A DNA stretch of 57,637 nt from Candidatus Thioglobus sp. (GTDB lineage Bacteria > Pseudomonadota > Gammaproteobacteria > PS1 > Pseudothioglobaceae). Position 1 is the stretch's first letter. Each line of letters starts with the position of its first letter. A program made the translations under genes and the position numbers. Under the pieces are notes generated by a model that did no database searches, had not been told where the DNA came from, and saw nothing but the letters and a program-made list of their open reading frames with translations. The stretch lies in the NCBI GenBank assembly GCA_012959965.1, contig DUCF01000052.1, positions 34,394-92,030 on the forward strand, read 5' to 3'. This document shows positions 1 to 57,637 of this stretch, one piece after another.

Positions 1-612
<612 letters not shown>

Positions 613-694
613 TCAGCTATATATAGATAAAACGCTCAGAAGGAATAATATAACCTGCTGGGTCTAAATAGACAATAGCGAAGGTCAAATAAAT

Positions 695-2191
695 ATGAAA
701 ATAAAGCAAAAACACTTGATAGATAGCATTTTTTCTGCACTCCAATACATCTCTTATTATCACTCGCCAGATTTCATTAAAGCGATGGTTGAGGCCTATG
801 AAAAAGAGAGCAATGTGGGCGCTAAAAATGCCATTGGTCAAATTCTCATCAATTCAAAGATGTGCGCTTTTGGTAAGCGACCGCTTTGTCAAGACACCGG
901 TATTGTCAATATATTTTTAGAAGTGGGCATGGATGTGCAATGGGACGCAGAGCTTTCTGTTGATGAAATGATTAACGAAGGCGTTAGAAAAGCCTATACC
1001 CACCCAGACAACCCGCTTAGGGCTTCCGTTGTGAATGACCCGATATTTAGCAGAGTAAATACCAAAGACAACACCCCAGCAGTCATCCACACCAAAATGG
1101 TGAAGGGCGATAAACTGGATGTGATTGTTGCCGCAAAAGGTTGTGGCTCTGAAAATAAAGCTAAATTTACCGTGCTTAATCCCAGTGAGAACTTAAGCGA
1201 TTGGATTTTAAAAACAATTCCTACCATGGGTGCGGGCTGGTGTCCTCCAGGCATACTGGGAATTGGTGTTGGCGGTACGCCGGAAAAAGCGATGTTAATG
1301 GCCAAAGCGTCACTAATGGATCCGATTGATATTAACGAAGTCAGAGCTAAAGACAATCCATCTGAGATTGAAAAGTTGCGACTTGATTTATTCGAAAAAG
1401 TAAACAACTTGGGTATTGGTGCACAAGGTTTGGGCGGTTTAACAACCGTGCTTGATGTTAAGATTCAAGATTACCCAACGCACGCCGCTTCTCAGCCGGT
1501 TGCGATTATTCCAAACTGCGCAGCCACCAGACACGTTCATTTCACCCTTGACGGTTCAGGCGTAGCGCAATTACCAGAAGTTGATTTTGATCTCTATCCT
1601 GATTTGGAGATGGACTATTCAAAGTACATTAAAGTTGATTTGAATACGCTGACGCGCGAGCAAATGCAAGATTGGAATATTGGTGATACATTACTATTAA
1701 GCGGCACCATTATTACTGGACGAGACGCGGCTCATAAAAGATTGAATGATATGGTTGAGTCTGGTGAAGGTTTGCCAGAAGGTGTTGATTTTGACAATAA
1801 GTTTATCTATTACGTTGGCCCAGTCGACGCAGTTGGTGATGAGGTGATCGGTCCTGCCGGCCCAACAACCGCAACTCGAATGGATAAGTTTACCGATATG
1901 ATGTTGGAAAATACTGGCATTCTTGGCATGATTGGCAAAGCGGAGCGTGGCCCGAAAGCGGCTGAAAGCATTAAAAAACATCAGGCAAGTTATTTAATTG
2001 CCGTCGGTGGCGCCGCCTACCTTATTTCTAAGTCCATTAAAAAAGCCAAAGTTTTGGCTTTCGAAGAAATGGGCATGGAAGCCATTTATGAGTTTGAGGT
2101 AGAAGACATGCCGGTTGCTGTTGCTGTTGATACACGGGGCAATAACATTCATAAAATTTTTAGTCAAATACCGGTTACTGAGATTAAGTAA
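695..2191 (+). CDS. Class I fumarate hydratase (4Fe-4S)
   Basis: Interconverts fumarate and L-malate in the TCA cycle. The 498-residue chain is the one-polypeptide class I type, with an N-terminal catalytic domain and a C-terminal swivelling domain. Three cysteines have the right spacing for the 4Fe-4S cluster: C65 in CQDTG, C183 in GWCPPG and C275 in PNCAAT. The KGCGSENK motif near residue 150 is also characteristic. The ATG follows AGGTC. The stop shares its last base with the ATG of the next gene, so the two are translationally coupled. It is unrelated to the oxygen-stable FumC class. Because both activities exist in the superfamily, L(+)-tartrate dehydratase is the only realistic alternative. 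Confidence 0.93.
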   Translation: MKIKQKHLIDSIFSALQYISYYHSPDFIKAMVEAYEKESNVGAKNAIGQILINSKMCAFGKRPLCQDTGIVNIFLEVGMDVQWDAELSVDEMINEGVRKAYTHPDNPLRASVVNDPIFSRVNTKDNTPAVIHTKMVKGDKLDVIVAAKGCGSENKAKFTVLNPSENLSDWILKTIPTMGAGWCPPGILGIGVGGTPEKAMLMAKASLMDPIDINEVRAKDNPSEIEKLRLDLFEKVNNLGIGAQGLGGLTTVLDVKIQDYPTHAASQPVAIIPNCAATRHVHFTLDGSGVAQLPEVDFDLYPDLEMDYSKYIKVDLNTLTREQMQDWNIGDTLLLSGTIITGRDAAHKRLNDMVESGEGLPEGVDFDNKFIYYVGPVDAVGDEVIGPAGPTTATRMDKFTDMMLENTGILGMIGKAERGPKAAESIKKHQASYLIAVGGAAYLISKSIKKAKVLAFEEMGMEAIYEFEVEDMPVAVAVDTRGNNIHKIFSQIPVTEIK

Positions 2192-2484
2192 TGTATGTTG
2201 TCATTTTCACTGCCAAATTAAAACAGCTTGATGAGGGTTACTATGAGACTGCCGCCAAACTTAAAGAGGTGGCTTTTGATCAGTACAATTGCATCAAGTT
2301 TGTTTCGTGCACCGAAGGCGATTCGGAGATAAGCAATTCCTATTGGCATTCTTTAGAGGATATAAAAAATTGGAAGCAACATGCTGATCATCTGCAGGCA
2401 CAAGAAAAAGGCAAGCGAGAGTGGTACGAATCTTATGAAGTGCAAGTGAGTGAAGTTTTAAGAGAATATAAGTACTCAGATTAA
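2191..2484 (+). CDS. Antibiotic biosynthesis monooxygenase (ABM) domain protein
   Basis: Small 97-residue protein with the dimeric alpha/beta-barrel pattern of the ABM family: an N-terminal YVVIFTAKL strand, a central YWHSLEDIKNWKQHADH segment and a C-terminal WYESYEVQVSEV strand. Members include quinol monooxygenases and many stress-related proteins of unknown role. No substrate can be assigned. The start overlaps the fumarase stop by one base, so it is probably co-expressed with fumarase. It ends about 30 bases before the RNase P RNA gene, whose promoter overlaps its stop region. Confidence 0.75.
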   Translation: MYVVIFTAKLKQLDEGYYETAAKLKEVAFDQYNCIKFVSCTEGDSEISNSYWHSLEDIKNWKQHADHLQAQEKGKREWYESYEVQVSEVLREYKYSD

Positions 2485-2507
2485 AGCGCTTAATCCTAGC
2501 GTATAAT
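2481..2507 (+). promoter_or_regulatory. Likely promoter of the RNase P RNA gene
   Basis: A perfect TATAAT -10 box lies at 2502-2507, seven bases before the first base of the conserved RNA. The upstream TTAAAG at 2481-2486 is only a weak -35 match with short spacing. The placement fits transcription starting at or just before 2515. Confidence 0.6.
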
Positions 2508-2514
2508 TCGCGCT

Positions 2515-2860
2515 GAAGTTGATCGGGTAGTCGCTGGTGGTGTTTGCCATCAGAGGAAAGTCCGGGCTCCATAGGGCAAAGTGCTAGTTAACGGCTAGGC
2601 GCAGTGATGCGACGGAAAGTGCAGCAGAAAAGAAACCGCCTACTTGTAGGTAAGGGTGAAATGGTGCGGTAAGAGCGCACCGCGCACTTGGTGACAAGTG
2701 TGGCAAGGTAAACCCCACTTGGAGCAAGCTCAAATAGGAAGGCATTGGCGTGGCTCGCGCTGTCTTCGGGTAGAGTGCTAAAGGTGCTTGGTGACAAGTA
2801 CCGTAGATGAATGACTATCTTGATTTCGGTCAGACAGAACCCGGCTTATAGATCAACTTC
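2515..2860 (+). ncRNA. rnpB: RNase P RNA, bacterial type A
   Basis: Catalytic RNA of RNase P, which removes 5' leaders from tRNA precursors. About 346 bases are recognisable. The 5' GAAGTTGATC pairs with the 3' GATCAACTTC to form helix P1. The conserved core blocks GAGGAAAGTCCGGGCTCC, GGTAAGGGTGAAA, GGTAAGAGCGCACCGCGC and GATGAATGACT are all present, as is the 3' ACAGAACCCGGCTTATAG. Two GGTGACAAGT stretches form apical loop regions. The layout matches gammaproteobacterial type A RNAs and is slightly shorter than that of E. coli. Confidence 0.97.
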
Positions 2861-2867
2861 ATTTCTT

Positions 2868-2922
2868 TTGGACCTTATTTGGTTTTGTTGCTATAATCAC
2901 GGAAAAGTGATTTTCAGTTTTT
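2868..2922 (+). promoter_or_regulatory. Overlapping promoter-like and hairpin sequence between rnpB and the SMR gene
   Basis: A TATAAT at 2892-2897 with TTGGAC 18 bases upstream could serve the SMR gene, 40 bases downstream. The same bases contribute to a 6-bp hairpin (AATCAC at 2895-2900, GTGATT at 2907-2912) followed by a broken T run, which could be a weak rnpB terminator. The sequence cannot decide between the two. Confidence 0.35.
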
Positions 2923-2936
2923 ATACGGGCGGCGAT

Positions 2937-3266
2937 ATGACATATTTGTATTTAGCACTAGCCATTGTTACCGAGGTAATTGGCACCAGTTTGCTGAAAG
3001 AAACGGACGAGTTTACAAAGCTTGCCCCTAGTGTCATTGTCATTGTTTGCTATCTATTTTCATTTTGGCTATTAACCCTCACCCTAAGAGAGATGTCTGT
3101 TGGTGTGATGTATGCCATTTGGTCGGGCCTTGGTATCGTTTTGGTGGCCGCTGTAGCGGCTATTTATTACAAGCAAGTCCCCGATTTAGCGGCTATTATT
3201 GGCATGGCATTAATCATTATTGGTGTTCTGGTTATTCACCTGTTTTCCAGTTCAACACAACATTAG
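2937..3266 (+). CDS. Small multidrug resistance (SMR) family transporter
   Basis: 109-residue inner-membrane protein with four transmembrane segments, the standard EmrE/SugE size. The essential glutamate is E13 in VTEVIGTSLLK, and W62 in AIWSGLGIV matches the conserved substrate-site tryptophan. SMR proteins exchange protons for quaternary cations, guanidinium or polyamine-like compounds. The ATG at 2937 is chosen because it starts exactly at the first membrane helix; the open frame further upstream runs back into rnpB and is not plausible. EmrE-type drug export and Gdx-type guanidinium export cannot be told apart reliably by eye. Confidence 0.88.
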   Translation: MTYLYLALAIVTEVIGTSLLKETDEFTKLAPSVIVIVCYLFSFWLLTLTLREMSVGVMYAIWSGLGIVLVAAVAAIYYKQVPDLAAIIGMALIIIGVLVIHLFSSSTQH

Positions 3267-3445
3267 ATTCATTCTTTTGTCTGCACAAGTTCAGTTTATT
3301 TGAAGATAAAAAACTTCTGAATAAAGTGAGAATTAATGCCTGTAACAGAAGAAACTTTAGTTCTATTGATGCTCCATTGAATTTTTATCTATTATTCGGC
3401 TTAAAATATTAACTATTAATCTATTTTTGGTGTGATAATAAGAAC

Positions 3446-3937
3446 ATGTTTAAATTAGACGAAAGAGACATTCAAATTCTTGCCATTCTTCAAGAAGAGG
3501 GAAGGATTACCAAAACAGCTTTGGCGGAGCGCTTGAGTTTATCCTTGACGCCTTCATGGGATCGCTTACAGCGCCTTGAAGAAGCTGGCATTATTAACGG
3601 CTACAGTTCGCGACTTTCATCTAAATTTATGAAAAACTTCCACTTGGTAATTACCGAGGTGGAGTTAGAAAGCCATAAAGACGGTGAATTTGACCGTTTT
3701 GAACAAGCCATTATTAGTTTTGACGAAGTACAGTCTTGTTGGTCTGTTGGTGGTGGTTTGGATTATATTCTGCGCGTCTTGGTGGAAGATGTTGCTGGTT
3801 ACCAAGCCTTTATAAATAAAGTGTTAAAAGCCGACATCGGCCTCCGTCGTTATTTTAGTTACGCCGTTATTGATAGTATCAAAGACGACAATACCGTACC
3901 TGACAGCCTGATTCGCAATTCCTCTGTAGCCAAGTAA
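3446..3937 (+). CDS. Lrp/AsnC family transcriptional regulator
   Basis: 163-residue regulator with an N-terminal helix-turn-helix (LDERDIQILAILQEEGRI, then a recognition helix in SLTPSWDRLQRLEEAGII) and a C-terminal RAM/AsnC ligand-binding domain from about residue 65. Proteins of this family sense amino acids and assemble as octamers on DNA. It stands alone between the SMR gene and prmC (convergent), so its target is not evident from position. In comparable proteobacteria such regulators often sit beside amino-acid catabolic genes, but none is adjacent here. Confidence 0.88.
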   Translation: MFKLDERDIQILAILQEEGRITKTALAERLSLSLTPSWDRLQRLEEAGIINGYSSRLSSKFMKNFHLVITEVELESHKDGEFDRFEQAIISFDEVQSCWSVGGGLDYILRVLVEDVAGYQAFINKVLKADIGLRRYFSYAVIDSIKDDNTVPDSLIRNSSVAK

Positions 3938-3969
3938 TTTACACCTCGTTGCTCGACCCAGTTTTTGCG

Positions 3970-4773
3970 CTATTTAATTCGTCCAATAGTTGCACGATCG
4001 ATACTGTTGTTGTCTTGAAACCCCCTAACGTCGATAAAAGACTCTCGCATGAGTCGCATAATCTCCTTTTGCTGGTTGTAGCCATGCTCAAGCAAAAGAT
4101 AGCCACCCGAGTTTAACTGCTTAGGCGCTTGTTCGATAATCGTGCGAATATCATCGAGGCCATCCACGCCAGAAATAAGGGCGCTAATCGGCTCAAATTT
4201 CAGGTCCGCCAGATGAGGATCATTGTCCTTAACATAAGGTGGGTTACTAATAATTAAGTCAAAAATTTGATTGGGTACGGCATCAAGCCAATTGCCATGA
4301 CTAAACTCAATTTCTGTTGCCGTATTTTGCGCATTAGATTTTGCTACTTCTAAAGCACCTTCAGACTGATCGGTTGCACTTACTTTCCAGTTAGAGCATT
4401 TATCCGCTAACGTGATGGCGATAATACCACTACCCGTACCCAAATCCAGTACTTTTATTGACTCACTTGAATCGAATAAATCAAGGGAAATGTCAATTAA
4501 AAGCTCTGTTTCTGGTCGTGGAATTAAGGTGTCTGTTGTCACCTTGAAGTCTAGGTGGTAAAAACCCTTTGAGCCTGACAAATAAGCAAAAGGCTCACCA
4601 CTTTGTCGTTTCTGGATAAGGATGTCAAGCCTTGCTAACTCAGTTGCGCTAATCTTATGGTTTGGATTGGCGTACAAAGAAGATTTTGAGAAATCTAGTG
4701 CCAAACTAAGCAGTTCCTCGATATCAATAATGTCGCTACGAAGAAAGTCTTGAATTGTTTTTGCCCTAGACAT
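3970..4773 (-). CDS. prmC: Peptide chain release factor N5-glutamine methyltransferase
   Basis: Methylates the glutamine of the GGQ motif in release factors RF1 and RF2 using S-adenosylmethionine. The 267-residue protein has the SAM-binding LDLGTGSG at about 109-116 and the substrate-glutamine-binding NPPY at 177-180. The N-terminal helical domain and the preceding IPRPETE motif are also typical. It follows rnfE on the same strand after about 20 bases and is probably co-transcribed with it. The usual prfA neighbour is absent here. Confidence 0.94.
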   Translation of the reverse strand: MSRAKTIQDFLRSDIIDIEELLSLALDFSKSSLYANPNHKISATELARLDILIQKRQSGEPFAYLSGSKGFYHLDFKVTTDTLIPRPETELLIDISLDLFDSSESIKVLDLGTGSGIIAITLADKCSNWKVSATDQSEGALEVAKSNAQNTATEIEFSHGNWLDAVPNQIFDLIISNPPYVKDNDPHLADLKFEPISALISGVDGLDDIRTIIEQAPKQLNSGGYLLLEHGYNQQKEIMRLMRESFIDVRGFQDNNSIDRATIGRIK

Positions 4774-4794
4774 AGAGTGTCACATGGGGATTCA

Positions 4795-5481
4795 TTATTG
4801 CGCCTGAACCTCGGCAATGGCTTGTGGTGCAACAACTACTTGTGTTGTTTTTTGTTTTGAATCTACTAAGTTTTTAAGTGCTACTATCAAACCAAGACCG
4901 ATGAAGGCGCCAGGCGGTAAAAGAGCAATCAAGCTGCCTTGGTAGTCGTCAACAAATGTCATTGTTAGAGTGGCGCCAAACTCGCCAAATAATAAATCCG
5001 CCTGGTCAAATAAGGTGCCGTTACCCAAGATCTCTCGCATGGCTCCGAGAAGTACCAATACCGCCGTAAAGCCAATACCCATCATCAGGCCATCAACGAC
5101 AGATCGATCCCAACTATTTTTTGAAGCAAACGCTTCGGCGCGACCCAAAATCGCGCAGTTGGTGACAATCAGCGGGACGAAAATACCAAGGATTAAATAC
5201 ATATCGTAGAAAAACGACTGCATGATTAGGTCAACAATGGTGACAAACGAGGCGATCAGCAATACAAAAATAGGAATTCTAACTTCTTTACGAATGTGGT
5301 TGCGAAATAGTGATACCGTTACATTAGAGGCAACCAAAACGAAAGTTGTTGCCAAGCCCAAACTAATCGCGTTCACAACATTATTGGTAACAGCTAATAA
5401 TGGACATAATCCCAACAAGGCAACTAAGGCTTGGTTGTTGTTCCAAAGACCGTTACGCGTTATTTTTAAGTAATCTTGCAT
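4795..5481 (-). CDS. rnfE: Electron transport complex subunit RnfE/RsxE
   Basis: Integral membrane subunit of the Rnf/Rsx complex, which couples ferredoxin and NAD redox chemistry to ion transport or maintains SoxR in the reduced state. The 228 residues contain six hydrophobic segments and family landmarks such as GLWNNNQALVALLGLCPLLA near the N-terminus and TNCAILGRAEAFASKN in the middle. It is odd that no rnfA, B, C, D or G lies beside it: the next gene upstream on this strand is an Lrp regulator more than 200 bases away. The other subunits must be elsewhere, or the set is split. Confidence 0.93.
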   Translation of the reverse strand: MQDYLKITRNGLWNNNQALVALLGLCPLLAVTNNVVNAISLGLATTFVLVASNVTVSLFRNHIRKEVRIPIFVLLIASFVTIVDLIMQSFFYDMYLILGIFVPLIVTNCAILGRAEAFASKNSWDRSVVDGLMMGIGFTAVLVLLGAMREILGNGTLFDQADLLFGEFGATLTMTFVDDYQGSLIALLPPGAFIGLGLIVALKNLVDSKQKTTQVVVAPQAIAEVQAQ

Positions 5482-5705
5482 ATCCTAAGTATTATATCAA
5501 CAAGCAAGTGAGAAAAATCGAGATGATGTCGCCATTTTGAAAAACCCAATATTATTATTCAGTGGCCAAAATATCGATAATTTTTTTGTATAAATAAGCA
5601 TACAAAGGAAATATTTGGCTTGAAATAGTAAATTTTGATGGTTTATTTACCCTGCTTTTGTTGGTCTCGTCTAGGCGAATTTTTAGGTGTTTTCGTTGCC
5701 TCTCT

Positions 5706-6155
5706 TCAGATTACATTGAGTGAAGCCTTAACTTCGTTCATAACAACCATAGTGGTGAATCTAACCATATTGGACTCTGCAAAGAAATACTCTTGTGTGA
5801 ACCGCTCGTATTCCTCTATATCGTGCACCAACAGAATCAAAACGAAAGCAAATTCACCCGTGACGTAGTAGCATTGTTGTACGCAACTGGCCTCACGCAT
5901 TTTGAGTTTGAATTCATTAAGCGATGCAATGTTTTCTCGCTCAAGAACCACATTGGTGATAATCGTCAAATTGCGCTCGAGGTGTTTTGCCGACAGTATG
6001 GCCACTTCTTTTTTAATCACGCCGCTATCCCGCAGATTTTTTAGGCGTTTTTGCACTGCTGCAGGCGATAGGTTGACTTCGTTGCTAATGACTTCTGCGG
6101 TGAGACGTGAATTATTCTGAACGATACGCAGAATATTGTAATCCAATTTATCCAT
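5706..6155 (-). CDS. Lrp/AsnC family regulator, divergent from the catabolic operon
   Basis: 149-residue regulator with the N-terminal helix-turn-helix LDYNILRIVQNNSRLTAEVI and recognition helix LSPAAVQKRLKNLRDSG, followed by an AsnC/RAM sensing domain. It is transcribed away from the amidohydrolase operon that starts at 6376 and shares a 220-bp AT-rich control region with it. Ectoine degradation clusters are also often controlled by an AsnC-type regulator (DoeX/AsnR), so this protein probably senses an amino-acid-like intermediate of the neighbouring pathway. That role is inference from context. Confidence 0.9.
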   Translation of the reverse strand: MDKLDYNILRIVQNNSRLTAEVISNEVNLSPAAVQKRLKNLRDSGVIKKEVAILSAKHLERNLTIITNVVLERENIASLNEFKLKMREASCVQQCYYVTGEFAFVLILLVHDIEEYERFTQEYFFAESNMVRFTTMVVMNEVKASLNVI

Positions 6156-6342
6156 TTAGATGAAATTTGTAATGTTGAATAGTATTCTATATTGATTTAG
6201 TAATGATTGGCGCAAAACTTGAGAGGCCAGATTATTCTATATTGTTTAGATAAAATTCGTAACATTAAATAGTATTCTTTATTAATTTAGTGGTATTTAA
6301 AACAAAATTTAAAGAATTAACTCGTTAATTCGCTCTATATTG
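6155..6342. repeat. Imperfect direct repeat and recurring CTATATTG boxes in the divergent control region
   Basis: A 46-base segment at 6155-6200 recurs at 6245-6290 with 39 of 46 positions identical, 90 bases apart. The core CTATATTG occurs at 6187-6194, 6237-6244 and 6335-6342, with a variant CTTTATTA at 6277-6284. The first repeat begins at the start codon of the Lrp gene and the last box lies about 35 bases before the amidohydrolase start. Phased AT-rich boxes of this kind are what an Lrp-type regulator would bind. Confidence 0.6.
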
Positions 6343-6375
6343 TTCTTTTGATTAGTAAATGTAACTGATACACTG

Positions 6376-7536
6376 ATGCTGGAACAAAACACACTGCTAC
6401 CATTACAAGACCGCCTTAAATTAATACGCCATGCTTTTCATCGACAGCCAGAACTTGGGTTTCAAGAGGTGCAAACAAAAGAAAAAATTGTGCAATTTTT
6501 GCAACAAGCCGGCCTAGAAGTGCACGAAGGCGTTGGTGTGGTGGGTGTTCTAAGCTGTGGTGGCTCCAAACGCATGATCGGAATACGTTCCGATATGGAC
6601 GCCCTGCCGATTCACGAAACTACAGGTCTTGACTACGAATCTCAAACAAAAGGTGTGATGCATGCTTGCGGGCACGATGGGCATATGACGATGTTGCTCG
6701 GAGCAGTTAAAATACTAGCAGAAGAAAAAGGCTTTGATGGTACAGTGGTTTTCCTGTTTCAACCTAACGAAGAAAACGGTCTTGGTGCGCGTGCAATGAT
6801 AGATGAAGGGGTGCTTGAGCAGTTTCCACTAGAGGAGATTTACGCTATTCATAATTTACCGGGCGCACCTTTGGGTCAAATATCTACACGACCTGGCTTC
6901 ATTTGCAACAGCGAAAGCCTATTTGAGTTTACTATCGTCGGACAAGGCGGTCACGCTTCAATGCCCCAACTTGGTGTTGACGTGATTCTGGTTGGAAGTG
7001 AGCTGGTGCAGGCACTACAAAGTATTGTCGCGCGTAAATTAGCGCCAGATACCGCTGCTGTGGTTTCAGTTACCGAATTCACTTCCGATGGTAAACGTAA
7101 TGTATTACCGGGCAGGGCGACACTTAAGGGTGACGTGCGTGCGCGCTCGGCAGAAGACCGAGAAAACATTGAACAATTCATGCGCCAAATTGCAAATGGT
7201 GTGGCGATGACGCATAATGTTGAAATCCATTTCAGTTTTAATACAGAAGTCGTCGAAACGGTCAATGCTGTTTTGCCAACAAATGCTGCCATCCATGCCG
7301 CAGAAGCGCTTAGTTATGAAGTGATTCCCGACAGGGAGCCGATGAGTTTTACAGAAGACTTTGCCTACTTTTGCAACGCTATTCCAGGCTGTTTGCTTCT
7401 ACTCGGCAATGGAGAAGAAGGCATGTCGGGGCGTCCACTGCATGCCTCTGATTATGATTTTAATGACGCCCTTTTGACGATAGGGGCAAAGTTCTGGACC
7501 CAATTGGTGCGAGATCGACTCCCTCAAAATATATAA
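6376..7536 (+). CDS. M20 family N-acyl-amino-acid amidohydrolase
   Basis: Zinc- or manganese-dependent amidohydrolase that removes an acyl group from an amino acid or related amide in the cytoplasm. The 386 residues show the M20D pattern. HACGHDGH at 96-103 supplies a metal-binding Cys/His pair. NEENG at 131-135 supplies the catalytic and metal glutamates. A lid/dimerisation domain covers roughly 185-300, and a C-terminal LHASDYDFND provides the last histidine. It heads a five-gene operon and is followed after 25 bases by a diaminopropionate ammonia-lyase, echoing the E. coli ygeX-ygeY pairing of ammonia-lyase and M20 enzyme. Hippurate-type hydrolase is the generic database name; a deacylase of N-acyl-diamino acids is the contextual guess. 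Confidence 0.87.
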   Translation: MLEQNTLLPLQDRLKLIRHAFHRQPELGFQEVQTKEKIVQFLQQAGLEVHEGVGVVGVLSCGGSKRMIGIRSDMDALPIHETTGLDYESQTKGVMHACGHDGHMTMLLGAVKILAEEKGFDGTVVFLFQPNEENGLGARAMIDEGVLEQFPLEEIYAIHNLPGAPLGQISTRPGFICNSESLFEFTIVGQGGHASMPQLGVDVILVGSELVQALQSIVARKLAPDTAAVVSVTEFTSDGKRNVLPGRATLKGDVRARSAEDRENIEQFMRQIANGVAMTHNVEIHFSFNTEVVETVNAVLPTNAAIHAAEALSYEVIPDREPMSFTEDFAYFCNAIPGCLLLLGNGEEGMSGRPLHASDYDFNDALLTIGAKFWTQLVRDRLPQNI

Positions 7537-7561
7537 TTCACACATATAAGGAAAATTAATA

Positions 7562-8755
7562 ATGACAACTGTATTTGCTAACGCCACAATTAACCATACC
7601 TTAGGCAAGCCAAACTCTCACAATGCTGCATTCGAAGTGCTGCCACCTCAAGGTTTTTCAGCTGCAATTAAAGAAATTTCTCAATGGGAGGGCTATATAC
7701 CAACACCACTTCATAGCCTGAATGGTATTGCTACAAGTTTGTCTGTGGCTGAAGTATTGTACAAGGACGAAGGCCCGAGATTTGGTTTGGGTAGTTTTAA
7801 GGCGTTGGGCGGTTCGTATGCTGCACTTAAGGTTTTGCAGCGTGAGATCTCCACAGCACTGAATAGCGAAGTGAGTCTTGAGAGTATCCGTACTGGTAAA
7901 TATAAAAATGAGGCAGCGAAAATCACCTTGGTTTCTGCAACTGACGGCAATCATGGCCGCTCACTGGCATGGGGTTGTCAGCGTTTTGGCGCACCATGCA
8001 AAATCTATATTCATGCAGAGGTGAGCGAAGGTCGGGCAGAGGCAATGCGTGACTTAGGCGCAGAAGTGATTCGCATAGATGGAGATTACGATGACTCAGT
8101 AGATCTTGCTCGTAGTGAGGCTGAGGAGAACAATTGGTTTGTTGTATCAGATACCTCTTGGCCTGGATATTTTGAGCCACCTCGTGACGTTATGCACGGT
8201 TACGGCGTGATGATGCATGAGATTAGTGAGTCTCTAACTCAGGCGCCAACCCATGTTTTTATTCAAGGGGGTTGCGGTGGTTTTGCGGGCTCGGTCTGTG
8301 CATCTATCCGCCAGACTTGGGCTGATCAAATGCCAAGAGTTGTGATAGTTGAACCTCATATTGCCAACTGCTTATTTGAGAGCTCCAAGGCAAATAAAGC
8401 ACTGTTCGTTAAAATTAACGAAGAAAGTATTATGGCCGGTTTGTCTTGTGGAGAGGCGTCAGGTTTGGCGTGGGATGTCATTGCCGAAGAGGTAAGTGAT
8501 TTTGTCACCATTCCTGAGGCAGTTGTTGCACCTACAGTTAGATTACTAGCCAACGCTGAAAGCGGCGATACTGTTATTGAGGCGGGTGAAAGTGCAGTGG
8601 CTGGACTTGCCGCGCTTATCTGTGCGGCCAAGCAAAGCAATATCCGCGATCAACTCGGCTTGGATGGGTCATCTCGGGTGTTGTTATTTGGCTCTGAAGG
8701 GGTAACCGATAGAGCAATATTTGATGAAATTATGACAGGAGACGACTATGGTTAA
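7562..8755 (+). CDS. Diaminopropionate ammonia-lyase (PLP, fold type II)
   Basis: Splits 2,3-diaminopropionate into pyruvate and two ammonia molecules using pyridoxal phosphate. The 397-residue length and the motif RFGLGSFKALGGSYA, with the Schiff-base lysine at K80, match the YgeX/DpaL family closely. A second landmark is TDGNHGRSLAWGCQRFG near residue 130. AGGA precedes the ATG. The stop overlaps the start of the M24 hydrolase gene by eight bases, showing tight coupling. In ectoine clusters the analogous fold-II enzyme is EutB (threonine dehydratase-like). Here the sequence points to a diaminopropionate-type substrate, so the pathway may end in pyruvate. Confidence 0.92.
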   Translation: MTTVFANATINHTLGKPNSHNAAFEVLPPQGFSAAIKEISQWEGYIPTPLHSLNGIATSLSVAEVLYKDEGPRFGLGSFKALGGSYAALKVLQREISTALNSEVSLESIRTGKYKNEAAKITLVSATDGNHGRSLAWGCQRFGAPCKIYIHAEVSEGRAEAMRDLGAEVIRIDGDYDDSVDLARSEAEENNWFVVSDTSWPGYFEPPRDVMHGYGVMMHEISESLTQAPTHVFIQGGCGGFAGSVCASIRQTWADQMPRVVIVEPHIANCLFESSKANKALFVKINEESIMAGLSCGEASGLAWDVIAEEVSDFVTIPEAVVAPTVRLLANAESGDTVIEAGESAVAGLAALICAAKQSNIRDQLGLDGSSRVLLFGSEGVTDRAIFDEIMTGDDYG

Positions 8756-9923
8756 TGCGCCTGAACGCGGCTTTCAAGTCTCGGAGTTTGAGGCGCGTTT
8801 ACAGCGTGTTCAAAGTTTGATGGCAGCTGATGGTTTGGATGGTATTTTGCTTATGACAGAGCCAGAGGTGCGCTACTTTAGTGGCTTTCACACTCTTTTT
8901 TGGCAAAGCCCCACACGCCCTTGGTTTTTATTTATTCCGATTGATGGTAAACCGATAGCTGTCATTCCAGAAATTGGTGCTGCGTTGATGCGTGAAACAT
9001 GGGTTGAAGATATTCGCACATGGAGTGCACCTTCACCAGATGATGACGGCATTAGTCTGCTACTGGATCTACTCAGCCCATTGTCAAAGCGTAGTGCTCG
9101 CTTAGGCATTATGAAAGGGCACGAGACTAGCTTGCGCATGCCGCTCGCTGATTACGAGCGATTGATGGCATCTCTTCCAGGTCTCGATTTGGTTGATGCT
9201 ACCAGTATGGTTCGCAGCTTGAGAATGGTAAAATCCGAAGCTGAGATTGAAAAAATCGCCCATATTTGCACAATTGCCTCAAATGCTTTTGCGCGTGCAC
9301 ATGAGATTTTTTATGAAGGCCAGCCTTTTGCAGAAGTGTTTAGAGCTTTTCGAATGGAGTGCTTGGCCCAGGGGGCGGACGATGTGCCTTATTTGGCAGG
9401 AGGCGCTGATATTGGCGGATATCAGGACATTATTTCACCACCTTCACAGCGCTTGTTGCAAAAAGGTGATATTTTGATGCTGGATACTGGCGCAACCTTT
9501 GATGGCTATTATTGTGACTTTGACCGTAATTATGCAATAGGAAAAGACGACCGATTATCCCGCCGAGCGCATGACACGTTATGGCGTGCTACTGAAGCTG
9601 GATTGGCTGTTGCAAAGCCAGGAACAACGTGTCGAGAATTATTTCAAGCAATGGCCAAGGTTATTGCAGAAATGGATTGCCCCGAAGGCGATGTTGGACG
9701 AATGGGGCACGGCTTGGGTATGCAATTGACCGAGCAGCCCTCTCATGCGGCTTTTGACGAAACGGTATTAGAGGAAAATATGGTTATTACTCTGGAGCCA
9801 TCCCTGGGCTACGGTGATGGACGTATCATGGTGCACGAAGAAAACATTGTTGTGCAAAATGGTGCGCCACGTCTATTGTCTAGGCGTGCTGACCAGGTAT
9901 TGCCCATTATTGGCAGGAATTGA
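8748..9923 (+). CDS. M24 family metallohydrolase (Xaa-Pro peptidase / ectoine hydrolase type)
   Basis: 391-residue protein with an N-terminal creatinase-like domain (about 1-160) and a C-terminal pita-bread domain. All five M24 metal ligands can be placed: D246 and D257 in the DTGATFDGYYCDFDR stretch, H321 in MGHGLGM, E350 in TLEP and a glutamate at 364-365 in VHEEN. Members hydrolyse Xaa-Pro peptides or, as DoeA/EutD, open the ring of ectoine. Position between an ammonia-lyase and an EutA-like enzyme favours a small-molecule amide or cyclic amidine as substrate rather than peptides. GGAG precedes the ATG, and the next gene follows after one base. Confidence 0.87.
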   Translation: MVNAPERGFQVSEFEARLQRVQSLMAADGLDGILLMTEPEVRYFSGFHTLFWQSPTRPWFLFIPIDGKPIAVIPEIGAALMRETWVEDIRTWSAPSPDDDGISLLLDLLSPLSKRSARLGIMKGHETSLRMPLADYERLMASLPGLDLVDATSMVRSLRMVKSEAEIEKIAHICTIASNAFARAHEIFYEGQPFAEVFRAFRMECLAQGADDVPYLAGGADIGGYQDIISPPSQRLLQKGDILMLDTGATFDGYYCDFDRNYAIGKDDRLSRRAHDTLWRATEAGLAVAKPGTTCRELFQAMAKVIAEMDCPEGDVGRMGHGLGMQLTEQPSHAAFDETVLEENMVITLEPSLGYGDGRIMVHEENIVVQNGAPRLLSRRADQVLPIIGRN

Positions 9924-9924
9924 T

Positions 9925-10674
9925 ATGAAGTTAGATTTCGTAACAGATGGGGGTATCGGTAGTAAGGCTACTTTAGGCTTGATCGTCTTGCAGACCGATG
10001 AAACCCTTGAATTTGAATTGGCAAAAGTATTGCCAAAAAAGGGTGTGGCACTTTATCACAGTCGTATTCCAATGTGTAATGAAGTTAATTCCGACACACT
10101 AAAGCAGATGCAAATTGACATACCGAATTCTGCTGCGCTTTTACCGCCCGCACTTGCGTTTGATGTTATAGGTTATGGCTGCACTTCTGGGGCTTGTCTT
10201 ATTGGTCCTGAAGCTGTGCGTGATGCCGTACAACAGGCGCATCCTGAAGCCAAAGTCACCGATCCGATGAGTGCAATTATTGCGGCCTGTGAAGCGCTAG
10301 GTGTAAAAAGACTAGGATTTCTCACGCCTTACGTTGCAGAAGTTTCTGCGCAGATGCGGGAAAAGCTTGAAGCCTCGGGTTACAGCGTTGTGGCTTTTGC
10401 TTCTTTTGAGGAGACAGAAGATAAAGTGGTTGCTAAAATTTCTGAAGACTCCATTCTTGAGGCGATTGAATCTGTTGCTGCTCAAGCGCCGTGTGACGCA
10501 GTGGTTGTTTCTTGCACCAGTTTGCGCACAACGGGCCTGGTTGAAGAGGCAGAGGATCGCATAGGAAAGCCTGTTATTTCGAGCAACCTAGCTATGGCGT
10601 GGCATATGATGACGCTGGCTAACTTGCCACAAACTCAAGAACAATTTGGTAAGTTGCACGCGCTTATCACATAG
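9925..10674 (+). CDS. Maleate isomerase / arylmalonate decarboxylase family (EutA-like)
   Basis: 249-residue Asp/Glu-racemase-superfamily enzyme. Both active-site cysteines are present in characteristic contexts: C86 in GYGCTSGACLIGPE and C197 in VVVSCTSLRTTG. Family members isomerise maleate, decarboxylate arylmalonates or racemise acids; EutA, found in hydroxyectoine degradation clusters, belongs here. The ATG at 9925 is preferred: it lies one base after the M24 stop, has AGGA upstream, and starts the family's usual N-terminus. Longer upstream reading would run inside the M24 gene. The true substrate is unknown. It probably adjusts stereochemistry of a diamino-acid intermediate, or acts on a dicarboxylate. 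Confidence 0.84.
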   Translation: MKLDFVTDGGIGSKATLGLIVLQTDETLEFELAKVLPKKGVALYHSRIPMCNEVNSDTLKQMQIDIPNSAALLPPALAFDVIGYGCTSGACLIGPEAVRDAVQQAHPEAKVTDPMSAIIAACEALGVKRLGFLTPYVAEVSAQMREKLEASGYSVVAFASFEETEDKVVAKISEDSILEAIESVAAQAPCDAVVVSCTSLRTTGLVEEAEDRIGKPVISSNLAMAWHMMTLANLPQTQEQFGKLHALIT

Positions 10675-10703
10675 TGATAACAGCTCTTCCAATCTGAAGA
10701 AAA

Positions 10704-11537
10704 ATGACAAAGGTATTAACCAACGAGCAGATAGAGCAATACAATGAAATGGGTTTTATTTCACCGATTCGAGTGATGCCTGAAATCGATGCTCTAGAAA
10801 TAAAAAATCAGATTGAAGAGGCTGAGAAAAACTTCTCTTATGAAATTCACGCCCAAAGTCGGAACAACCTTCATCTCTCTTTTGCTTTTCTTGATGCTCT
10901 AGCGCACCATGATATAGTTGTGGGTGCTATGGAGGACTTGATGGGCCCCGATCTTGCTTTATGGGCATCGGTGATGTTTATCAAAGAGCCGTCGTCTAAT
11001 CACTATGTGAGCTGGCATCAGGACGGCACGTATATGGGCATGAATAGCAATGATTTTGCCACGCCGTGGATTGCGTTGACGCCGAGCACAATCGAAACGG
11101 GCTGTATGTCGATGATTCCGGGTAGTCACAAACAAAGCATTCAGACCCATGAGGATACTTTTGAGGATAACAACATCCTCACTCGTGGTCAAGAAATTCA
11201 AGACATTAAAGAATCTCAATCCGTTAACTTAATCCTAAAGCCGGGTGAGATGTCGATCCACCACGGCGCCATTATTCATGGCTCTCGACCCAATAAAAGC
11301 ACACAAAGACGTATCGGATTTGCTTTGCAATCCTATATGCCACCTCATATTAAGCAAGTGGTTGGGGAAAATATGTGGATGCATATCTGTGGCAAACAAC
11401 GACAAGACCAAAATGGTGTTAATTTGATTAGACCGAACTTTGATATGGACCCAGAGGCTGTTGCTCAGCGCAAAAAAGTAGATGAAAATTTATCAAGTAT
11501 TCTTTATAAGGGGTCCAAAATCACGCGGCATTATTAG
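10704..11537 (+). CDS. Phytanoyl-CoA dioxygenase (PhyH) family oxygenase
   Basis: 277-residue Fe(II)/2-oxoglutarate-dependent oxygenase. The facial triad is visible: H105 and D107 in WHQDGTY, and a distal histidine (most likely H192 in HGSRPN), followed by basic residues that would hold 2-oxoglutarate. PhyH proteins hydroxylate lipids, small amino acids or compatible solutes, or cleave C-N or C-P bonds oxidatively. It follows the EutA-like gene by 30 bases and probably closes the operon. The diagnostic motif of ectoine hydroxylase EctD is absent, so it should not be named EctD. In this setting it may activate the pathway's substrate by hydroxylation; that is inference. Confidence 0.83.
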   Translation: MTKVLTNEQIEQYNEMGFISPIRVMPEIDALEIKNQIEEAEKNFSYEIHAQSRNNLHLSFAFLDALAHHDIVVGAMEDLMGPDLALWASVMFIKEPSSNHYVSWHQDGTYMGMNSNDFATPWIALTPSTIETGCMSMIPGSHKQSIQTHEDTFEDNNILTRGQEIQDIKESQSVNLILKPGEMSIHHGAIIHGSRPNKSTQRRIGFALQSYMPPHIKQVVGENMWMHICGKQRQDQNGVNLIRPNFDMDPEAVAQRKKVDENLSSILYKGSKITRHY

Positions 11538-11639
11538 CTTATTATGGCTTTACAGAAACCGGTAATGGCTCATAATAGAGAATTCTAGTGCATATTTTTT
11601 GTTTGATTCTTATTTACATCAATTAAGTGACCCAACTAA

Positions 11640-12473
11640 ATGAATAAAAAACAAGCCTTGGTAGGTGCGAATTGGCTCCATAAACATATCGACGATAAAA
11701 ATCTGGTGATTTTGGACGCAAGTATGGACAAAGTCCTAGGCAAAGAACCCATTGTCTACGACAGTTTTTACTGTATTCCGAATGCGCAAAAGTGCGATAT
11801 AGAAAGCAATTTTCATAATGTTGGCAGCACTCAACCCAATACTATGCCAACTGTAGAACAATTTACATTTGAAGCGCAGAGGCTGGGAGTTAATGCTAAT
11901 AGCGTCATTATTATCTATGATAACCAAGGAATTTATTCGGCGCCTCGAGCGTGGTGGATGTTTACATCTATGGGGCATAAGAATGTTTATGTGCTTGATG
12001 GCGGATTGCCTGAGTGGCGTGGTAAAGGCTATGCGACAGCTGAATGTTATGACTCAAAGCCCAAAGGTGACTTTGTGGGGAGGTGTATACCGGACACGGT
12101 TTGTAATTCTGAAGCTGTACTCAATGCGATTGATGATGAGGCCAAAACCATTGTTGATGCACGAGCAAGCGCGCGTTTTACAGGCTTGGCGTCTGAGCCA
12201 CATCAGGGGTCACGTAGCGGACATATCCCAAAATCTATCAATATTCCTTTTCTTGATTTACTGCTGGGATTTCGATATAAATCGCCCGAAGATATTAAAG
12301 AAATTTTTTCCCAGCAAGAGGCTTTGGATAAAGCGCTGATATGCTCGTGTGGTTCGGGAATTACCGCCTGCGTAGTGATATTGGCCGCAACTATTATTGA
12401 TATTGAGAATTTATGTCTTTATGATGGCTCTTGGAGTGAGTGGGGAGGCGATCCTAAACTTCCTATTGAATAA
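11640..12473 (+). CDS. 3-mercaptopyruvate/thiosulfate sulfurtransferase (two rhodanese domains)
   Basis: 277-residue tandem-rhodanese protein. Residues 1-130 form an inactive domain and 160-277 an active one, with the catalytic cysteine C237 in the loop CGSGITAC. The CGSG(x)T loop is that of 3-mercaptopyruvate sulfurtransferases (SseA/MST) rather than the CRKGVTA type of thiosulfate sulfurtransferase. It moves sulfur from a donor to cyanide, thiols or proteins. It lies 100 bases after the PhyH oxygenase gene on the same strand, with a pause in spacing, so membership in that operon is uncertain. Downstream is a GNAT gene after about 26 bases. Confidence 0.87.
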   Translation: MNKKQALVGANWLHKHIDDKNLVILDASMDKVLGKEPIVYDSFYCIPNAQKCDIESNFHNVGSTQPNTMPTVEQFTFEAQRLGVNANSVIIIYDNQGIYSAPRAWWMFTSMGHKNVYVLDGGLPEWRGKGYATAECYDSKPKGDFVGRCIPDTVCNSEAVLNAIDDEAKTIVDARASARFTGLASEPHQGSRSGHIPKSINIPFLDLLLGFRYKSPEDIKEIFSQQEALDKALICSCGSGITACVVILAATIIDIENLCLYDGSWSEWGGDPKLPIE

Positions 12474-12499
12474 TCACTAAATATACCTATTAAAAAATT

Positions 12500-12994
12500 A
12501 TGATAATTAGACCATATCAAGAATCTGATTGGATTGAGTTGTGGCCAATCATTGAAAGGGTGTTTCGTGAAGGTGAAACTTATGCATTTTCTCCCGATAT
12601 CACAGAGCAAGAGGCCCACAAGGCTTGGATAGAGCTACCTATGAAAACATGGGTCGTTGTTGGGGTTGATAATCAGCTTTTAGGTACATATTACATAAAA
12701 GCAAACCAGCTGGAGCTAGGCTCGCATGTGTGTAATTGTGGCTATATAGTTTCAGAGAGTGCAAGAGGAAAAGGCTTGGCAACGAGTATGTGTGAGCACT
12801 CTCAAACATTAGCTAAAGAACTAGAATTTAGAGCCATGCAATATAATCTTGTCGTTTCAACAAACAAAGGTGCAATTCGTTTGTGGGAAAAACTTGGGTT
12901 CCTTATAGTTGGAAACTTGCCGAAAGCATTTAAGAGCAAGAAAGCCGGCTATGTTGATGCGTTTATAATGTATAAAGTATTAGTTACTCGTTAG
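12500..12994 (+). CDS. GNAT family N-acetyltransferase
   Basis: 164-residue acetyltransferase. It starts with the typical IRPYQESDWIELWPIIERVF segment. It has the acetyl-CoA pyrophosphate-binding motif A in SESARGKGLATSMCEHS (R/Q-x-x-G-x-G/A pattern) at about 88-104, and a C-terminal AIRLWEKLGFLIVG motif B. The substrate cannot be inferred. It lies between the sulfurtransferase and a DUF924 gene with only five bases to the latter, suggesting a small operon of poorly characterised genes. Confidence 0.86.
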   Translation: MIIRPYQESDWIELWPIIERVFREGETYAFSPDITEQEAHKAWIELPMKTWVVVGVDNQLLGTYYIKANQLELGSHVCNCGYIVSESARGKGLATSMCEHSQTLAKELEFRAMQYNLVVSTNKGAIRLWEKLGFLIVGNLPKAFKSKKAGYVDAFIMYKVLVTR

Positions 12995-12999
12995 CCGTC

Positions 13000-13542
13000 A
13001 TGCACTATCAAGATGTTATCAGTTATTGGTTTTCTGAAAAAAGTCAAAAACATTGGTTTAACTCCACACCTGAAATTGACGCTGAAATTAAGGAAAAATA
13101 TGAAGGCTTGTGGCAAAGTTCAGCTGCAGGGAGGTTTGATTCATGGCAAGAAACAGCCAAAGGCTCTCTGGCTCTCATTATCGTGCTAGATCAATTTCCG
13201 CTTAATATGTTTCGCGGAGAAGCCAAAAGTTTTCAAACAGAACAGCAAGCAATTGATGTGGCTTTAAAGGCAATTGATGATGGTTTTGATAAAAGATTGA
13301 GCACGGTAAGACTTTCTTTTTTATTGATGCCATTAATGCACAGTGAAAAACTTGAAGACCAAGAATTATCAGTAAAGTTGTTTGCAGATCATAATTTAGC
13401 CGACAATCTTAAATTTTCTCAACACCATAGGGATTTAATCATAGAATTTGGTCGTTTCCCTCATCGAAACGCAATACTCGAACGAGAAAGTACTCAAGCA
13501 GAGCTCGATTATTTGGCTTCAAAGCGTGCATTTATGGGATGA
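13000..13542 (+). CDS. DUF924 family protein
   Basis: 180-residue helical protein of the DUF924 family, recognised by the opening DVISYWFSEKSQKHWFNSTPEID and the conserved LIIVLDQFPLNMFRGEAKSF segment, followed by FLLMPLMHSE. The family is widespread in proteobacteria, and no biochemical role is assigned from sequence. It is tightly packed after the GNAT gene, and the trmL start follows within 40 bases, so all three are probably co-transcribed. Confidence 0.85.
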   Translation: MHYQDVISYWFSEKSQKHWFNSTPEIDAEIKEKYEGLWQSSAAGRFDSWQETAKGSLALIIVLDQFPLNMFRGEAKSFQTEQQAIDVALKAIDDGFDKRLSTVRLSFLLMPLMHSEKLEDQELSVKLFADHNLADNLKFSQHHRDLIIEFGRFPHRNAILERESTQAELDYLASKRAFMG

Positions 13543-13578
13543 TTGGCGCTTTTTAAGCGACAAGCCATAAAGACATCA

Positions 13579-14040
13579 ATGAGTAGCACATTAAATATCG
13601 TATTATTTGAGCCCGAAATACCCAACAATACTGGCAGTATTATTCGTCTATGTGCCAATATGGGTGCGACACTGCATTTGATTAAACCTTACGGTTTTGA
13701 AATTACCGACAAGCGTCTGCGAAGAGCGGGATTGGATTACAAAGATCTCATGTGTATGGTGGAGTACGACGACTTTGATGACTATCTTGATAAAGCCAAT
13801 TCCGGTCGTATTTTTGTTGTCAGCTCAAAGGTGCAAACAAATTACGCTGAAGTGAGTTACCAGAAAGGCGATTCTTTTTTGTTTGGCAGAGAGACTAGTG
13901 GTTTGCCAGATGGTATTCGTAATCAGTTTGAAGGTATAACATTGCCGATGCAAGAGAATTCCCGCAGTTTAAATTTAGCGAATTGCGCCTCAATTGTGGC
14001 TTATGAAGCTTGGCGTCAGCTTAATTTTTGCAAGCTGTAG
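13579..14040 (+). CDS. trmL: tRNA (cytidine(34)-2'-O)-methyltransferase TrmL
   Basis: SPOUT-fold methyltransferase that 2'-O-methylates the wobble nucleotide of leucine tRNAs. The 153-residue form starting MSSTLNIVLFEPEIPNNTGS matches the family's N-terminus. Other markers are the GRETSGLP motif and the C-terminal knot segment SRSLNLANCASIVAYEAWRQL. The ATG at 13579 is preferred over an in-frame TTG 36 bases upstream, which adds residues that TrmL proteins lack. Its last 25 bases overlap the end of the convergent fmt gene. Confidence 0.93.
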   Translation: MSSTLNIVLFEPEIPNNTGSIIRLCANMGATLHLIKPYGFEITDKRLRRAGLDYKDLMCMVEYDDFDDYLDKANSGRIFVVSSKVQTNYAEVSYQKGDSFLFGRETSGLPDGIRNQFEGITLPMQENSRSLNLANCASIVAYEAWRQLNFCKL

Positions 14041-14945
14041 GCGTTATTAAAATCTTTGATTGTTGCTACTTTCTTTCCAGAAAGTTGAACTCTTTTTAGT
14101 AGCAGAGATCCTTTTCCTGTTGCCACTTCACACAGTCCTTTTTCAAGGTTAATGACTTCCCCTGGTTTTTTGTTGTGATTGGATTCAACAATTTCAGCCT
14201 CTAGAATGCGTAGCGTTTTATCTTCAAATTGCAGGCTTTGCGCTTTACACTGTGCAATAGGGTATGGATTAAAAGCGCGAATCATACGGTCAATCTCAAT
14301 GGCTCCTTGACTCCAATTAATCCAAGACTCTTGCTTGTTTAGCTTCTGCGCATAAGTAACACCGTTAGTCTCTTGCGGCACAGGAGTTAAATCGGCCAAA
14401 TTATTAAGCGCTTCGAGAATACTCTGGGCACCTATTATGGCCAGTTTGTCGTGCAGGGATTCGGCGGTATCGGTTGGCAAAATCACGCACTTCTTTTCAA
14501 GCAGCACATCGCCTGTATCCAGTCCTTCGTTCATTTGCATGATAGCCACACCTGTCTCGCTATCACCTGCAAGTATTGCTCTTTGAATAGGTGCCGCACC
14601 GCGCCAACGCGGTAATAATGAGGCATGAATATTGAGGCAGCCAAACTTTGGCGTATCAAGCGCTGTCTTTGGCAAAATTTGACCGTAGGCAACCACCACC
14701 ATTACGTCAGCATTGTGCTCGGAAAGTTCAGCTTGTGTCTCTACGTCGTGGAAACTTTTCGGCTGAAAGACGGGCAAATTGTACTCTTGCGCATAAACTT
14801 TAACCGGGCAAGCGCTCATTACCTTGCCACGACCTTTTGGTCGGTCGGGCTGGCAATAGACGGCGACAATTTCATGCTTGAATTTGTTAAGGGTGTCAAG
14901 CGTCTCAACAGAGAAATCGGGCGTACCTGCAAAGATGATTTTCAA
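14016..14945 (-). CDS. fmt: Methionyl-tRNA formyltransferase
   Basis: Transfers a formyl group from 10-formyltetrahydrofolate to initiator methionyl-tRNA. The 309-residue protein begins MKIIFAGTPDFSVETLD and has the catalytic segment CLNIHASLLPRWRGAAPIQRAI with the essential Asn-His pair. The later LDTGDVLLEK segment and the C-terminal OB-fold domain (about 205-309) are also present. It lies 19 bases downstream of argH on the same strand. The usual def and sun/rsmB neighbours are missing, so this is a rearranged setting. Confidence 0.96.
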   Translation of the reverse strand: MKIIFAGTPDFSVETLDTLNKFKHEIVAVYCQPDRPKGRGKVMSACPVKVYAQEYNLPVFQPKSFHDVETQAELSEHNADVMVVVAYGQILPKTALDTPKFGCLNIHASLLPRWRGAAPIQRAILAGDSETGVAIMQMNEGLDTGDVLLEKKCVILPTDTAESLHDKLAIIGAQSILEALNNLADLTPVPQETNGVTYAQKLNKQESWINWSQGAIEIDRMIRAFNPYPIAQCKAQSLQFEDKTLRILEAEIVESNHNKKPGEVINLEKGLCEVATGKGSLLLKRVQLSGKKVATIKDFNNAYSLQKLS

Positions 14946-14964
14946 GAGGGTTTCCTCGGTTGCG

Positions 14965-16350
14965 CTACTTTAGTGAAGATCGCGCCGTTTTAATTGCTAG
15001 AGAAACCTGTTCTGGTGCCGTGCCACCCAAATGGTTACGTGCATTAAGCGAGCCTTCTAGTGAGATAAAATCAAAGATATCCGCCTCAATTGTTCTGTCG
15101 AACGATTGCAACTCTTTAAGGCTTAATTCACTTAAGTCTTTGCTTTGAGTGATAGCATAGGCAACAGTATTACCAACCACGTCGTGGGCGTCTCGAAACG
15201 GCATGCCTTTCTTTACGAGATAGTCTGCCAAATCTGTCGCTGTGGTATAGCCTTTCAGTGTTGAACTGCGCATGGTTTCGGTATTAGCCTTGATGGTTGG
15301 CACCATGTCCCCGAAGACACGTAAGCAAGCTTGTAGTGTTTCCACGGTGTCAAATAGCGGCTCTTTGTCTTCTTGGTTATCTTTGTTGTAAGCCAGCGGT
15401 TGACCTTTCATTAGGGTTAACAACGCAATTAAGTTGCCATTAACACGCCCTGTTTTGCCACGAACCAACTCGGGCACATCGGGGTTTTTCTTTTGTGGCA
15501 TGATCGACGAGCCCGTGCAGAAGCTATCCGGCAGGGTGACAAAATTAAATTGTGCACTTGACCAAAGAATGAGTTCTTCAGAAAAACGCGATAAATGCAT
15601 CATAATCAAACTGGCATTAGAGCAGAACTCAATGGCAAAATCACGATCACTGACAGCATCAATGGAGTTGGCGCAAATGCGTTCAAAACCCAATAGTTCC
15701 GCTGTGCGTTCACGATTGATCGGATAACTTGTGCCAGCGAGAGCGGCGGCACCAAGTGGCATGGTGTTAATACGCTTATAGCTATCTTCTAGGCGTTCAT
15801 GGTCACGCTTAAACATTTCAAAATATGCTAATAAGTGATGACCAAAACTGACCGGTTGTGCTGCTTGAAGATGGGTAAACCCCGGCATAATTGTTGATTT
15901 TTCGCCTTCGGCAAGATCCAAAAGTGCATTTAATAGACGCAGTATTTCGTTATTAATTATTTGCACTTGATCGCGCAAATAAAGTCGTATGTCGGTTGCT
16001 ACTTGATCGTTACGAGAGCGACCGGTGTGTAGTTTTTTGCCCGGCAAGCCGCAAAGTTCAGTAAGGCGAGCCTCAATATTCATATGTACGTCTTCTAAAT
16101 CAATCGACCATTCGAATTGGCCGTTGCTGATCTCATCTTTGATGGCAGAAAGTCCATCTAGAATTTGTTTTAATTCTTCTTTGGTGAGTACGCCAATTTC
16201 ACTAAGCATTGTTGCGTGGGCTTCAGAGCCTTCAATGTCATAGAAGGCAAGCACTTTGTCGAAAGTAACTGAGGCGCCAAAAATTTTGACAAATTCGTCG
16301 GTTGGCTCGTTAAAGCGGCCACCCCAAAGGTGATTAGTTTTGGAAGTCAT
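14965..16350 (-). CDS. argH: Argininosuccinate lyase
   Basis: Final step of arginine synthesis: cleaves argininosuccinate to arginine and fumarate. The 461 residues are the normal length. The start [18 protein letters not shown], the [13 protein letters not shown] segment and the fumarase/aspartase signature [11 protein letters not shown] are all intact. It is divergent from hemC with roughly 200 bases between, and fmt follows closely. In this genome arginine could also feed agmatine and the polyamine pathway encoded further right. Confidence 0.97.
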
Positions 16351-16562
16351 TTATTTGTTAATTAATTAATTGATTGTTATTAAAGCTTGTGCGCTAATTA
16401 TCCCTTTTATCGGCTGAAATATTCAAAATATTTATAAAAGCTTCTGCAAATGGGTATGGAATGTTGGGAATAGTCAACAATTCTTCAATATCGCTATCAT
16501 TGACTAACATTGGAACTCAGTACCCGATAAAATATTGAGTGATAATGAAGCTCAAAACTAGA

Positions 16563-17480
16563 ATGAAAAGAACTCTAAAAATTGCCACTCGAAAAAGTCC
16601 TTTAGCCCTTTGGCAGGCCGAATATGTAAAGTCGGAGTTGCAATCGTTGCATCCTAGGCTTGAAATTGAATTGATTAAGATGACAACCCAAGGCGATCAA
16701 ATTCTTAACTCCCCTTTGTCAAAAATTGGTGGCAAAGGCTTGTTTATCAAGGAACTTGAAGTGGGAATGCTGGAAGGGCGCGCCGATATTGCGGTGCACT
16801 CAATGAAAGATGTGCCTTATGCCATCCCCGAGGAGTTTGAACTTGGTGCTGTAATGGCTAGAGAAAATCCTTTCGACGCCTTTGTGTCTAATAATTACAA
16901 TCATTTGAGCGAATTACCACAAGGCGCGAGAGTTGGCTCTTGCAGCATGAGAAGAGTTGTGCAAATCAAAGCTATTAGACCCGACTTAGAAATTTTGGAC
17001 CTAAGAGGTAATGTCAATACTCGTCTAAGAAAACTGGATGACGGTGAGTACGACGCGATTATTTTGGCTTGTGCCGGCCTAATTAGACTGGGTTTTGAGG
17101 GTAGAATTAAACACCCCTTGGATGCCGATACTTCTTTGCCAGCCGTTGGCCAGGGCGCCCTTGGTATTGAGATTAGAAAGGGCGACTGTGAAGTTGCCGA
17201 GCTTATCCAAGGCCTGATTGATCAAAACACAATGACGGCGGTTTTAGCTGAAAGGGCGATGAACGCGACATTAGAGGGTGGTTGCTCGGTGCCGATTGCA
17301 GGCTATGCGACACTTAATGGCGAAATACTGACACTCAAAGGCCTAGTTGGCAATGTCAGTTCGGGTGAAATGCTAACAGAAGAGTGTGTTGGCTCTGTTT
17401 CTGATCCTGAGGCTTTGGGACGATTGGTGGCCAATAACCTGATTGCCAAGGGTGCCAAAACATTACTAAGCGAGGATTAA
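16563..17480 (+). CDS. hemC: Porphobilinogen deaminase (hydroxymethylbilane synthase)
   Basis: Polymerises four porphobilinogens into hydroxymethylbilane in heme synthesis. The protein starts MKRTLKIATRKSPLALWQ, matching the family N-terminus. The dipyrromethane-cofactor cysteine is in LEGGCSVPIAGY. The KDVP and GSCSMRRVVQIKA motifs are present. An ATG at 16545 and a GTG at 16539 are in frame and would add six or eight residues. The 16563 start is chosen by family alignment, although no start here has a strong ribosome-binding site. The usual partner hemD does not follow; phhB does, after four bases. Confidence 0.95.
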   Translation: MKRTLKIATRKSPLALWQAEYVKSELQSLHPRLEIELIKMTTQGDQILNSPLSKIGGKGLFIKELEVGMLEGRADIAVHSMKDVPYAIPEEFELGAVMARENPFDAFVSNNYNHLSELPQGARVGSCSMRRVVQIKAIRPDLEILDLRGNVNTRLRKLDDGEYDAIILACAGLIRLGFEGRIKHPLDADTSLPAVGQGALGIEIRKGDCEVAELIQGLIDQNTMTAVLAERAMNATLEGGCSVPIAGYATLNGEILTLKGLVGNVSSGEMLTEECVGSVSDPEALGRLVANNLIAKGAKTLLSED

Positions 17481-17484
17481 TATT

Positions 17485-17775
17485 ATGGTTTTAACAAGTG
17501 ACGAAATTAACAGTGCATTACAGAACTTGGATGGATGGCAAATTGTTGATGGCTATCTCTCAAAAGAATTTACATTTAAGGGTTTTATTCAGGCCATGGG
17601 ATTTATGACTCAAGTGGCCATTCATGCGCAGGTTATGCAGCATCATCCCGAATGGTCCAATGTCTACAACAAGGTTAAGATTAATCTAACCACCCATGAT
17701 GAGGACGGTATTACCGAGTTAGATGTCCGTTTTGCCGAGAAGGCGCAGCGCACTTATAGTGCTATGATTACTTGA
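17485..17775 (+). CDS. phhB: Pterin-4a-carbinolamine dehydratase
   Basis: Recycles the 4a-hydroxytetrahydrobiopterin cofactor formed by aromatic amino acid hydroxylases. The 96 residues contain the active-site cluster HAQVMQHHPEW followed by NKVKINLTTHD, the PCD/DCoH signature. No phenylalanine hydroxylase is in the window. In many bacteria this small enzyme stands apart and may serve folate or molybdopterin chemistry. It lies four bases after hemC and one base before the oxidoreductase gene, so the three form one transcription unit. Confidence 0.92.
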   Translation: MVLTSDEINSALQNLDGWQIVDGYLSKEFTFKGFIQAMGFMTQVAIHAQVMQHHPEWSNVYNKVKINLTTHDEDGITELDVRFAEKAQRTYSAMIT

Positions 17776-17776
17776 G

Positions 17777-18772
17777 ATGACAACGTTAAAAGCCATTGGC
17801 TACGACGGTAATGAGTTTGTTGCCTTTGAAAAACAAATACCCGAAGCTACTGGCAGGGATTTATTGGTCGAAATTAAAGCGATTTCTATCAACCCGATTG
17901 ATAGCAAGGTCAAACACATGCTGGGTGGCAGTCTAGAAAAGCCATTAATTTTGGGCTTTGATGCTTGTGGTGTTGTCAAGTCGATTGGCGAGGGTGTAAG
18001 TCTCTTCAAGCCAGGCGATGAGGTTTATTATGCAGGCGATATGACACGCGACGGATCGAATGCCAACGTGCAGCTGGTTGATGAAAGAATCGTGGGCCAT
18101 AAGCCCAATTCTCTTAGCTTTTCTGAAGCTGCGGCGCTACCATTATGTACAATTACTGCATGGGAGTCATTGTTTGATAGACTGGGTATTGATGAGGGTG
18201 ACGTCGGTAAAAGTATTTTGTTGATTGGTGCCGCGGGTGGTGTTGGTTCTATTGCGATACAGCTGGCTAAGCAAGTTGCAGAATTAAAGGTAATTGCGAC
18301 TGCCTCAAGGGTTGAGAGTAAGGACTGGTGCCTAAAAATGGGTGCCGATGTGGTGTTAGAGCATCATAATTTGGCAGCTCAACTGATGCAACAAAATGTA
18401 AAAGCACCCGATTTTATTTTGTGCATGGGCGTACCCGATGATTATATACAAGAGATGATTGCTGTGATCAGGCCACAAGGCTCAATTTGTTTGTTGGCCA
18501 ATGCCAGAGAGGCGCTTGATATTAATCAATTAAAAGCCAAAAGCATTAAACTCGTATGGGAGATGATGTTTACTCGCTCAAAATTTGAAACCGAAGATAT
18601 GAGGGAACAGGGGCAGGTGCTCAATACACTTTCTGGACTTGTCGATGACAATAAGATTAGCTGCACTGTAACGCATCAACTAAGCCCTATTAATGTCGCG
18701 AATATTACTGAAGCTCATAACATAATTGAAGCGAGCACTATGATTGGAAAGTTGGTGATTTCTAACGATTAG
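17777..18772 (+). CDS. Zinc-type alcohol dehydrogenase / quinone oxidoreductase family (MDR)
   Basis: 331-residue medium-chain dehydrogenase/reductase with an N-terminal GroES-like domain (about 1-125) and an NAD(P)-binding Rossmann domain containing LLIGAAGGVGSIAIQLAKQ near 148-166. The zinc-binding cysteine cluster of true alcohol dehydrogenases is missing, so it is probably an NADPH-dependent quinone or enone reductase (zinc-independent ZADH/YhfP type). It lies one base after phhB. The physiological substrate is unknown. Confidence 0.85.
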   Translation: MTTLKAIGYDGNEFVAFEKQIPEATGRDLLVEIKAISINPIDSKVKHMLGGSLEKPLILGFDACGVVKSIGEGVSLFKPGDEVYYAGDMTRDGSNANVQLVDERIVGHKPNSLSFSEAAALPLCTITAWESLFDRLGIDEGDVGKSILLIGAAGGVGSIAIQLAKQVAELKVIATASRVESKDWCLKMGADVVLEHHNLAAQLMQQNVKAPDFILCMGVPDDYIQEMIAVIRPQGSICLLANAREALDINQLKAKSIKLVWEMMFTRSKFETEDMREQGQVLNTLSGLVDDNKISCTVTHQLSPINVANITEAHNIIEASTMIGKLVISND

Positions 18773-18783
18773 AAGGTAAGTAA

Positions 18784-19737
18784 CTAATCAAACAGCGCGG
18801 CTACAAATTCCTTGCTTTTAAAAGGTCTTAAGTCGTCGATACCTTCGCCAACACCAATATAGCGAATGGGTAAATTGAGTGCATCAGAAATAGCAAATAG
18901 CACGCCGCCTTTTGCGGTGCCGTCGAGTTTGGTGACGCTAATGCCTGATAATTCAATTGTTTTGTTAAACTCACGGGCTTGTTGAATAGCATTTTGTCCA
19001 GAGCCCCCGTCGATAACTAACATTGTCTCGTGCGGCGCATCCTCGTGGTGCTTTTTGAGAACACGCTTGATTTTCTCTAACTCCTGCATCAAATTGTCTT
19101 GTGTGTGTAGTCGTCCTGCGGTATCTGCAATCAGGATATTGATGTTTTTGGCGAGTGCAGATTGATAGGCATCATAAACCACAGAGGCTGAATCAGCACC
19201 TGTTTTTTGTGCAACGACGGGAATATCGTTACGCTCCCCCCAAACTTTGAGCTGTTCAACGGCGGCCGCTCTAAATGTATCACCAGCAGCTAACATGACA
19301 GACTTTCCTTGATTTTGGAAAGATTTGGCTAATTTGCCGATGGTGGTGGTTTTGCCGGCGCCATTAATGCCAACCACAAGGATAACAAAGGTTGTGTCAC
19401 TGTCAGTGATTAATTGATTGTCAGCAACAAGCAGCGATTCAAGTTCATCTTTCAGTAGCTGGTAAAGACTGTTTTCATCTTTCAGTGTTTTTCGTGAGGC
19501 TTTTTTGCGGATAGACTCCAATACTTTGTCGGTGGTATCAATGCCAATATCAGCGCTAATGAGTAACATCTCAAGCTCATCTAACAGGTCATCGTCAATT
19601 TGTTTTTTACCAAGTAAAACCGAAGCCAGGCCGTCGCCAAGACGTTGTCTGGATTTAAACAATCGATCCCTCAAGGAGGTTTTTTGAGTAGGTGCTTGTT
19701 CTTCTGAATTTTGATTTTTTTTGAAAAAACTTAACAT
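18784..19737 (-). CDS. ftsY: Signal recognition particle receptor FtsY
   Basis: GTPase that docks SRP-ribosome complexes at the SecYEG translocon. The 317 residues contain the NG domain with P-loop VVGINGAGKTTTIGKLA, DTFRAAAVEQLKVW, DTAGR and TKLDGTAKGG. The acidic A domain is very short here, as in some small-genome proteobacteria. Start at 19737 (MLSFFKKNQ) is preferred, with AAAGG six bases upstream; a reading five codons longer has no such site. It converges on the oxidoreductase gene with 11 bases between. Confidence 0.96.
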   Translation of the reverse strand: MLSFFKKNQNSEEQAPTQKTSLRDRLFKSRQRLGDGLASVLLGKKQIDDDLLDELEMLLISADIGIDTTDKVLESIRKKASRKTLKDENSLYQLLKDELESLLVADNQLITDSDTTFVILVVGINGAGKTTTIGKLAKSFQNQGKSVMLAAGDTFRAAAVEQLKVWGERNDIPVVAQKTGADSASVVYDAYQSALAKNINILIADTAGRLHTQDNLMQELEKIKRVLKKHHEDAPHETMLVIDGGSGQNAIQQAREFNKTIELSGISVTKLDGTAKGGVLFAISDALNLPIRYIGVGEGIDDLRPFKSKEFVAALFD

Positions 19738-19813
19738 GAGGCCTTTACACAATTTACGGTGATGAGATTTTACTATGCCCTCAACTTGCGTTGTCTAATT
19801 ACTGAGGTGGTTG

Positions 19814-20272
19814 TTAAATATTCTTGGCAATAATAAGCAATAATTGGTCAATGGCCTGCATTTTTGACATTGCTTCCATCATCGGCCCCTTAAAGGCCAG
19901 TCCGCCAACGGTTAAGTGATACATAAAGTCATTTTCACCTTTTGAGATCATACGCCAGTCTTCGATGTCGGCAAAAAACTGGTAATCGACATCGACATCA
20001 ATTGAAGAATCTGTAGATCTGGCACTATCAATCCAGGTGATAATCTTGCCTGATTTATCGATATGCAGCTCAATGCTTTGAAAAGAGTGGTTGACGAAGA
20101 TTTGCACAATTTTGAAGTTTTTTCCGCCGTCATTTTCAACCCAGCCAGAGCTAACCAATTCACTTGGACCATCAGACTTGTTAAAGTCATCTGCCAGGGC
20201 ATTTGTGTCCGCAAAAGAGGACTGCGCAAAGACGATAGCCAATAGTGTAACAATAATTGTTGTAAATTTCAT
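19814..20272 (-). CDS. Exported protein with SCP2-like C-terminal region
   Basis: 152-residue protein starting MKFTTIIVTLLAIVFAQSSFA, a clear Sec signal peptide with predicted cleavage after SFA at about residue 21, so the mature protein is periplasmic. The C-terminal half (DWRMISKGENDFMYHLTVGG, then LAFKGPMMEAMSKMQAID) resembles the lipid-carrier SCP2 pattern. That match is only by eye. An upstream in-frame start at 20341 would bury the signal peptide and is rejected. It is divergent from hemJ. A role in lipid or quinone handling would be a guess. Confidence 0.65.
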   Translation of the reverse strand: MKFTTIIVTLLAIVFAQSSFADTNALADDFNKSDGPSELVSSGWVENDGGKNFKIVQIFVNHSFQSIELHIDKSGKIITWIDSARSTDSSIDVDVDYQFFADIEDWRMISKGENDFMYHLTVGGLAFKGPMMEAMSKMQAIDQLLLIIAKNI

Positions 20273-20404
20273 TTTGGTTAATAATACTAAATGTGTTGAA
20301 TCACTAACAATGTTATCACAGGGTGCTTTCAAAGTTACCAAAGATTCTTTATGTTTTGCACACTATTGAAAATAGGTATGATGTCATTATTTGTAGGAGT
20401 TGCT

Positions 20405-20830
20405 ATGCTTTGGGTGAAGGCCTTTCATATCATTAGTGTGATTACTTGGTTTGCGGCACTTTTCTACCTGCCGCGCCTGTTTGTCTATCATTCAATGGCA
20501 GAGGATGAAGTCAGCATTGAGCGCTTTAAATTGATGGAGCGTCGACTCTACAAAGGTATCATGATGCCGAGCTTTGTCACCACCACCTTGCTTGGCTCTT
20601 GGATGCTGTATGACTACGCATGGCAGAGTTATTCCGCGGATCTTTGGCTGCATATTAAATTGGTATTGGTGTTGATTCTTGTTGCATATCATTTTTATTG
20701 TGGACACTTAGTACACGTTTTTGCAGAAGATAAAAATACACGCTCTGATCGTTTCTATCGCTGGATTAATGAACTTCCTACTGTTTTGCTTTTGGGCATA
20801 ATAATCTTGGTAGTGGTGAAGCCTTTATAA
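20405..20830 (+). CDS. hemJ: Protoporphyrinogen oxidase HemJ
   Basis: Inner-membrane enzyme converting protoporphyrinogen IX to protoporphyrin IX. The 141 residues form four transmembrane helices. The N-terminal WVKAFHIISVITWFAALFYL carries the conserved histidine, followed by PRLFVYH and the basic ERRLYKGIMMP segment. The ATG at 20405 has AGGAG seven bases upstream; longer in-frame readings lack such a site. It lies just before an oxygenase gene on the same strand, separated by 39 bases. Confidence 0.92.
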   Translation: MLWVKAFHIISVITWFAALFYLPRLFVYHSMAEDEVSIERFKLMERRLYKGIMMPSFVTTTLLGSWMLYDYAWQSYSADLWLHIKLVLVLILVAYHFYCGHLVHVFAEDKNTRSDRFYRWINELPTVLLLGIIILVVVKPL

Positions 20831-20869
20831 GTCATAATATGTCCAATTATTATAATCTGGGGAGATTGA

Positions 20870-21529
20870 ATGAGCACAATGATTGATGATGTAAAAGCCA
20901 TGGATTCTTACATTAACCGCAAGGTTGATACTGAGTCTGTTGCCTCGTTTAAGGGTAACGAGCACATTATTAAACTCAACTTTACCTTTGATATCAAACT
21001 TATCCGCGAGGCGCTGGATGATATTAAATTAAAGTCCGAATTTAAAACAGCATGTTCGGGTTTTCACGCCTTGGCGATGACCAAAAGAAAAGGACACTCT
21101 GTTGACAACGACAAAGACCTGATAGGGCGATACTACACCCGCGTGGATGACTCTTACCAAGAAATTGCTAAAGATGAGTTGGTAGATGAGGCTGCATTCA
21201 CTGAGTTGGTAGATGTATTCAGGGGTACTTATTTTGAGCATATTCATCAACAGCTTTCATCTCGCTACCCAATAGGCCGAGTTCGTATTCTTGAGAAGGG
21301 CGTCTTTAATTGCAACTCTTGGCATCGCGACCCAGAGCCGCGCATTCACATTCCGATCGTTACCAACCCGGGCGCTTTATTTATCGTTAACCATCACTGC
21401 ACGCATTTGCCCGCAGATGGCTCTGTTTACTTTACCGACACTCGGGGTTACCATACCGCCCTTAATGGCGGTGACCAGCCAAGAACCCACCTTGTGGCTG
21501 CGCTTGCCTACCCAGAATACCAGCCTTAA
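20870..21529 (+). CDS. Aspartyl/asparaginyl beta-hydroxylase-like 2-oxoglutarate oxygenase
   Basis: 219-residue Fe(II)/2-oxoglutarate oxygenase. The signature is complete: HRD with H152 and D154, then RIHIPIVTNPG, a distal histidine H195 in DTRGYHTALN and the 2-oxoglutarate-binding R205 in QPRTHLV. This is the Asp/Asn hydroxylase (AspH) and cis-proline-hydroxylase pattern. Such enzymes hydroxylate a free or bound amino acid. GGGGAG precedes the ATG. The stop is two bases from the start of a threonine aldolase gene. This suggests that the product is a beta-hydroxy amino acid that the aldolase cleaves; that functional link is inference. Confidence 0.85.
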   Translation: MSTMIDDVKAMDSYINRKVDTESVASFKGNEHIIKLNFTFDIKLIREALDDIKLKSEFKTACSGFHALAMTKRKGHSVDNDKDLIGRYYTRVDDSYQEIAKDELVDEAAFTELVDVFRGTYFEHIHQQLSSRYPIGRVRILEKGVFNCNSWHRDPEPRIHIPIVTNPGALFIVNHHCTHLPADGSVYFTDTRGYHTALNGGDQPRTHLVAALAYPEYQP

Positions 21530-21531
21530 TT

Positions 21532-22596
21532 ATGACAAGTCAATACGCCAAACTAAATATTGCAAACAAAGAGCCGACAGATTGTATCGACTTTAGAAGT
21601 GATACGGTCACTCTACCATCTGCAGAGATGTTTCAAGCTATGGTGGAGGCAAAATTAGGCGATGATGTTTATGGCGAAGATAGAGAGACCAACGATTTAC
21701 AAGATTATGCGGCTGAGCTTTTAGGCAAAGAAGCCGCCCTGTTTTTTCCAACTGGGACACAAAGTAATCTCAGCGCTATTTTGTCGCACTGTCAGCGAGG
21801 CGATGAAGTGTTGATTGGTCGTGAGTACCATACCAATGTGTATGAGGCGCACGGTGCCTCGGTTCTTGGTGGTGTTGGTATTTGCACGATTGATACCAAT
21901 CATCGTGGCAGCATCTCTGTTAAAGACATGCTTAGCCAAATTAAGGCCGACGATCCTCATTTTGGTATTACAAAATTACTTTGCCTGGAAAACACGGTTT
22001 CGGGTCGAGTGCAGCCTCAGGAGAAAATTAACGAGTTGGCAGACGCTGCACATGCGCATGGCCTCAAGGTGCATTTGGATGGTGCGCGATTATTTAACGC
22101 CCATATCCACTCAGGCTTGTCGTTAAAAGATTTATGTTATAGTCTGGATAGTGTTTCTATTTGCTTGTCAAAAGGTTTGGGCTCACCAGCCGGCTCTTTA
22201 CTGGTGGGCGATCACGAGACCATTAGAAAAGCAAAACGCCTTAGAAAGATACTGGGCGGCGGCATGCGCCAAGTAGGTGTTCTGGCTGCTTGTGGTATGT
22301 ATGCGTTGAAAAACAACGTGATCAGATTACTAGAAGATCACGATAATGCTCGCCGACTAACCCAGGGCTTGTCGGAGTGTAAAGACCTGCAAGTTGGAAT
22401 TGATGAAGCACAAACAAATATGACATTTTTTCATTGCCCAAAAGAGCACAGAGAGAACTTGCAGGCATTTTTGCTTGAGAACAATATACTGGTTCCCAAG
22501 CTTTCATCGGCGTCTCGACTGGTGTGTCACTTGGGCGTGTCGAAAGCTGACGTTGATTTTACCGTTGAGGTTGTTCAGCACTACTTTAAAGATTGA
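21532..22596 (+). CDS. Low-specificity threonine aldolase (PLP)
   Basis: Cleaves beta-hydroxy-alpha-amino acids such as threonine to glycine and an aldehyde. The 354 residues start with IDFRSDTVTLPS and contain HLDGARLFNAH (D183 contacting PLP) and the Schiff-base lysine K214 in CLSKGLGSPAGS. The gene is placed two bases after the oxygenase stop with no ribosome-binding site of its own, so translation is very probably coupled. The substrate may therefore be a hydroxylated amino acid other than threonine. Confidence 0.92.
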   Translation: MTSQYAKLNIANKEPTDCIDFRSDTVTLPSAEMFQAMVEAKLGDDVYGEDRETNDLQDYAAELLGKEAALFFPTGTQSNLSAILSHCQRGDEVLIGREYHTNVYEAHGASVLGGVGICTIDTNHRGSISVKDMLSQIKADDPHFGITKLLCLENTVSGRVQPQEKINELADAAHAHGLKVHLDGARLFNAHIHSGLSLKDLCYSLDSVSICLSKGLGSPAGSLLVGDHETIRKAKRLRKILGGGMRQVGVLAACGMYALKNNVIRLLEDHDNARRLTQGLSECKDLQVGIDEAQTNMTFFHCPKEHRENLQAFLLENNILVPKLSSASRLVCHLGVSKADVDFTVEVVQHYFKD

Positions 22597-22641
22597 TATA
22601 GTTCATCACAATCTCCGTGTTGAGGCAAAACTTCAGAATGG

Positions 22642-23973
22642 CTACGACGGTTTGCCCATAATTAGATCCAACAAATCCTTGACGTTGTCTTCTTTATCTA
22701 GGTTTTTAATCAGCTTGATTAGCTTATTTTGTTTTGAGGTTGTGATAATGCCCTTGGTCAATTGATTAAATTTTGTTTGAATGTCTTCATTGCTCAAAGG
22801 GTTTTCAACATCCCCCCTGGCTTCAATATTTTCAGTCTCCAGTATGTCGCCATTTTGAAGAGTGATAGCAACGTCTGCGAAGCGTTTTGCAGGGAAGGCA
22901 TCTGTGTGGCTTTGGTTTTCTTTAAGTTTTACTTTGTCTTGAAGTTGCCTAATAACGGGATCATTAAGTGAATTTTCATTCATCTCTTCAGCGCCAATTT
23001 TGCCTTTGGCGAGCATTGCGGCAACAGGGTAACCTATGGAATATTGCGCTTCATCGCTGGAAGTGGGTTGTTTATTCGCTAAGCGTACAGCATGATGGAA
23101 AGTGCTGATTTTGATCTCTTTAATATCTTTTATATCGAAAGAGAATTGCTTTTGTAGTGTAACTACAGCCTCGACTGCTGGTTGAGCCCATCGACAGATG
23201 GGCCACGGTTTAAAATATTGATTTAATAACTCGTAACGCAGAAAATAATCTTTTTCGTCTGCTAGAGTGACGCTTAAGGCGGGCGCACCAGTAAATCCTT
23301 CTTGTGCCATATACACTGAGCTAATGCCCGCCAAAGCCCCCCAACCAGCACCATCTTTAACCATGGTTGGCTGATCAATACAGCGCATCATAGGACTTCT
23401 TGGTGCATAATATTCGGCAATACCGAGAGCATGGCTTAACTGGCTTTGGTTTAATTGCAAGAGCTTTGCACCCATTGCGGCAACACCAATGGGCGCCCAT
23501 GCGCCCGAAGTGTGATATTCCTCTGTGCTTTTATGTAATTCAATACCGGTTCGTAGAGAAACTTCGTAACCAATTACCAGTAGCTCCAAGAAATACTTAC
23601 CAGAGATGGTTGTTTTTTCATTACTCAGGTAATCCACCATAGCTAATAGTGATGGCAGTACAGTGGCGCCCGCGTGACCCTTGGTCAATCTATGGCCGTC
23701 ATGAGCGTCTAGAGAATCAATTAAAATTGCTCCAGAGAATGCCGCTCCTGGCACTGAACAAGTGCCATCAAAGCCCAGAAGTCGGGAACGGCTATTATTA
23801 CTGGGGCCAAACTGGATGGTCGCAAATCTGGATGCAATTCGTGCCGCCAAAGTTGTCTGGGCAGCAATTGCTACACCAATTGTGTCCAAAAGGCAACGTT
23901 TGGACATTGTTTGAACTGTAACTGGCAGCTCATTCCAGTCCATATCAGCGATGAAGTTATGAATGTTTTGCAA
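22642..23973 (-). CDS. MmgE/PrpD family protein
   Basis: 443-residue member of the 2-methylcitrate dehydratase (PrpD)/cis-aconitate decarboxylase/iminodisuccinate-epimerase fold. Recognised by the N-terminal CLLDTIGVAIAA segment, DAHDGHRLTKGHAGATVLPSLLA near residue 125 and the GVAAMGAKLLQL region. It starts with TTG (family N-terminus, GGAAAA upstream). No prpB or prpC is nearby, so propionate metabolism is unlikely. The gene carries the same 66-base promoter element as the ABC importer on the other side of the GlxA-type regulator. It therefore probably acts on the compound imported, as a dehydratase, epimerase or decarboxylase. Confidence 0.86.
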   Translation of the reverse strand: MQNIHNFIADMDWNELPVTVQTMSKRCLLDTIGVAIAAQTTLAARIASRFATIQFGPSNNSRSRLLGFDGTCSVPGAAFSGAILIDSLDAHDGHRLTKGHAGATVLPSLLAMVDYLSNEKTTISGKYFLELLVIGYEVSLRTGIELHKSTEEYHTSGAWAPIGVAAMGAKLLQLNQSQLSHALGIAEYYAPRSPMMRCIDQPTMVKDGAGWGALAGISSVYMAQEGFTGAPALSVTLADEKDYFLRYELLNQYFKPWPICRWAQPAVEAVVTLQKQFSFDIKDIKEIKISTFHHAVRLANKQPTSSDEAQYSIGYPVAAMLAKGKIGAEEMNENSLNDPVIRQLQDKVKLKENQSHTDAFPAKRFADVAITLQNGDILETENIEARGDVENPLSNEDIQTKFNQLTKGIITTSKQNKLIKLIKNLDKEDNVKDLLDLIMGKPS

Positions 23974-24344
23974 TAGGATTTTCCTGTGTAAAGATCTAGT
24001 CCCTGTGTCAGTAATTGATTTTTTATCTGGTTTATATTGCCGCTAATTGCTCGTGGTTTTTATAAAACCAATCTTTTAGGATTGCAAAGAGCTTTTAATG
24101 CATGCAAATTGTAAACCACCATTACATCTATAAAATATCTCAAAAACGACTATTTTTAGCATATATGCGACATCTTTACTGTTTTTGTCCACAAAAAATT
24201 GATGTGCGGTTAGCCGTAACAAGCCAATAAACAATAAGTGGAGTGAGTGATTATCAAAGCCACCCAAGACAATGCAAGTACCACGCTAGTCATTAACAGC
24301 TAGCGCCGATTATTTATTAAAGGTTGAGTATATATGTACGCTTT
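23974..24344. other. Intergenic region between the MmgE/PrpD gene and the GlxA-type regulator gene
   Basis: No gene is seen in these 371 bases. They hold the MmgE/PrpD leader with a 7-bp inverted repeat at 24054-24070 (TGGTTTT, TAT, AAAACCA), the shared promoter element at 24106-24171, and a 6-bp inverted repeat at 24284-24305 (CGCTAG, CTAGCG). The last may end the regulator transcript but lacks a T run. Confidence 0.6.
24106..24171 (-). promoter_or_regulatory. Activator-type promoter element in front of the MmgE/PrpD gene
   Basis: Read on the minus strand the element is GTCG, 17 bases, GTCGTTTTTGAGATATTT, 13 bases, GTGGTTTACAATTT. The two GTCG half-sites are 21 bases apart, two helical turns, as AraC-family operators often are. 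TACAAT at 24108-24113 can serve as the -10 box. The same architecture recurs at 25420-25485 with 50 of 66 positions identical. Confidence 0.72.
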
Positions 24345-25373
24345 CTAGGTACGGTTCCTTGTTTCTCTGGGTGTGAATTTATAATAGTCTTTATAGCATT
24401 TGGAAAAATATGAAGGCGAAGTGAAACCGCATCTTTCACCCACTATAGACATACTATCGTTAGTTTCTCGAAGCAGAAGGTTGGCTTTCTCAAGTCGTAA
24501 GTGCATATAGACAGTGTGTATATCGAGATGAAAGTTTTTCTGAAATAATCGCTCCAAGTGTCGAACTCCAATATTGACATTTTGCGCCAATTGTTTGATT
24601 TTCTTGGGCTCGTGTAAGTGAGTCAGCATGAATGTCAATGTTCTTATAACAGTAGGATTGTGTACTTTATATTGTTCAACTAAGCTAAGTTTGTGCTTTT
24701 CACTAGGGGAGCGGTCAGCCGGGTACAAAAAATACTCAGCAATCTTTTTTGACAGAATAGCACTTTGTTGCTGTTGGATGAGTTTAAGTATCAAGTCAAG
24801 ACATGTAAGCCCACCACTGCATGTTAGCACTCCATCATTAACTTCATAGAGATTATTTGTTAAGTTGAGATTGGGAAATTCTTCTGAGAAGAGCTCCCTG
24901 CTTTCCCAGTGAACGGTGCAGCGCCTATGATTAATGACGCCAGCAAAAGCCAATATAAAAGCTGCAGTTGAGGCGGCACCTATCTGAGTGTTGCTTCTTT
25001 GGGCTTTTTTTAAAAAAAATTTTATTTTTTTCGTGTAGTGTTGGTGTACATAGTTTCCGGAGATCAGCCAAAGGTAGTCACCCGTATAAGATTCATCTAG
25101 TTGGGCGGTTGGCAGGTGAACAATACCATTGCTAGCAGACACCGGTAGATTGTTTATAGTAACAAGCTCCCAGGCATAGATTTTTTCAGTGACAACATCA
25201 TTGGCCATTCTCAGTGGCTCTATAAGAGAAGCGAATGAAAGAAAAGAAAAGTCATTTAATAATAAAAAATAAAAAGTAATAGGCGTCTTTCCATCAATGA
25301 GTGGCTTAGTTGCTGTATCAGTTTGACAAATTTTTCTTATTTTTTGTTTTTCCAATTGCTTAATAGTCACCAT
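24345..25373 (-). CDS. GlxA family AraC-type transcriptional regulator
   Basis: 342-residue regulator with an N-terminal DJ-1/PfpI-like domain (about 30-200, containing LIEPLRMANDV and IGAASTAAFILAFAGVINHRRCTVHW) and a C-terminal AraC/XylS double helix-turn-helix (about 240-340, ending FTSPSYFSKCYKDYYKFTPRETR). The nucleophile-elbow cysteine of true DJ-1 hydrolases is replaced in IGAAST, as expected for a sensor. Relatives (GbdR, CdhR, ArgR of Pseudomonas) activate uptake and breakdown of betaines, carnitine or arginine. It sits between the ABC importer operon and MmgE/PrpD, both bearing the same operator-like element, so it is the likely activator of both. Confidence 0.9.
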   Translation of the reverse strand: MVTIKQLEKQKIRKICQTDTATKPLIDGKTPITFYFLLLNDFSFLSFASLIEPLRMANDVVTEKIYAWELVTINNLPVSASNGIVHLPTAQLDESYTGDYLWLISGNYVHQHYTKKIKFFLKKAQRSNTQIGAASTAAFILAFAGVINHRRCTVHWESRELFSEEFPNLNLTNNLYEVNDGVLTCSGGLTCLDLILKLIQQQQSAILSKKIAEYFLYPADRSPSEKHKLSLVEQYKVHNPTVIRTLTFMLTHLHEPKKIKQLAQNVNIGVRHLERLFQKNFHLDIHTVYMHLRLEKANLLLRETNDSMSIVGERCGFTSPSYFSKCYKDYYKFTPRETRNRT

Positions 25374-25419
25374 GTTTGAAGCTATATTAGCTTATTGTAT
25401 CTAATTATTGGGTAATAAA

Positions 25420-25485
25420 GTCGTATTTATGATACTTCTGGTCGTTTTTGAGATATTTAATTAATCATATTGTGGTATACAATTT
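25420..25485 (+). promoter_or_regulatory. Activator-type promoter element in front of the ABC importer operon
   Basis: GTCG at 25420-25423 and 25441-25444 are 21 bases apart. The second begins the 18-base block GTCGTTTTTGAGATATTT, and after exactly 13 bases comes GTGGTATACAATTT with TACAAT as probable -10 box at 25478-25483. A copy with identical spacing faces the MmgE/PrpD gene on the other strand at 24106-24171. The element is also 47-90 bases upstream of the divergent regulator gene. Confidence 0.75.
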
Positions 25486-25600
25486 ATCTACATTAAAAGA
25501 TTCTTGGTGATCTTGGGGCGCGGTTTTATAAAAACTGCAAGTTATTAATAATATTTTTCTCAATGAGATACAACGACCTCTTGGCTACAATTTAATGTGA

Positions 25601-25627
25601 AAAATAAGATGCGGAGCATCTTATTTT
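25601..25627 (+). promoter_or_regulatory. Strong hairpin in the leader of the ABC importer operon
   Basis: A perfect 12-bp stem (AAAATAAGATGC with GCATCTTATTTT) and a GGA loop lie 35 bases before the start codon of the substrate-binding protein gene, followed by a T-rich stretch. No gene on this strand ends nearby, so it belongs to the importer's own leader: an attenuator, an mRNA-stabilising stem or a processing site. Confidence 0.6.
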
Positions 25628-25661
25628 GTTTCATCATTTTTTATCTTAATAGGAGAGTTAT

Positions 25662-27320
25662 ATGAGTAAGGAGACGATTAACGGTTTGCCGTTACATCCA
25701 GCAATCTCGATGTACAAGGAAGAGGTGTTGGATAATAAACTTTCGCGACGTGAGTTTTTAGTACGCGCATCGGCTTTAGGGGCAACATCTGTCGCTGCAT
25801 ATACCATGCTCGGCTTGGTAGCGCCATCAACGGCCATGGCTGCAACGCCAAATCAAGGCGGAACAATGCGCCTACAAATGGACGTTCGCGGGCTTAAAGA
25901 TCCGCGCACTTACGACTGGTCAGAAATTGCTAACTTTACCCGAGGCTGGCTAGAGTATTTGGTTCAGTTTAATAGTGACGGTACTTTTGAAGGTCGCTTG
26001 TTAGAAAGTTGGTCTGCGAATGCTGACGCTACTCAGTACACACTTAACGTTAGAAAGGGAGTTACTTGGAATAACGGCGATGCCTTTACTGCAGCTGATG
26101 TTGCGCGTAATATCGAGGGCTGGTGTGATAAGAGTGTAGATGGTAATTCTATGGCCGGTCGAATGAATAGTTTGATTGACGCTGATACAGGTAAGGCTGC
26201 AGCCGGTGCAATTGTGGTTGTGGATGATCATACGGTTCAATTAAACTTGCCATCGCCGGATATTACTATTATTCCTGGTATGGCAGATTATCCTGCAGCG
26301 ATTGTCCATTCGTCCAGCACTTCAGAGACAATGTTGAGCAATCCAATTGGTACGGGACCTTATATACCTGATGGCCACGAGGTAGGAATTAAGGCGGCCT
26401 TAGCCAGAAACACTAACCACCAATGGTGGGGAGAGGGGGCATACTTGGATCGTATTGAGTTTATCGATTATGGCACCGAAACTTCTGCCAAAGTTGCCGG
26501 CGCAGAATCTGATGAGTTTGATATGAATTATCAAGTAGTGGGTGAGTATGTTGATATTTTTGACGGCATGCCCGGATGGCAACAATCTTCAGCAGTAACC
26601 GCCTCAACAATTGTTATTCGTTGCAATCAAGATGCAGAAGTTGGTGGGATTAAACTTTACCAAGATAAAAACATCCGTCGTGCTTTAGCGATGTGTGTTG
26701 ATAATTCTGTAGTTTTGGAGTTGGGTATTGACGGTAGAGGCACGCCAGCGGAAAATCATCATGTTTGTCCAATTCATCCAGAGTATGCAGAACTGCCTCC
26801 TCAGGTTGTAGATCGCGACAGAGCAATGGCTCTGATGTTTGAATCTGGCCTTGGTAGTCATGAGCACGAGTTGATCTCAATCGATGATGACTGGCGTCGT
26901 AACACAACAGATGCTGTTGCCGATCAAATTCGTAAATCTGGCATCAAGGTTAAGCGCACGATTCTTCCAGGTTCTACTTTCTGGAATGATTGGGTTAAGT
27001 ACCCATTCTCTTCAACCAACTGGAATATGAGACCATTAGGTGTTCAAGTCCTTGCTCTTGCCTATCGTTCTGGTGAGGCTTGGAATGAGTCGGGCTTTAA
27101 TAACGCTGAATTTGACGAGACTTTATCTAAAGCGGTAGCAATTGCTAATGCAGATGAGCGCCGAGTTTTGATGAAGCGTTTACAGCAAATCATGCAAGAC
27201 GAGGGCGTTGTTATTCAGCCATACTGGCGTTCTCTATATCGCCATCATAAAGAAGGCGTGTTGGGTGGCGGCATGCATCCAACTTTTGAGATACACCTTC
27301 ATAAGTTAGGTTGGGCTTAG
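25662..27320 (+). CDS. ABC transporter substrate-binding protein, peptide/opine family (SBP_bac_5), Tat-exported
   Basis: 552-residue periplasmic binding protein. The N-terminus has a twin-arginine signal: SRREFL at 28-33, a hydrophobic stretch ([19 protein letters not shown]), and AMA before the mature end at about residue 60. The body has the family pattern [22 protein letters not shown], then [10 protein letters not shown] and NKNIRRA-like [11 protein letters not shown]. Related proteins bind di- and oligopeptides, opines, nickel or sugars. AGGAGAG precedes the ATG. It is separated from the permease genes by two hairpins, one a good terminator, which should give more binding protein than membrane subunits. 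The ligand is not evident; see the MmgE/PrpD link. Confidence 0.9.
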
Positions 27321-27329
27321 ATCGCCAAC

Positions 27330-27392
27330 AATAAGGAATCATGTAGATGATTTCCTTATTTATAAAAGAGGTCGCATTAGCGACCTCTTTTT
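27330..27392 (+). terminator. Tandem hairpins with intrinsic terminator inside the ABC operon
   Basis: The first hairpin (27330-27360) has a 13-14 bp stem with one bulged base. The second (27364-27391) has a 12-bp GC-richer stem, AAAAGAGGTCGC with GCGACCTCTTTT, an ATTA loop and a T run. This is a convincing intrinsic terminator 45 bases after the binding-protein stop and 65 before the permease start. Partial read-through, or a separate permease promoter, is implied. Confidence 0.82.
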
Positions 27393-27456
27393 ATATATTA
27401 TTAACGTGTTTAACTGTGATTTCTTATATCAACAAACTGTATAGATAAGGTTTCTT

Positions 27457-28503
27457 ATGTGGCAATTTATTACTAAAAGATTTGGACTGATGGTGTTAAC
27501 AACATTGTGTTTGAGTTTTATTGTTTTCTTTCTCACTAATTTACAGCCCAACCTAGTAAAGCTAGCAAAAACTGAAGCCGGCATCCGGATGACTGATGAC
27601 CAGGTTTTGTCTTGGCTGGGTGATCGTGGCTATAATCAGCCATTATTGTTGCGATATGGTGAATGGCTTGGTGTTGTGCCAGGGTATGTGCATACTGATG
27701 AAGAAGGTCGGACGCGTGGTCGTTGTATCAGTCCTCATGTAAAAGACACACCCACTTATTGCGGCCTTTTACAAGGAACTTTGGGCAACTCCACGATTTT
27801 CAATGTATCTGTAGGAAAGGCTTTAGCTACACGATTGGGGCTGACAGGTATTTTGATGTTCTGGGTAATGATTGTCATGATACCCATGGCGCTCATTATT
27901 GGAATATTTGCAGGGATGCGTGAAGGCTCTAAGACGGACCGAGCGCTTTCAACGGTTGCTATCGGTTTTACTGCGACACCAGAATACATCTCGGGTGTTA
28001 TTTTGTCTGTTATTTTTGCTAGTCGACTCGTATTTGACGAAAGGTTTTTATTACCATCCGCTCAATCCGCAATGGAGAATATGAGTTTTAGTAACTTCGC
28101 TTTACCGGTAATGACGATGGTGCTTTATGGCATGGGCTATATTGCCAGAATGACACGAGCCTCCATGGCTGAGGTGATGACAGCGCAATACATTCGTACA
28201 GCCCGGTTGAAGGGTGTTAGTTTTCCAAATATTGTTTTTAAGCACGCGCTTAGAAACGCATTAATAGCGCCATTTACTGTGATTATGTTGCAATTTCCTT
28301 GGCTCTTGACGGGAGTTGTGATTGTTGAAACATTATTTAACTACAAGGGCTTTGGCTGGTTGTTGGTCATGGCGGCTGACGGTAACGACGTTGAGTTGTT
28401 ATTGTCTTGTTCGCTGGTGGCAGTTTTGGTTGTTTTGGTTACACAGCTAATATCAGATATTGGTTATGTCTTTTTAAATCCAAGAATAAGAGTGAGCTCT
28501 TAA
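27457..28503 (+). CDS. ABC transporter permease (DppB/OppB type)
   Basis: 348-residue inner-membrane permease. It starts with the family's helix FGLMVLTTLCLSFIVFFLTNLQP and ends with the BPD_transp_1 domain. That domain includes the EAA loop in TARLKGVSFPNIVFKHALRNALIAPFTV, which contacts the ATPase. A periplasmic insertion of about 60 residues follows the first helix, as usual for DppB relatives. AAGG precedes the ATG. The second permease follows after nine bases. Confidence 0.92.
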   Translation: MWQFITKRFGLMVLTTLCLSFIVFFLTNLQPNLVKLAKTEAGIRMTDDQVLSWLGDRGYNQPLLLRYGEWLGVVPGYVHTDEEGRTRGRCISPHVKDTPTYCGLLQGTLGNSTIFNVSVGKALATRLGLTGILMFWVMIVMIPMALIIGIFAGMREGSKTDRALSTVAIGFTATPEYISGVILSVIFASRLVFDERFLLPSAQSAMENMSFSNFALPVMTMVLYGMGYIARMTRASMAEVMTAQYIRTARLKGVSFPNIVFKHALRNALIAPFTVIMLQFPWLLTGVVIVETLFNYKGFGWLLVMAADGNDVELLLSCSLVAVLVVLVTQLISDIGYVFLNPRIRVSS

Positions 28504-28512
28504 AGTATTGTT

Positions 28513-29682
28513 ATGGCATCATTGAGTTGGATAGAAATAATCGCCCAAATATTACTGCAATTTATGCCAGTATGGATTGCAATGGCATTAACCTTTTCTG
28601 TCTCTTATTATTTTCGCGACAAACTGGGTCTTTACGGCCGTTTATTTGATACTTATACCGGCAGTATCGGTTTTGCTTTGGTTATATTTTGGTTGTTTAC
28701 CGCAATCTTCGCAGATCTAATTATAACCTTTGACCCAATTGATCAGCTGTCAGGGATGCGCAAAAAAATACCTGGAGCTCTAGTTCCAGAAACTTTTAAT
28801 GCCTATTTATTGGGTGGCGATTTGATGGGTCGAGATGTCTTCTCGAGAATGGTGATGGGGTCACGCATAGTACTTTCAATTGCCCCAGCTGCCACTATTT
28901 TTGCCTTTATGGTGGGCATTACACTTGGCTTGCCGGCCGGCTTTTATGGCAAAAGGCTCGACACTATTTTGTCATTTATTGCGAATTTAGTATTAGCATT
29001 TCCGGTTATCCTCTTGTTTTACCTACTGGTTAATCCTGCCATCCGTTCAACAGGAATTCCGGTAGTGATAGCGGCTGTGCTTTTTTTATTCCCTATTATA
29101 TTTTTTGCTGTCCTTTTCCAGTCGAGATACTACGTTCAAGCCAACAAGCGAAACATTTATGTTGGCTTAACTTTACTACTGGGTTTTTGGGCTTATTCAG
29201 GTCTTGCATTTAACCAAGATCCGTTGCAATTATTGGGACTTGAGCCTATTTTTTATATGGACCCAAACTTGCTTAACATCTTTGTTTCTGTAGTTTTTGT
29301 TAATGCGCCAACGGTATTTCGAATTGTTCGAGGTCTAACGATGGATTTAAAAACACGGGATTATGTTGCCGCCGCGCAAACTCGGGGGGAGGGTGCTTGG
29401 TTTGTTATGCTTTGGGAAATTCTACCTAATGCTAGAGGTCCTTTAATTGTTGATTTCTGCCTGAGAATTGGCTATACAACTATCCTTTTAGGTACGCTAG
29501 GATTTTTCGGATTAGGTGTCAGCCCTGAAAGTCCGGATTGGGGAATGACAATTAATGAGGGCCGTAAACTTTTGGCATACTTTCCTCATATGGCAATCCC
29601 GCCTGCATTGGCACTACTGTCGCTCGTGTTGGGACTTAACTTACTAGGCGATGGCTTGAGAGAGCAGTCATTAAAGGACTAA
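28513..29682 (+). CDS. ABC transporter permease (DppC/OppC type)
   Basis: 389-residue partner permease, longer than the usual 290-300 residues. An extra N-terminal membrane region precedes the typical GGDLMGRDVFSRMVMGSRIVL motif near residue 100. Additional hydrophobic segments (about 175-250) are inserted before the EAA loop AAQTRGEGAWFVMLWEILPNARGPLIVDF. The C-terminal LGFFGLGVSPESPDWGMTINEGR is standard. It is spaced three bases from the ATPase gene. The extended form is a useful marker for a subfamily. Confidence 0.91.
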   Translation: MASLSWIEIIAQILLQFMPVWIAMALTFSVSYYFRDKLGLYGRLFDTYTGSIGFALVIFWLFTAIFADLIITFDPIDQLSGMRKKIPGALVPETFNAYLLGGDLMGRDVFSRMVMGSRIVLSIAPAATIFAFMVGITLGLPAGFYGKRLDTILSFIANLVLAFPVILLFYLLVNPAIRSTGIPVVIAAVLFLFPIIFFAVLFQSRYYVQANKRNIYVGLTLLLGFWAYSGLAFNQDPLQLLGLEPIFYMDPNLLNIFVSVVFVNAPTVFRIVRGLTMDLKTRDYVAAAQTRGEGAWFVMLWEILPNARGPLIVDFCLRIGYTTILLGTLGFFGLGVSPESPDWGMTINEGRKLLAYFPHMAIPPALALLSLVLGLNLLGDGLREQSLKD

Positions 29683-29685
29683 ACA

Positions 29686-31788
29686 ATGACAGAATCTAAT
29701 ATTCAAAGTCCTATTTTAGAAATTGACAATCTTTCGATCAGCTTTTTCACGCGCCTGGGTGAAATCCCTGCGGTAATGAACTTTTCTTGTGTTCTTGAAC
29801 AAGGTAAGGCCTTAGGGCTTGTGGGAGAGTCAGGCTGTGGAAAATCAACGGTTGCACTCGGTGTTATGCAAGACTTAGGTGTTAATGGTTCCATTGTCGG
29901 TGGGTCCATTAAGTTTAAAGGTCGTGAGCTAAATAATATGCCACAGAGCGAACTGTCTAAATTAAGAGGTTCAGAAATTGCAATGATTTACCAAGAGCCG
30001 ATGGCCTCCCTGAATCCTGCAATGAGAATTTCTAAGCAGCTTATGGAGGTGCCAATCACTCATGAAAATGCAAGTGCGAAAGAAGCTTGGGCTTTGGCAC
30101 TTGAGGTGGTAAAAGATGTGCGTCTACCAGACCCGGAGCGCATTTTAAACAGTTATCCGCACCAGCTTTCAGGGGGTCAGCAGCAGCGCATTGTTATTGC
30201 AATGGCATTGATGTCTAAACCCTCTTTATTGATATTAGATGAGCCCACAACTGCGTTAGACGTCACTGTTGAGGCTGGTATCGTGGACTTAGTTAAAGGC
30301 TTAGGCGAAAAGTACGGCACATCGATGCTGTTCATTTCTCACAATCTTGGTTTGATATTAGACACTTGTGATGATATTTGTGTCATGTATTCAGGCGAGG
30401 CGGTTGAAACAGGCTCTATATACGACGTTTTTGATCGTATGCGCCACCCTTACACACAAGCCTTGTTTCGCTCGATCCCTTTGCCAGGCGCCGATAAAAA
30501 TCAGCGACCTTTGGTTGCCATTCCAGGAAATTTCCCACTACCACATGAACGACCTCATGGCTGCAATTTCGGGCCACGCTGCAATTACTTTGAGAGTGGG
30601 GTTTGTGATGAAATTGAAATTGACATGCAAGAGATGAGTGATAATCAACGTCACGCCTCTCGATGTAAAAAAATAGATATCATCGATTGGCAGGCCGATA
30701 ATACAATAAAAGCCGATTACAAGCCATTATTGGTTGGCGATAAAGTTATTGAGGTTGAGAATTTAACAAAATATTACGAAATCTCAGCTAATGCTTTATT
30801 TAGTGGCAAAGAAAAGAGCGTTGTAAGGGCTAATGAGTCACTTTCTTTTTATGCGAGAGAGTCTGAAACGTTGGCAATCGTTGGAGAATCCGGCTGTGGC
30901 AAGTCGACGCTAGCTAAAGTGCTAATGGGGCTTGAGACGGCCACCTCTGGTAAAGTCTCGCTTAATGGCAAGTCTATTGCTGGTACAGCTATTGGTGAAC
31001 GCTCGAATGAGATTGTCTCTTCAATTCAAATGGTCTTTCAAAATCCATTTGACACTCTTAATCCTTCAATGACCATTGGTAGGCAGATAATTCGCGCCCT
31101 TGAGGTTTTTGGATTTGGCGAGATTGAATCTGAACGTCAAAATAGAATGCTGGAGTTGCTTGACTTAGTTAAACTCCCTAGAGAGTTTGCAATAAGGAAG
31201 CCACGACAATTATCTGGCGGGCAAAAACAACGAGTAGGTATTGCGCGCGCCTTTGCTGGAGATGCGCAAATTGTTATCGCTGATGAACCAGTTTCAGCGC
31301 TTGACGTTTCTGTGCAAGCTGCGGTCACACATTTGCTGATGGAGTTACAACGTAAAAATGGCACAACAATGCTGTTTATTAGTCACGACTTATCTATCGT
31401 GCGTTATATTGCGGATCGTGTGATGGTGATGTATCTAGGTCATGTCGTTGAAACTGGCAATACCAATCAAGTTTTTGCACCTCCGTATCATCCTTATACT
31501 GAGGCTTTATTATCTGCGGTGCCAATAGCTGATACCAGTGTCAAACGAAAACATATTGTTTTGAAGGGTGATATCCCATCTGCAGTTAACCCGCCTTCAG
31601 GCTGTCCGTTCCAAACTCGTTGCCAACACAAGCATTTGGTAGAAAACAATTTATGTGAGAAGGAATTACCAGATACAATTGATGTTGCAAATGGACATCA
31701 ATTACGATGTCACTTATCAAGTGAACATCTAGCGGCAATGAAGCCGGTAATTAAACTAGCTGGCGATTCTATAGTAGTTGGCGGCTAG
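29686..31788 (+). CDS. Fused ABC transporter ATPase (DppD-DppF type)
   Basis: 700-residue protein with two complete ATPase modules, each followed by the oligopeptide-transporter C-terminal domain. Module 1 has Walker A GESGCGKST at 47-55, the signature LSGGQQQR and Walker B LLILDEPT. Module 2 has a second GESGCGKST near residue 403, LSGGQKQR and IVIADEP. Each accessory domain has the iron-sulfur-like cysteine group (CNFGPRCNYFESGVC and CPFQTRCQHKHLVENNLC). It powers the importer as a single chain instead of two subunits. Its 3' end overlaps the convergent clc gene by 33 bases. Confidence 0.94.
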   Translation: MTESNIQSPILEIDNLSISFFTRLGEIPAVMNFSCVLEQGKALGLVGESGCGKSTVALGVMQDLGVNGSIVGGSIKFKGRELNNMPQSELSKLRGSEIAMIYQEPMASLNPAMRISKQLMEVPITHENASAKEAWALALEVVKDVRLPDPERILNSYPHQLSGGQQQRIVIAMALMSKPSLLILDEPTTALDVTVEAGIVDLVKGLGEKYGTSMLFISHNLGLILDTCDDICVMYSGEAVETGSIYDVFDRMRHPYTQALFRSIPLPGADKNQRPLVAIPGNFPLPHERPHGCNFGPRCNYFESGVCDEIEIDMQEMSDNQRHASRCKKIDIIDWQADNTIKADYKPLLVGDKVIEVENLTKYYEISANALFSGKEKSVVRANESLSFYARESETLAIVGESGCGKSTLAKVLMGLETATSGKVSLNGKSIAGTAIGERSNEIVSSIQMVFQNPFDTLNPSMTIGRQIIRALEVFGFGEIESERQNRMLELLDLVKLPREFAIRKPRQLSGGQKQRVGIARAFAGDAQIVIADEPVSALDVSVQAAVTHLLMELQRKNGTTMLFISHDLSIVRYIADRVMVMYLGHVVETGNTNQVFAPPYHPYTEALLSAVPIADTSVKRKHIVLKGDIPSAVNPPSGCPFQTRCQHKHLVENNLCEKELPDTIDVANGHQLRCHLSSEHLAAMKPVIKLAGDSIVVGG

Positions 31789-33027
31789 AGTTTCGTAGAG
31801 TGGATCTTTTTTGATAAAGGTGGAAGCGTAGCTCGCAACAAAAGCAACCATCAGTGCCGGTACAACCAGGTGCAAGGTTGCCGTCATCTCCAGAACTACA
31901 AAGGTAGCCGTTAGCGGTGTTCTTATTGTGCCGGAAAGGTAGGCAACAATCGCCATGATAATGACCACCTGCGGATTGATTTGTGTAAGGATTGCGCTGG
32001 ATTCAGAGCCAATACTTGCGCCAATGGAAATGGCTGGCATAAACAAACCGCCTGGAATGGTGGAGGTGAGTGAGGTCAGCGTTGCAAAATATTTCATCAG
32101 CAAGAAATCAATGCCGAGTTTTTCCGACTCAAGCATAAGTAGCACCTCTTCTTTGCCAGAACCAGCAATCATTCCACCAGAAAAGTAATTAAATAGGGCG
32201 ATGATACTGCCCAGAATGAGTGCAACGATAAGAACTTTACCTTTCGTATGAGCAATAAATTTTCTCACCAAGACCACCATAATTTTAGCGAATGCACCAC
32301 CCATCAATCCAGCGACTATTGCCAGCGGAACCAGTTGCCAAATTAAAGTGTAATCAAAAGTTAGTGTGGATAAGTCACCAAGGTAGGGCTCGCTGCCTCG
32401 ATGATAGAAGGTCGAGGCTAGATAAACACCACCACAACAAAGTGCAATCAAGATCATGGCTTGCTTTCTGATATTTCTACCTAGCTCTTCAAAGGCAAAT
32501 AAAATCGCTGCAATTGGTGAATTAAAGGCAACAATAAGGCCTGCGCAGCCACCGATGACAATCATCGAGTGAATCATTATCTTGCGCTTTAAATTAAGAA
32601 AGCGATTAAAGCCGTAGAAAATAGAACTGCCAATATGAATGCACGGCCCTTCAATGCCAATTGGCGCGCCACCGAGCATACCTATGAAAATGAAGCCAAT
32701 TTTTGCTAGAGCAATGCGAAAGGAGAGTAGTTGTTGTCTTATTTGTTTATTTTGCGAGTCAAGCGCTGCGAGGATTTGCGGTATACCCGAACTTTGCACC
32801 CGATGAAAGTAGAACTTTGCCACGTAAATGACGCCAACATAGGTCAGTGGTGTAATAATCAAACCTAATAATGGCTTTTCACGAACAGTTTGCTTGTAAA
32901 GGTGCTGAGCATACTCACTGATTTCAATAAAAAAAGTGATGACAATAATGGTCAATAAACTTGCCAATAAAATGGCTAGGTAAGTTTTTGGCCTAATTGG
33001 GAATTGGTGGAGTACGTAGCGTTTCAT
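31756..33027 (-). CDS. Clc family chloride channel / H+-Cl- antiporter
   Basis: 423-residue membrane protein of the Clc family. The selectivity-filter motifs are present: GGAPIGIEGPCIHIGSS carries the GxEGP gating glutamate near residue 125, and GGLFMPAISIGASIGSESS lies near residue 315. About ten hydrophobic segments are visible, and there is no CBS domain. It may help acid resistance, or exchange chloride or another anion. Its ATG shares a base with the stop of cysM, so it is coupled to that gene. A fluoride-specific subclass is possible but not supported by the usual motif changes. Confidence 0.9.
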   Translation of the reverse strand: MKRYVLHQFPIRPKTYLAILLASLLTIIVITFFIEISEYAQHLYKQTVREKPLLGLIITPLTYVGVIYVAKFYFHRVQSSGIPQILAALDSQNKQIRQQLLSFRIALAKIGFIFIGMLGGAPIGIEGPCIHIGSSIFYGFNRFLNLKRKIMIHSMIVIGGCAGLIVAFNSPIAAILFAFEELGRNIRKQAMILIALCCGGVYLASTFYHRGSEPYLGDLSTLTFDYTLIWQLVPLAIVAGLMGGAFAKIMVVLVRKFIAHTKGKVLIVALILGSIIALFNYFSGGMIAGSGKEEVLLMLESEKLGIDFLLMKYFATLTSLTSTIPGGLFMPAISIGASIGSESSAILTQINPQVVIIMAIVAYLSGTIRTPLTATFVVLEMTATLHLVVPALMVAFVASYASTFIKKDPLYETLAANYYRIAS

Positions 33028-33926
33028 TAACGCTTAAAAACCCCTGTAGAGAGGTATCTGTCGCCGCGGTCACAGATTACCGTGACAATGACAGCGTTAT
33101 TCACTTTCTTTGATAATTCAATCGCACAGGCGACTGCACCACCCGAAGAAATGCCGGCAAAAATACCTTCTTCTGTTGCTAAATCTCTAGTGGTTTGCTC
33201 GGATACAGTTTGAGATACATCCATCACACTGTCCACTTTAGAGGCGTCAAAAATACTAGGCAAGTACTCTTTTGGCCAGCGACGAATGCCAGGGATATGA
33301 GAGTCGGCATCGGGTTGAATGCCGATGATTTCAATCTCAGAATTTTGTTTTTTTAAATAACTAGAAACACCCATAATAGTGCCAGTCGTGCCCATAGCGC
33401 TAACAAAGTGGGTGACTTCACCGTTGGTGTCTCGCCATATCTCTACAGCTGTGGTGTTGATATGTGCGCCAGGATTATCTTGATTGGAAAATTGATCTAA
33501 TTGTGTGCCTTTATTTTCCGCTTCCATTTTACTGGCAAGGTCGCGCGCACCTTCCATGCCTACTTCTTCGGTGACTAGGATCAGATCAGCCCCATAGGCG
33601 GTCATTGCATCTTTTCGTTCTTGGGAGAGGTTGTCAGGCATGATTAAGCACATTTTGTAACCCTTAATCGCAGCCACCATTGCCAAAGCGATACCAGTAT
33701 TGCCACTGGTTGCTTCGATAAGAGTGTCGCCCAGTTTGATATCGCCACGTTTTTCGGCCTCAACAATCATGTTGAGAGCTGCACGGTCCTTGACGGAGCC
33801 GGCGGGGTTGTCACCTTCGAGCTTAAGCAAAACCATGTTAGACGGGTTTGGATTCAATCTTTGCAGGCGAACCAGCGGCGTGTTACCGACGCATTGTTCT
33901 ATGGTTTTATAGCTTTGCTTGCTCAT
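33027..33926 (-). CDS. cysM: Cysteine synthase B (O-acetylserine sulfhydrylase)
   Basis: PLP enzyme making cysteine from O-acetylserine and sulfide or thiosulfate. The 299-residue length, the GDNPAGSVKDRAA motif with Schiff-base lysine K46, EATSGNTGIALAM, and the phosphate loop GTTGTIMGV support CysM rather than CysK. It also has the CysM-like C-terminal DRGDRYLSTGVF. It is followed by the clc gene (1-base overlap) and preceded by thrC after 21 bases. Confidence 0.93.
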   Translation of the reverse strand: MSKQSYKTIEQCVGNTPLVRLQRLNPNPSNMVLLKLEGDNPAGSVKDRAALNMIVEAEKRGDIKLGDTLIEATSGNTGIALAMVAAIKGYKMCLIMPDNLSQERKDAMTAYGADLILVTEEVGMEGARDLASKMEAENKGTQLDQFSNQDNPGAHINTTAVEIWRDTNGEVTHFVSAMGTTGTIMGVSSYLKKQNSEIEIIGIQPDADSHIPGIRRWPKEYLPSIFDASKVDSVMDVSQTVSEQTTRDLATEEGIFAGISSGGAVACAIELSKKVNNAVIVTVICDRGDRYLSTGVFKR

Positions 33927-33947
33927 TCAACAATCGCTTTGGTTGGG

Positions 33948-35018
33948 CTACATATTATCCAAAATGGCTTTTTTAACTTCTTCCAGAGTTGGATTCACAT
34001 TAATCATCGCGCTTTGATCGCACTGACCAATCGCTGTGTCAGGGTCTTTCAGGCCGTGACCTGTTAATGTGCACACAACAGTAGAGCCTTCAGGAATTTT
34101 GCCAGATTGAATATCAATCATGGCGCCGGCAACCGAAATAGCCGAAGCCGGCTCACAGAAAATACCTTCTTTCTCAGTCAGTAGTTTTTGCGCCGCCAAA
34201 ATAACGTCGTCTGAGTGTGCGGTAAACCAACCTTTTGATTCTTTACTTAGCTTGAGTGCTTGATCCCAACTTTGTGGGTTGCCGATGCGAATGGCTGTGG
34301 CCACAGTCTCAGGATTCTTCACTCGAGAGCCTTTAATAAATGGCGCTGCACCTTCGGCTTGATAACCAACCATAACCGGTGTTTTGCTTGCTTTTCCAGC
34401 GTCTTTGTATTCAGTATAACCCATCCAATGGGCGGTGATATTGCCGGCATTACCAACCGGAAGGCAATGGTAATCTGGCGCTGAACCAAGCTCATCGATA
34501 ATTTCGAATGCGGCTGTTTTTTGACCGTGTAGACGAAATGGATTGATTGAGTTTACAATCGCGACTGGCGCATGATTGGCGATCTCTTTGACGATTTCCA
34601 TACCATCATCAAAATTGCCTTTAATTTGAATAATCGTCGAGCCATGGATCATTGCTTGAGCCAGTTTTCCTAATGCAATTTTTCCTTCAGGAATAATGAC
34701 AAAGGCTTTGATGCCTGCGCGAGCAGCATAAGCCGCCGCAGCTGCTGAAGTGTTGCCTGTTGACGCGCAAATAATGGCTTTGGCACCTTCTTCAACCGCC
34801 TTGGTAACCGCCATTGTCATGCCGCGGTCTTTGAATGAACCTGTTGGGTTGAGTCCTTCGTACTTAATGTAGAGATTAACGTCTTTGCCAATAATTGCAG
34901 GGATATTTTCCAGCTTGATTAAGGGTGTATTTCCTTCGCCGAGACTGATAATGCGAGTACTATCACTTACCGGTAGTCTGTCTCTGTATTTTTCGATTAG
35001 GCCCGTGTATCTCATCAT
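33948..35018 (-). CDS. thrC: Threonine synthase
   Basis: Converts O-phosphohomoserine to threonine with PLP. The 356-residue short type (as in Gram-positives and many marine bacteria) has LGEGNTPLI at 27-35, NPTGSFKDRGM with lysine K63, and CASTGNTSAAAAAYAARAG. It lies 12 bases after hom, forming a hom-thrC unit that supplies threonine. An alternative ATG three bases downstream is equally possible. Confidence 0.95.
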   Translation of the reverse strand: MMRYTGLIEKYRDRLPVSDSTRIISLGEGNTPLIKLENIPAIIGKDVNLYIKYEGLNPTGSFKDRGMTMAVTKAVEEGAKAIICASTGNTSAAAAAYAARAGIKAFVIIPEGKIALGKLAQAMIHGSTIIQIKGNFDDGMEIVKEIANHAPVAIVNSINPFRLHGQKTAAFEIIDELGSAPDYHCLPVGNAGNITAHWMGYTEYKDAGKASKTPVMVGYQAEGAAPFIKGSRVKNPETVATAIRIGNPQSWDQALKLSKESKGWFTAHSDDVILAAQKLLTEKEGIFCEPASAISVAGAMIDIQSGKIPEGSTVVCTLTGHGLKDPDTAIGQCDQSAMINVNPTLEEVKKAILDNM

Positions 35019-35030
35019 AATTCTCTTGTA

Positions 35031-36308
35031 TTAATCTAGTGACTCAATGTGAATAATTTTCACACTGGCTTGGTTGAATTCGCAGGCTTCAATTGCCAAC
35101 TTGACAGCACGAATGTCCTGAGTATGAATTCTGTTGGTGATGACGGCGATATGAGCGTTGTTATTGCCGTCCACTTGTTTTTGCACAAGAGATTCAATGC
35201 TGACATTGTTTTGAGAAAATATTTGTGTTATTTCAGCAAGCACACCCCTCTTATCTGAAACCAGCAAGCGCAGATAAAACTCGCTTTCAATTAAATCCGA
35301 ATCAAGAACTTCCGGTTTTTCTTGTAATTTCCAACCAAGGACATGACTACTTTTTTGGTTGTTGATAATGTCGATTAAATCGGCTATGACCGCTGAGGCT
35401 GTTGCCTCATCGCCTGCGCCAGCACCATAGTAAAGTGATGTTCCAAGGGCGTTACTTTTAACCAGTACTGCATTCATTACCCCATTGACATTGGCAATTA
35501 ATTGGTCATTTGCAATTAAAGTTGGATGAACGCGCATCTCAATTGCGTCACCAGATCTTTTAGCAATACCAAGATGCTTGATTGTGTATCCTAATTCTGT
35601 TGCGTATTTAATATCTTCAGAAGTAACTTCACTGATGCCTTTTGTGTACACTTTATCAAATTGCAATTCTGTGCCAAATGCAATCGCCGCAAGAATGCAG
35701 AGTTTGTGAGCTGCATCAATACCCTCAATGTCAAATGTGGGGTCAGCTTCGGCGTAACCTAATGCCTGGGCCTCCGCCAAAACGTCGTCAAAATCCCTAC
35801 CTTTCTCTTTCATTTCGCTAAGGATAAAGTTGCCAGTGCCGTTAATAATGCCTGCCACCAATTCAATTTTGTTGGCACTTAACCCTTGCTCTAAAGATTT
35901 TAAAATAGGGATTCCGCCCGCAACAGCTGCTTCAAACAGTAGATGCACGTTTTTCTCTTTGGCAAGTGCTAGTAGTTCATTGCCATGGGTTGCAATTAAA
36001 GCTTTGTTGGCGGTAATGACGTGCTTGTTGTTATTGATTGCGGCAATAACTAACTCTTTAGCGATGGTTGTGCCGCCAATAAGTTCTAATATAACGTTTA
36101 TCTCTGGGTTATTGACGACTTCAAATGCATCCTCGGTAATGTTGATGTTACCATCGGCACAAATTCTTGACTCGTCAAGGCTTTTGACAGCCGCATGTAG
36201 CATATGAATTTGTTCCCCGGTGCGACGTTCAATGGAGTCGCTGTTTTTTCGTAAAACATTAACAACACCACCACCGACGGTTCCAAGACCTAGAATACCA
36301 ATTTTCAT
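35031..36308 (-). CDS. hom: Homoserine dehydrogenase
   Basis: Reduces aspartate semialdehyde to homoserine. The 425 residues have the N-terminal NAD(P) site KIGILGLGTVGGGVVNVL, the catalytic-domain landmark GGIPILKSLEQGLSANKI with NGTGNFILSEM, and a C-terminal ACT domain (about 345-425) for threonine feedback. The start MKIGILGLG at 36308 is chosen over a reading 22 codons longer because the glycine-rich loop is normally at the very N-terminus. First gene of the hom-thrC-cysM-clc run. Confidence 0.95.
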   Translation of the reverse strand: MKIGILGLGTVGGGVVNVLRKNSDSIERRTGEQIHMLHAAVKSLDESRICADGNINITEDAFEVVNNPEINVILELIGGTTIAKELVIAAINNNKHVITANKALIATHGNELLALAKEKNVHLLFEAAVAGGIPILKSLEQGLSANKIELVAGIINGTGNFILSEMKEKGRDFDDVLAEAQALGYAEADPTFDIEGIDAAHKLCILAAIAFGTELQFDKVYTKGISEVTSEDIKYATELGYTIKHLGIAKRSGDAIEMRVHPTLIANDQLIANVNGVMNAVLVKSNALGTSLYYGAGAGDEATASAVIADLIDIINNQKSSHVLGWKLQEKPEVLDSDLIESEFYLRLLVSDKRGVLAEITQIFSQNNVSIESLVQKQVDGNNNAHIAVITNRIHTQDIRAVKLAIEACEFNQASVKIIHIESLD

Positions 36309-36583
36309 AACCCAACCTGAATAAATGCAAAGTTGCATTATACCAAGCGCTGAAAAACAGCACCAGTTTATCAAGTATAAAAATGTTGGTATTGTTGTTG
36401 AGTTGGATTAATTGTCAGCCGTAAATTTTTTTTGCTTAATCCACCCATGCAGATGTATTTAAGCTCAAGAAAATCATCTATATCGCAGGCTTTAAATCTC
36501 ATAAAGATTGACACCTTCCAAGGCACTATAGCTTTTTTCTGCAGATCCTGTGATAAGTTATTACAATATTCAGAATATTGTTA
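36309..36583. other. Intergenic region between hom and gabT with a gabD-derived fragment
   Basis: About 275 bases with no complete gene. It holds an exact 38-base copy of the end of gabD (36441-36478) with a weaker extension on both sides. Immediately after the gabT stop is a 19-base inverted repeat, ACAATATTCAGAATATTGT (36563-36581), which may end the gabT transcript or bind a protein. Confidence 0.7.
36441..36478 (-). repeat. 38-bp direct repeat, remnant of the gabD 3' end (copy 1)
   Basis: Identical over 38 bases to 37918-37955, where it encodes part of the GabD C-terminus (DDFLELKYICMGG). Read on the minus strand, this copy still encodes the same residues but ends differently. The two copies flank gabT exactly, in the same orientation, 1,477 bases apart. 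Confidence 0.9.
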
Positions 36584-37864
36584 TTAATTACCAACCAAAC
36601 TCAAAAATGTCTTCTCGAAAATGTCTAGCCCTTCTTCCAATATATGTTGTTCAATTGTAAGCGGTGTTAGCACCCTAATTACATTGCCTCTTGTGCCACA
36701 AGAAAGTAAGATTAAGCCATTTTTCCCAGCCTCTGTTACCATGTCTTTGGTTAATTCAGGGTTTGGACAGTCCACATCTCCATTGTTAATCAATTCACAG
36801 GCAACCATTGCACCAGAGTTTCTGACGTTTCCAATGAGGTTTGGATATTGTTTTTGTAACTGCCTAAGTTTTTCTGCAATTGTGTCACCAATGACATTGG
36901 CCTTTGAAACCAAGCCCTCTTCTTCAATGACTGTAAGCGCTGCAAGTGCCGCTGCACAAGACACTGGAGAGCCTGCATAAGTTCCGCCCAAGCCGCCGGG
37001 TAAGGGTTTGTCCATTATCTCAGTTTTACCTACCACTGCTGCTAGTGGGTAACCACCCGCCAAACCTTTTGCCATGGTTAATAAATCGGGCTCGACTTGA
37101 TGGTGCTCACAGGCAAAGAATGAGCCTGTTCTGCCAAACCCAGTTTGAATTTCATCAACGATAAGCAAAATTCCGTGCTTATCGCAAATTGTACGAAGGG
37201 ACTGCAAGAAGCCCTCTGGTGCCTCATAAAAGCCACCTTCACCCTGAACTGGTTCAATAATAATCGCAGCTATTTGTTCGGCTTCGATACTAACCTTAAA
37301 AATATTGTCAATATGCTTAAGAGAGTCTTCTGTACTGATACCGTGGTAATCGATTGGAAAGGGTGCGTGATATATATCATTTGGAAATGGGCCGTAACCG
37401 TTTTTGTATGGCGCAACTTTTCCGGTCAACCCCATACACATATTGGTTCGTCCATGAAATCCACCATTAAAGGCAATTACACCAGGGCGGTTGGTGGCCG
37501 CTCTTGCAATTTTAATTGCATTCTCAACCGCCTCTGCGCCTGTGGTAACAAAGATCAATTTTGGATCCTTAATTGGTGCTTTTTCAATAATTTTTTCAGC
37601 AAGCTCAATGGCTACTTTGTACGGTGTAACCATGATACAAGTGTGACTAAAATTGGCCACTTGCTTCTGAACAGCGGCGGTAACTTTTGGATGTGTGTGC
37701 CCGGTATTAACGACAGCAATGCCAGCGCCAAAATCAATATATCGCTTGCCGTCTTCATCCCAAAGCTCAGAATTTATTCCTTTTTTTACAAAAATTGGCA
37801 AAAGGTTTCCCTGTCCACGTGGAAATACGTTATTTTTGCGTAGTTGTAATTCTAAATTTGTCAT
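36584..37864 (-). CDS. gabT: 4-aminobutyrate / 5-aminovalerate aminotransferase
   Basis: Class III PLP aminotransferase that moves the amino group of GABA (and usually 5-aminovalerate) to 2-oxoglutarate. The 426-residue protein has TTGAEAVENAIKIAR near 107-121, NGGFHGRT, VDEIQTGFGRTG with D237 and the Schiff-base lysine K266 in MAKGLAGGYP. It follows gabD by 37 bases. The gene is flanked by a 38-bp direct repeat, so it can be lost or was inserted as a unit. With gabD it would finish putrescine degradation to succinate, or cadaverine to glutarate. Confidence 0.93.
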   Translation of the reverse strand: MTNLELQLRKNNVFPRGQGNLLPIFVKKGINSELWDEDGKRYIDFGAGIAVVNTGHTHPKVTAAVQKQVANFSHTCIMVTPYKVAIELAEKIIEKAPIKDPKLIFVTTGAEAVENAIKIARAATNRPGVIAFNGGFHGRTNMCMGLTGKVAPYKNGYGPFPNDIYHAPFPIDYHGISTEDSLKHIDNIFKVSIEAEQIAAIIIEPVQGEGGFYEAPEGFLQSLRTICDKHGILLIVDEIQTGFGRTGSFFACEHHQVEPDLLTMAKGLAGGYPLAAVVGKTEIMDKPLPGGLGGTYAGSPVSCAAALAALTVIEEEGLVSKANVIGDTIAEKLRQLQKQYPNLIGNVRNSGAMVACELINNGDVDCPNPELTKDMVTEAGKNGLILLSCGTRGNVIRVLTPLTIEQHILEEGLDIFEKTFLSLVGN

Positions 37865-37901
37865 TTTTTCCTTTAAATATCAGTTAGTTAATCACTACCA
37901 G

Positions 37902-39362
37902 TTAATTGCCGGTCAAGCCACCCATGCAGATGTATTTAAGCTCAAGAAAATCATCAATACCATAGTGCGATCCTTCTCTACCTAACCCTGATTCTTTGAC
38001 ACCACCAAAAGGCGCAACTTCGTTAGAAATGACCCCTTCATTCACACCCACCATGCCGTATTCTAGTGCTTCAGATACACGCCATACTCGGCTGATGTCA
38101 TTAGTGTAGAAATAGGAGGCTAGGCCAAACTCCGTGTCATTGGCCATTGCAATGGCTTCTTCCTCTGTCGAGAATTTAAAGACTGGTGCCAAGGGGCCAA
38201 AAGTCTCCTCTTTGGCGACCTTCATTTCAATCGTTGCGTTGGCAATAACTGTTGGCTCAAATAGTGTGCCACCTTTTGCGTGGCGCTTGCCTCCGGCAAC
38301 AACAACACCACCTTTCGCGATGGCATCTTCGATATGCTCTTCTACTTTCTCAACCGCATTTTTGTTAATCAACGGCCCTTGAGAAATGCCATTTTCCAAT
38401 CCATCTCCTACATTGAGAGACTTAACGGCTTCGCTCAGTTTTTCAATGAATTTGTCGTAAATACCTTCTTGCGCAAGAATTCTGTTTGTACAAACACAGG
38501 TTTGGCCGGTATTTCGGTATTTTGAGGCCATTACGCCGGTGATAGCTAAATTCAAGTCGGCGTCATCAAACACAATAAACGGCGCATTGCCACCTAGTTC
38601 CATTGAAACTTTTTTCATTGTATCGGCACAGTTTTTAGTCAGTATTTTGCCTACAGCAGTAGAGCCGGTAAATGATAATTTTCTGACAATTGGGCTGTCA
38701 GTGAGTGCGGCACCGATTTCTTTGGCGTTGGTACCAACCACCACATTAATGATGCCTGCAGGGATGCCTGCTTGGTCAGCCAGCTCAGCAAGTGCCAAGG
38801 CTGAGAGTGGCGTTTCTGCGGCAGGTTTAATGACAACGGGGCAGCCGGCAGCCAAAGCTGGTGCACACTTGCGAGTTATCATTGCAATGGGAAAGTTCCA
38901 CGGCGTAATGGCAGCAACCACACCAATTGGCTGTTTGATAACGATAATTCTTCGATCATTAGAAGGGGTAGGGATAACATCGCCATAGGTTCTTTTACCT
39001 TCTTCTGCAAACCATTCAATAAACGAAGCACCATAAGCCACTTCACCGCGGGATTCAGCCAAAGGTTTTCCTTGCTCAAGTGTCATCAAAGTGGCTAAAT
39101 CTTCTTGGTTTTCAAGAATAAGATTAAACCATTTTCTCAATACAGCGGCTCTTTCCTTGGCGGTTCTACTGCGCCAATTTGGCCAGGCATTGTTGGCAGC
39201 TTCAATTGCGCTATTTGTTTCTGCTTTACCCATCTCTGGCAATGTGCAGATAAGCTTCTGTGAGTAAGCATTATTCACATTAAATCTGTTGGTATTTTCA
39301 GCGCCAACCCATTGTCCGTTAATATAGCCTGCTGTCTTTATAAGAGATTCGTTGTTTAGCAT
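37902..39362 (-). CDS. gabD: Succinate-semialdehyde / glutarate-semialdehyde dehydrogenase
   Basis: Oxidises succinic (and probably glutaric) semialdehyde with NAD(P)+. The 486 residues match GabD length and pattern: ITPWNFPIAMITRK near 152-165, catalytic E255 in MELGGNAPF and catalytic C289 in RNTGQTCVCTNR. The second cysteine two residues on is the redox-switch residue seen in GabD. It lies 45 bases after potC and before gabT on the same strand, so it may be read through from the polyamine importer operon. Confidence 0.95.
   Translation of the reverse strand: MLNNESLIKTAGYINGQWVGAENTNRFNVNNAYSQKLICTLPEMGKAETNSAIEAANNAWPNWRSRTAKERAAVLRKWFNLILENQEDLATLMTLEQGKPLAESRGEVAYGASFIEWFAEEGKRTYGDVIPTPSNDRRIIVIKQPIGVVAAITPWNFPIAMITRKCAPALAAGCPVVIKPAAETPLSALALAELADQAGIPAGIINVVVGTNAKEIGAALTDSPIVRKLSFTGSTAVGKILTKNCADTMKKVSMELGGNAPFIVFDDADLNLAITGVMASKYRNTGQTCVCTNRILAQEGIYDKFIEKLSEAVKSLNVGDGLENGISQGPLINKNAVEKVEEHIEDAIAKGGVVVAGGKRHAKGGTLFEPTVIANATIEMKVAKEETFGPLAPVFKFSTEEEAIAMANDTEFGLASYFYTNDISRVWRVSEALEYGMVGVNEGVISNEVAPFGGVKESGLGREGSHYGIDDFLELKYICMGGLTGN
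37918..37955 (-). repeat. 38-bp direct repeat at the gabD 3' end (copy 2)
   Basis: This is the in-gene copy, covering the last codons of gabD except the final three. Its twin lies beyond gabT at 36441-36478. Confidence 0.9.
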
Positions 39363-39407
39363 TTCTTGCTTCCTGATTGGGTAATTAATATTGAGGTGAT
39401 TATAGTC

Positions 39408-40190
39408 TTAATTGTTTTTCTGCCTCTTCCCAATAAGGGATCCAGCAACAACACCTAAGGCTACCAGACCAACAAGAATTGTGGATACAGCATTGATCTC
39501 TGGTGTTACGCCAAGTCGAACCATGGAGTAAATTTTCATAGGCAAAGTGGTTGACCCGGGCCCCGAGGTAAAGCTTGCAATAACTAAATCGTCTAACGAC
39601 AAAGTAAATGACAATAACCAACCCGAAATAACGGCCGGCAGTATGATTGGCAAGGTGATTAAGAAGAAAGTTTTGAACGGCGTACAACCAAGATCTAGTG
39701 CCGCCTCATTAATACTGTCATCATAGCTTGACATTCTTGACTGGACAACGACTGCCACGTAACACATGGAAAAAGTAATATGCGCAAGTGTAACCGTCAT
39801 CACGCCTCTGTCTATGGACAGTGCAACAAACATCAAAAGTAATGAAAGGCCGATAATTACTTCTGGCATTACCATCGGTGCGTATATCATGCCCGAGAAT
39901 AGTGTTCGACCTCTAAATCTTCCAAATTTTGCCATCACTAAACCTGCGACTGTTCCAAGAAGAGTAGCAATTGTTGAGGAGGTAAATGCAACTTTAATGG
40001 TGACCCATGCGGCGTCTTTAATACCTTGATTGCTCATCAATTCGCCATACCATTTTGTTGAGAATCCACCCCAAACGGTCACCAATTTGGACTCGTTGAA
40101 ACTAAAAACGACTAGGATAATAATGGGTATATACAAAAAAGCAAAGCCCAGTATTAAGGAGGTTTTATTAAAAAGAGTTAGGCGTGTCAT
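39408..40190 (-). CDS. potC: Spermidine/putrescine ABC transporter permease (PotC/PotI type)
   Basis: 260-residue inner-membrane permease with six hydrophobic helices. The EAA motif is SINEAALDLGCTPFKTFFLITLP, and the ending SFTLSLDDLVIASFTSGPGSTTLPMKIY is characteristic of PotC/PotI. Its start overlaps the potB stop by four bases (ATGA). It is part of potF-A-B-C on the minus strand, followed by gabD and gabT, which degrade the imported amine's products. Confidence 0.93.
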   Translation of the reverse strand: MTRLTLFNKTSLILGFAFLYIPIIILVVFSFNESKLVTVWGGFSTKWYGELMSNQGIKDAAWVTIKVAFTSSTIATLLGTVAGLVMAKFGRFRGRTLFSGMIYAPMVMPEVIIGLSLLLMFVALSIDRGVMTVTLAHITFSMCYVAVVVQSRMSSYDDSINEAALDLGCTPFKTFFLITLPIILPAVISGWLLSFTLSLDDLVIASFTSGPGSTTLPMKIYSMVRLGVTPEINAVSTILVGLVALGVVAGSLIGKRQKNN

Positions 40191-41080
40191 GAGATTGCTT
40201 TTTCTTGGGATTTTTGATAATACATAATCGGAACGACGAGTATTGCCAGCAGAATAATGGCAACAGCTGAAGCAACTGGCCAGTCTCTATTGTTAAAGAA
40301 CTCCATCCATAATACTTTACCGATCATCAAGGTTTGGGTGCCACCCAGTAAATCAGGGATAACAAATTCACCGACAGCCGGAATAAAGACCAAGAAGCAG
40401 CCGGCTAGAATGCCTGGTAGCGACAAGGGGATAGTGATTGTCCAAAAAGCCTTGAAAGGGCGGCAACCTAAATCAGCAGCAGCCTCTAACAAACTAAAAT
40501 CCATTTTTTCAAGATTGGCGTAGAGGGGTAGAATCATAAAAGGAAGGTATGAGTAGACAATACCAATGTAGACCGCTAAATCGGTATTCATAATAGTCAG
40601 CGGTTTGTCAATAACGCCAAGAGAAATTAACAATAGATTTAACAGGCCTTCTGTTTTCAAAATACCAATCCAAGCATAGACACGGATTAGGAACGAAGTC
40701 CAGAAAGGGAGAATCACCAGCATTAACAATATGCCACGCCAGCGCGTTGGCGCTTTTGCGATGCTGTAAGCAATCGCATAACCTACTAGCAATGCAATAA
40801 AGGTGGAAATGGTTGCAATTTTTAGACTGGAGAGGTAGGCGTTAATATAAAGCGAGTCTTCAAGAATAAATAAATAGCTGCCAAGGCTAGCCTTTATCGT
40901 CGGCCATAAAGAATCGCCCCATTCAAGCAAAGAGGTGTAGGGTGGTATAGCTATAATTGGCTCTGCAAGGCTAATTTTCAGAACAATTAAAAAAGGCAGA
41001 AGAAACAAAAGCAACAGCCACAGATAAGGAATACCAATAACCGCCGTTCTGCCACTGATGATTTTTCTATAGTTTTTCAT
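40187..41080 (-). CDS. potB: Spermidine/putrescine ABC transporter permease (PotB/PotH type)
   Basis: 297-residue permease partner of PotC. It contains an EAA loop LLEAAADLGCRPFKAFWTITIPLS and the PotB-type ending VGEFVIPDLLGGTQTLMIG, with six to seven hydrophobic segments. Coupled to potC by a four-base overlap, and 29 bases after potA. Confidence 0.93.
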   Translation of the reverse strand: MKNYRKIISGRTAVIGIPYLWLLLLFLLPFLIVLKISLAEPIIAIPPYTSLLEWGDSLWPTIKASLGSYLFILEDSLYINAYLSSLKIATISTFIALLVGYAIAYSIAKAPTRWRGILLMLVILPFWTSFLIRVYAWIGILKTEGLLNLLLISLGVIDKPLTIMNTDLAVYIGIVYSYLPFMILPLYANLEKMDFSLLEAAADLGCRPFKAFWTITIPLSLPGILAGCFLVFIPAVGEFVIPDLLGGTQTLMIGKVLWMEFFNNRDWPVASAVAIILLAILVVPIMYYQKSQEKAIS

Positions 41081-41109
41081 TTATATTATTAACCCCTACA
41101 GTAAGCGTA

Positions 41110-42240
41110 TCAGGATTGCAAAACAACCGCTGAGTTTGGCAACCAGTGAAGGTAAACCTCATCCTCCCAGGTTAAGTGGTGTTCTGCAGCTCGTTCTCGA
41201 TTGGCTCGACACGCCGTTAATACTTTGCCATTGTCCAATTTAACATGGTAAGTTGACATACTACCCACATAGCTTATATCTTCTATTTTTCCTTTAAGGA
41301 TATTGTGTTGACAGTCGGGTTTTGCTTTTGATATTTCCAATTTTTCTGGCCGAATAGCAAACCATAGTTTTTGCCCGATACCTGCCGTTGTTGGCTGAGT
41401 TGCATACACAACACACTTGGCATCATCAGAGTCAAGTTGTGTGCCAATCTCATTCTTGCCTTGGTAGGTGCCTTCGAGAAAATTAACATTACCAATAAAA
41501 TCAGCAACGTCACGATTGATAGGTGCTTCATAAATATCTGTTGGTGTTGCAACTTGTGTCAAATATCCAGCATCCATGAGGCCTATTCGACTCGAAACTG
41601 TCATTGCCTCCTCTTGATCATGGGTGACAATAACAAAGGTCACCCCAAGCTTTTCTTGAATATTCATCAGTTCAAATTGAGTTTGTTCCCTAAGGCGCTT
41701 ATCGAGCGCACCTAAAGGTTCGTCCAATAGCAGTAGTTTTGGGCGTTTGGCCAAACTTCTTCCAAGAGCGACGCGTTGACGCTGTCCACCTGAAAGTTGG
41801 CTTGGCTTTCGTTTTGCAAGCTCTGTCAGTTGTACGAGTTCCAACATTTCATCAACACGATTTTTGATTTCGTTGGCGGGTAATTTGTCTTGCTTTAAGC
41901 CAAAAGCAATATTTTTTTCAACAGTCATATGCGGGAACAAAGCATAAGATTGAAACATCATGTTGATCGGCCTTAAATGCGGAGGCACTTGAGAAATGTC
42001 CTCCCCATCCAACAGTATTGTACCCTCTGTTGGTTTTTCAAAGCCTGCCAGCATACGCAGTAAAGTTGTTTTGCCGCAGCCAGAAGGGCCAAGCAAAGAG
42101 AAGAATTCGTTTTTATAGATATTGAGCGAAAGATTATCAATCGCGGTAAAGTCGCCAAATCTTTTGGTGACGTTGATAATTTTAATATAGGGTTTTTGAC
42201 TGGCATCAGTCCAAGGCGCAATTGTGTTAATTTCAGTCAT
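41110..42240 (-). CDS. potA: Spermidine/putrescine ABC transporter ATPase
   Basis: 376-residue ATPase with Walker A GPSGCGKTT near residue 53, Q-loop FQSYALFPHMTV, signature LSGGQRQRVALGRSLAKRP, Walker B LLLLDEPLGALD, and a C-terminal TOBE domain (about 290-370). The start at 42240 (MTEINTIAPW) is preferred, since the longer in-frame reading begins in the intergenic space with no homologous sequence. Sits between the binding-protein gene and the permeases. Confidence 0.93.
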   Translation of the reverse strand: MTEINTIAPWTDASQKPYIKIINVTKRFGDFTAIDNLSLNIYKNEFFSLLGPSGCGKTTLLRMLAGFEKPTEGTILLDGEDISQVPPHLRPINMMFQSYALFPHMTVEKNIAFGLKQDKLPANEIKNRVDEMLELVQLTELAKRKPSQLSGGQRQRVALGRSLAKRPKLLLLDEPLGALDKRLREQTQFELMNIQEKLGVTFVIVTHDQEEAMTVSSRIGLMDAGYLTQVATPTDIYEAPINRDVADFIGNVNFLEGTYQGKNEIGTQLDSDDAKCVVYATQPTTAGIGQKLWFAIRPEKLEISKAKPDCQHNILKGKIEDISYVGSMSTYHVKLDNGKVLTACRANRERAAEHHLTWEDEVYLHWLPNSAVVLQS

Positions 42241-42313
42241 AATGCTTGAGTATTTAATAAAAATACCCTCATGGCTACAAGGATGGTGCCATGAGGGCAA
42301 TAATAACGCAGTT

Positions 42314-43411
42314 TTACTGGCCTGTTGTAATCTTAGTCCAAGTACGGGTTACAACACGTTGTGTTGAAGCATCGTAGGTTGGGCTAGTGTACATTCCTGC
42401 CATGGCCTCTTCTGTTGGGTAAACCGCAGGGTCACCCAATAATTCCGGATCAAGTAACGGCTGAGAAGCCAAGTTGCCATTCGCGTACCAAACGTAGTTG
42501 GTTGCAGTGGCAATTTGCTCAGGCTGCATTGTCCAGTTAATGAACTTGTGTGCATTATCCATATGCGGTGCGTCTTTTGGTATGGCCAATTGATCGAACC
42601 ACATCAAGGCACCTTCTTTAGGAACTACATAAACAATTTCCACGCCATTGTCTGCATCCCATGCCGCGTACTGTGCCATGAAAATATCGCCTGACCAGCC
42701 TGTGGTTAAGCAGATATCGCCATTTGCAAGCGAATCAATGTATTGCGATGAGTGAAACTTCTGAATGTATGGTCTGACTGCAGTCCACACAGCTTCAGCT
42801 TTTTTCAATACATCGGGGTCTGTTGTGGTTGGATCTTCACCAAGGTAAGATAACGCCATAGGGAGCATCTCTGTTGGTGCGTTGAGAACGTGAATACCAC
42901 AATCGGCAAATTTAGAGACAACATCTGGATTAAAGATCATGTCGAGTGAGTCTACCGGGGCATCGGGCATTCTTTCAAGAATCATGCCTTCGTTGTAGCC
43001 AAAGCCTGTAGTGCCCCACATCCAGTTAACAGAATAGTCATTTAGTGGACCGTAACCGGCAACACGATTTTCAACCATATCCCACATATTGCCAATATTA
43101 CTTAGCTTGGATTTGTCTAGCTTTTGGAAAACACCTGCTTGAATTTGGCGCGCAAGAAAACTCGCCGAAGGAACAACAACGTCATATCCAGAACCGCCAG
43201 CCAATAGCTTGGCTTCTAGTATTTCGTTAGAATCAAAAACGTCATAAACTACTTTAATGCCAGTTGCAGCAGTAAAGTCAGTTAGAACTTGTTCGTCGAT
43301 ATAGTCTGACCAGTTGTAGACGTGAACGACATTGTCACCGCTAGCTATAGCGCCTTGCATAGAACATGCAAGTGCAGCAGCTATCAGTGCATTTTTAGTA
43401 TTAAATTTCAT
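42314..43411 (-). CDS. potF: Polyamine ABC transporter substrate-binding protein (PotF/SpuD type)
   Basis: Periplasmic receptor for putrescine or spermidine, 365 residues. It has a Sec signal peptide (MKFNTKNALIAAALACSMQG, cleavage near AIA-SG). The mature N-terminus VVHVYNWSDYIDE is the hallmark of PotF/SpuD/SpuE, and a TTGWSGDIFMAQY segment lies near the binding cleft. The start at 43411 is preceded by GGAGAGAG. Putrescine and spermidine specificity cannot be separated by eye. First gene of the importer operon. Confidence 0.93.
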   Translation of the reverse strand: MKFNTKNALIAAALACSMQGAIASGDNVVHVYNWSDYIDEQVLTDFTAATGIKVVYDVFDSNEILEAKLLAGGSGYDVVVPSASFLARQIQAGVFQKLDKSKLSNIGNMWDMVENRVAGYGPLNDYSVNWMWGTTGFGYNEGMILERMPDAPVDSLDMIFNPDVVSKFADCGIHVLNAPTEMLPMALSYLGEDPTTTDPDVLKKAEAVWTAVRPYIQKFHSSQYIDSLANGDICLTTGWSGDIFMAQYAAWDADNGVEIVYVVPKEGALMWFDQLAIPKDAPHMDNAHKFINWTMQPEQIATATNYVWYANGNLASQPLLDPELLGDPAVYPTEEAMAGMYTSPTYDASTQRVVTRTWTKITTGQ

Positions 43412-43434
43412 ATCTCTCTCCATTTTTTGTAAAA

Positions 43435-43458
43435 CTTTTAAACGGTATTGTTTAAAAG
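43435..43458. promoter_or_regulatory. Perfect inverted repeat upstream of potF
   Basis: CTTTTAAAC and GTTTAAAAG, a 9-bp perfect inverted repeat with a 6-base spacer, lie 24 bases before the potF start and 30 bases after the end of the glutamine synthetase-like gene on the same strand. It could be an operator for the importer or a weak terminator; the following T run is short. Confidence 0.5.
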
Positions 43459-43487
43459 ACCTTTTGAAACCTCTCTTAATTGTGTGC

Positions 43488-44846
43488 CTACAAGCTTCTC
43501 AAGTAGGAGTGGTATTCAAAATCTGTAACCGTTGATTCAAAACGTTGAATTTCCGATTCTTTAATTCGATGGTAAACTTTCTGAAACTGTTCGCCAAAAT
43601 AATCACCAACAAGTGCTGATTTTTTGGTCTTGTCATTTGCTTCACGCCAAGAAATACTTAAAGATGGCGGGTGTTGTTTGTGTGAATTGCCAACCGTTTC
43701 TGGATCAAGAGGTAACTTATTGATAATTCCGTCAAGAACACTGCTTAATATTGAGGCGAAAACAAGGTAAGGATTCGCATCAGCACTCGCTGCTCTGAAC
43801 TCTAATCGTGTCGCAGCAGCGGAGGCTTCCGGTAATCGTATGAGAGCTGTGCGGTTCTCATTACCCCAGCTCAATGTTGTTGGAGCGTGATTGCCGTTTG
43901 GCACAAGGCGGCGGTAAGAGTTTGCATGGGGCGCATAAAAAGACATTAATTCGGTTGTAGAATTCAGCAGGCCCGCAATAGCATGGGCAAAAATACCTTG
44001 CGGCTGTTTATTGTTGTCCATTGCAAAAAGGTTATTACCCTCTGCGTCAACAAGGCTCAAGTGAGCATGCATGCCATTTCCAGCTTCACGAGTGAATGGC
44101 TTCGCCATAAAGGTGGCATTTAAGTCGCATTGTTTTGCGCAGTTCTTAATCAATCTCTTCAGTAAGAAGGCCTGATCTGCCATTAACAAAGGGTCGCTGT
44201 GATGAAGTAAGTTGATCTCAAACTGAGACGGCGAGCATTCCTTAATGGCTGTTTCTGCAGGTATGCCTAACGCGTGTGCACTTTTTTCAACCAAAGTGAA
44301 AAACTTATCAAAGTCATCCATTTCGCCAAGATTCAACAGTTCGACATGTTCATATCTTCTATTCGTGCCCGGAATCAAAGGCATTTGTGGATGACCGTGT
44401 TCTGTTAGATTTTTATCAATGAGGTAGAATTCCATTTCTGGTGCAATTACAGGTTGTAGGTCCAATTCTTTGAATCGATCAAGAACACGCTGCAGTACGT
44501 GCCTTGGGTCAGCAAATACCGGCTGGCCGTTAGCGTCTTCCATACTCACCAGACATTGTGCTGTTTTTCTATCACACCAATCGGTCAATGCTAAGGAGCT
44601 AGCAACAGGTGTGCAAATAGCATCTGAGTCACCAGACATAACAAGTCCAGTGCCGTCTGGGTTGTCGCCCCATATGTCCAGTGCATAACTAGATAAAGGC
44701 ATTCTAAGGCCACCATCAAACGCCTTTATCAAAGTTTTAGGAGAGGCCCATTTTCCTCTAGGAACACCATTAAAGTCTACGTAGATAAACTCAACGCGCT
44801 CCACACCAGGATGTTCGTATAAAAATTCTTGCCCAATGTTTTTCAT
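43488..44846 (-). CDS. Gamma-glutamylpolyamine synthetase (glutamine synthetase family, PuuA-like)
   Basis: 452-residue glutamine synthetase-fold ligase. Recognised by FIYVDFNGVPRGKWAS near the N-terminus, IAPEMEFYLID (metal glutamates), and GNGMHAHLSL with RLVPNGNHAPTTLSWG in the catalytic barrel. Members next to polyamine genes attach glutamate to putrescine or spermidine using ATP. AGGA precedes the ATG at 44846; a longer reading of 22 codons is less likely. It is divergent from the GntR regulator and next to a TGTGATCACA site. Downstream on the same strand is the polyamine importer. True nitrogen-assimilating GlnA is unlikely because of context and divergent motifs. Confidence 0.87.
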   Translation of the reverse strand: MKNIGQEFLYEHPGVERVEFIYVDFNGVPRGKWASPKTLIKAFDGGLRMPLSSYALDIWGDNPDGTGLVMSGDSDAICTPVASSLALTDWCDRKTAQCLVSMEDANGQPVFADPRHVLQRVLDRFKELDLQPVIAPEMEFYLIDKNLTEHGHPQMPLIPGTNRRYEHVELLNLGEMDDFDKFFTLVEKSAHALGIPAETAIKECSPSQFEINLLHHSDPLLMADQAFLLKRLIKNCAKQCDLNATFMAKPFTREAGNGMHAHLSLVDAEGNNLFAMDNNKQPQGIFAHAIAGLLNSTTELMSFYAPHANSYRRLVPNGNHAPTTLSWGNENRTALIRLPEASAAATRLEFRAASADANPYLVFASILSSVLDGIINKLPLDPETVGNSHKQHPPSLSISWREANDKTKKSALVGDYFGEQFQKVYHRIKESEIQRFESTVTDFEYHSYLRSL

Positions 44847-44864
44847 TATTTTCCTGTTGTTTGT

Positions 44865-44909
44865 TGCACTAAATCCCGAGCCTAATGGGTTTTTATTGAA
44901 TTTAGTGCA
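44865..44909. promoter_or_regulatory. 10-bp inverted repeat upstream of the glutamine synthetase-like gene
   Basis: TGCACTAAAT at 44865-44874 is the exact reverse complement of ATTTAGTGCA at 44900-44909. It lies 19 to 63 bases before the start of the PuuA-like gene, within the divergent control region. It differs from the TGTGATCACA sites and may bind another regulator or form an RNA stem. Confidence 0.5.
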
Positions 44910-44955
44910 CACATTTCAAATTATTTATGAGATAATTCTACCATAAATTGAGATC

Positions 44956-44965
44956 TGTGATCACA
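44956..44965. promoter_or_regulatory. GntR-type operator, site A (TGTGATCACA)
   Basis: Perfect 10-base palindrome in the control region between the PuuA-like gene and the GntR regulator. It probably allows autoregulation and control of the divergent gene. It is one of only four copies found in the window. Confidence 0.72.
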
Positions 44966-45034
44966 AATTAATAAAAAAGTATGAAAGCGAAGATTGACAT
45001 TAAAATATTAAATGAAATTAGAAGGGTAAAAAAT

Positions 45035-45712
45035 ATGCCAAATAAAGCGTTTTCAAAAGTGAAGCCAAGACAACCCGCTCTTCCAGTTAATGAATGGGTG
45101 TATGCAACGTTGTGCGAGTTAATATTGCACGGCGAATTTGTTCCAGGGGTAACTATTACACTAAGGGGTATTGCTGAATCACTTGATGTTAGTCCAATGC
45201 CAGTCAGAGAGGCGGCCTCTAGGTTGATTTCCGAGGGGGCACTTGAGGTGTCTGTCAAAAGACGAATTAGTGTCTCACAAATGACCCAGGAAAAATTTGA
45301 TGAACTCGTTTTGGCCAGATTGAGCTTAGAGCCCGAGCTTGCGGCTTTGGCGTTGCCTTATATTGACTCAGAAAGACTTAAGTTATTGATAGACATTGAT
45401 AAGAAACTTGATGTTGCCATTTCCACCGGCAATATAGAAGACTACACAAAATATAATTGTCAGTTTCATTTTGGCATCTATGAGGCTGCACCTTCTCCCG
45501 TGCTTTTGCCAATTATTAAGAGTTTGTGGTTGCGCTTTTCACCCTTTTATCGAATTGTTGCTGGGCGTGCTGGTACGCAGACACTGGATGACTACCATGA
45601 GGCAGCGATTGACGCTATAAAGGCTGGAGATCCTGTTGCCCTTGCTAAGGCCATTCATGAGGACATTGAAGAGGGTATGGATATGTTAAATGAGTCTATC
45701 GGCACATCTTAG
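45035..45712 (+). CDS. GntR family regulator with FCD domain, polyamine regulon
   Basis: 225-residue regulator. The winged helix (about 15-75) contains LRGIAESLDVSPMPVREAASRLISEG, and the effector domain (about 85-220) is an all-helical FCD type with the metal-binding histidines in HFGIYEA and similar segments. GAAGGG precedes the ATG at 45035; an in-frame ATG at 44981 adds 18 residues but has a poor ribosome-binding site. It is flanked by TGTGATCACA palindromes, fitting the TGT/ACA half-sites preferred by FadR-type GntR proteins. It probably represses polyamine genes until an amine or glutamylated amine binds. Confidence 0.88.
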   Translation: MPNKAFSKVKPRQPALPVNEWVYATLCELILHGEFVPGVTITLRGIAESLDVSPMPVREAASRLISEGALEVSVKRRISVSQMTQEKFDELVLARLSLEPELAALALPYIDSERLKLLIDIDKKLDVAISTGNIEDYTKYNCQFHFGIYEAAPSPVLLPIIKSLWLRFSPFYRIVAGRAGTQTLDDYHEAAIDAIKAGDPVALAKAIHEDIEEGMDMLNESIGTS

Positions 45713-45748
45713 GCACCAAACCTTTAGCAACCCTCATTATTCATTATT

Positions 45749-45778
45749 CTTAATTATCATTTCCAAATGATTATTAAG
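45749..45778 (+). terminator. AT-rich hairpin after the GntR gene
   Basis: A 14-bp stem with one mismatch (CTTAATTATCATTT against AAATGATTATTAAG, two-base loop) starts 37 bases after the GntR stop and is followed by a T-rich tract. It is probably a terminator, though weak in GC. Confidence 0.5.
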
Positions 45779-45815
45779 TTCTTCTTGCTTTTTAGTTAAT
45801 TTATCTATATCATTT

Positions 45816-45831
45816 ATTTGTGATCACAAAT
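45816..45831. promoter_or_regulatory. GntR-type operator, site B (ATTTGTGATCACAAAT)
   Basis: Perfect 16-base palindrome 43 bases before the start of the aminotransferase gene. It shares the TGTGATCACA core with the other three sites and is well placed to block transcription of the four-gene operon. Confidence 0.75.
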
Positions 45832-45874
45832 TTGTGGTAAATCTTTTTGACTAATTTAGCTTTATGGAGTGAAT

Positions 45875-47248
45875 ATGACGATTGATACTTTAACATTACA
45901 ACAACAGGATGCCAAACACCACTTGCATCCTTTTAGTGATTTTCAATATCAAAACAAACCACACACCACACACATGATCAGCCGTGCTGAAGGTGTATAC
46001 ATTTTTGATAATGACGGCCGAAAAATCCTTGATGGAATGTCTGGGCTTTGGTGTGTCAACATGGGCTATGGTAATCAATCGGTGCACAAGGCAGTGATTG
46101 AACAAATGGAAAAGCTGGTCTATTACAACACTTTTTTTGGCACCAGTCATCCCCCGGTCGTAAGGCTCTCTGAAATGATTGCTGACGTTACTCCTGAAGG
46201 AATGAATCAAATATTTTTTACGGGTTCAGGGTCTGAGGCAAATGACACCATGATGAGACTTGTTCGCCATTATTGGGCGTCAAAAGGCACACCTTCAAAG
46301 TCGATTATTATCAGTCGAAAGAACGCCTATCACGGGTCAACTATGGCGGGCGCTAGTTTGGGGGGTATGAGTGCAATGCATGCTCAAGGTGGCCTGCCAA
46401 TTCCTGGTATTGTACATATTGATCAACCTTATTATTATGAGGCTTGTGTTGAGGCTGGCGAGGCTATTGATCGCGCTGAATTTGGCAGGCAAGCTGCCCA
46501 GGCACTTGAGATTCAAATTGATGAACTGGGCGAAGACAATGTTGCAGCCTTTATTGCCGAACCGATTCAAGGTGCTGGCGGCGTCATTATTCCTCCAGAA
46601 ACGTACTGGCCAGAAATTGATCGTATTTGCAAAGAGCGCAATATATTACTTGTCGCCGACGAAGTTATTTGTGGTTTTGGCAGGACAGGCGAGTGGTTTG
46701 GCTCAGATTATTATAATATCAAACCCGACATGATGCCGTTTGCTAAGGGTGTTACCTCTGGTTACCTACCGTTGGGTGGGCTTGTTGTGAGTGATGAGAT
46801 AGTGTCAGTTCTACGTGACGCTAAAGTCGAGTTGGCTCATGGGTATACCTATTCAGCGCACCCAACGTGTGCCGCAGCGGCAATTGCCAATATTGAGTTA
46901 ATGCATGAATGCAATATTATCGACAGGGTAAAGAATGGTGTTGGGCCATATTTATCGAATAAGTGGAAGTCACTAGAGGAGCACCCGCTTGTGGGCGAGG
47001 CGAGAAGTTTGGGTATGTTGGCGGCCATTGAAATTGTTAAAGATAAAGATAATTTTATTCGACATGAAAATTCTAGTGAAGTCGCTGGTATTTGTCGTGA
47101 TCATTGTTTTGCTAATGGGCTAGTGATGAGAGCGGTCGGAAATAAAATGATTATCGCACCGCCACTTGTTTGCACCAATAGTGAAATAGATGAGATCCTT
47201 GAAAAAGTATGGCAATCTCTGGATATGACTGCAGCGAGCATTCGCTAG
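45875..47248 (+). CDS. Putrescine-type class III aminotransferase (SpuC-like)
   Basis: 457-residue PLP aminotransferase of the SpuC/putrescine:pyruvate type. The N-terminal HLHPFSDFQ and LDGMSGLWCVNMGYG, FFTGSGSEANDTMMR, VADEVICGFGRTGEWFG (D262) and K291 in FAKGVTSGYLPLGG are diagnostic. It would convert putrescine to 4-aminobutanal. The start at 45875 has GGAG five bases upstream. It heads an operon with two PuuB-like oxidases and an aldehyde dehydrogenase under operator site B. Beta-alanine and omega-amino acid aminotransferases are the close alternatives. Confidence 0.87.
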   Translation: MTIDTLTLQQQDAKHHLHPFSDFQYQNKPHTTHMISRAEGVYIFDNDGRKILDGMSGLWCVNMGYGNQSVHKAVIEQMEKLVYYNTFFGTSHPPVVRLSEMIADVTPEGMNQIFFTGSGSEANDTMMRLVRHYWASKGTPSKSIIISRKNAYHGSTMAGASLGGMSAMHAQGGLPIPGIVHIDQPYYYEACVEAGEAIDRAEFGRQAAQALEIQIDELGEDNVAAFIAEPIQGAGGVIIPPETYWPEIDRICKERNILLVADEVICGFGRTGEWFGSDYYNIKPDMMPFAKGVTSGYLPLGGLVVSDEIVSVLRDAKVELAHGYTYSAHPTCAAAAIANIELMHECNIIDRVKNGVGPYLSNKWKSLEEHPLVGEARSLGMLAAIEIVKDKDNFIRHENSSEVAGICRDHCFANGLVMRAVGNKMIIAPPLVCTNSEIDEILEKVWQSLDMTAASIR

Positions 47249-48531
47249 GCTGGACGTACAAAGTGCAATCCTATTACCAGGCCAGTGCAAATATAACCAT
47301 TGAGAAAGACCCTCTTAGTGAGGATGTGCACGCCGATATTTGTGTGATAGGTGGTGGTTACACCGGCCTGTCTACTGCCTTGTATCTTGCAAAAAATGGT
47401 ATTAAGGTTGTTGTACTTGAGGCCAATAAACTAGCCTCAGGTGCCTCAGGCGCAAATGGTGGGCAAGTTTCTGGTGGCATGAGGCGTGACCAGTTCTATC
47501 TTGAAAAAACATTGGGTTTTACTAAGGCTAAAACGTTGTGGACTATTGGTGAAAATGCAAAGATGCATGTAAATTCATTAATCGATGAATATCAAATCGA
47601 GTGCGACTATAAGAGTGGTATTGCACATCCAAATCACAAGCAAAAGTTTTGCGATGAATCGAAGGCATATGTTGATTACATGAATCAAACTTATGAATAC
47701 AAAGACATAAGCTATATAGATGACTCACAGATGCGAGAAATGACGGGCTCTGATACTTATTATGGCGGTTCTTATGATAAATCTGAGGCACAACTACACC
47801 CTCTTAATTACGCACTTGGCATCGCGAAGGCAGCCTTGAACTTGGGCGTCAATATATACGAGAACAGTCGTGTGATATCCTACAAAGAGCAACAAGGCTC
47901 GATGAATGTTCAGTGCTCAAAAGGGAGTGTTATCGCTGACCGTGTTGTTTTGGCTTGCAATGGCTATTTGGGCGCTCTTGAAAAAAGGCTGGACGCCAAA
48001 ATTTTGCCAATGAACAACTATATCATTGCGACCAAGCCCTTGAGCGAGGAGACTGTGCGTAGGATTAATCCAAGGGACATAGCTTTTGCAGATTCTCGTT
48101 TTGTTGTGAATTATTTTCGCCTGAGTGCGGACAAGCGCTTGCTATTTGGTGGTGGCGAGAATTATTCAACAAGCTTATCAAATAGAATTTTGCCCATCGT
48201 GACTAAACCTCTGACTGTTGTTTATCCTTTTTTGAAGGATGTACAAATTGATTATGCATGGGGCGGAAAGCTGGCGATAACAATGAACCGTCTGCCATAT
48301 TTTAAGTCGCTATTTGGTGGTAAGGTGCTTTCAGCTCAAGGATATTCTGGTCAGGGTGTTGCTCTAGCAAGTTATGCCGGAAAAATCATCGCAGACAAAG
48401 TTTGCGATTCTGGAGATGTGTTTGATGTGATTTCGAATATTTCGATTCCCAGTTTCCCTGGAGGTCGGCTTCTACGTAGTCCAACAATGAAAATCGGGAT
48501 GGCATACGGCGCCATACTGGATCGAATATAA
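47209..48531 (+). CDS. FAD-dependent gamma-glutamylpolyamine oxidoreductase (PuuB-like, copy 1)
   Basis: DAO-family flavoprotein with SYYQASANI and DICVIGGGYTGLSTALYLAKNG for FAD binding. The flavin-contact motif is GASGANGGQ, where most PuuB/PauB proteins have GASGRNGGQ. Late motifs are RLSADKRLLFGGGENY and SAQGYSGQGVALASYAGKI. It oxidises the glutamylated amine, or the amine itself, to an aldehyde. The start is uncertain: ATG 47209 overlaps the aminotransferase by 40 bases, while GTG 47263 lies 14 bases after its stop and fits the family's N-terminus better. Neither has a strong ribosome-binding site. Confidence 0.86.
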   Translation: MAISGYDCSEHSLGWTYKVQSYYQASANITIEKDPLSEDVHADICVIGGGYTGLSTALYLAKNGIKVVVLEANKLASGASGANGGQVSGGMRRDQFYLEKTLGFTKAKTLWTIGENAKMHVNSLIDEYQIECDYKSGIAHPNHKQKFCDESKAYVDYMNQTYEYKDISYIDDSQMREMTGSDTYYGGSYDKSEAQLHPLNYALGIAKAALNLGVNIYENSRVISYKEQQGSMNVQCSKGSVIADRVVLACNGYLGALEKRLDAKILPMNNYIIATKPLSEETVRRINPRDIAFADSRFVVNYFRLSADKRLLFGGGENYSTSLSNRILPIVTKPLTVVYPFLKDVQIDYAWGGKLAITMNRLPYFKSLFGGKVLSAQGYSGQGVALASYAGKIIADKVCDSGDVFDVISNISIPSFPGGRLLRSPTMKIGMAYGAILDRI

Positions 48532-48545
48532 ATCTAAGGAGTGGA

Positions 48546-49961
48546 ATGTTAAATTTAACAAATTTTTATATCAATGGTCAGTGGACTAAGCCCATAAAAA
48601 GTCAAGAATTTATTGCAACAAATCCTGCAACACAGGGATCGATTGCAACGATAAGTCTGGGCTCAGGTGCAGATGTTGATCGAGCCGTTGAGTCTGCTCG
48701 TGAGGCCTTTAAGGGTTTTTCAAGAACCACTGTTGATGAGCGCTTGGCGTTGCTTCAGAAATTGCTAGATATATATATGGATCGCTATGAAGAGATGGCA
48801 CAAGCTATCACTTTGGAGATGGGTGCGCCGATAGAATTTTCTCGAAACAACCAAGCGGCTTGCGGTAGTGGCCACATCAAGGCTGCTATTGATGCTTTAA
48901 GGAATTACGCTTTTGACCAGCCAATGAAATCTGGCCATGTATATAGAGAGGCAATTGGCGTTTGTGGTTTGATTACGCCGTGGAATTGGCCAATAAACCA
49001 AATTGCATGCAAGGTTGCACCAGCACTTGCAACAGGCTGCACTGTGGTCCTAAAAGCTAGCGAACTTGCACCATTATCAAGCCACCTATTCGCGGAAATG
49101 GTGGATCAAGCAGGCTATCCTAAGGGTGTGTTTAACCTAGTTGATGGTCTTGGGCCAGAGGTTGGTGCTGCTATTTCTTCTCACGCGGACATTGATATGG
49201 TGTCATTTACAGGTTCTACTGAGGCCGGCATTGCAGTGAGTAAGGCGGCCTCTGAAACGGTGAAGCGAGTGTGCCTAGAGCTGGGCGGAAAGTCACCAAA
49301 TATTATTCTTGATCATGAAAAATATCAAAAGGCAGTTGAGGGTGGTGTTGCATCGTGCTTTAGAAATACTGGCCAATCATGCAATGCACCGACAAGAATG
49401 TTGGTGCCTGAGCATCGCTATGAAGAGGCTATCGAGTATGCCAAAGAGTTTGTCGGACAAATGACGCTTGGTGATCCAAGTGACGAGGCGACAATAATCG
49501 GTCCAATTGTCAGCGAGACACATTTTGATCGCGTGCAATCTTATATGGATATTGCTCTTAATGAGGGAGCGCGACTGATATTTGGTGGTCCTGGTAAGCC
49601 GGAAGGTTTTGAAAAGGGCAATTACACAAAACCAACTTTATTCGCCGATGTTAATAACGACATGAGAATTGTTCAAGAAGAGGTGTTTGGTCCGGTGCTG
49701 TGTATTCAATCGTTCGGTAGTGTTGATCAAGCCATTGAAATGGCTAATGACAGCCAGTTTGGATTGGCGGCATATATTTCTGGCGCGAAGGATGAAATTA
49801 TGCCGATAGCGCACCAATTGCGCGCAGGCATGATTGCACTGAATGGTGATAGTCAAGGTTTTGATTGTCCATTTGGAGGCTATAAACAATCTGGCAATGG
49901 CCGAGAATGGGGTGAGTTTGGCTTTGAAGATTACTTAGAAATTAAAACAATTGCGGGTTAA
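48546..49961 (+). CDS. Aldehyde dehydrogenase (amino-aldehyde / glutamyl-amino-aldehyde)
   Basis: 471-residue NAD(P)+-dependent aldehyde dehydrogenase. Markers are ITPWNWPINQIACK at 143-156, catalytic E245 in LELGGKSPN and nucleophile C279 in RNTGQSCNAPTRM. Located between two PuuB-like oxidases, it should oxidise 4-aminobutanal or its gamma-glutamyl form to GABA or glutamyl-GABA (the PuuC/PauC step). AAGGAGTGG precedes the ATG. The stop codon lies within an 11-base tandem duplication (49949-49970). Confidence 0.9.
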   Translation: MLNLTNFYINGQWTKPIKSQEFIATNPATQGSIATISLGSGADVDRAVESAREAFKGFSRTTVDERLALLQKLLDIYMDRYEEMAQAITLEMGAPIEFSRNNQAACGSGHIKAAIDALRNYAFDQPMKSGHVYREAIGVCGLITPWNWPINQIACKVAPALATGCTVVLKASELAPLSSHLFAEMVDQAGYPKGVFNLVDGLGPEVGAAISSHADIDMVSFTGSTEAGIAVSKAASETVKRVCLELGGKSPNIILDHEKYQKAVEGGVASCFRNTGQSCNAPTRMLVPEHRYEEAIEYAKEFVGQMTLGDPSDEATIIGPIVSETHFDRVQSYMDIALNEGARLIFGGPGKPEGFEKGNYTKPTLFADVNNDMRIVQEEVFGPVLCIQSFGSVDQAIEMANDSQFGLAAYISGAKDEIMPIAHQLRAGMIALNGDSQGFDCPFGGYKQSGNGREWGEFGFEDYLEIKTIAG

Positions 49962-49970
49962 TTGCGGGTT
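49949..49970 (+). repeat. 11-base tandem duplication across the aldehyde dehydrogenase stop
   Basis: AATTGCGGGTT occurs twice head to tail, the stop codon TAA bridging the two copies. The second copy lies just before the next gene, where a ribosome-binding site would be expected. Confidence 0.8.
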
Positions 49971-49981
49971 AAAAAAATAGA

Positions 49982-51292
49982 ATGGCACAACAGAACAAAC
50001 ATTATGCGGGTAACTGCGATCATACGGGTAGTTATTACGCCTCATCAGCTAACAATAAAAGTTTCAGAAAGCAACTTGTGGGCGACCATGAAGTGGAAAT
50101 CTGTGTTGTAGGTGGTGGTTATAGCGGTCTTTCAGCCGCGTTACACTTGGCTGAAAAAGGCCATCAAGTCAGCCTCATTGAAGGCGCAAGAATAGGTTGG
50201 GGCGCTTCTGGCCGCAACGGCGGACAAATTGTTAATGGTTTAAATGCAAGCTTGGGCGTGATTGAAAAACGCTACGGAAATGAGTTTGCATCATTTGTGG
50301 GCAAACTTGTTCAAGAGGGCGGCCAAATTATTCGTGGCAATATCTCCAAATACAATATTCAGTGCGATCTAAAAGAAGGCAATCTTTTTGCAGCTTATAC
50401 TCAAAAGCACTTGCGTGAGCTAGAGGCAAAGCAAAAACTTTGGCGAAGCCATGGTATGGATGACCATGAAATGGTGAGTAAGTCGGATATGCATCAGTTT
50501 GTTGGTAGTGATGTGTATAGCGGCGGCATGATTGATAAAACTGGAGGCCATATCCATCCTCTTAATTTGGCACTGGGTGAAGCTACGGCAATCGAATCAA
50601 ATGGTGGTAGAATTTTTGAAATGACTCGCATGCAGTCTATGAAAACACAAGGTCAAGATATTGTTGTAACAACAGATAAAGGAACGATTTGTTGTAAAAA
50701 ATTGGTGATTTGTGGTAATGCTTATTTGGGCAAGGTTATTCCAAAACTAACCTCAAGAGTGATGCCGGTTTCTACCCAAATTCTTGCAACGAAGCCATTG
50801 AGCGATGATTTAGCAAATGAACTTTTACCAATGGATATGTGCGTTGAAGATGTTCGCTACATTCTAGATTACTACAGATTATCTGCAGACAAGCGTCTGC
50901 TATTTGGCGGCGGCACCGTTTACGGTGGCTCAGATCCTAAAGATATAGTTGCCAAATTAAGACCCAATATGGAAAAAGTCTTTCCGCAACTGAAAGGCAT
51001 ACAAGTGGATCACGCTTGGAGTGGAAATTTTGCCTTATCTTTCTCGCGTGTTCCGCAGATGGGCCGCTTGGATAATAATGTCTATTTTGCTCATGGCTAC
51101 AGTGGTCACGGCGTTACCGGCTCACATTTATTTGGACGCATTCTCTCGGAAGCAATTGATGGTGATACCAAGCGTTTTGATGAGTTTGCCAAAGTGCCAT
51201 GGATCCCCTTCCCAGGTGGGAGGTCGCTCAGGGTGCCTTACTCAGTTGCCGGATCTTGGTGGTATGGCTTGCGTGACACGCTGGGTTTATAG
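49982..51292 (+). CDS. FAD-dependent gamma-glutamylpolyamine oxidoreductase (PuuB/PauB-like, copy 2)
   Basis: 436-residue flavoprotein, closer to canonical PuuB than copy 1: YYASSANN at the N-terminus, VCVVGGGYSGLSAALHLAEKG-type dinucleotide site, the standard GASGRNGGQ flavin motif, and DYYRLSADKRLLFGGGTVYGG followed by FAHGYSGHGVTGSHLFG near the C-terminus. It follows the aldehyde dehydrogenase by 20 bases without an evident ribosome-binding site. Two paralogues in one operon suggest split specificity, for example putrescine against spermidine or cadaverine adducts. Confidence 0.88.
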   Translation: MAQQNKHYAGNCDHTGSYYASSANNKSFRKQLVGDHEVEICVVGGGYSGLSAALHLAEKGHQVSLIEGARIGWGASGRNGGQIVNGLNASLGVIEKRYGNEFASFVGKLVQEGGQIIRGNISKYNIQCDLKEGNLFAAYTQKHLRELEAKQKLWRSHGMDDHEMVSKSDMHQFVGSDVYSGGMIDKTGGHIHPLNLALGEATAIESNGGRIFEMTRMQSMKTQGQDIVVTTDKGTICCKKLVICGNAYLGKVIPKLTSRVMPVSTQILATKPLSDDLANELLPMDMCVEDVRYILDYYRLSADKRLLFGGGTVYGGSDPKDIVAKLRPNMEKVFPQLKGIQVDHAWSGNFALSFSRVPQMGRLDNNVYFAHGYSGHGVTGSHLFGRILSEAIDGDTKRFDEFAKVPWIPFPGGRSLRVPYSVAGSWWYGLRDTLGL

Positions 51293-51584
51293 AAATAATT
51301 CTATCCAGTGGCTTGTTTTGAGTGTTAGAGAAGAATGTTTGCGCATGGTAGGGTATGCTAATTCCTAGCTTTTGTAAAAAATACAAATATAGTTGGTTCA
51401 AATATACCTCTCGATGTTCTTGAAAGTCTAAAAACCATTGTCGAGGATGAATTAACAGCGATCGATACGATAAATCACGGTATAAATCATTTGTGTGGGC
51501 GGAAATTATTGGCGATGAACAAACCTATATCACTCAATAGTGTCCAGTCATTTAATGACGATCTAAAAGCGCTAGTTACTCATC
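51293..51584. other. Intergenic region with a probable gene remnant
   Basis: Apart from the decayed open frame described at 51362-51592, no gene, operator palindrome or clear terminator is visible between the second PuuB-like gene and agmatinase. Confidence 0.5.
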
Positions 51585-51592
51585 TTAGGTAG
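51362..51592 (+). pseudogene. Possible remnant of a polyprenyl diphosphate synthase gene
   Basis: A 76-codon open stretch without a start codon. It contains LDVLESLKTIVEDELTAIDT and then INHLCGRKLLAMN. The first resembles the N-terminal helix of IspB-type polyprenyl synthases. The second could be their GGKRLRPLLAM motif after a small deletion. It ends in an unrelated tail and overlaps the agmatinase stop. Recognition is by eye and weak; it could instead be random open sequence. Confidence 0.3.
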
Positions 51593-52547
51593 CATCAATT
51601 TTTTGTTTTGCTTTTAATACCAAGTAATCATGGGCAATGGTAGCCGCTGCTATCGCGGTGATATCAGCATGATCGTAGGCTGGGGCAACCTCAACAACAT
51701 CCGCACCAATAAAGTTTAATTGACCGAGACCACGCAGAATGCCCAGCGCTTGTGCAGAGCTCAATCCGCCCGCAACAGGGGTACCAGTACCCGGTGCAAA
51801 TGCCGGATCAAGACAATCGATATCAAAAGTAAGATAGGCTTTATGAGTGCCAACAGTCGCAAGAATTCGTTCAACAACCGCTTTTATGCCGTTTTCGTGA
51901 ATCCATGGCGCGTCAAGAATGGTGAGGCCTCTGGTGTTGATATTGTGTGTGCGAATCCCCACTTGAATTGAATGATTTGGGTCAATCAACCCTTCTTTTA
52001 GAGCTCGGGTAAACATAGTGCCGTGGTCAAGACGACCCTCTTCATCGGGCCAAGTGTCTGTATGTGCATCAAAGTGCACAAGTGCCATGGGGCCGTGTTT
52101 TTCATAGTGCGCACGCAGCAGTGGGTAGGTGACAAAATGATCGCCGCCAAAAGTCAGCATTTCACTACCAGAGTCAAGAATTGCCTTAGCGTGTTGCTGT
52201 ATTTGTTCAACTACATCAGTTGGATAGCCATAATCTAGTGAACAATCACCATAATCGATGACAGCCAAGGTTTTGAATGGATCAATGCCATCAGGAAAGG
52301 CAAGTAATTCTGCCAGTTGAACCGATGCCTCTCTTATTGCCTTTGGCCCAAAACGTGCACCAGGCCGAAAGCTTGTTGCTGCATCAAAGGGAATACCACT
52401 AATGGTAATATCAACACCGTTCAAATCTTTGGTATATTTGCGGCGCAAAAAACTGAGTGCACCACTGTAGGTCATTTCGCCATCTCTGCCATAAAGGCTT
52501 TTTTTGTTGAATGCCTGGTCTGTAGTGCTTTCTTCAAAATCACTCAT
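51585..52547 (-). CDS. speB: Agmatinase (ureohydrolase family)
   Basis: Manganese enzyme hydrolysing agmatine to putrescine and urea. The 320 residues carry the three ureohydrolase signatures: MLTFGGDHFVTYPLL, VHFDAHTDTWPDE with metal aspartates and histidine, and SFDIDCLDPAFAPGTGTPVAGG. The N-terminal GIPFDAATSFRPGARFGPKAIREAS is standard. Context (polyamine uptake and degradation, operator site C at its promoter) favours agmatinase over guanidinobutyrase, which is the closest alternative. No arginine decarboxylase lies in the window, so agmatine is either imported or made elsewhere. Confidence 0.88.
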   Translation of the reverse strand: MSDFEESTTDQAFNKKSLYGRDGEMTYSGALSFLRRKYTKDLNGVDITISGIPFDAATSFRPGARFGPKAIREASVQLAELLAFPDGIDPFKTLAVIDYGDCSLDYGYPTDVVEQIQQHAKAILDSGSEMLTFGGDHFVTYPLLRAHYEKHGPMALVHFDAHTDTWPDEEGRLDHGTMFTRALKEGLIDPNHSIQVGIRTHNINTRGLTILDAPWIHENGIKAVVERILATVGTHKAYLTFDIDCLDPAFAPGTGTPVAGGLSSAQALGILRGLGQLNFIGADVVEVAPAYDHADITAIAAATIAHDYLVLKAKQKIDAT

Positions 52548-52572
52548 GAGTTATACCTCTTAATGTGCGTAT

Positions 52573-52590
52573 TAATTGTGATCACAATTA
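52573..52590. promoter_or_regulatory. GntR-type operator, site C (TAATTGTGATCACAATTA)
   Basis: Perfect 18-base palindrome 26 bases before the agmatinase start. On the minus strand it overlaps a TATAAT box (52587-52592), the position expected of a repressor site. Confidence 0.76.
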
Positions 52591-52665
52591 TATGCTGTAA
52601 TTTACTACTGCATATTAATATATTGAACTATATGTAATAATACAACTATATAAAAGTGTAAAATA

Positions 52666-52675
52666 TGTGATCACA
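52666..52675. promoter_or_regulatory. GntR-type operator, site D (TGTGATCACA)
   Basis: 10-base palindrome 27 bases before the amidotransferase start, directly after a TAAAAT -10-like box (52659-52664). Same core as sites A-C. Confidence 0.72.
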
Positions 52676-52701
52676 AATGTAATTTAACGATTTAAAAACA
52701 T

Positions 52702-53427
52702 ATGAAAATTGGTATTTTTCAAGTTGGTAAAGCGCCCGATGAGTTGATTGATCTTTATGGCAGTTATTCCAAGATGTTTGTTGCGCTTCTTAGCGGTAAG
52801 GGTTGTGCGATTGATTTTAGAACGTACGAGGCTTGGAATGGTGAGCTCCCTCAGGATATTGATGAATGTGAAGGCTGGATTATTACCGGATCCAAGCACG
52901 GCGTTTATGAAGAGCATAGCTGGATTTCAAAACTTAGCCGCTTAATCATAGACATTTATCGTGCCAAACAACCCCTTGTTGGTATTTGCTTTGGTCATCA
53001 AATCATAGCCCAAGCTTTAGGCGGTGTTGTCGAGAAGTCTAACAAAGGTTGGGGAATTGGGCTTGATACTTACGCTCTTGATAATAAAGCAGATTGGATG
53101 GTTGATGTCGGTGATGAAATTACACTCAATATTATCCATCAAGATCAGGTGATTGAGGTACCTAAGGGTGCAGTTGTTTACGCTAGCTCTGACTTCTGTA
53201 AGAATGCGGGTTTTTATATAAACGACAACATCTTAACAATCCAAGGGCATCCCGAATTTTTGGTTGAGTTTACAGCAAAAATTTTAGCCCTTCGAAGCGC
53301 GCTAACCATTCCAAAAGAAGTGGTGGAGCCAGCCCTTGTTCAGTTAGATCGGCATGGTGAGGGGGTTGGGTCACAAGATTTTGGCGCCATGATTTGTCAG
53401 TTCTTTCGCTCTAGTTTAGCCGAGTAA
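52702..53427 (+). CDS. Class I glutamine amidotransferase-like hydrolase, putative gamma-glutamyl hydrolase
   Basis: 241-residue stand-alone GATase domain of the GMP-synthase-like type. The triad is visible: C96 in GICFGHQIIAQALGG, and H183 and E185 in IQGHPEF. Such free-standing proteins can hydrolyse gamma-glutamyl amides. In the Puu/Pau pathways this step (glutamyl-GABA to GABA) is done by PuuD/PauD, a peptidase C26 protein of different sequence, which is not seen here. Because this gene carries operator site D and sits beside agmatinase, it is a candidate replacement; that role is inference. Its end overlaps the convergent lhgO gene by 17 bases. Confidence 0.82.
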   Translation: MKIGIFQVGKAPDELIDLYGSYSKMFVALLSGKGCAIDFRTYEAWNGELPQDIDECEGWIITGSKHGVYEEHSWISKLSRLIIDIYRAKQPLVGICFGHQIIAQALGGVVEKSNKGWGIGLDTYALDNKADWMVDVGDEITLNIIHQDQVIEVPKGAVVYASSDFCKNAGFYINDNILTIQGHPEFLVEFTAKILALRSALTIPKEVVEPALVQLDRHGEGVGSQDFGAMICQFFRSSLAE

Positions 53428-54613
53428 AAGCCTCAATTGCCTTGTTGCTAATATAGTCGCCAATTGGCATTGCTGAGGTTGCTGCGGGGGAAGGTGCGTT
53501 ACAAACGTGAATGGACCGCTCACTCTCGGCGAAAAGAAAATCATGCACCATGGACCCGTCTAGTAAAACAGCTTGAGCGCGAACGCCTGCAGGATAAGGT
53601 TGAAGGTCTTTATGATTGATTAATGGACAGTATTTTTGAACTTTCCGCAAATAGCCGCGTTTGTAAATAGAATTAAGCATTTCACCGAAGCCCGATCTCA
53701 AGTTTTGCCCAATTACCCTATAAAACCCTTTAAAGCAAAACATTTGTATTGAGTCTTTAAAGCTGAAATTGATTTTGTTGTAGCCTTCACGCTTAAATCC
53801 CAAGACTGCATTGGGACCAACAGTGATGCTGCCATCAATCATTCGTGTTAGGTGGATGCCAAGGAATGGTAGCTCGGGGTCTGGAATGGGGTAGATCAAA
53901 TGTTTAACAAGCTGATTGCATTTTTTCGGCAGTTGAAAGTACTCACCACGAAAAGGAATGATTTGAAAATCTGTTGAAATATTTAGCATTTTCACAATAC
54001 GATCGGCCATTAATCCGGCACAGCTGATTAAATACTTGGTTTTAAGTGTTTCTTGCTTGGTTATAACTTCAATAGAGCCTGAGCTTTCATTAAGGTTGGT
54101 GATTTGAGTATCCAGCAAATATTCACCACCCAAGGCTTCAAATTGTTCGGCCATTTTGTGTGTAATTAATTGGTAATTAACAATAGCGGTTGATTTGACT
54201 AGAATGGCACCAAGACCGGTGATATTGGGCTCTATCTTCATTAGTTGGTCTTTGTTTAACAACTCAACTTCAATCTCGTTCTGCTTGCAACGCTCAAGCA
54301 AGGTGTTCATTCGATCAAGTTCGTCATTTGTGGTGGCTACAAGTAATTTGCCGCACTGGTCAAAAGGAATGTCGTGTTTTCTACAAAACTCAAGAGTTGC
54401 CTTGAGTCCTTCTTTGCAAAACTGGGCTTTTAGGCTACCAGGCTGATAGTAAACACCTGCATGAATAACACCACTGTTGTGTCCTGTTTGGTGGGTAGCA
54501 AATGAACACTCCTTCTCCAGTAAAAGAACTTTTTTATCTGGGTGTTTAGATATTAAAGATAGGGCCGTGGAAACACCCACAATGCCCCCGCCTATAACTA
54601 TGAAATCGTGCAT
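53411..54613 (-). CDS. lhgO: L-2-hydroxyglutarate oxidase
   Basis: Membrane-associated flavoenzyme oxidising L-2-hydroxyglutarate to 2-oxoglutarate with electrons to quinone. The 400 residues start HDFIVIGGGIVGVSTALSL, continue with the conserved QTGHNSGVIHAGVYYQPGSLKAQFC-type region near 45-65 and end with a C-terminal CNAPSPAATSAMPIG motif typical of LhgO. It lies 39 bases downstream of the csiD-like gene, the same order as in E. coli glutarate catabolism. Confidence 0.94.
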   Translation of the reverse strand: MHDFIVIGGGIVGVSTALSLISKHPDKKVLLLEKECSFATHQTGHNSGVIHAGVYYQPGSLKAQFCKEGLKATLEFCRKHDIPFDQCGKLLVATTNDELDRMNTLLERCKQNEIEVELLNKDQLMKIEPNITGLGAILVKSTAIVNYQLITHKMAEQFEALGGEYLLDTQITNLNESSGSIEVITKQETLKTKYLISCAGLMADRIVKMLNISTDFQIIPFRGEYFQLPKKCNQLVKHLIYPIPDPELPFLGIHLTRMIDGSITVGPNAVLGFKREGYNKINFSFKDSIQMFCFKGFYRVIGQNLRSGFGEMLNSIYKRGYLRKVQKYCPLINHKDLQPYPAGVRAQAVLLDGSMVHDFLFAESERSIHVCNAPSPAATSAMPIGDYISNKAIEAFTRLN

Positions 54614-54652
54614 ATTAATAAATATTAAGCCATTTGGACACTATACCGTTTT

Positions 54653-55600
54653 TTAGTCAACAAGTGCATTTTCAACAAAAGCACCTCTTTGACGTAAAAG
54701 CTCTCTGTGTAGATTTTTTTTGGCGATAAATTTATCGCGGCCATGCAACCAGCAGTAGTTGTTAATAACGAGCAAGCTGCCTTCACTAAGTTCAACACCA
54801 AAAGTGTTGGTTTCTGCCTCCAATGACTCACCCATTTCATAAAGGTATAAGCCTTGCTCAATGTTCAGTGGCTCGGCAAATTGATCTATAAAAGACATTC
54901 GAGGTTCGCCTTGCTTTTCTTCATCAATAAAGACTGGGTGATGTGTTTTGTACCCTACGTTTTTGCTCGGTGGCGATCCCCACTGTATGTCTTCTTTGGC
55001 TTGATTATTTTTGTAGAACTTGCCCAAATCCTGCCAGTCATCAACATGTAGAAGTAGCGAATCACCACCATCAACATCTATTTCAAGTATTTTTTGCATA
55101 ATAACCCAGTCGGTGTATTCTTTAACGTAGGTACCATCGGTGTGCAATTCCATTCGACGGTGTGCCTGGCGAAGATAGCTGTCACTATTATCTTCATTTT
55201 TTACACTAAAGCGAGCGTAGAATTTGCCGGACATTGAATCAAGGTTTGGCACACCAATTAAGTGAGAAATTGCAGTGGAAAGCATTATATTAAAATCAAT
55301 AAAGTCCACGCCATTAAGTGTGTCAGGATCAAGTGATTCGCATTGAATCATTACCGCACCTGTTTGGCGATCCTTAATAGTATCTAGCAAAAAATCGCCA
55401 AGTGTACTATTGGTTTCTTTGTTTAGAGAGTTGGCAATATGAAAGCGTAAAAATGGTTTATATTCGATCGCTTGAACGCTTTGAAATTTAATATTTTTGC
55501 AAAAGTTGTTGATGGTTGTGCTGGATAGCGTTACTATCAAAAGTCTTTTATTTTTTGGGTGTGGACTGGTAGTAAAGCCCATTGCTTGGTTGTTGCTCAT
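54653..55600 (-). CDS. csiD: Glutarate 2-hydroxylase (CsiD/GlaH type)
   Basis: Fe(II)/2-oxoglutarate oxygenase converting glutarate to L-2-hydroxyglutarate. The 315 residues show H153 and D155 in ELHTDGTYVKEYTDW, the distal H286 in WLHGRDKF and the 2-oxoglutarate-binding arginine in the LHRELLRQRG segment, all typical of CsiD. Together with lhgO downstream and gabD-gabT elsewhere in the window it completes a route from 5-aminovalerate (from lysine or cadaverine) to 2-oxoglutarate. It is divergent from a GntR regulator, as expected of a CsiR/GlaR system. Confidence 0.93.
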   Translation of the reverse strand: MSNNQAMGFTTSPHPKNKRLLIVTLSSTTINNFCKNIKFQSVQAIEYKPFLRFHIANSLNKETNSTLGDFLLDTIKDRQTGAVMIQCESLDPDTLNGVDFIDFNIMLSTAISHLIGVPNLDSMSGKFYARFSVKNEDNSDSYLRQAHRRMELHTDGTYVKEYTDWVIMQKILEIDVDGGDSLLLHVDDWQDLGKFYKNNQAKEDIQWGSPPSKNVGYKTHHPVFIDEEKQGEPRMSFIDQFAEPLNIEQGLYLYEMGESLEAETNTFGVELSEGSLLVINNYCWLHGRDKFIAKKNLHRELLRQRGAFVENALVD

Positions 55601-55630
55601 AATTGAAACAAGTTATTTAAATAATGTCGA

Positions 55631-55665
55631 CATTTTACAATTATAACTACATTTATAGTAAAATG
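55631..55665. promoter_or_regulatory. Inverted repeat between csiD and its GntR regulator gene
   Basis: CATTTTAC (55631-55638) and GTAAAATG (55658-55665) form a perfect 8-bp inverted repeat 27 bases apart centre to centre, 30 bases upstream of csiD and 70 upstream of the regulator gene. It is a plausible operator for the GlaR-like protein, and is unlike TGTGATCACA. Confidence 0.5.
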
Positions 55666-55734
55666 CAATTAATTACATTGAGTGCCATCCAGCATTTATC
55701 ATGATGTTGTTATGAATATTGAACAAAAACTGAA

Positions 55735-56397
55735 GTGACTACCTCGACAAAAAATACTGCTGCCAAGATACTAGAGACCCTAACTGACGATATCCTGGAG
55801 GGTTCATATCTGCCAGGCGAGAAGTTGCATATAAAAACCCTAAAGGAGCGATACGAGGTGGGTACAAGCCCATTGCGAGAGGCGTTAAGCCAGTTGATTG
55901 CAAAAGACTTGGTTGTCTCGGAAAACCAAAAAGGTTTTTACGTTAGTGAAATTTCAATAGATGACCTGGAGGATATTTACCAAGCGAGGGCAAAAATAGA
56001 AGCACTTTGCATCGAAATGGCTATTGAAAAGGGAGATGACTATTGGGAGGCTAATTGTTTAGCTGCGATGTATAAGTTAAATAAAAGTAGTACTTCGGCA
56101 AGTGTTGACCTCAAGGAGTGGCAGAAGCGACACAGTGCTTTTCACAGTGATTTAGTGGCTGGCTGTGCTTCGCCTCGATTGTTGCAAATTAGGCAATCGT
56201 TATTTGAGAAATCAACTCGATACCGTAATCTTTGGTTAAAAGAAAATGTGACTAATGCCGATACACTTGGGCTAAATCAGCAAGAGCACACAGCGTTACT
56301 TAATTTGGCCCTTGAGCGTGATGCCAAGGGTGCTGCTCAGCTTGTAGAGGCGCACATACTCACACCGGTAGAGATAATCAAAAAAGCGTTGACTTAA
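55735..56397 (+). CDS. GntR family regulator with FCD domain (CsiR/GlaR-like)
   Basis: 220-residue regulator with an N-terminal winged helix containing LKERYEVGTSPLREALSQLIAKDLV and a C-terminal FCD domain. It begins with GTG, preceded by a weak purine stretch. Its divergent placement next to csiD-lhgO matches CsiR/GlaR, the glutarate-responsive repressor of E. coli and Pseudomonas. It is a different protein from the GntR regulator at 45035 and has its own operator-like repeat. Its end overlaps rppH by four bases. Confidence 0.88.
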   Translation: MTTSTKNTAAKILETLTDDILEGSYLPGEKLHIKTLKERYEVGTSPLREALSQLIAKDLVVSENQKGFYVSEISIDDLEDIYQARAKIEALCIEMAIEKGDDYWEANCLAAMYKLNKSSTSASVDLKEWQKRHSAFHSDLVAGCASPRLLQIRQSLFEKSTRYRNLWLKENVTNADTLGLNQQEHTALLNLALERDAKGAAQLVEAHILTPVEIIKKALT

Positions 56398-56933
56398 CTA
56401 TCAAATCTAATGGCAGTACATTGAAGTGGTCGGGAAAACTCGGCTGGGATATGGTGTTTATTGTCAAATAACACCGGCGCTAAAGCTTTTAACATATCCT
56501 CATAGATGTCTTTCTTGAAGTCGATGACAGCGTCGATAGGGTTCCAAAAGTCAACCCATTTCCAGTCGTCAAATTCAATATCGTCGTGAGAGTCTAGGCA
56601 AATATTCTCTTCACCGGAGTCCAGCCTTAGCAGAAACCAAACTTGTTTTTGACCTACATAAAGTGGCTTTTGGTTGGGTCTTAGGTAGTTATTTGGAAGA
56701 TCGTAGCGCAACCATTTTGGCGTTTTTGCAAGCACAGTAACATGTTCTTTTGCAAGGCCAACTTCTTCTTCAAGCTCGCGATAAAGGGCATCGAAAAGGT
56801 CTTCGCCTCTATCGATTCCGCCTTGTGGTAGCTGCCAAGAGCTTTCCTTGTATCGCTTTGCTAGAAGTATTTGCTTTTTATCGTTTGTAAGTACAATGCC
56901 AACGTTAGCGCGATAGCCCTCAACGTCAATCAC
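56394..56933 (-). CDS. rppH: RNA pyrophosphohydrolase (Nudix)
   Basis: Removes pyrophosphate from the 5' end of mRNA, triggering RNase E decay. The 179 residues open with IDVEGYRANVGIVL and carry the Nudix box GGIDRGEDLFDALYRELEEE continuing EVGL, preceded by SSWQLPQGG. It starts with GTG, whose G is also the last base of the upstream yccA-like gene's TAG stop, so translation is coupled. Confidence 0.94.
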   Translation of the reverse strand: MIDVEGYRANVGIVLTNDKKQILLAKRYKESSWQLPQGGIDRGEDLFDALYRELEEEVGLAKEHVTVLAKTPKWLRYDLPNNYLRPNQKPLYVGQKQVWFLLRLDSGEENICLDSHDDIEFDDWKWVDFWNPIDAVIDFKKDIYEDMLKALAPVLFDNKHHIPAEFSRPLQCTAIRFDS

Positions 56934-57589
56934 TAATCATCGCCAGCAGCAAAACCTAAAATATGAAGCAAGCTTAAGAATAGATTGTAAATAGAAATGT
57001 AAAGTGTTACGGTTGCCATAATGTAGTTCGTCTCACCACCGTGGATGATTGCACTTGTTTGATAGAGTATTAGTCCACTCATCAACAGAATAAAACCAGC
57101 GGATACGGTTAGAGATAATGCTGGCATACTGAAGAAATATGCAGCAAGGCCTGCTAAAAACATTACCATAATGCCCGCGGCTAAAAAACCACCCATAAAA
57201 CTAAAGTCTTTTTGAGAAACTAGCGCATAGACTGACAGTGTTGCAAAGATAACAGCCGTACCGGTCATTGCCATAGCAACTAATTCAGCGCCATTGGAGA
57301 AGGCTGTTAAGTACATATTAATGATTGGGCCTAACGTTAAACCCATAAAGCCCGTTAAGGCAAACACCGCTAAAATACCGTAAGCAGAGTTTCTGAGCTT
57401 GGTCACCAAAAACAGTAAACCGAAATAACCAACAAGGGTCATTAGGCCAAGATGAGGGAAGTTTGTTGCCATTGCTACGTACGCCATTACACCACTAAAA
57501 AATAGCGTTGCTGAAAGCAATTGGTAAGTGTTTCTAAGGGTGCGATTGATAACAATTGCATTACTTGCTGTTTGAACGTTTGAACGCAT
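56933..57589 (-). CDS. Bax inhibitor-1 / YccA family membrane protein
   Basis: 218-residue inner-membrane protein with seven hydrophobic segments and the family ending YNLFLSLLHILGFAAGDD. E. coli YccA interacts with and modulates the FtsH protease. The start MRSNVQTASNAIVINRTLRN is preferred over a longer in-frame reading that begins at the window end without homologous sequence. It overlaps rppH by one base. Confidence 0.92.
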   Translation of the reverse strand: MRSNVQTASNAIVINRTLRNTYQLLSATLFFSGVMAYVAMATNFPHLGLMTLVGYFGLLFLVTKLRNSAYGILAVFALTGFMGLTLGPIINMYLTAFSNGAELVAMAMTGTAVIFATLSVYALVSQKDFSFMGGFLAAGIMVMFLAGLAAYFFSMPALSLTVSAGFILLMSGLILYQTSAIIHGGETNYIMATVTLYISIYNLFLSLLHILGFAAGDD

Positions 57590-57637
57590 AATATTTGAAG
57601 TAAAAGTAAAAGTGTAAAATATAGTCAATTTCGACTC

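Follow-up and report, generated by a model that had tools for sequence, protein, structure and literature searches.

In the stretch of Candidatus Thioglobus sp. DNA analyzed here (57,637 nucleotides, hereafter the window), a gene for an AraC-type regulator lies between an ABC importer operon and a gene for an MmgE/PrpD family protein, which are read away from each other. The locus raises the question of whether these two flanking units are controlled together by the gene that separates them and, if so, in response to what kind of compound. An earlier note on this DNA had proposed that two copies of a 66-base activator promoter link the importer to MmgE/PrpD across a GlxA-type regulator. The features on which the following analysis draws are collected in Table 1.

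Table 1. Features of the locus, with their positions in the window; the sister genome is the second genome of the genus found to carry the same genes.
Feature	Position	Strand	Basis or remark
Element A, predicted operator-promoter of MmgE/PrpD	24106..24171	-	66/66 vs sister genome
Element B, predicted operator-promoter of the importer operon; contains a -10 box and two GTCG half-sites at a 21-base period	25420..25485	+	64/66 vs sister genome
Proximal half-site of A, the same 18 bases as in B	24133..24150	-	
Proximal half-site of B, GTCGTTTTTGAGATATTT, which extends to the expected -35	25441..25458	+	
Distal half-site of B (GTCGTATTTATGATA); first bases shared with a possible -35 of the regulator's divergent promoter	25420..25434	+	Sequence reading
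-10 box TACAAT, PrpD promoter	24108..24113	-	Sequence
-10 box TACAAT, importer promoter	25478..25483	+	Sequence
TACAAT box, candidate regulator promoter with a -35 position that overlaps the distal half-site of B	25394..25399	-	Predicted; stretch conserved in sister genome; not in 4-of-6 scan list
Full ungapped homologous arm, PrpD side (promoter and leader)	24044..24179	-	
Full ungapped homologous arm, importer side	25412..25547	+	
Second promoter-like block, ATGAGA-N17-TACAAT	25563..25591	+	Only 25575-25591 lies in the highly conserved importer-leader stretch
12-bp hairpin, importer leader	25601..25627	+	Kept in sister genome with changed pairs; z -2.5 and -2.3
2OG/Fe(II) oxygenase-like protein, HxD...H; possible pathway partner	20870..21529	+	Asp_Arg_Hydrox-like, just below model cut-off
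Threonine aldolase-like PLP enzyme; possible pathway partner	21532..22596	+	
MmgE/PrpD family protein, TTG start	22642..23973	-	Nearest solved: cis-aconitate decarboxylase, iminodisuccinate epimerase
Regulator, 342 aa; DJ-1/PfpI (GATase-1-like) domain and AraC helix-turn-helix, GbdR/CdhR group	24345..25373	-	
Family 5 solute-binding protein; twin-arginine motif (SRREFL) near N-terminus	25662..27320	+	
Importer permease 1 (DppB/OppB type)	27457..28503	+	
Importer permease 2 (DppC/OppC type)	28513..29682	+	
Fused double ATPase (DppD-DppF type)	29686..31788	+	

The repeated element and the regulator between its copies

A base-by-base check confirmed that the 66-base element upstream of the importer recurs on the opposite strand upstream of the MmgE/PrpD gene, with 50 of 66 bases identical and no gaps. 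The details given for it in the earlier note also held: both copies contain the exact 18-base core, a GTCG 21 bases upstream of this core, and GTGGT(A/T)TACAATTT after a gap of 13 bases, and they point at different operons, element A at the MmgE/PrpD reading frame and element B at the importer operon (25662-31788). To assess chance similarity, 2000 dinucleotide shuffles of the two intergenic regions were scored for their best ungapped 66-base match, which averaged 33.6 identical bases and never exceeded 40, as compared with 51 in the best-placed pair of 66-base segments of the actual sequence. Allowing up to 3 mismatches, no third site resembling the 18-base core was found within the window (0.10 expected), and two such loose matches were obtained in 1 of 100 shuffles. 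Beyond the four bases GTCG, the two half-sites of the importer copy resemble each other at 12 of 15 positions at a lag of 21, and those of the PrpD copy at 9 of 15.

The ungapped homology does not stop at the downstream border of the element and runs on for about 60 bases through the leaders. Of the next 65 downstream bases 38 agree (17.2 +/- 3.6 in shuffles), while upstream of the element 22 of 60 do. This extension into the leaders indicates that promoter and leader were duplicated as one, in inverted orientation, and the operator-promoter part of the duplicated segment appears to have been held constant after the duplication.

With the TACAAT boxes at these positions, the proximal GTCG half-site extends to where a -35 would be, the arrangement of class II activation. 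The overlap with the expected -35 that the earlier note had predicted is therefore borne out by position, and no -35 passing a 4-of-6 scan was detected in either element, so that by position and scan the two sites show the features of class II activator promoters, a proximal site over the -35 and no good -35 of their own. AraC class II promoters such as pBAD have tandem half-sites with 21-base spacing, the proximal one over the -35; the layout of half-sites in the window is alike, whereas the regulator subgroup, the half-site letters and the ligand differ. With the distal half-site of B lying over the candidate -35 of the divergent regulator promoter, the regulator probably controls its own gene as well.

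In the importer leader, positions 25575-25661 are highly conserved and hold both a second TACAAT box and the 12-bp hairpin. The scan for promoter-like sites of this kind returned 9, compared with 5.5 +/- 2.2 in shuffles, so the second block is weak by itself, and in the sister genome (G019) its TACAAT part is conserved and its ATGAGA part is not. Given this block, the importer may have a start besides the one at the element's TACAAT box: its transcription may begin about 110 bases downstream, at the second block, which may represent another start or else a processing or attenuation feature.

The product of the intervening gene matched Pfam PF01965 and PF12833 above their cut-offs, giving the N-terminal DJ-1/PfpI-like domain and C-terminal AraC helix-turn-helix that define the GATase-1/AraC group. 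Its best NCBIfam match was GbdR (NF052371), aligned over residues 25-340 with 253-255 bits; this is below the cut-off of 480, so the protein is not GbdR itself. The AraC/GlxA assignment of the earlier note needs changing in that the protein is better placed in the GbdR/CdhR branch than with GlxA in general. Its start codon is uncertain (25355-25373), as in the sister gene a stop codon precedes a TTG matching approximately codon 7 here.

CdhR of Pseudomonas aeruginosa binds GGTCGC-N15-GGTCGC, a site called very similar to those of GbdR, SouR and ArgR; it is described there as a class I activator that binds further upstream, in the caiX-cdhR region, and its autoregulation is reported (PMC5806209). 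Two direct (G)GTCG half-sites with a 21-base period, the operator form of this regulator group, are present in both copies of the element in both species. The element of the window shares with the CdhR operator the four-base core GTCG and the 21-base direct-repeat period and mostly does not keep the outer bases of GGTCGC: the leading G (GGTCG) is found only at the proximal half-site of B, and the full GGTCGC at none of the half-sites of the window. Both caiX-cdhR and the window place a GATase-1/AraC regulator beside a transport-and-catabolism operon, with autoregulation reported there and proposed here. The window differs from the CdhR arrangement in having two duplicated sites that abut -10 boxes and in its targets, a family 5 importer and MmgE/PrpD. 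Since the site abuts the -10 box, its geometry is AraC-like rather than CdhR-like. The GbdR regulon, which mediates the glycine betaine response, provides the closest NCBIfam model and a site described as very similar to that of CdhR (PMC5806209), but its targets differ. Among open-access titles and abstract openings, no published account of this cassette was recognized.

Conservation, mobility and related loci

A search for the regulator at E 1e-60 found it in 3 of 193 genomes, these being the genome of the window itself, the sister genome of the same genus (79% identity) and a distant one (38%). The sister genome contains the whole cassette with gene order unchanged and with 79-95% protein identity. 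While the two elements are fully or almost fully identical between the genomes (Table 1), the non-coding DNA adjoining them is 78-83% identical, the spacer between the first two importer genes 85%, and coding DNA 86-91%. The 66 bases of element A form the longest identical run of the 9.1-kb alignment, followed by a run of 65 bases in permease 1, and coincide exactly with borders that the earlier note had set by a different comparison. When alignment columns were permuted, a 66-base block this clean had a P of 0.00017 for element A and 0.0054 for element B.

The earlier note had called for a search of related genomes, and we searched 83 genomes of the order, of which 49 are at least 90% complete. 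GTCG-N17-GTCGTTTTTGAGATATTT (up to 2 mismatches) occurred in 2 of the 83, with two copies each, all beside the regulator, and the reversed-pattern control yielded 0 in every genome. A longer pattern was searched in three genomes; the genome of the window has two copies only, and in both carrier genomes the copies flank the regulator. The exact element is known from these two genomes only, both of one genus. A 35-base pattern with up to 3 mismatches gave 5 matches in the genome of the window (the two elements exactly, and three sites with 3 mismatches) versus 6 for its reversed control, which puts the three extra matches at chance level and reveals no further members of the regulon. No match to a 39-base pattern was found in IMG/VR.

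The binding protein is likewise sparsely distributed, being found at E 1e-60 in 3 of 115 genomes, its own included. In the sister genome the cassette sits elsewhere, and the point of insertion in the window, between the aldolase gene and a ClC channel gene, is empty there. From this patchy distribution across genomes the cassette was probably moved horizontally, and the PrpD-regulator-importer unit is best described as a probable horizontal acquisition. In the window this block (22587-31788) is a 9-kb insertion between convergent genes, with no repeats visible by eye at the printed junctions. Next to it lies an oxygenase-aldolase pair (20870-22596); other lineages have relatives of this pair linked with the same importer. 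In the sister genome, pair and cassette are not linked.

Relatives of the binding protein yielded 154 candidate stretches in named genomes, with occurrences in Roseobacter-group, SAR116, Oceanospirillaceae and Granulosicoccaceae records, and the best 80 of the 154 were used. Among these best 80, a PrpD relative was present in 7 and a regulator relative in 7 (tblastn, 1e-10), and clustering of open reading frames within 9 kb placed MTTB in at least 8, an oxygenase of the 20870 type in at least 6 and the regulator cluster in at least 5. The cluster counts are lower bounds owing to many short contigs and a crude ORF caller, and some GC-rich clusters are opposite-strand ORFs.

Three of these loci, of Oceanospirillaceae type (L020, L021 and L022), combine the importer and PrpD with a regulator 34-35% identical to that of the window, and also hold co-directional MTTB, oxygenase and threonine aldolase genes; they are related to each other and therefore not independent. 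Their repeated element differs from that of the window, reading TTGTCGATTTAGTNTC and then, in most copies, TTGAATG-C/T-TA. It stands before the MTTB-dioxygenase-aldolase operon in 3 of 3 loci, before PrpD in 3 of 3 and before the importer in 2 of 3: at the L021 importer it was not found, and a TauD-type gene intervenes, while the L020 importer copy is weak and was missed at 1 mismatch. In none of the three loci did any of 1000 shuffles attain the similarity between the MTTB and PrpD upstream regions; for the importer and PrpD upstream regions, the number of shuffles out of 400 that did so was 0 in L022, 2 in L020 and 372 in L021. A search of the three whole genomes for the core pattern (up to 1 mismatch) gave 7 matches (2, 2 and 3), every one of them in this locus; as the reversed control gave 1, 1 and 2 matches, the counts alone prove little, and it is the location that carries weight.

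By reading, the distance from GTCG to the -10 region in these loci is about 35-36 bases, similar to that in the window. No GTCG distal half-site was recognizable at -21: a search for GTCG repeats of 21-base period returned, in L020-L022, only proximal GTCG sites, and in L031 nothing convincing. Upstream of MTTB and of the importer, L020 and L022 have, besides the GTCG element, a common leader with a GAGGCTAT...GCCTC-like inverted repeat, by which promoter and leader seem to have been duplicated together there too. No shared element was found in three regulator-less loci that have the importer together with PrpD or a dioxygenase (L023, L051 and L086), a lack that fits the logic of control by the regulator but shows that this arrangement is not universal.

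The importer neighborhoods of one large Roseobacter-type group, judged mostly from clustering, did not name a substrate; in one of them (L024) the three upstream genes encode a member of the amino acid kinase family, an IPP transferase and an AraC-type regulator without a DJ-1 domain. A further set (L046, L050, L054 and related loci) has a binding protein about 61% identical and no permease match in the fetched stretch, and these copies adjoin genes that read like benzoyl-CoA and homogentisate degradation.

Explanations for the repeated element

We consider it likely that the two elements are duplicated, activator-dependent sigma-70 promoters of class II under the intervening regulator, which together form one small regulon. 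Such a reading had been offered in the earlier note, and it gains from the conserved footprint, the confinement of the element to the flanks of the regulator, the GTCG geometry, the lack of a -35 and the recurrence of the arrangement elsewhere, a basis that is comparative rather than experimental. In the proposed mechanism, the GbdR/CdhR-type regulator would bind the two tandem GTCG half-sites, placed by their 21-base period on one face of the helix. The proximal subunit would sit over the missing -35 and help RNA polymerase onto the TACAAT box, so that transcription from one copy would enter the importer operon and from the other the MmgE/PrpD gene, and the distal half-site in the importer copy would also serve autoregulation of the regulator gene. 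A ligand, either the imported compound or a product of it, would raise uptake and processing together. PrpD, regulator and importer travel as one 9-kb cassette. The system looks functional and belongs to a known kind, in which an operator of GATase-1/AraC type is present in duplicate, once in front of each of two target operons; what is new is its wiring and the pathway.

The least improbable of the competing explanations is that the duplicated segments are promoters of another regulator, and that the gene between them is only a neighbor. The genome does encode a second GbdR-like regulator, located beside carnitine genes, and binding by the intervening regulator is a prediction. Yet a search of the genome (up to 2 mismatches) found the element nowhere else, and in both carrier genomes it is this regulator that the two copies flank. 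No GTCG-N17-GTCG was found in the 14 kb around the second GbdR-like regulator, and in L020-L022 a repeated element again accompanies a regulator of this group; we judge this explanation improbable. That the conserved part acts in RNA, as a leader element and not as a DNA operator, is suggested by the homology that enters the leaders and by the conserved hairpin of the importer leader. The conserved 66 bases, however, end just past the -10 box and hence upstream of the expected start, the leaders surrounding them are only 78-81% conserved relative to the sister genome, and for the PrpD leader 65 of 200 shuffles folded equally well, which leaves an action in RNA very unlikely.

Inverted arms that flank exactly one gene could also be recombination sites that flip the regulator gene, or marks left by a small transposon. 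We give this slightly less weight again, as the longer pair of arms is only 73% complementary, with an 18-base exact core, and conservation between species is concentrated in the operator-promoter part and not spread across the arms. Furthermore, the orientation of the regulator relative to its neighbors is unchanged in both genomes, and the unit that moved is the whole 9-kb cassette. Least likely of all is a recent duplication without function that has simply not yet diverged: although the homology does reach beyond the element, each species has both copies, every copy agrees with the corresponding one in the other species, and divergence has affected the flanks but not the element.

Candidate substrate and pathway

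Duplicated promoters under one regulator would place uptake and MmgE/PrpD in one response, and the earlier note had taken the imported compound to be the MmgE/PrpD substrate or its precursor. The predicted co-regulation fits this, and because genes for MTTB, a 2OG-type dioxygenase and a threonine aldolase are also present in related loci, the PrpD protein is probably one of several steps. Its own sequence places it at superfamily level only (Pfam), with 47-67 bits against three NCBIfam 2-methylcitrate dehydratase PrpD equivalogs whose cut-offs are 458-950. Iminodisuccinate epimerase and cis-aconitate decarboxylase are its nearest solved relatives by sequence and predicted fold, but at only 18-24% identity in the fold search, and this kinship does not name the reaction.

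Regulators of the GbdR/CdhR group answer to glycine betaine, carnitine, sarcosine or arginine, and MTTB relatives demethylate quaternary amines. In addition, eukaryotic trimethyllysine hydroxylase and its aldolase resemble the oxygenase and aldolase pair that adjoins the cassette. Our best guess for the substrate is an N-methylated amino acid or a betaine-like compound. In the oxygenase of the window the HxD...H residues are invariant, and its predicted fold, a middling model (mean pLDDT 73), comes closest to that of a 2OG hydroxylase from nucleoside antibiotic biosynthesis, whose PDB code appears in a paper with a title on beta-hydroxylation (PMC9814697). The neighboring aldolase is nearest to L-allo-threonine aldolases.

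A more specific proposal, which we regard as doubtful, is that the genes of the regulon take part in an undescribed marine route by which an N-methylated amino acid or peptide is processed, such as one resembling trimethyllysine. The compound would be imported by the family 5 system, beta-hydroxylated by the oxygenase, split by the threonine aldolase in a retro-aldol cleavage to glycine and a betaine aldehyde, and processed further by MTTB, PrpD and carnitine genes. The genome encodes a carnitine 3-dehydrogenase (736 bits, cut-off 592), a beta-keto acid cleavage enzyme, MTTB and the second GbdR-like regulator together. Against the route, no element was found in the window before either the oxygenase or the aldolase gene, and in the sister genome this pair is separate from the cassette. 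The absence from the genome of a TauD-type enzyme like that of L021 (at E 1e-10) also counts against it.

The carnitine genes lie on another contig of the same genome (L121, contig C49, 85-5457), where a contig-end MTTB fragment, an SDR, the carnitine 3-dehydrogenase and the beta-keto acid cleavage enzyme form a carnitine-degradation-like cluster beside the second GbdR-like regulator, followed by genes that read like those of the methylcitrate cycle.

If the proposed route were true, it would amount to a bacterial equivalent of how carnitine synthesis begins in eukaryotes. For the organism, the locus offers a regulon operator that can be read from sequence and is directly testable. For the wider family, it links a marine importer of wide distribution with MmgE/PrpD and, in some lineages, also with MTTB, a 2OG-type oxygenase and an aldolase, and so leads to a testable pathway. 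That two lineages share this wiring but not the operator letters suggests, furthermore, how a regulator and its sites may change together.
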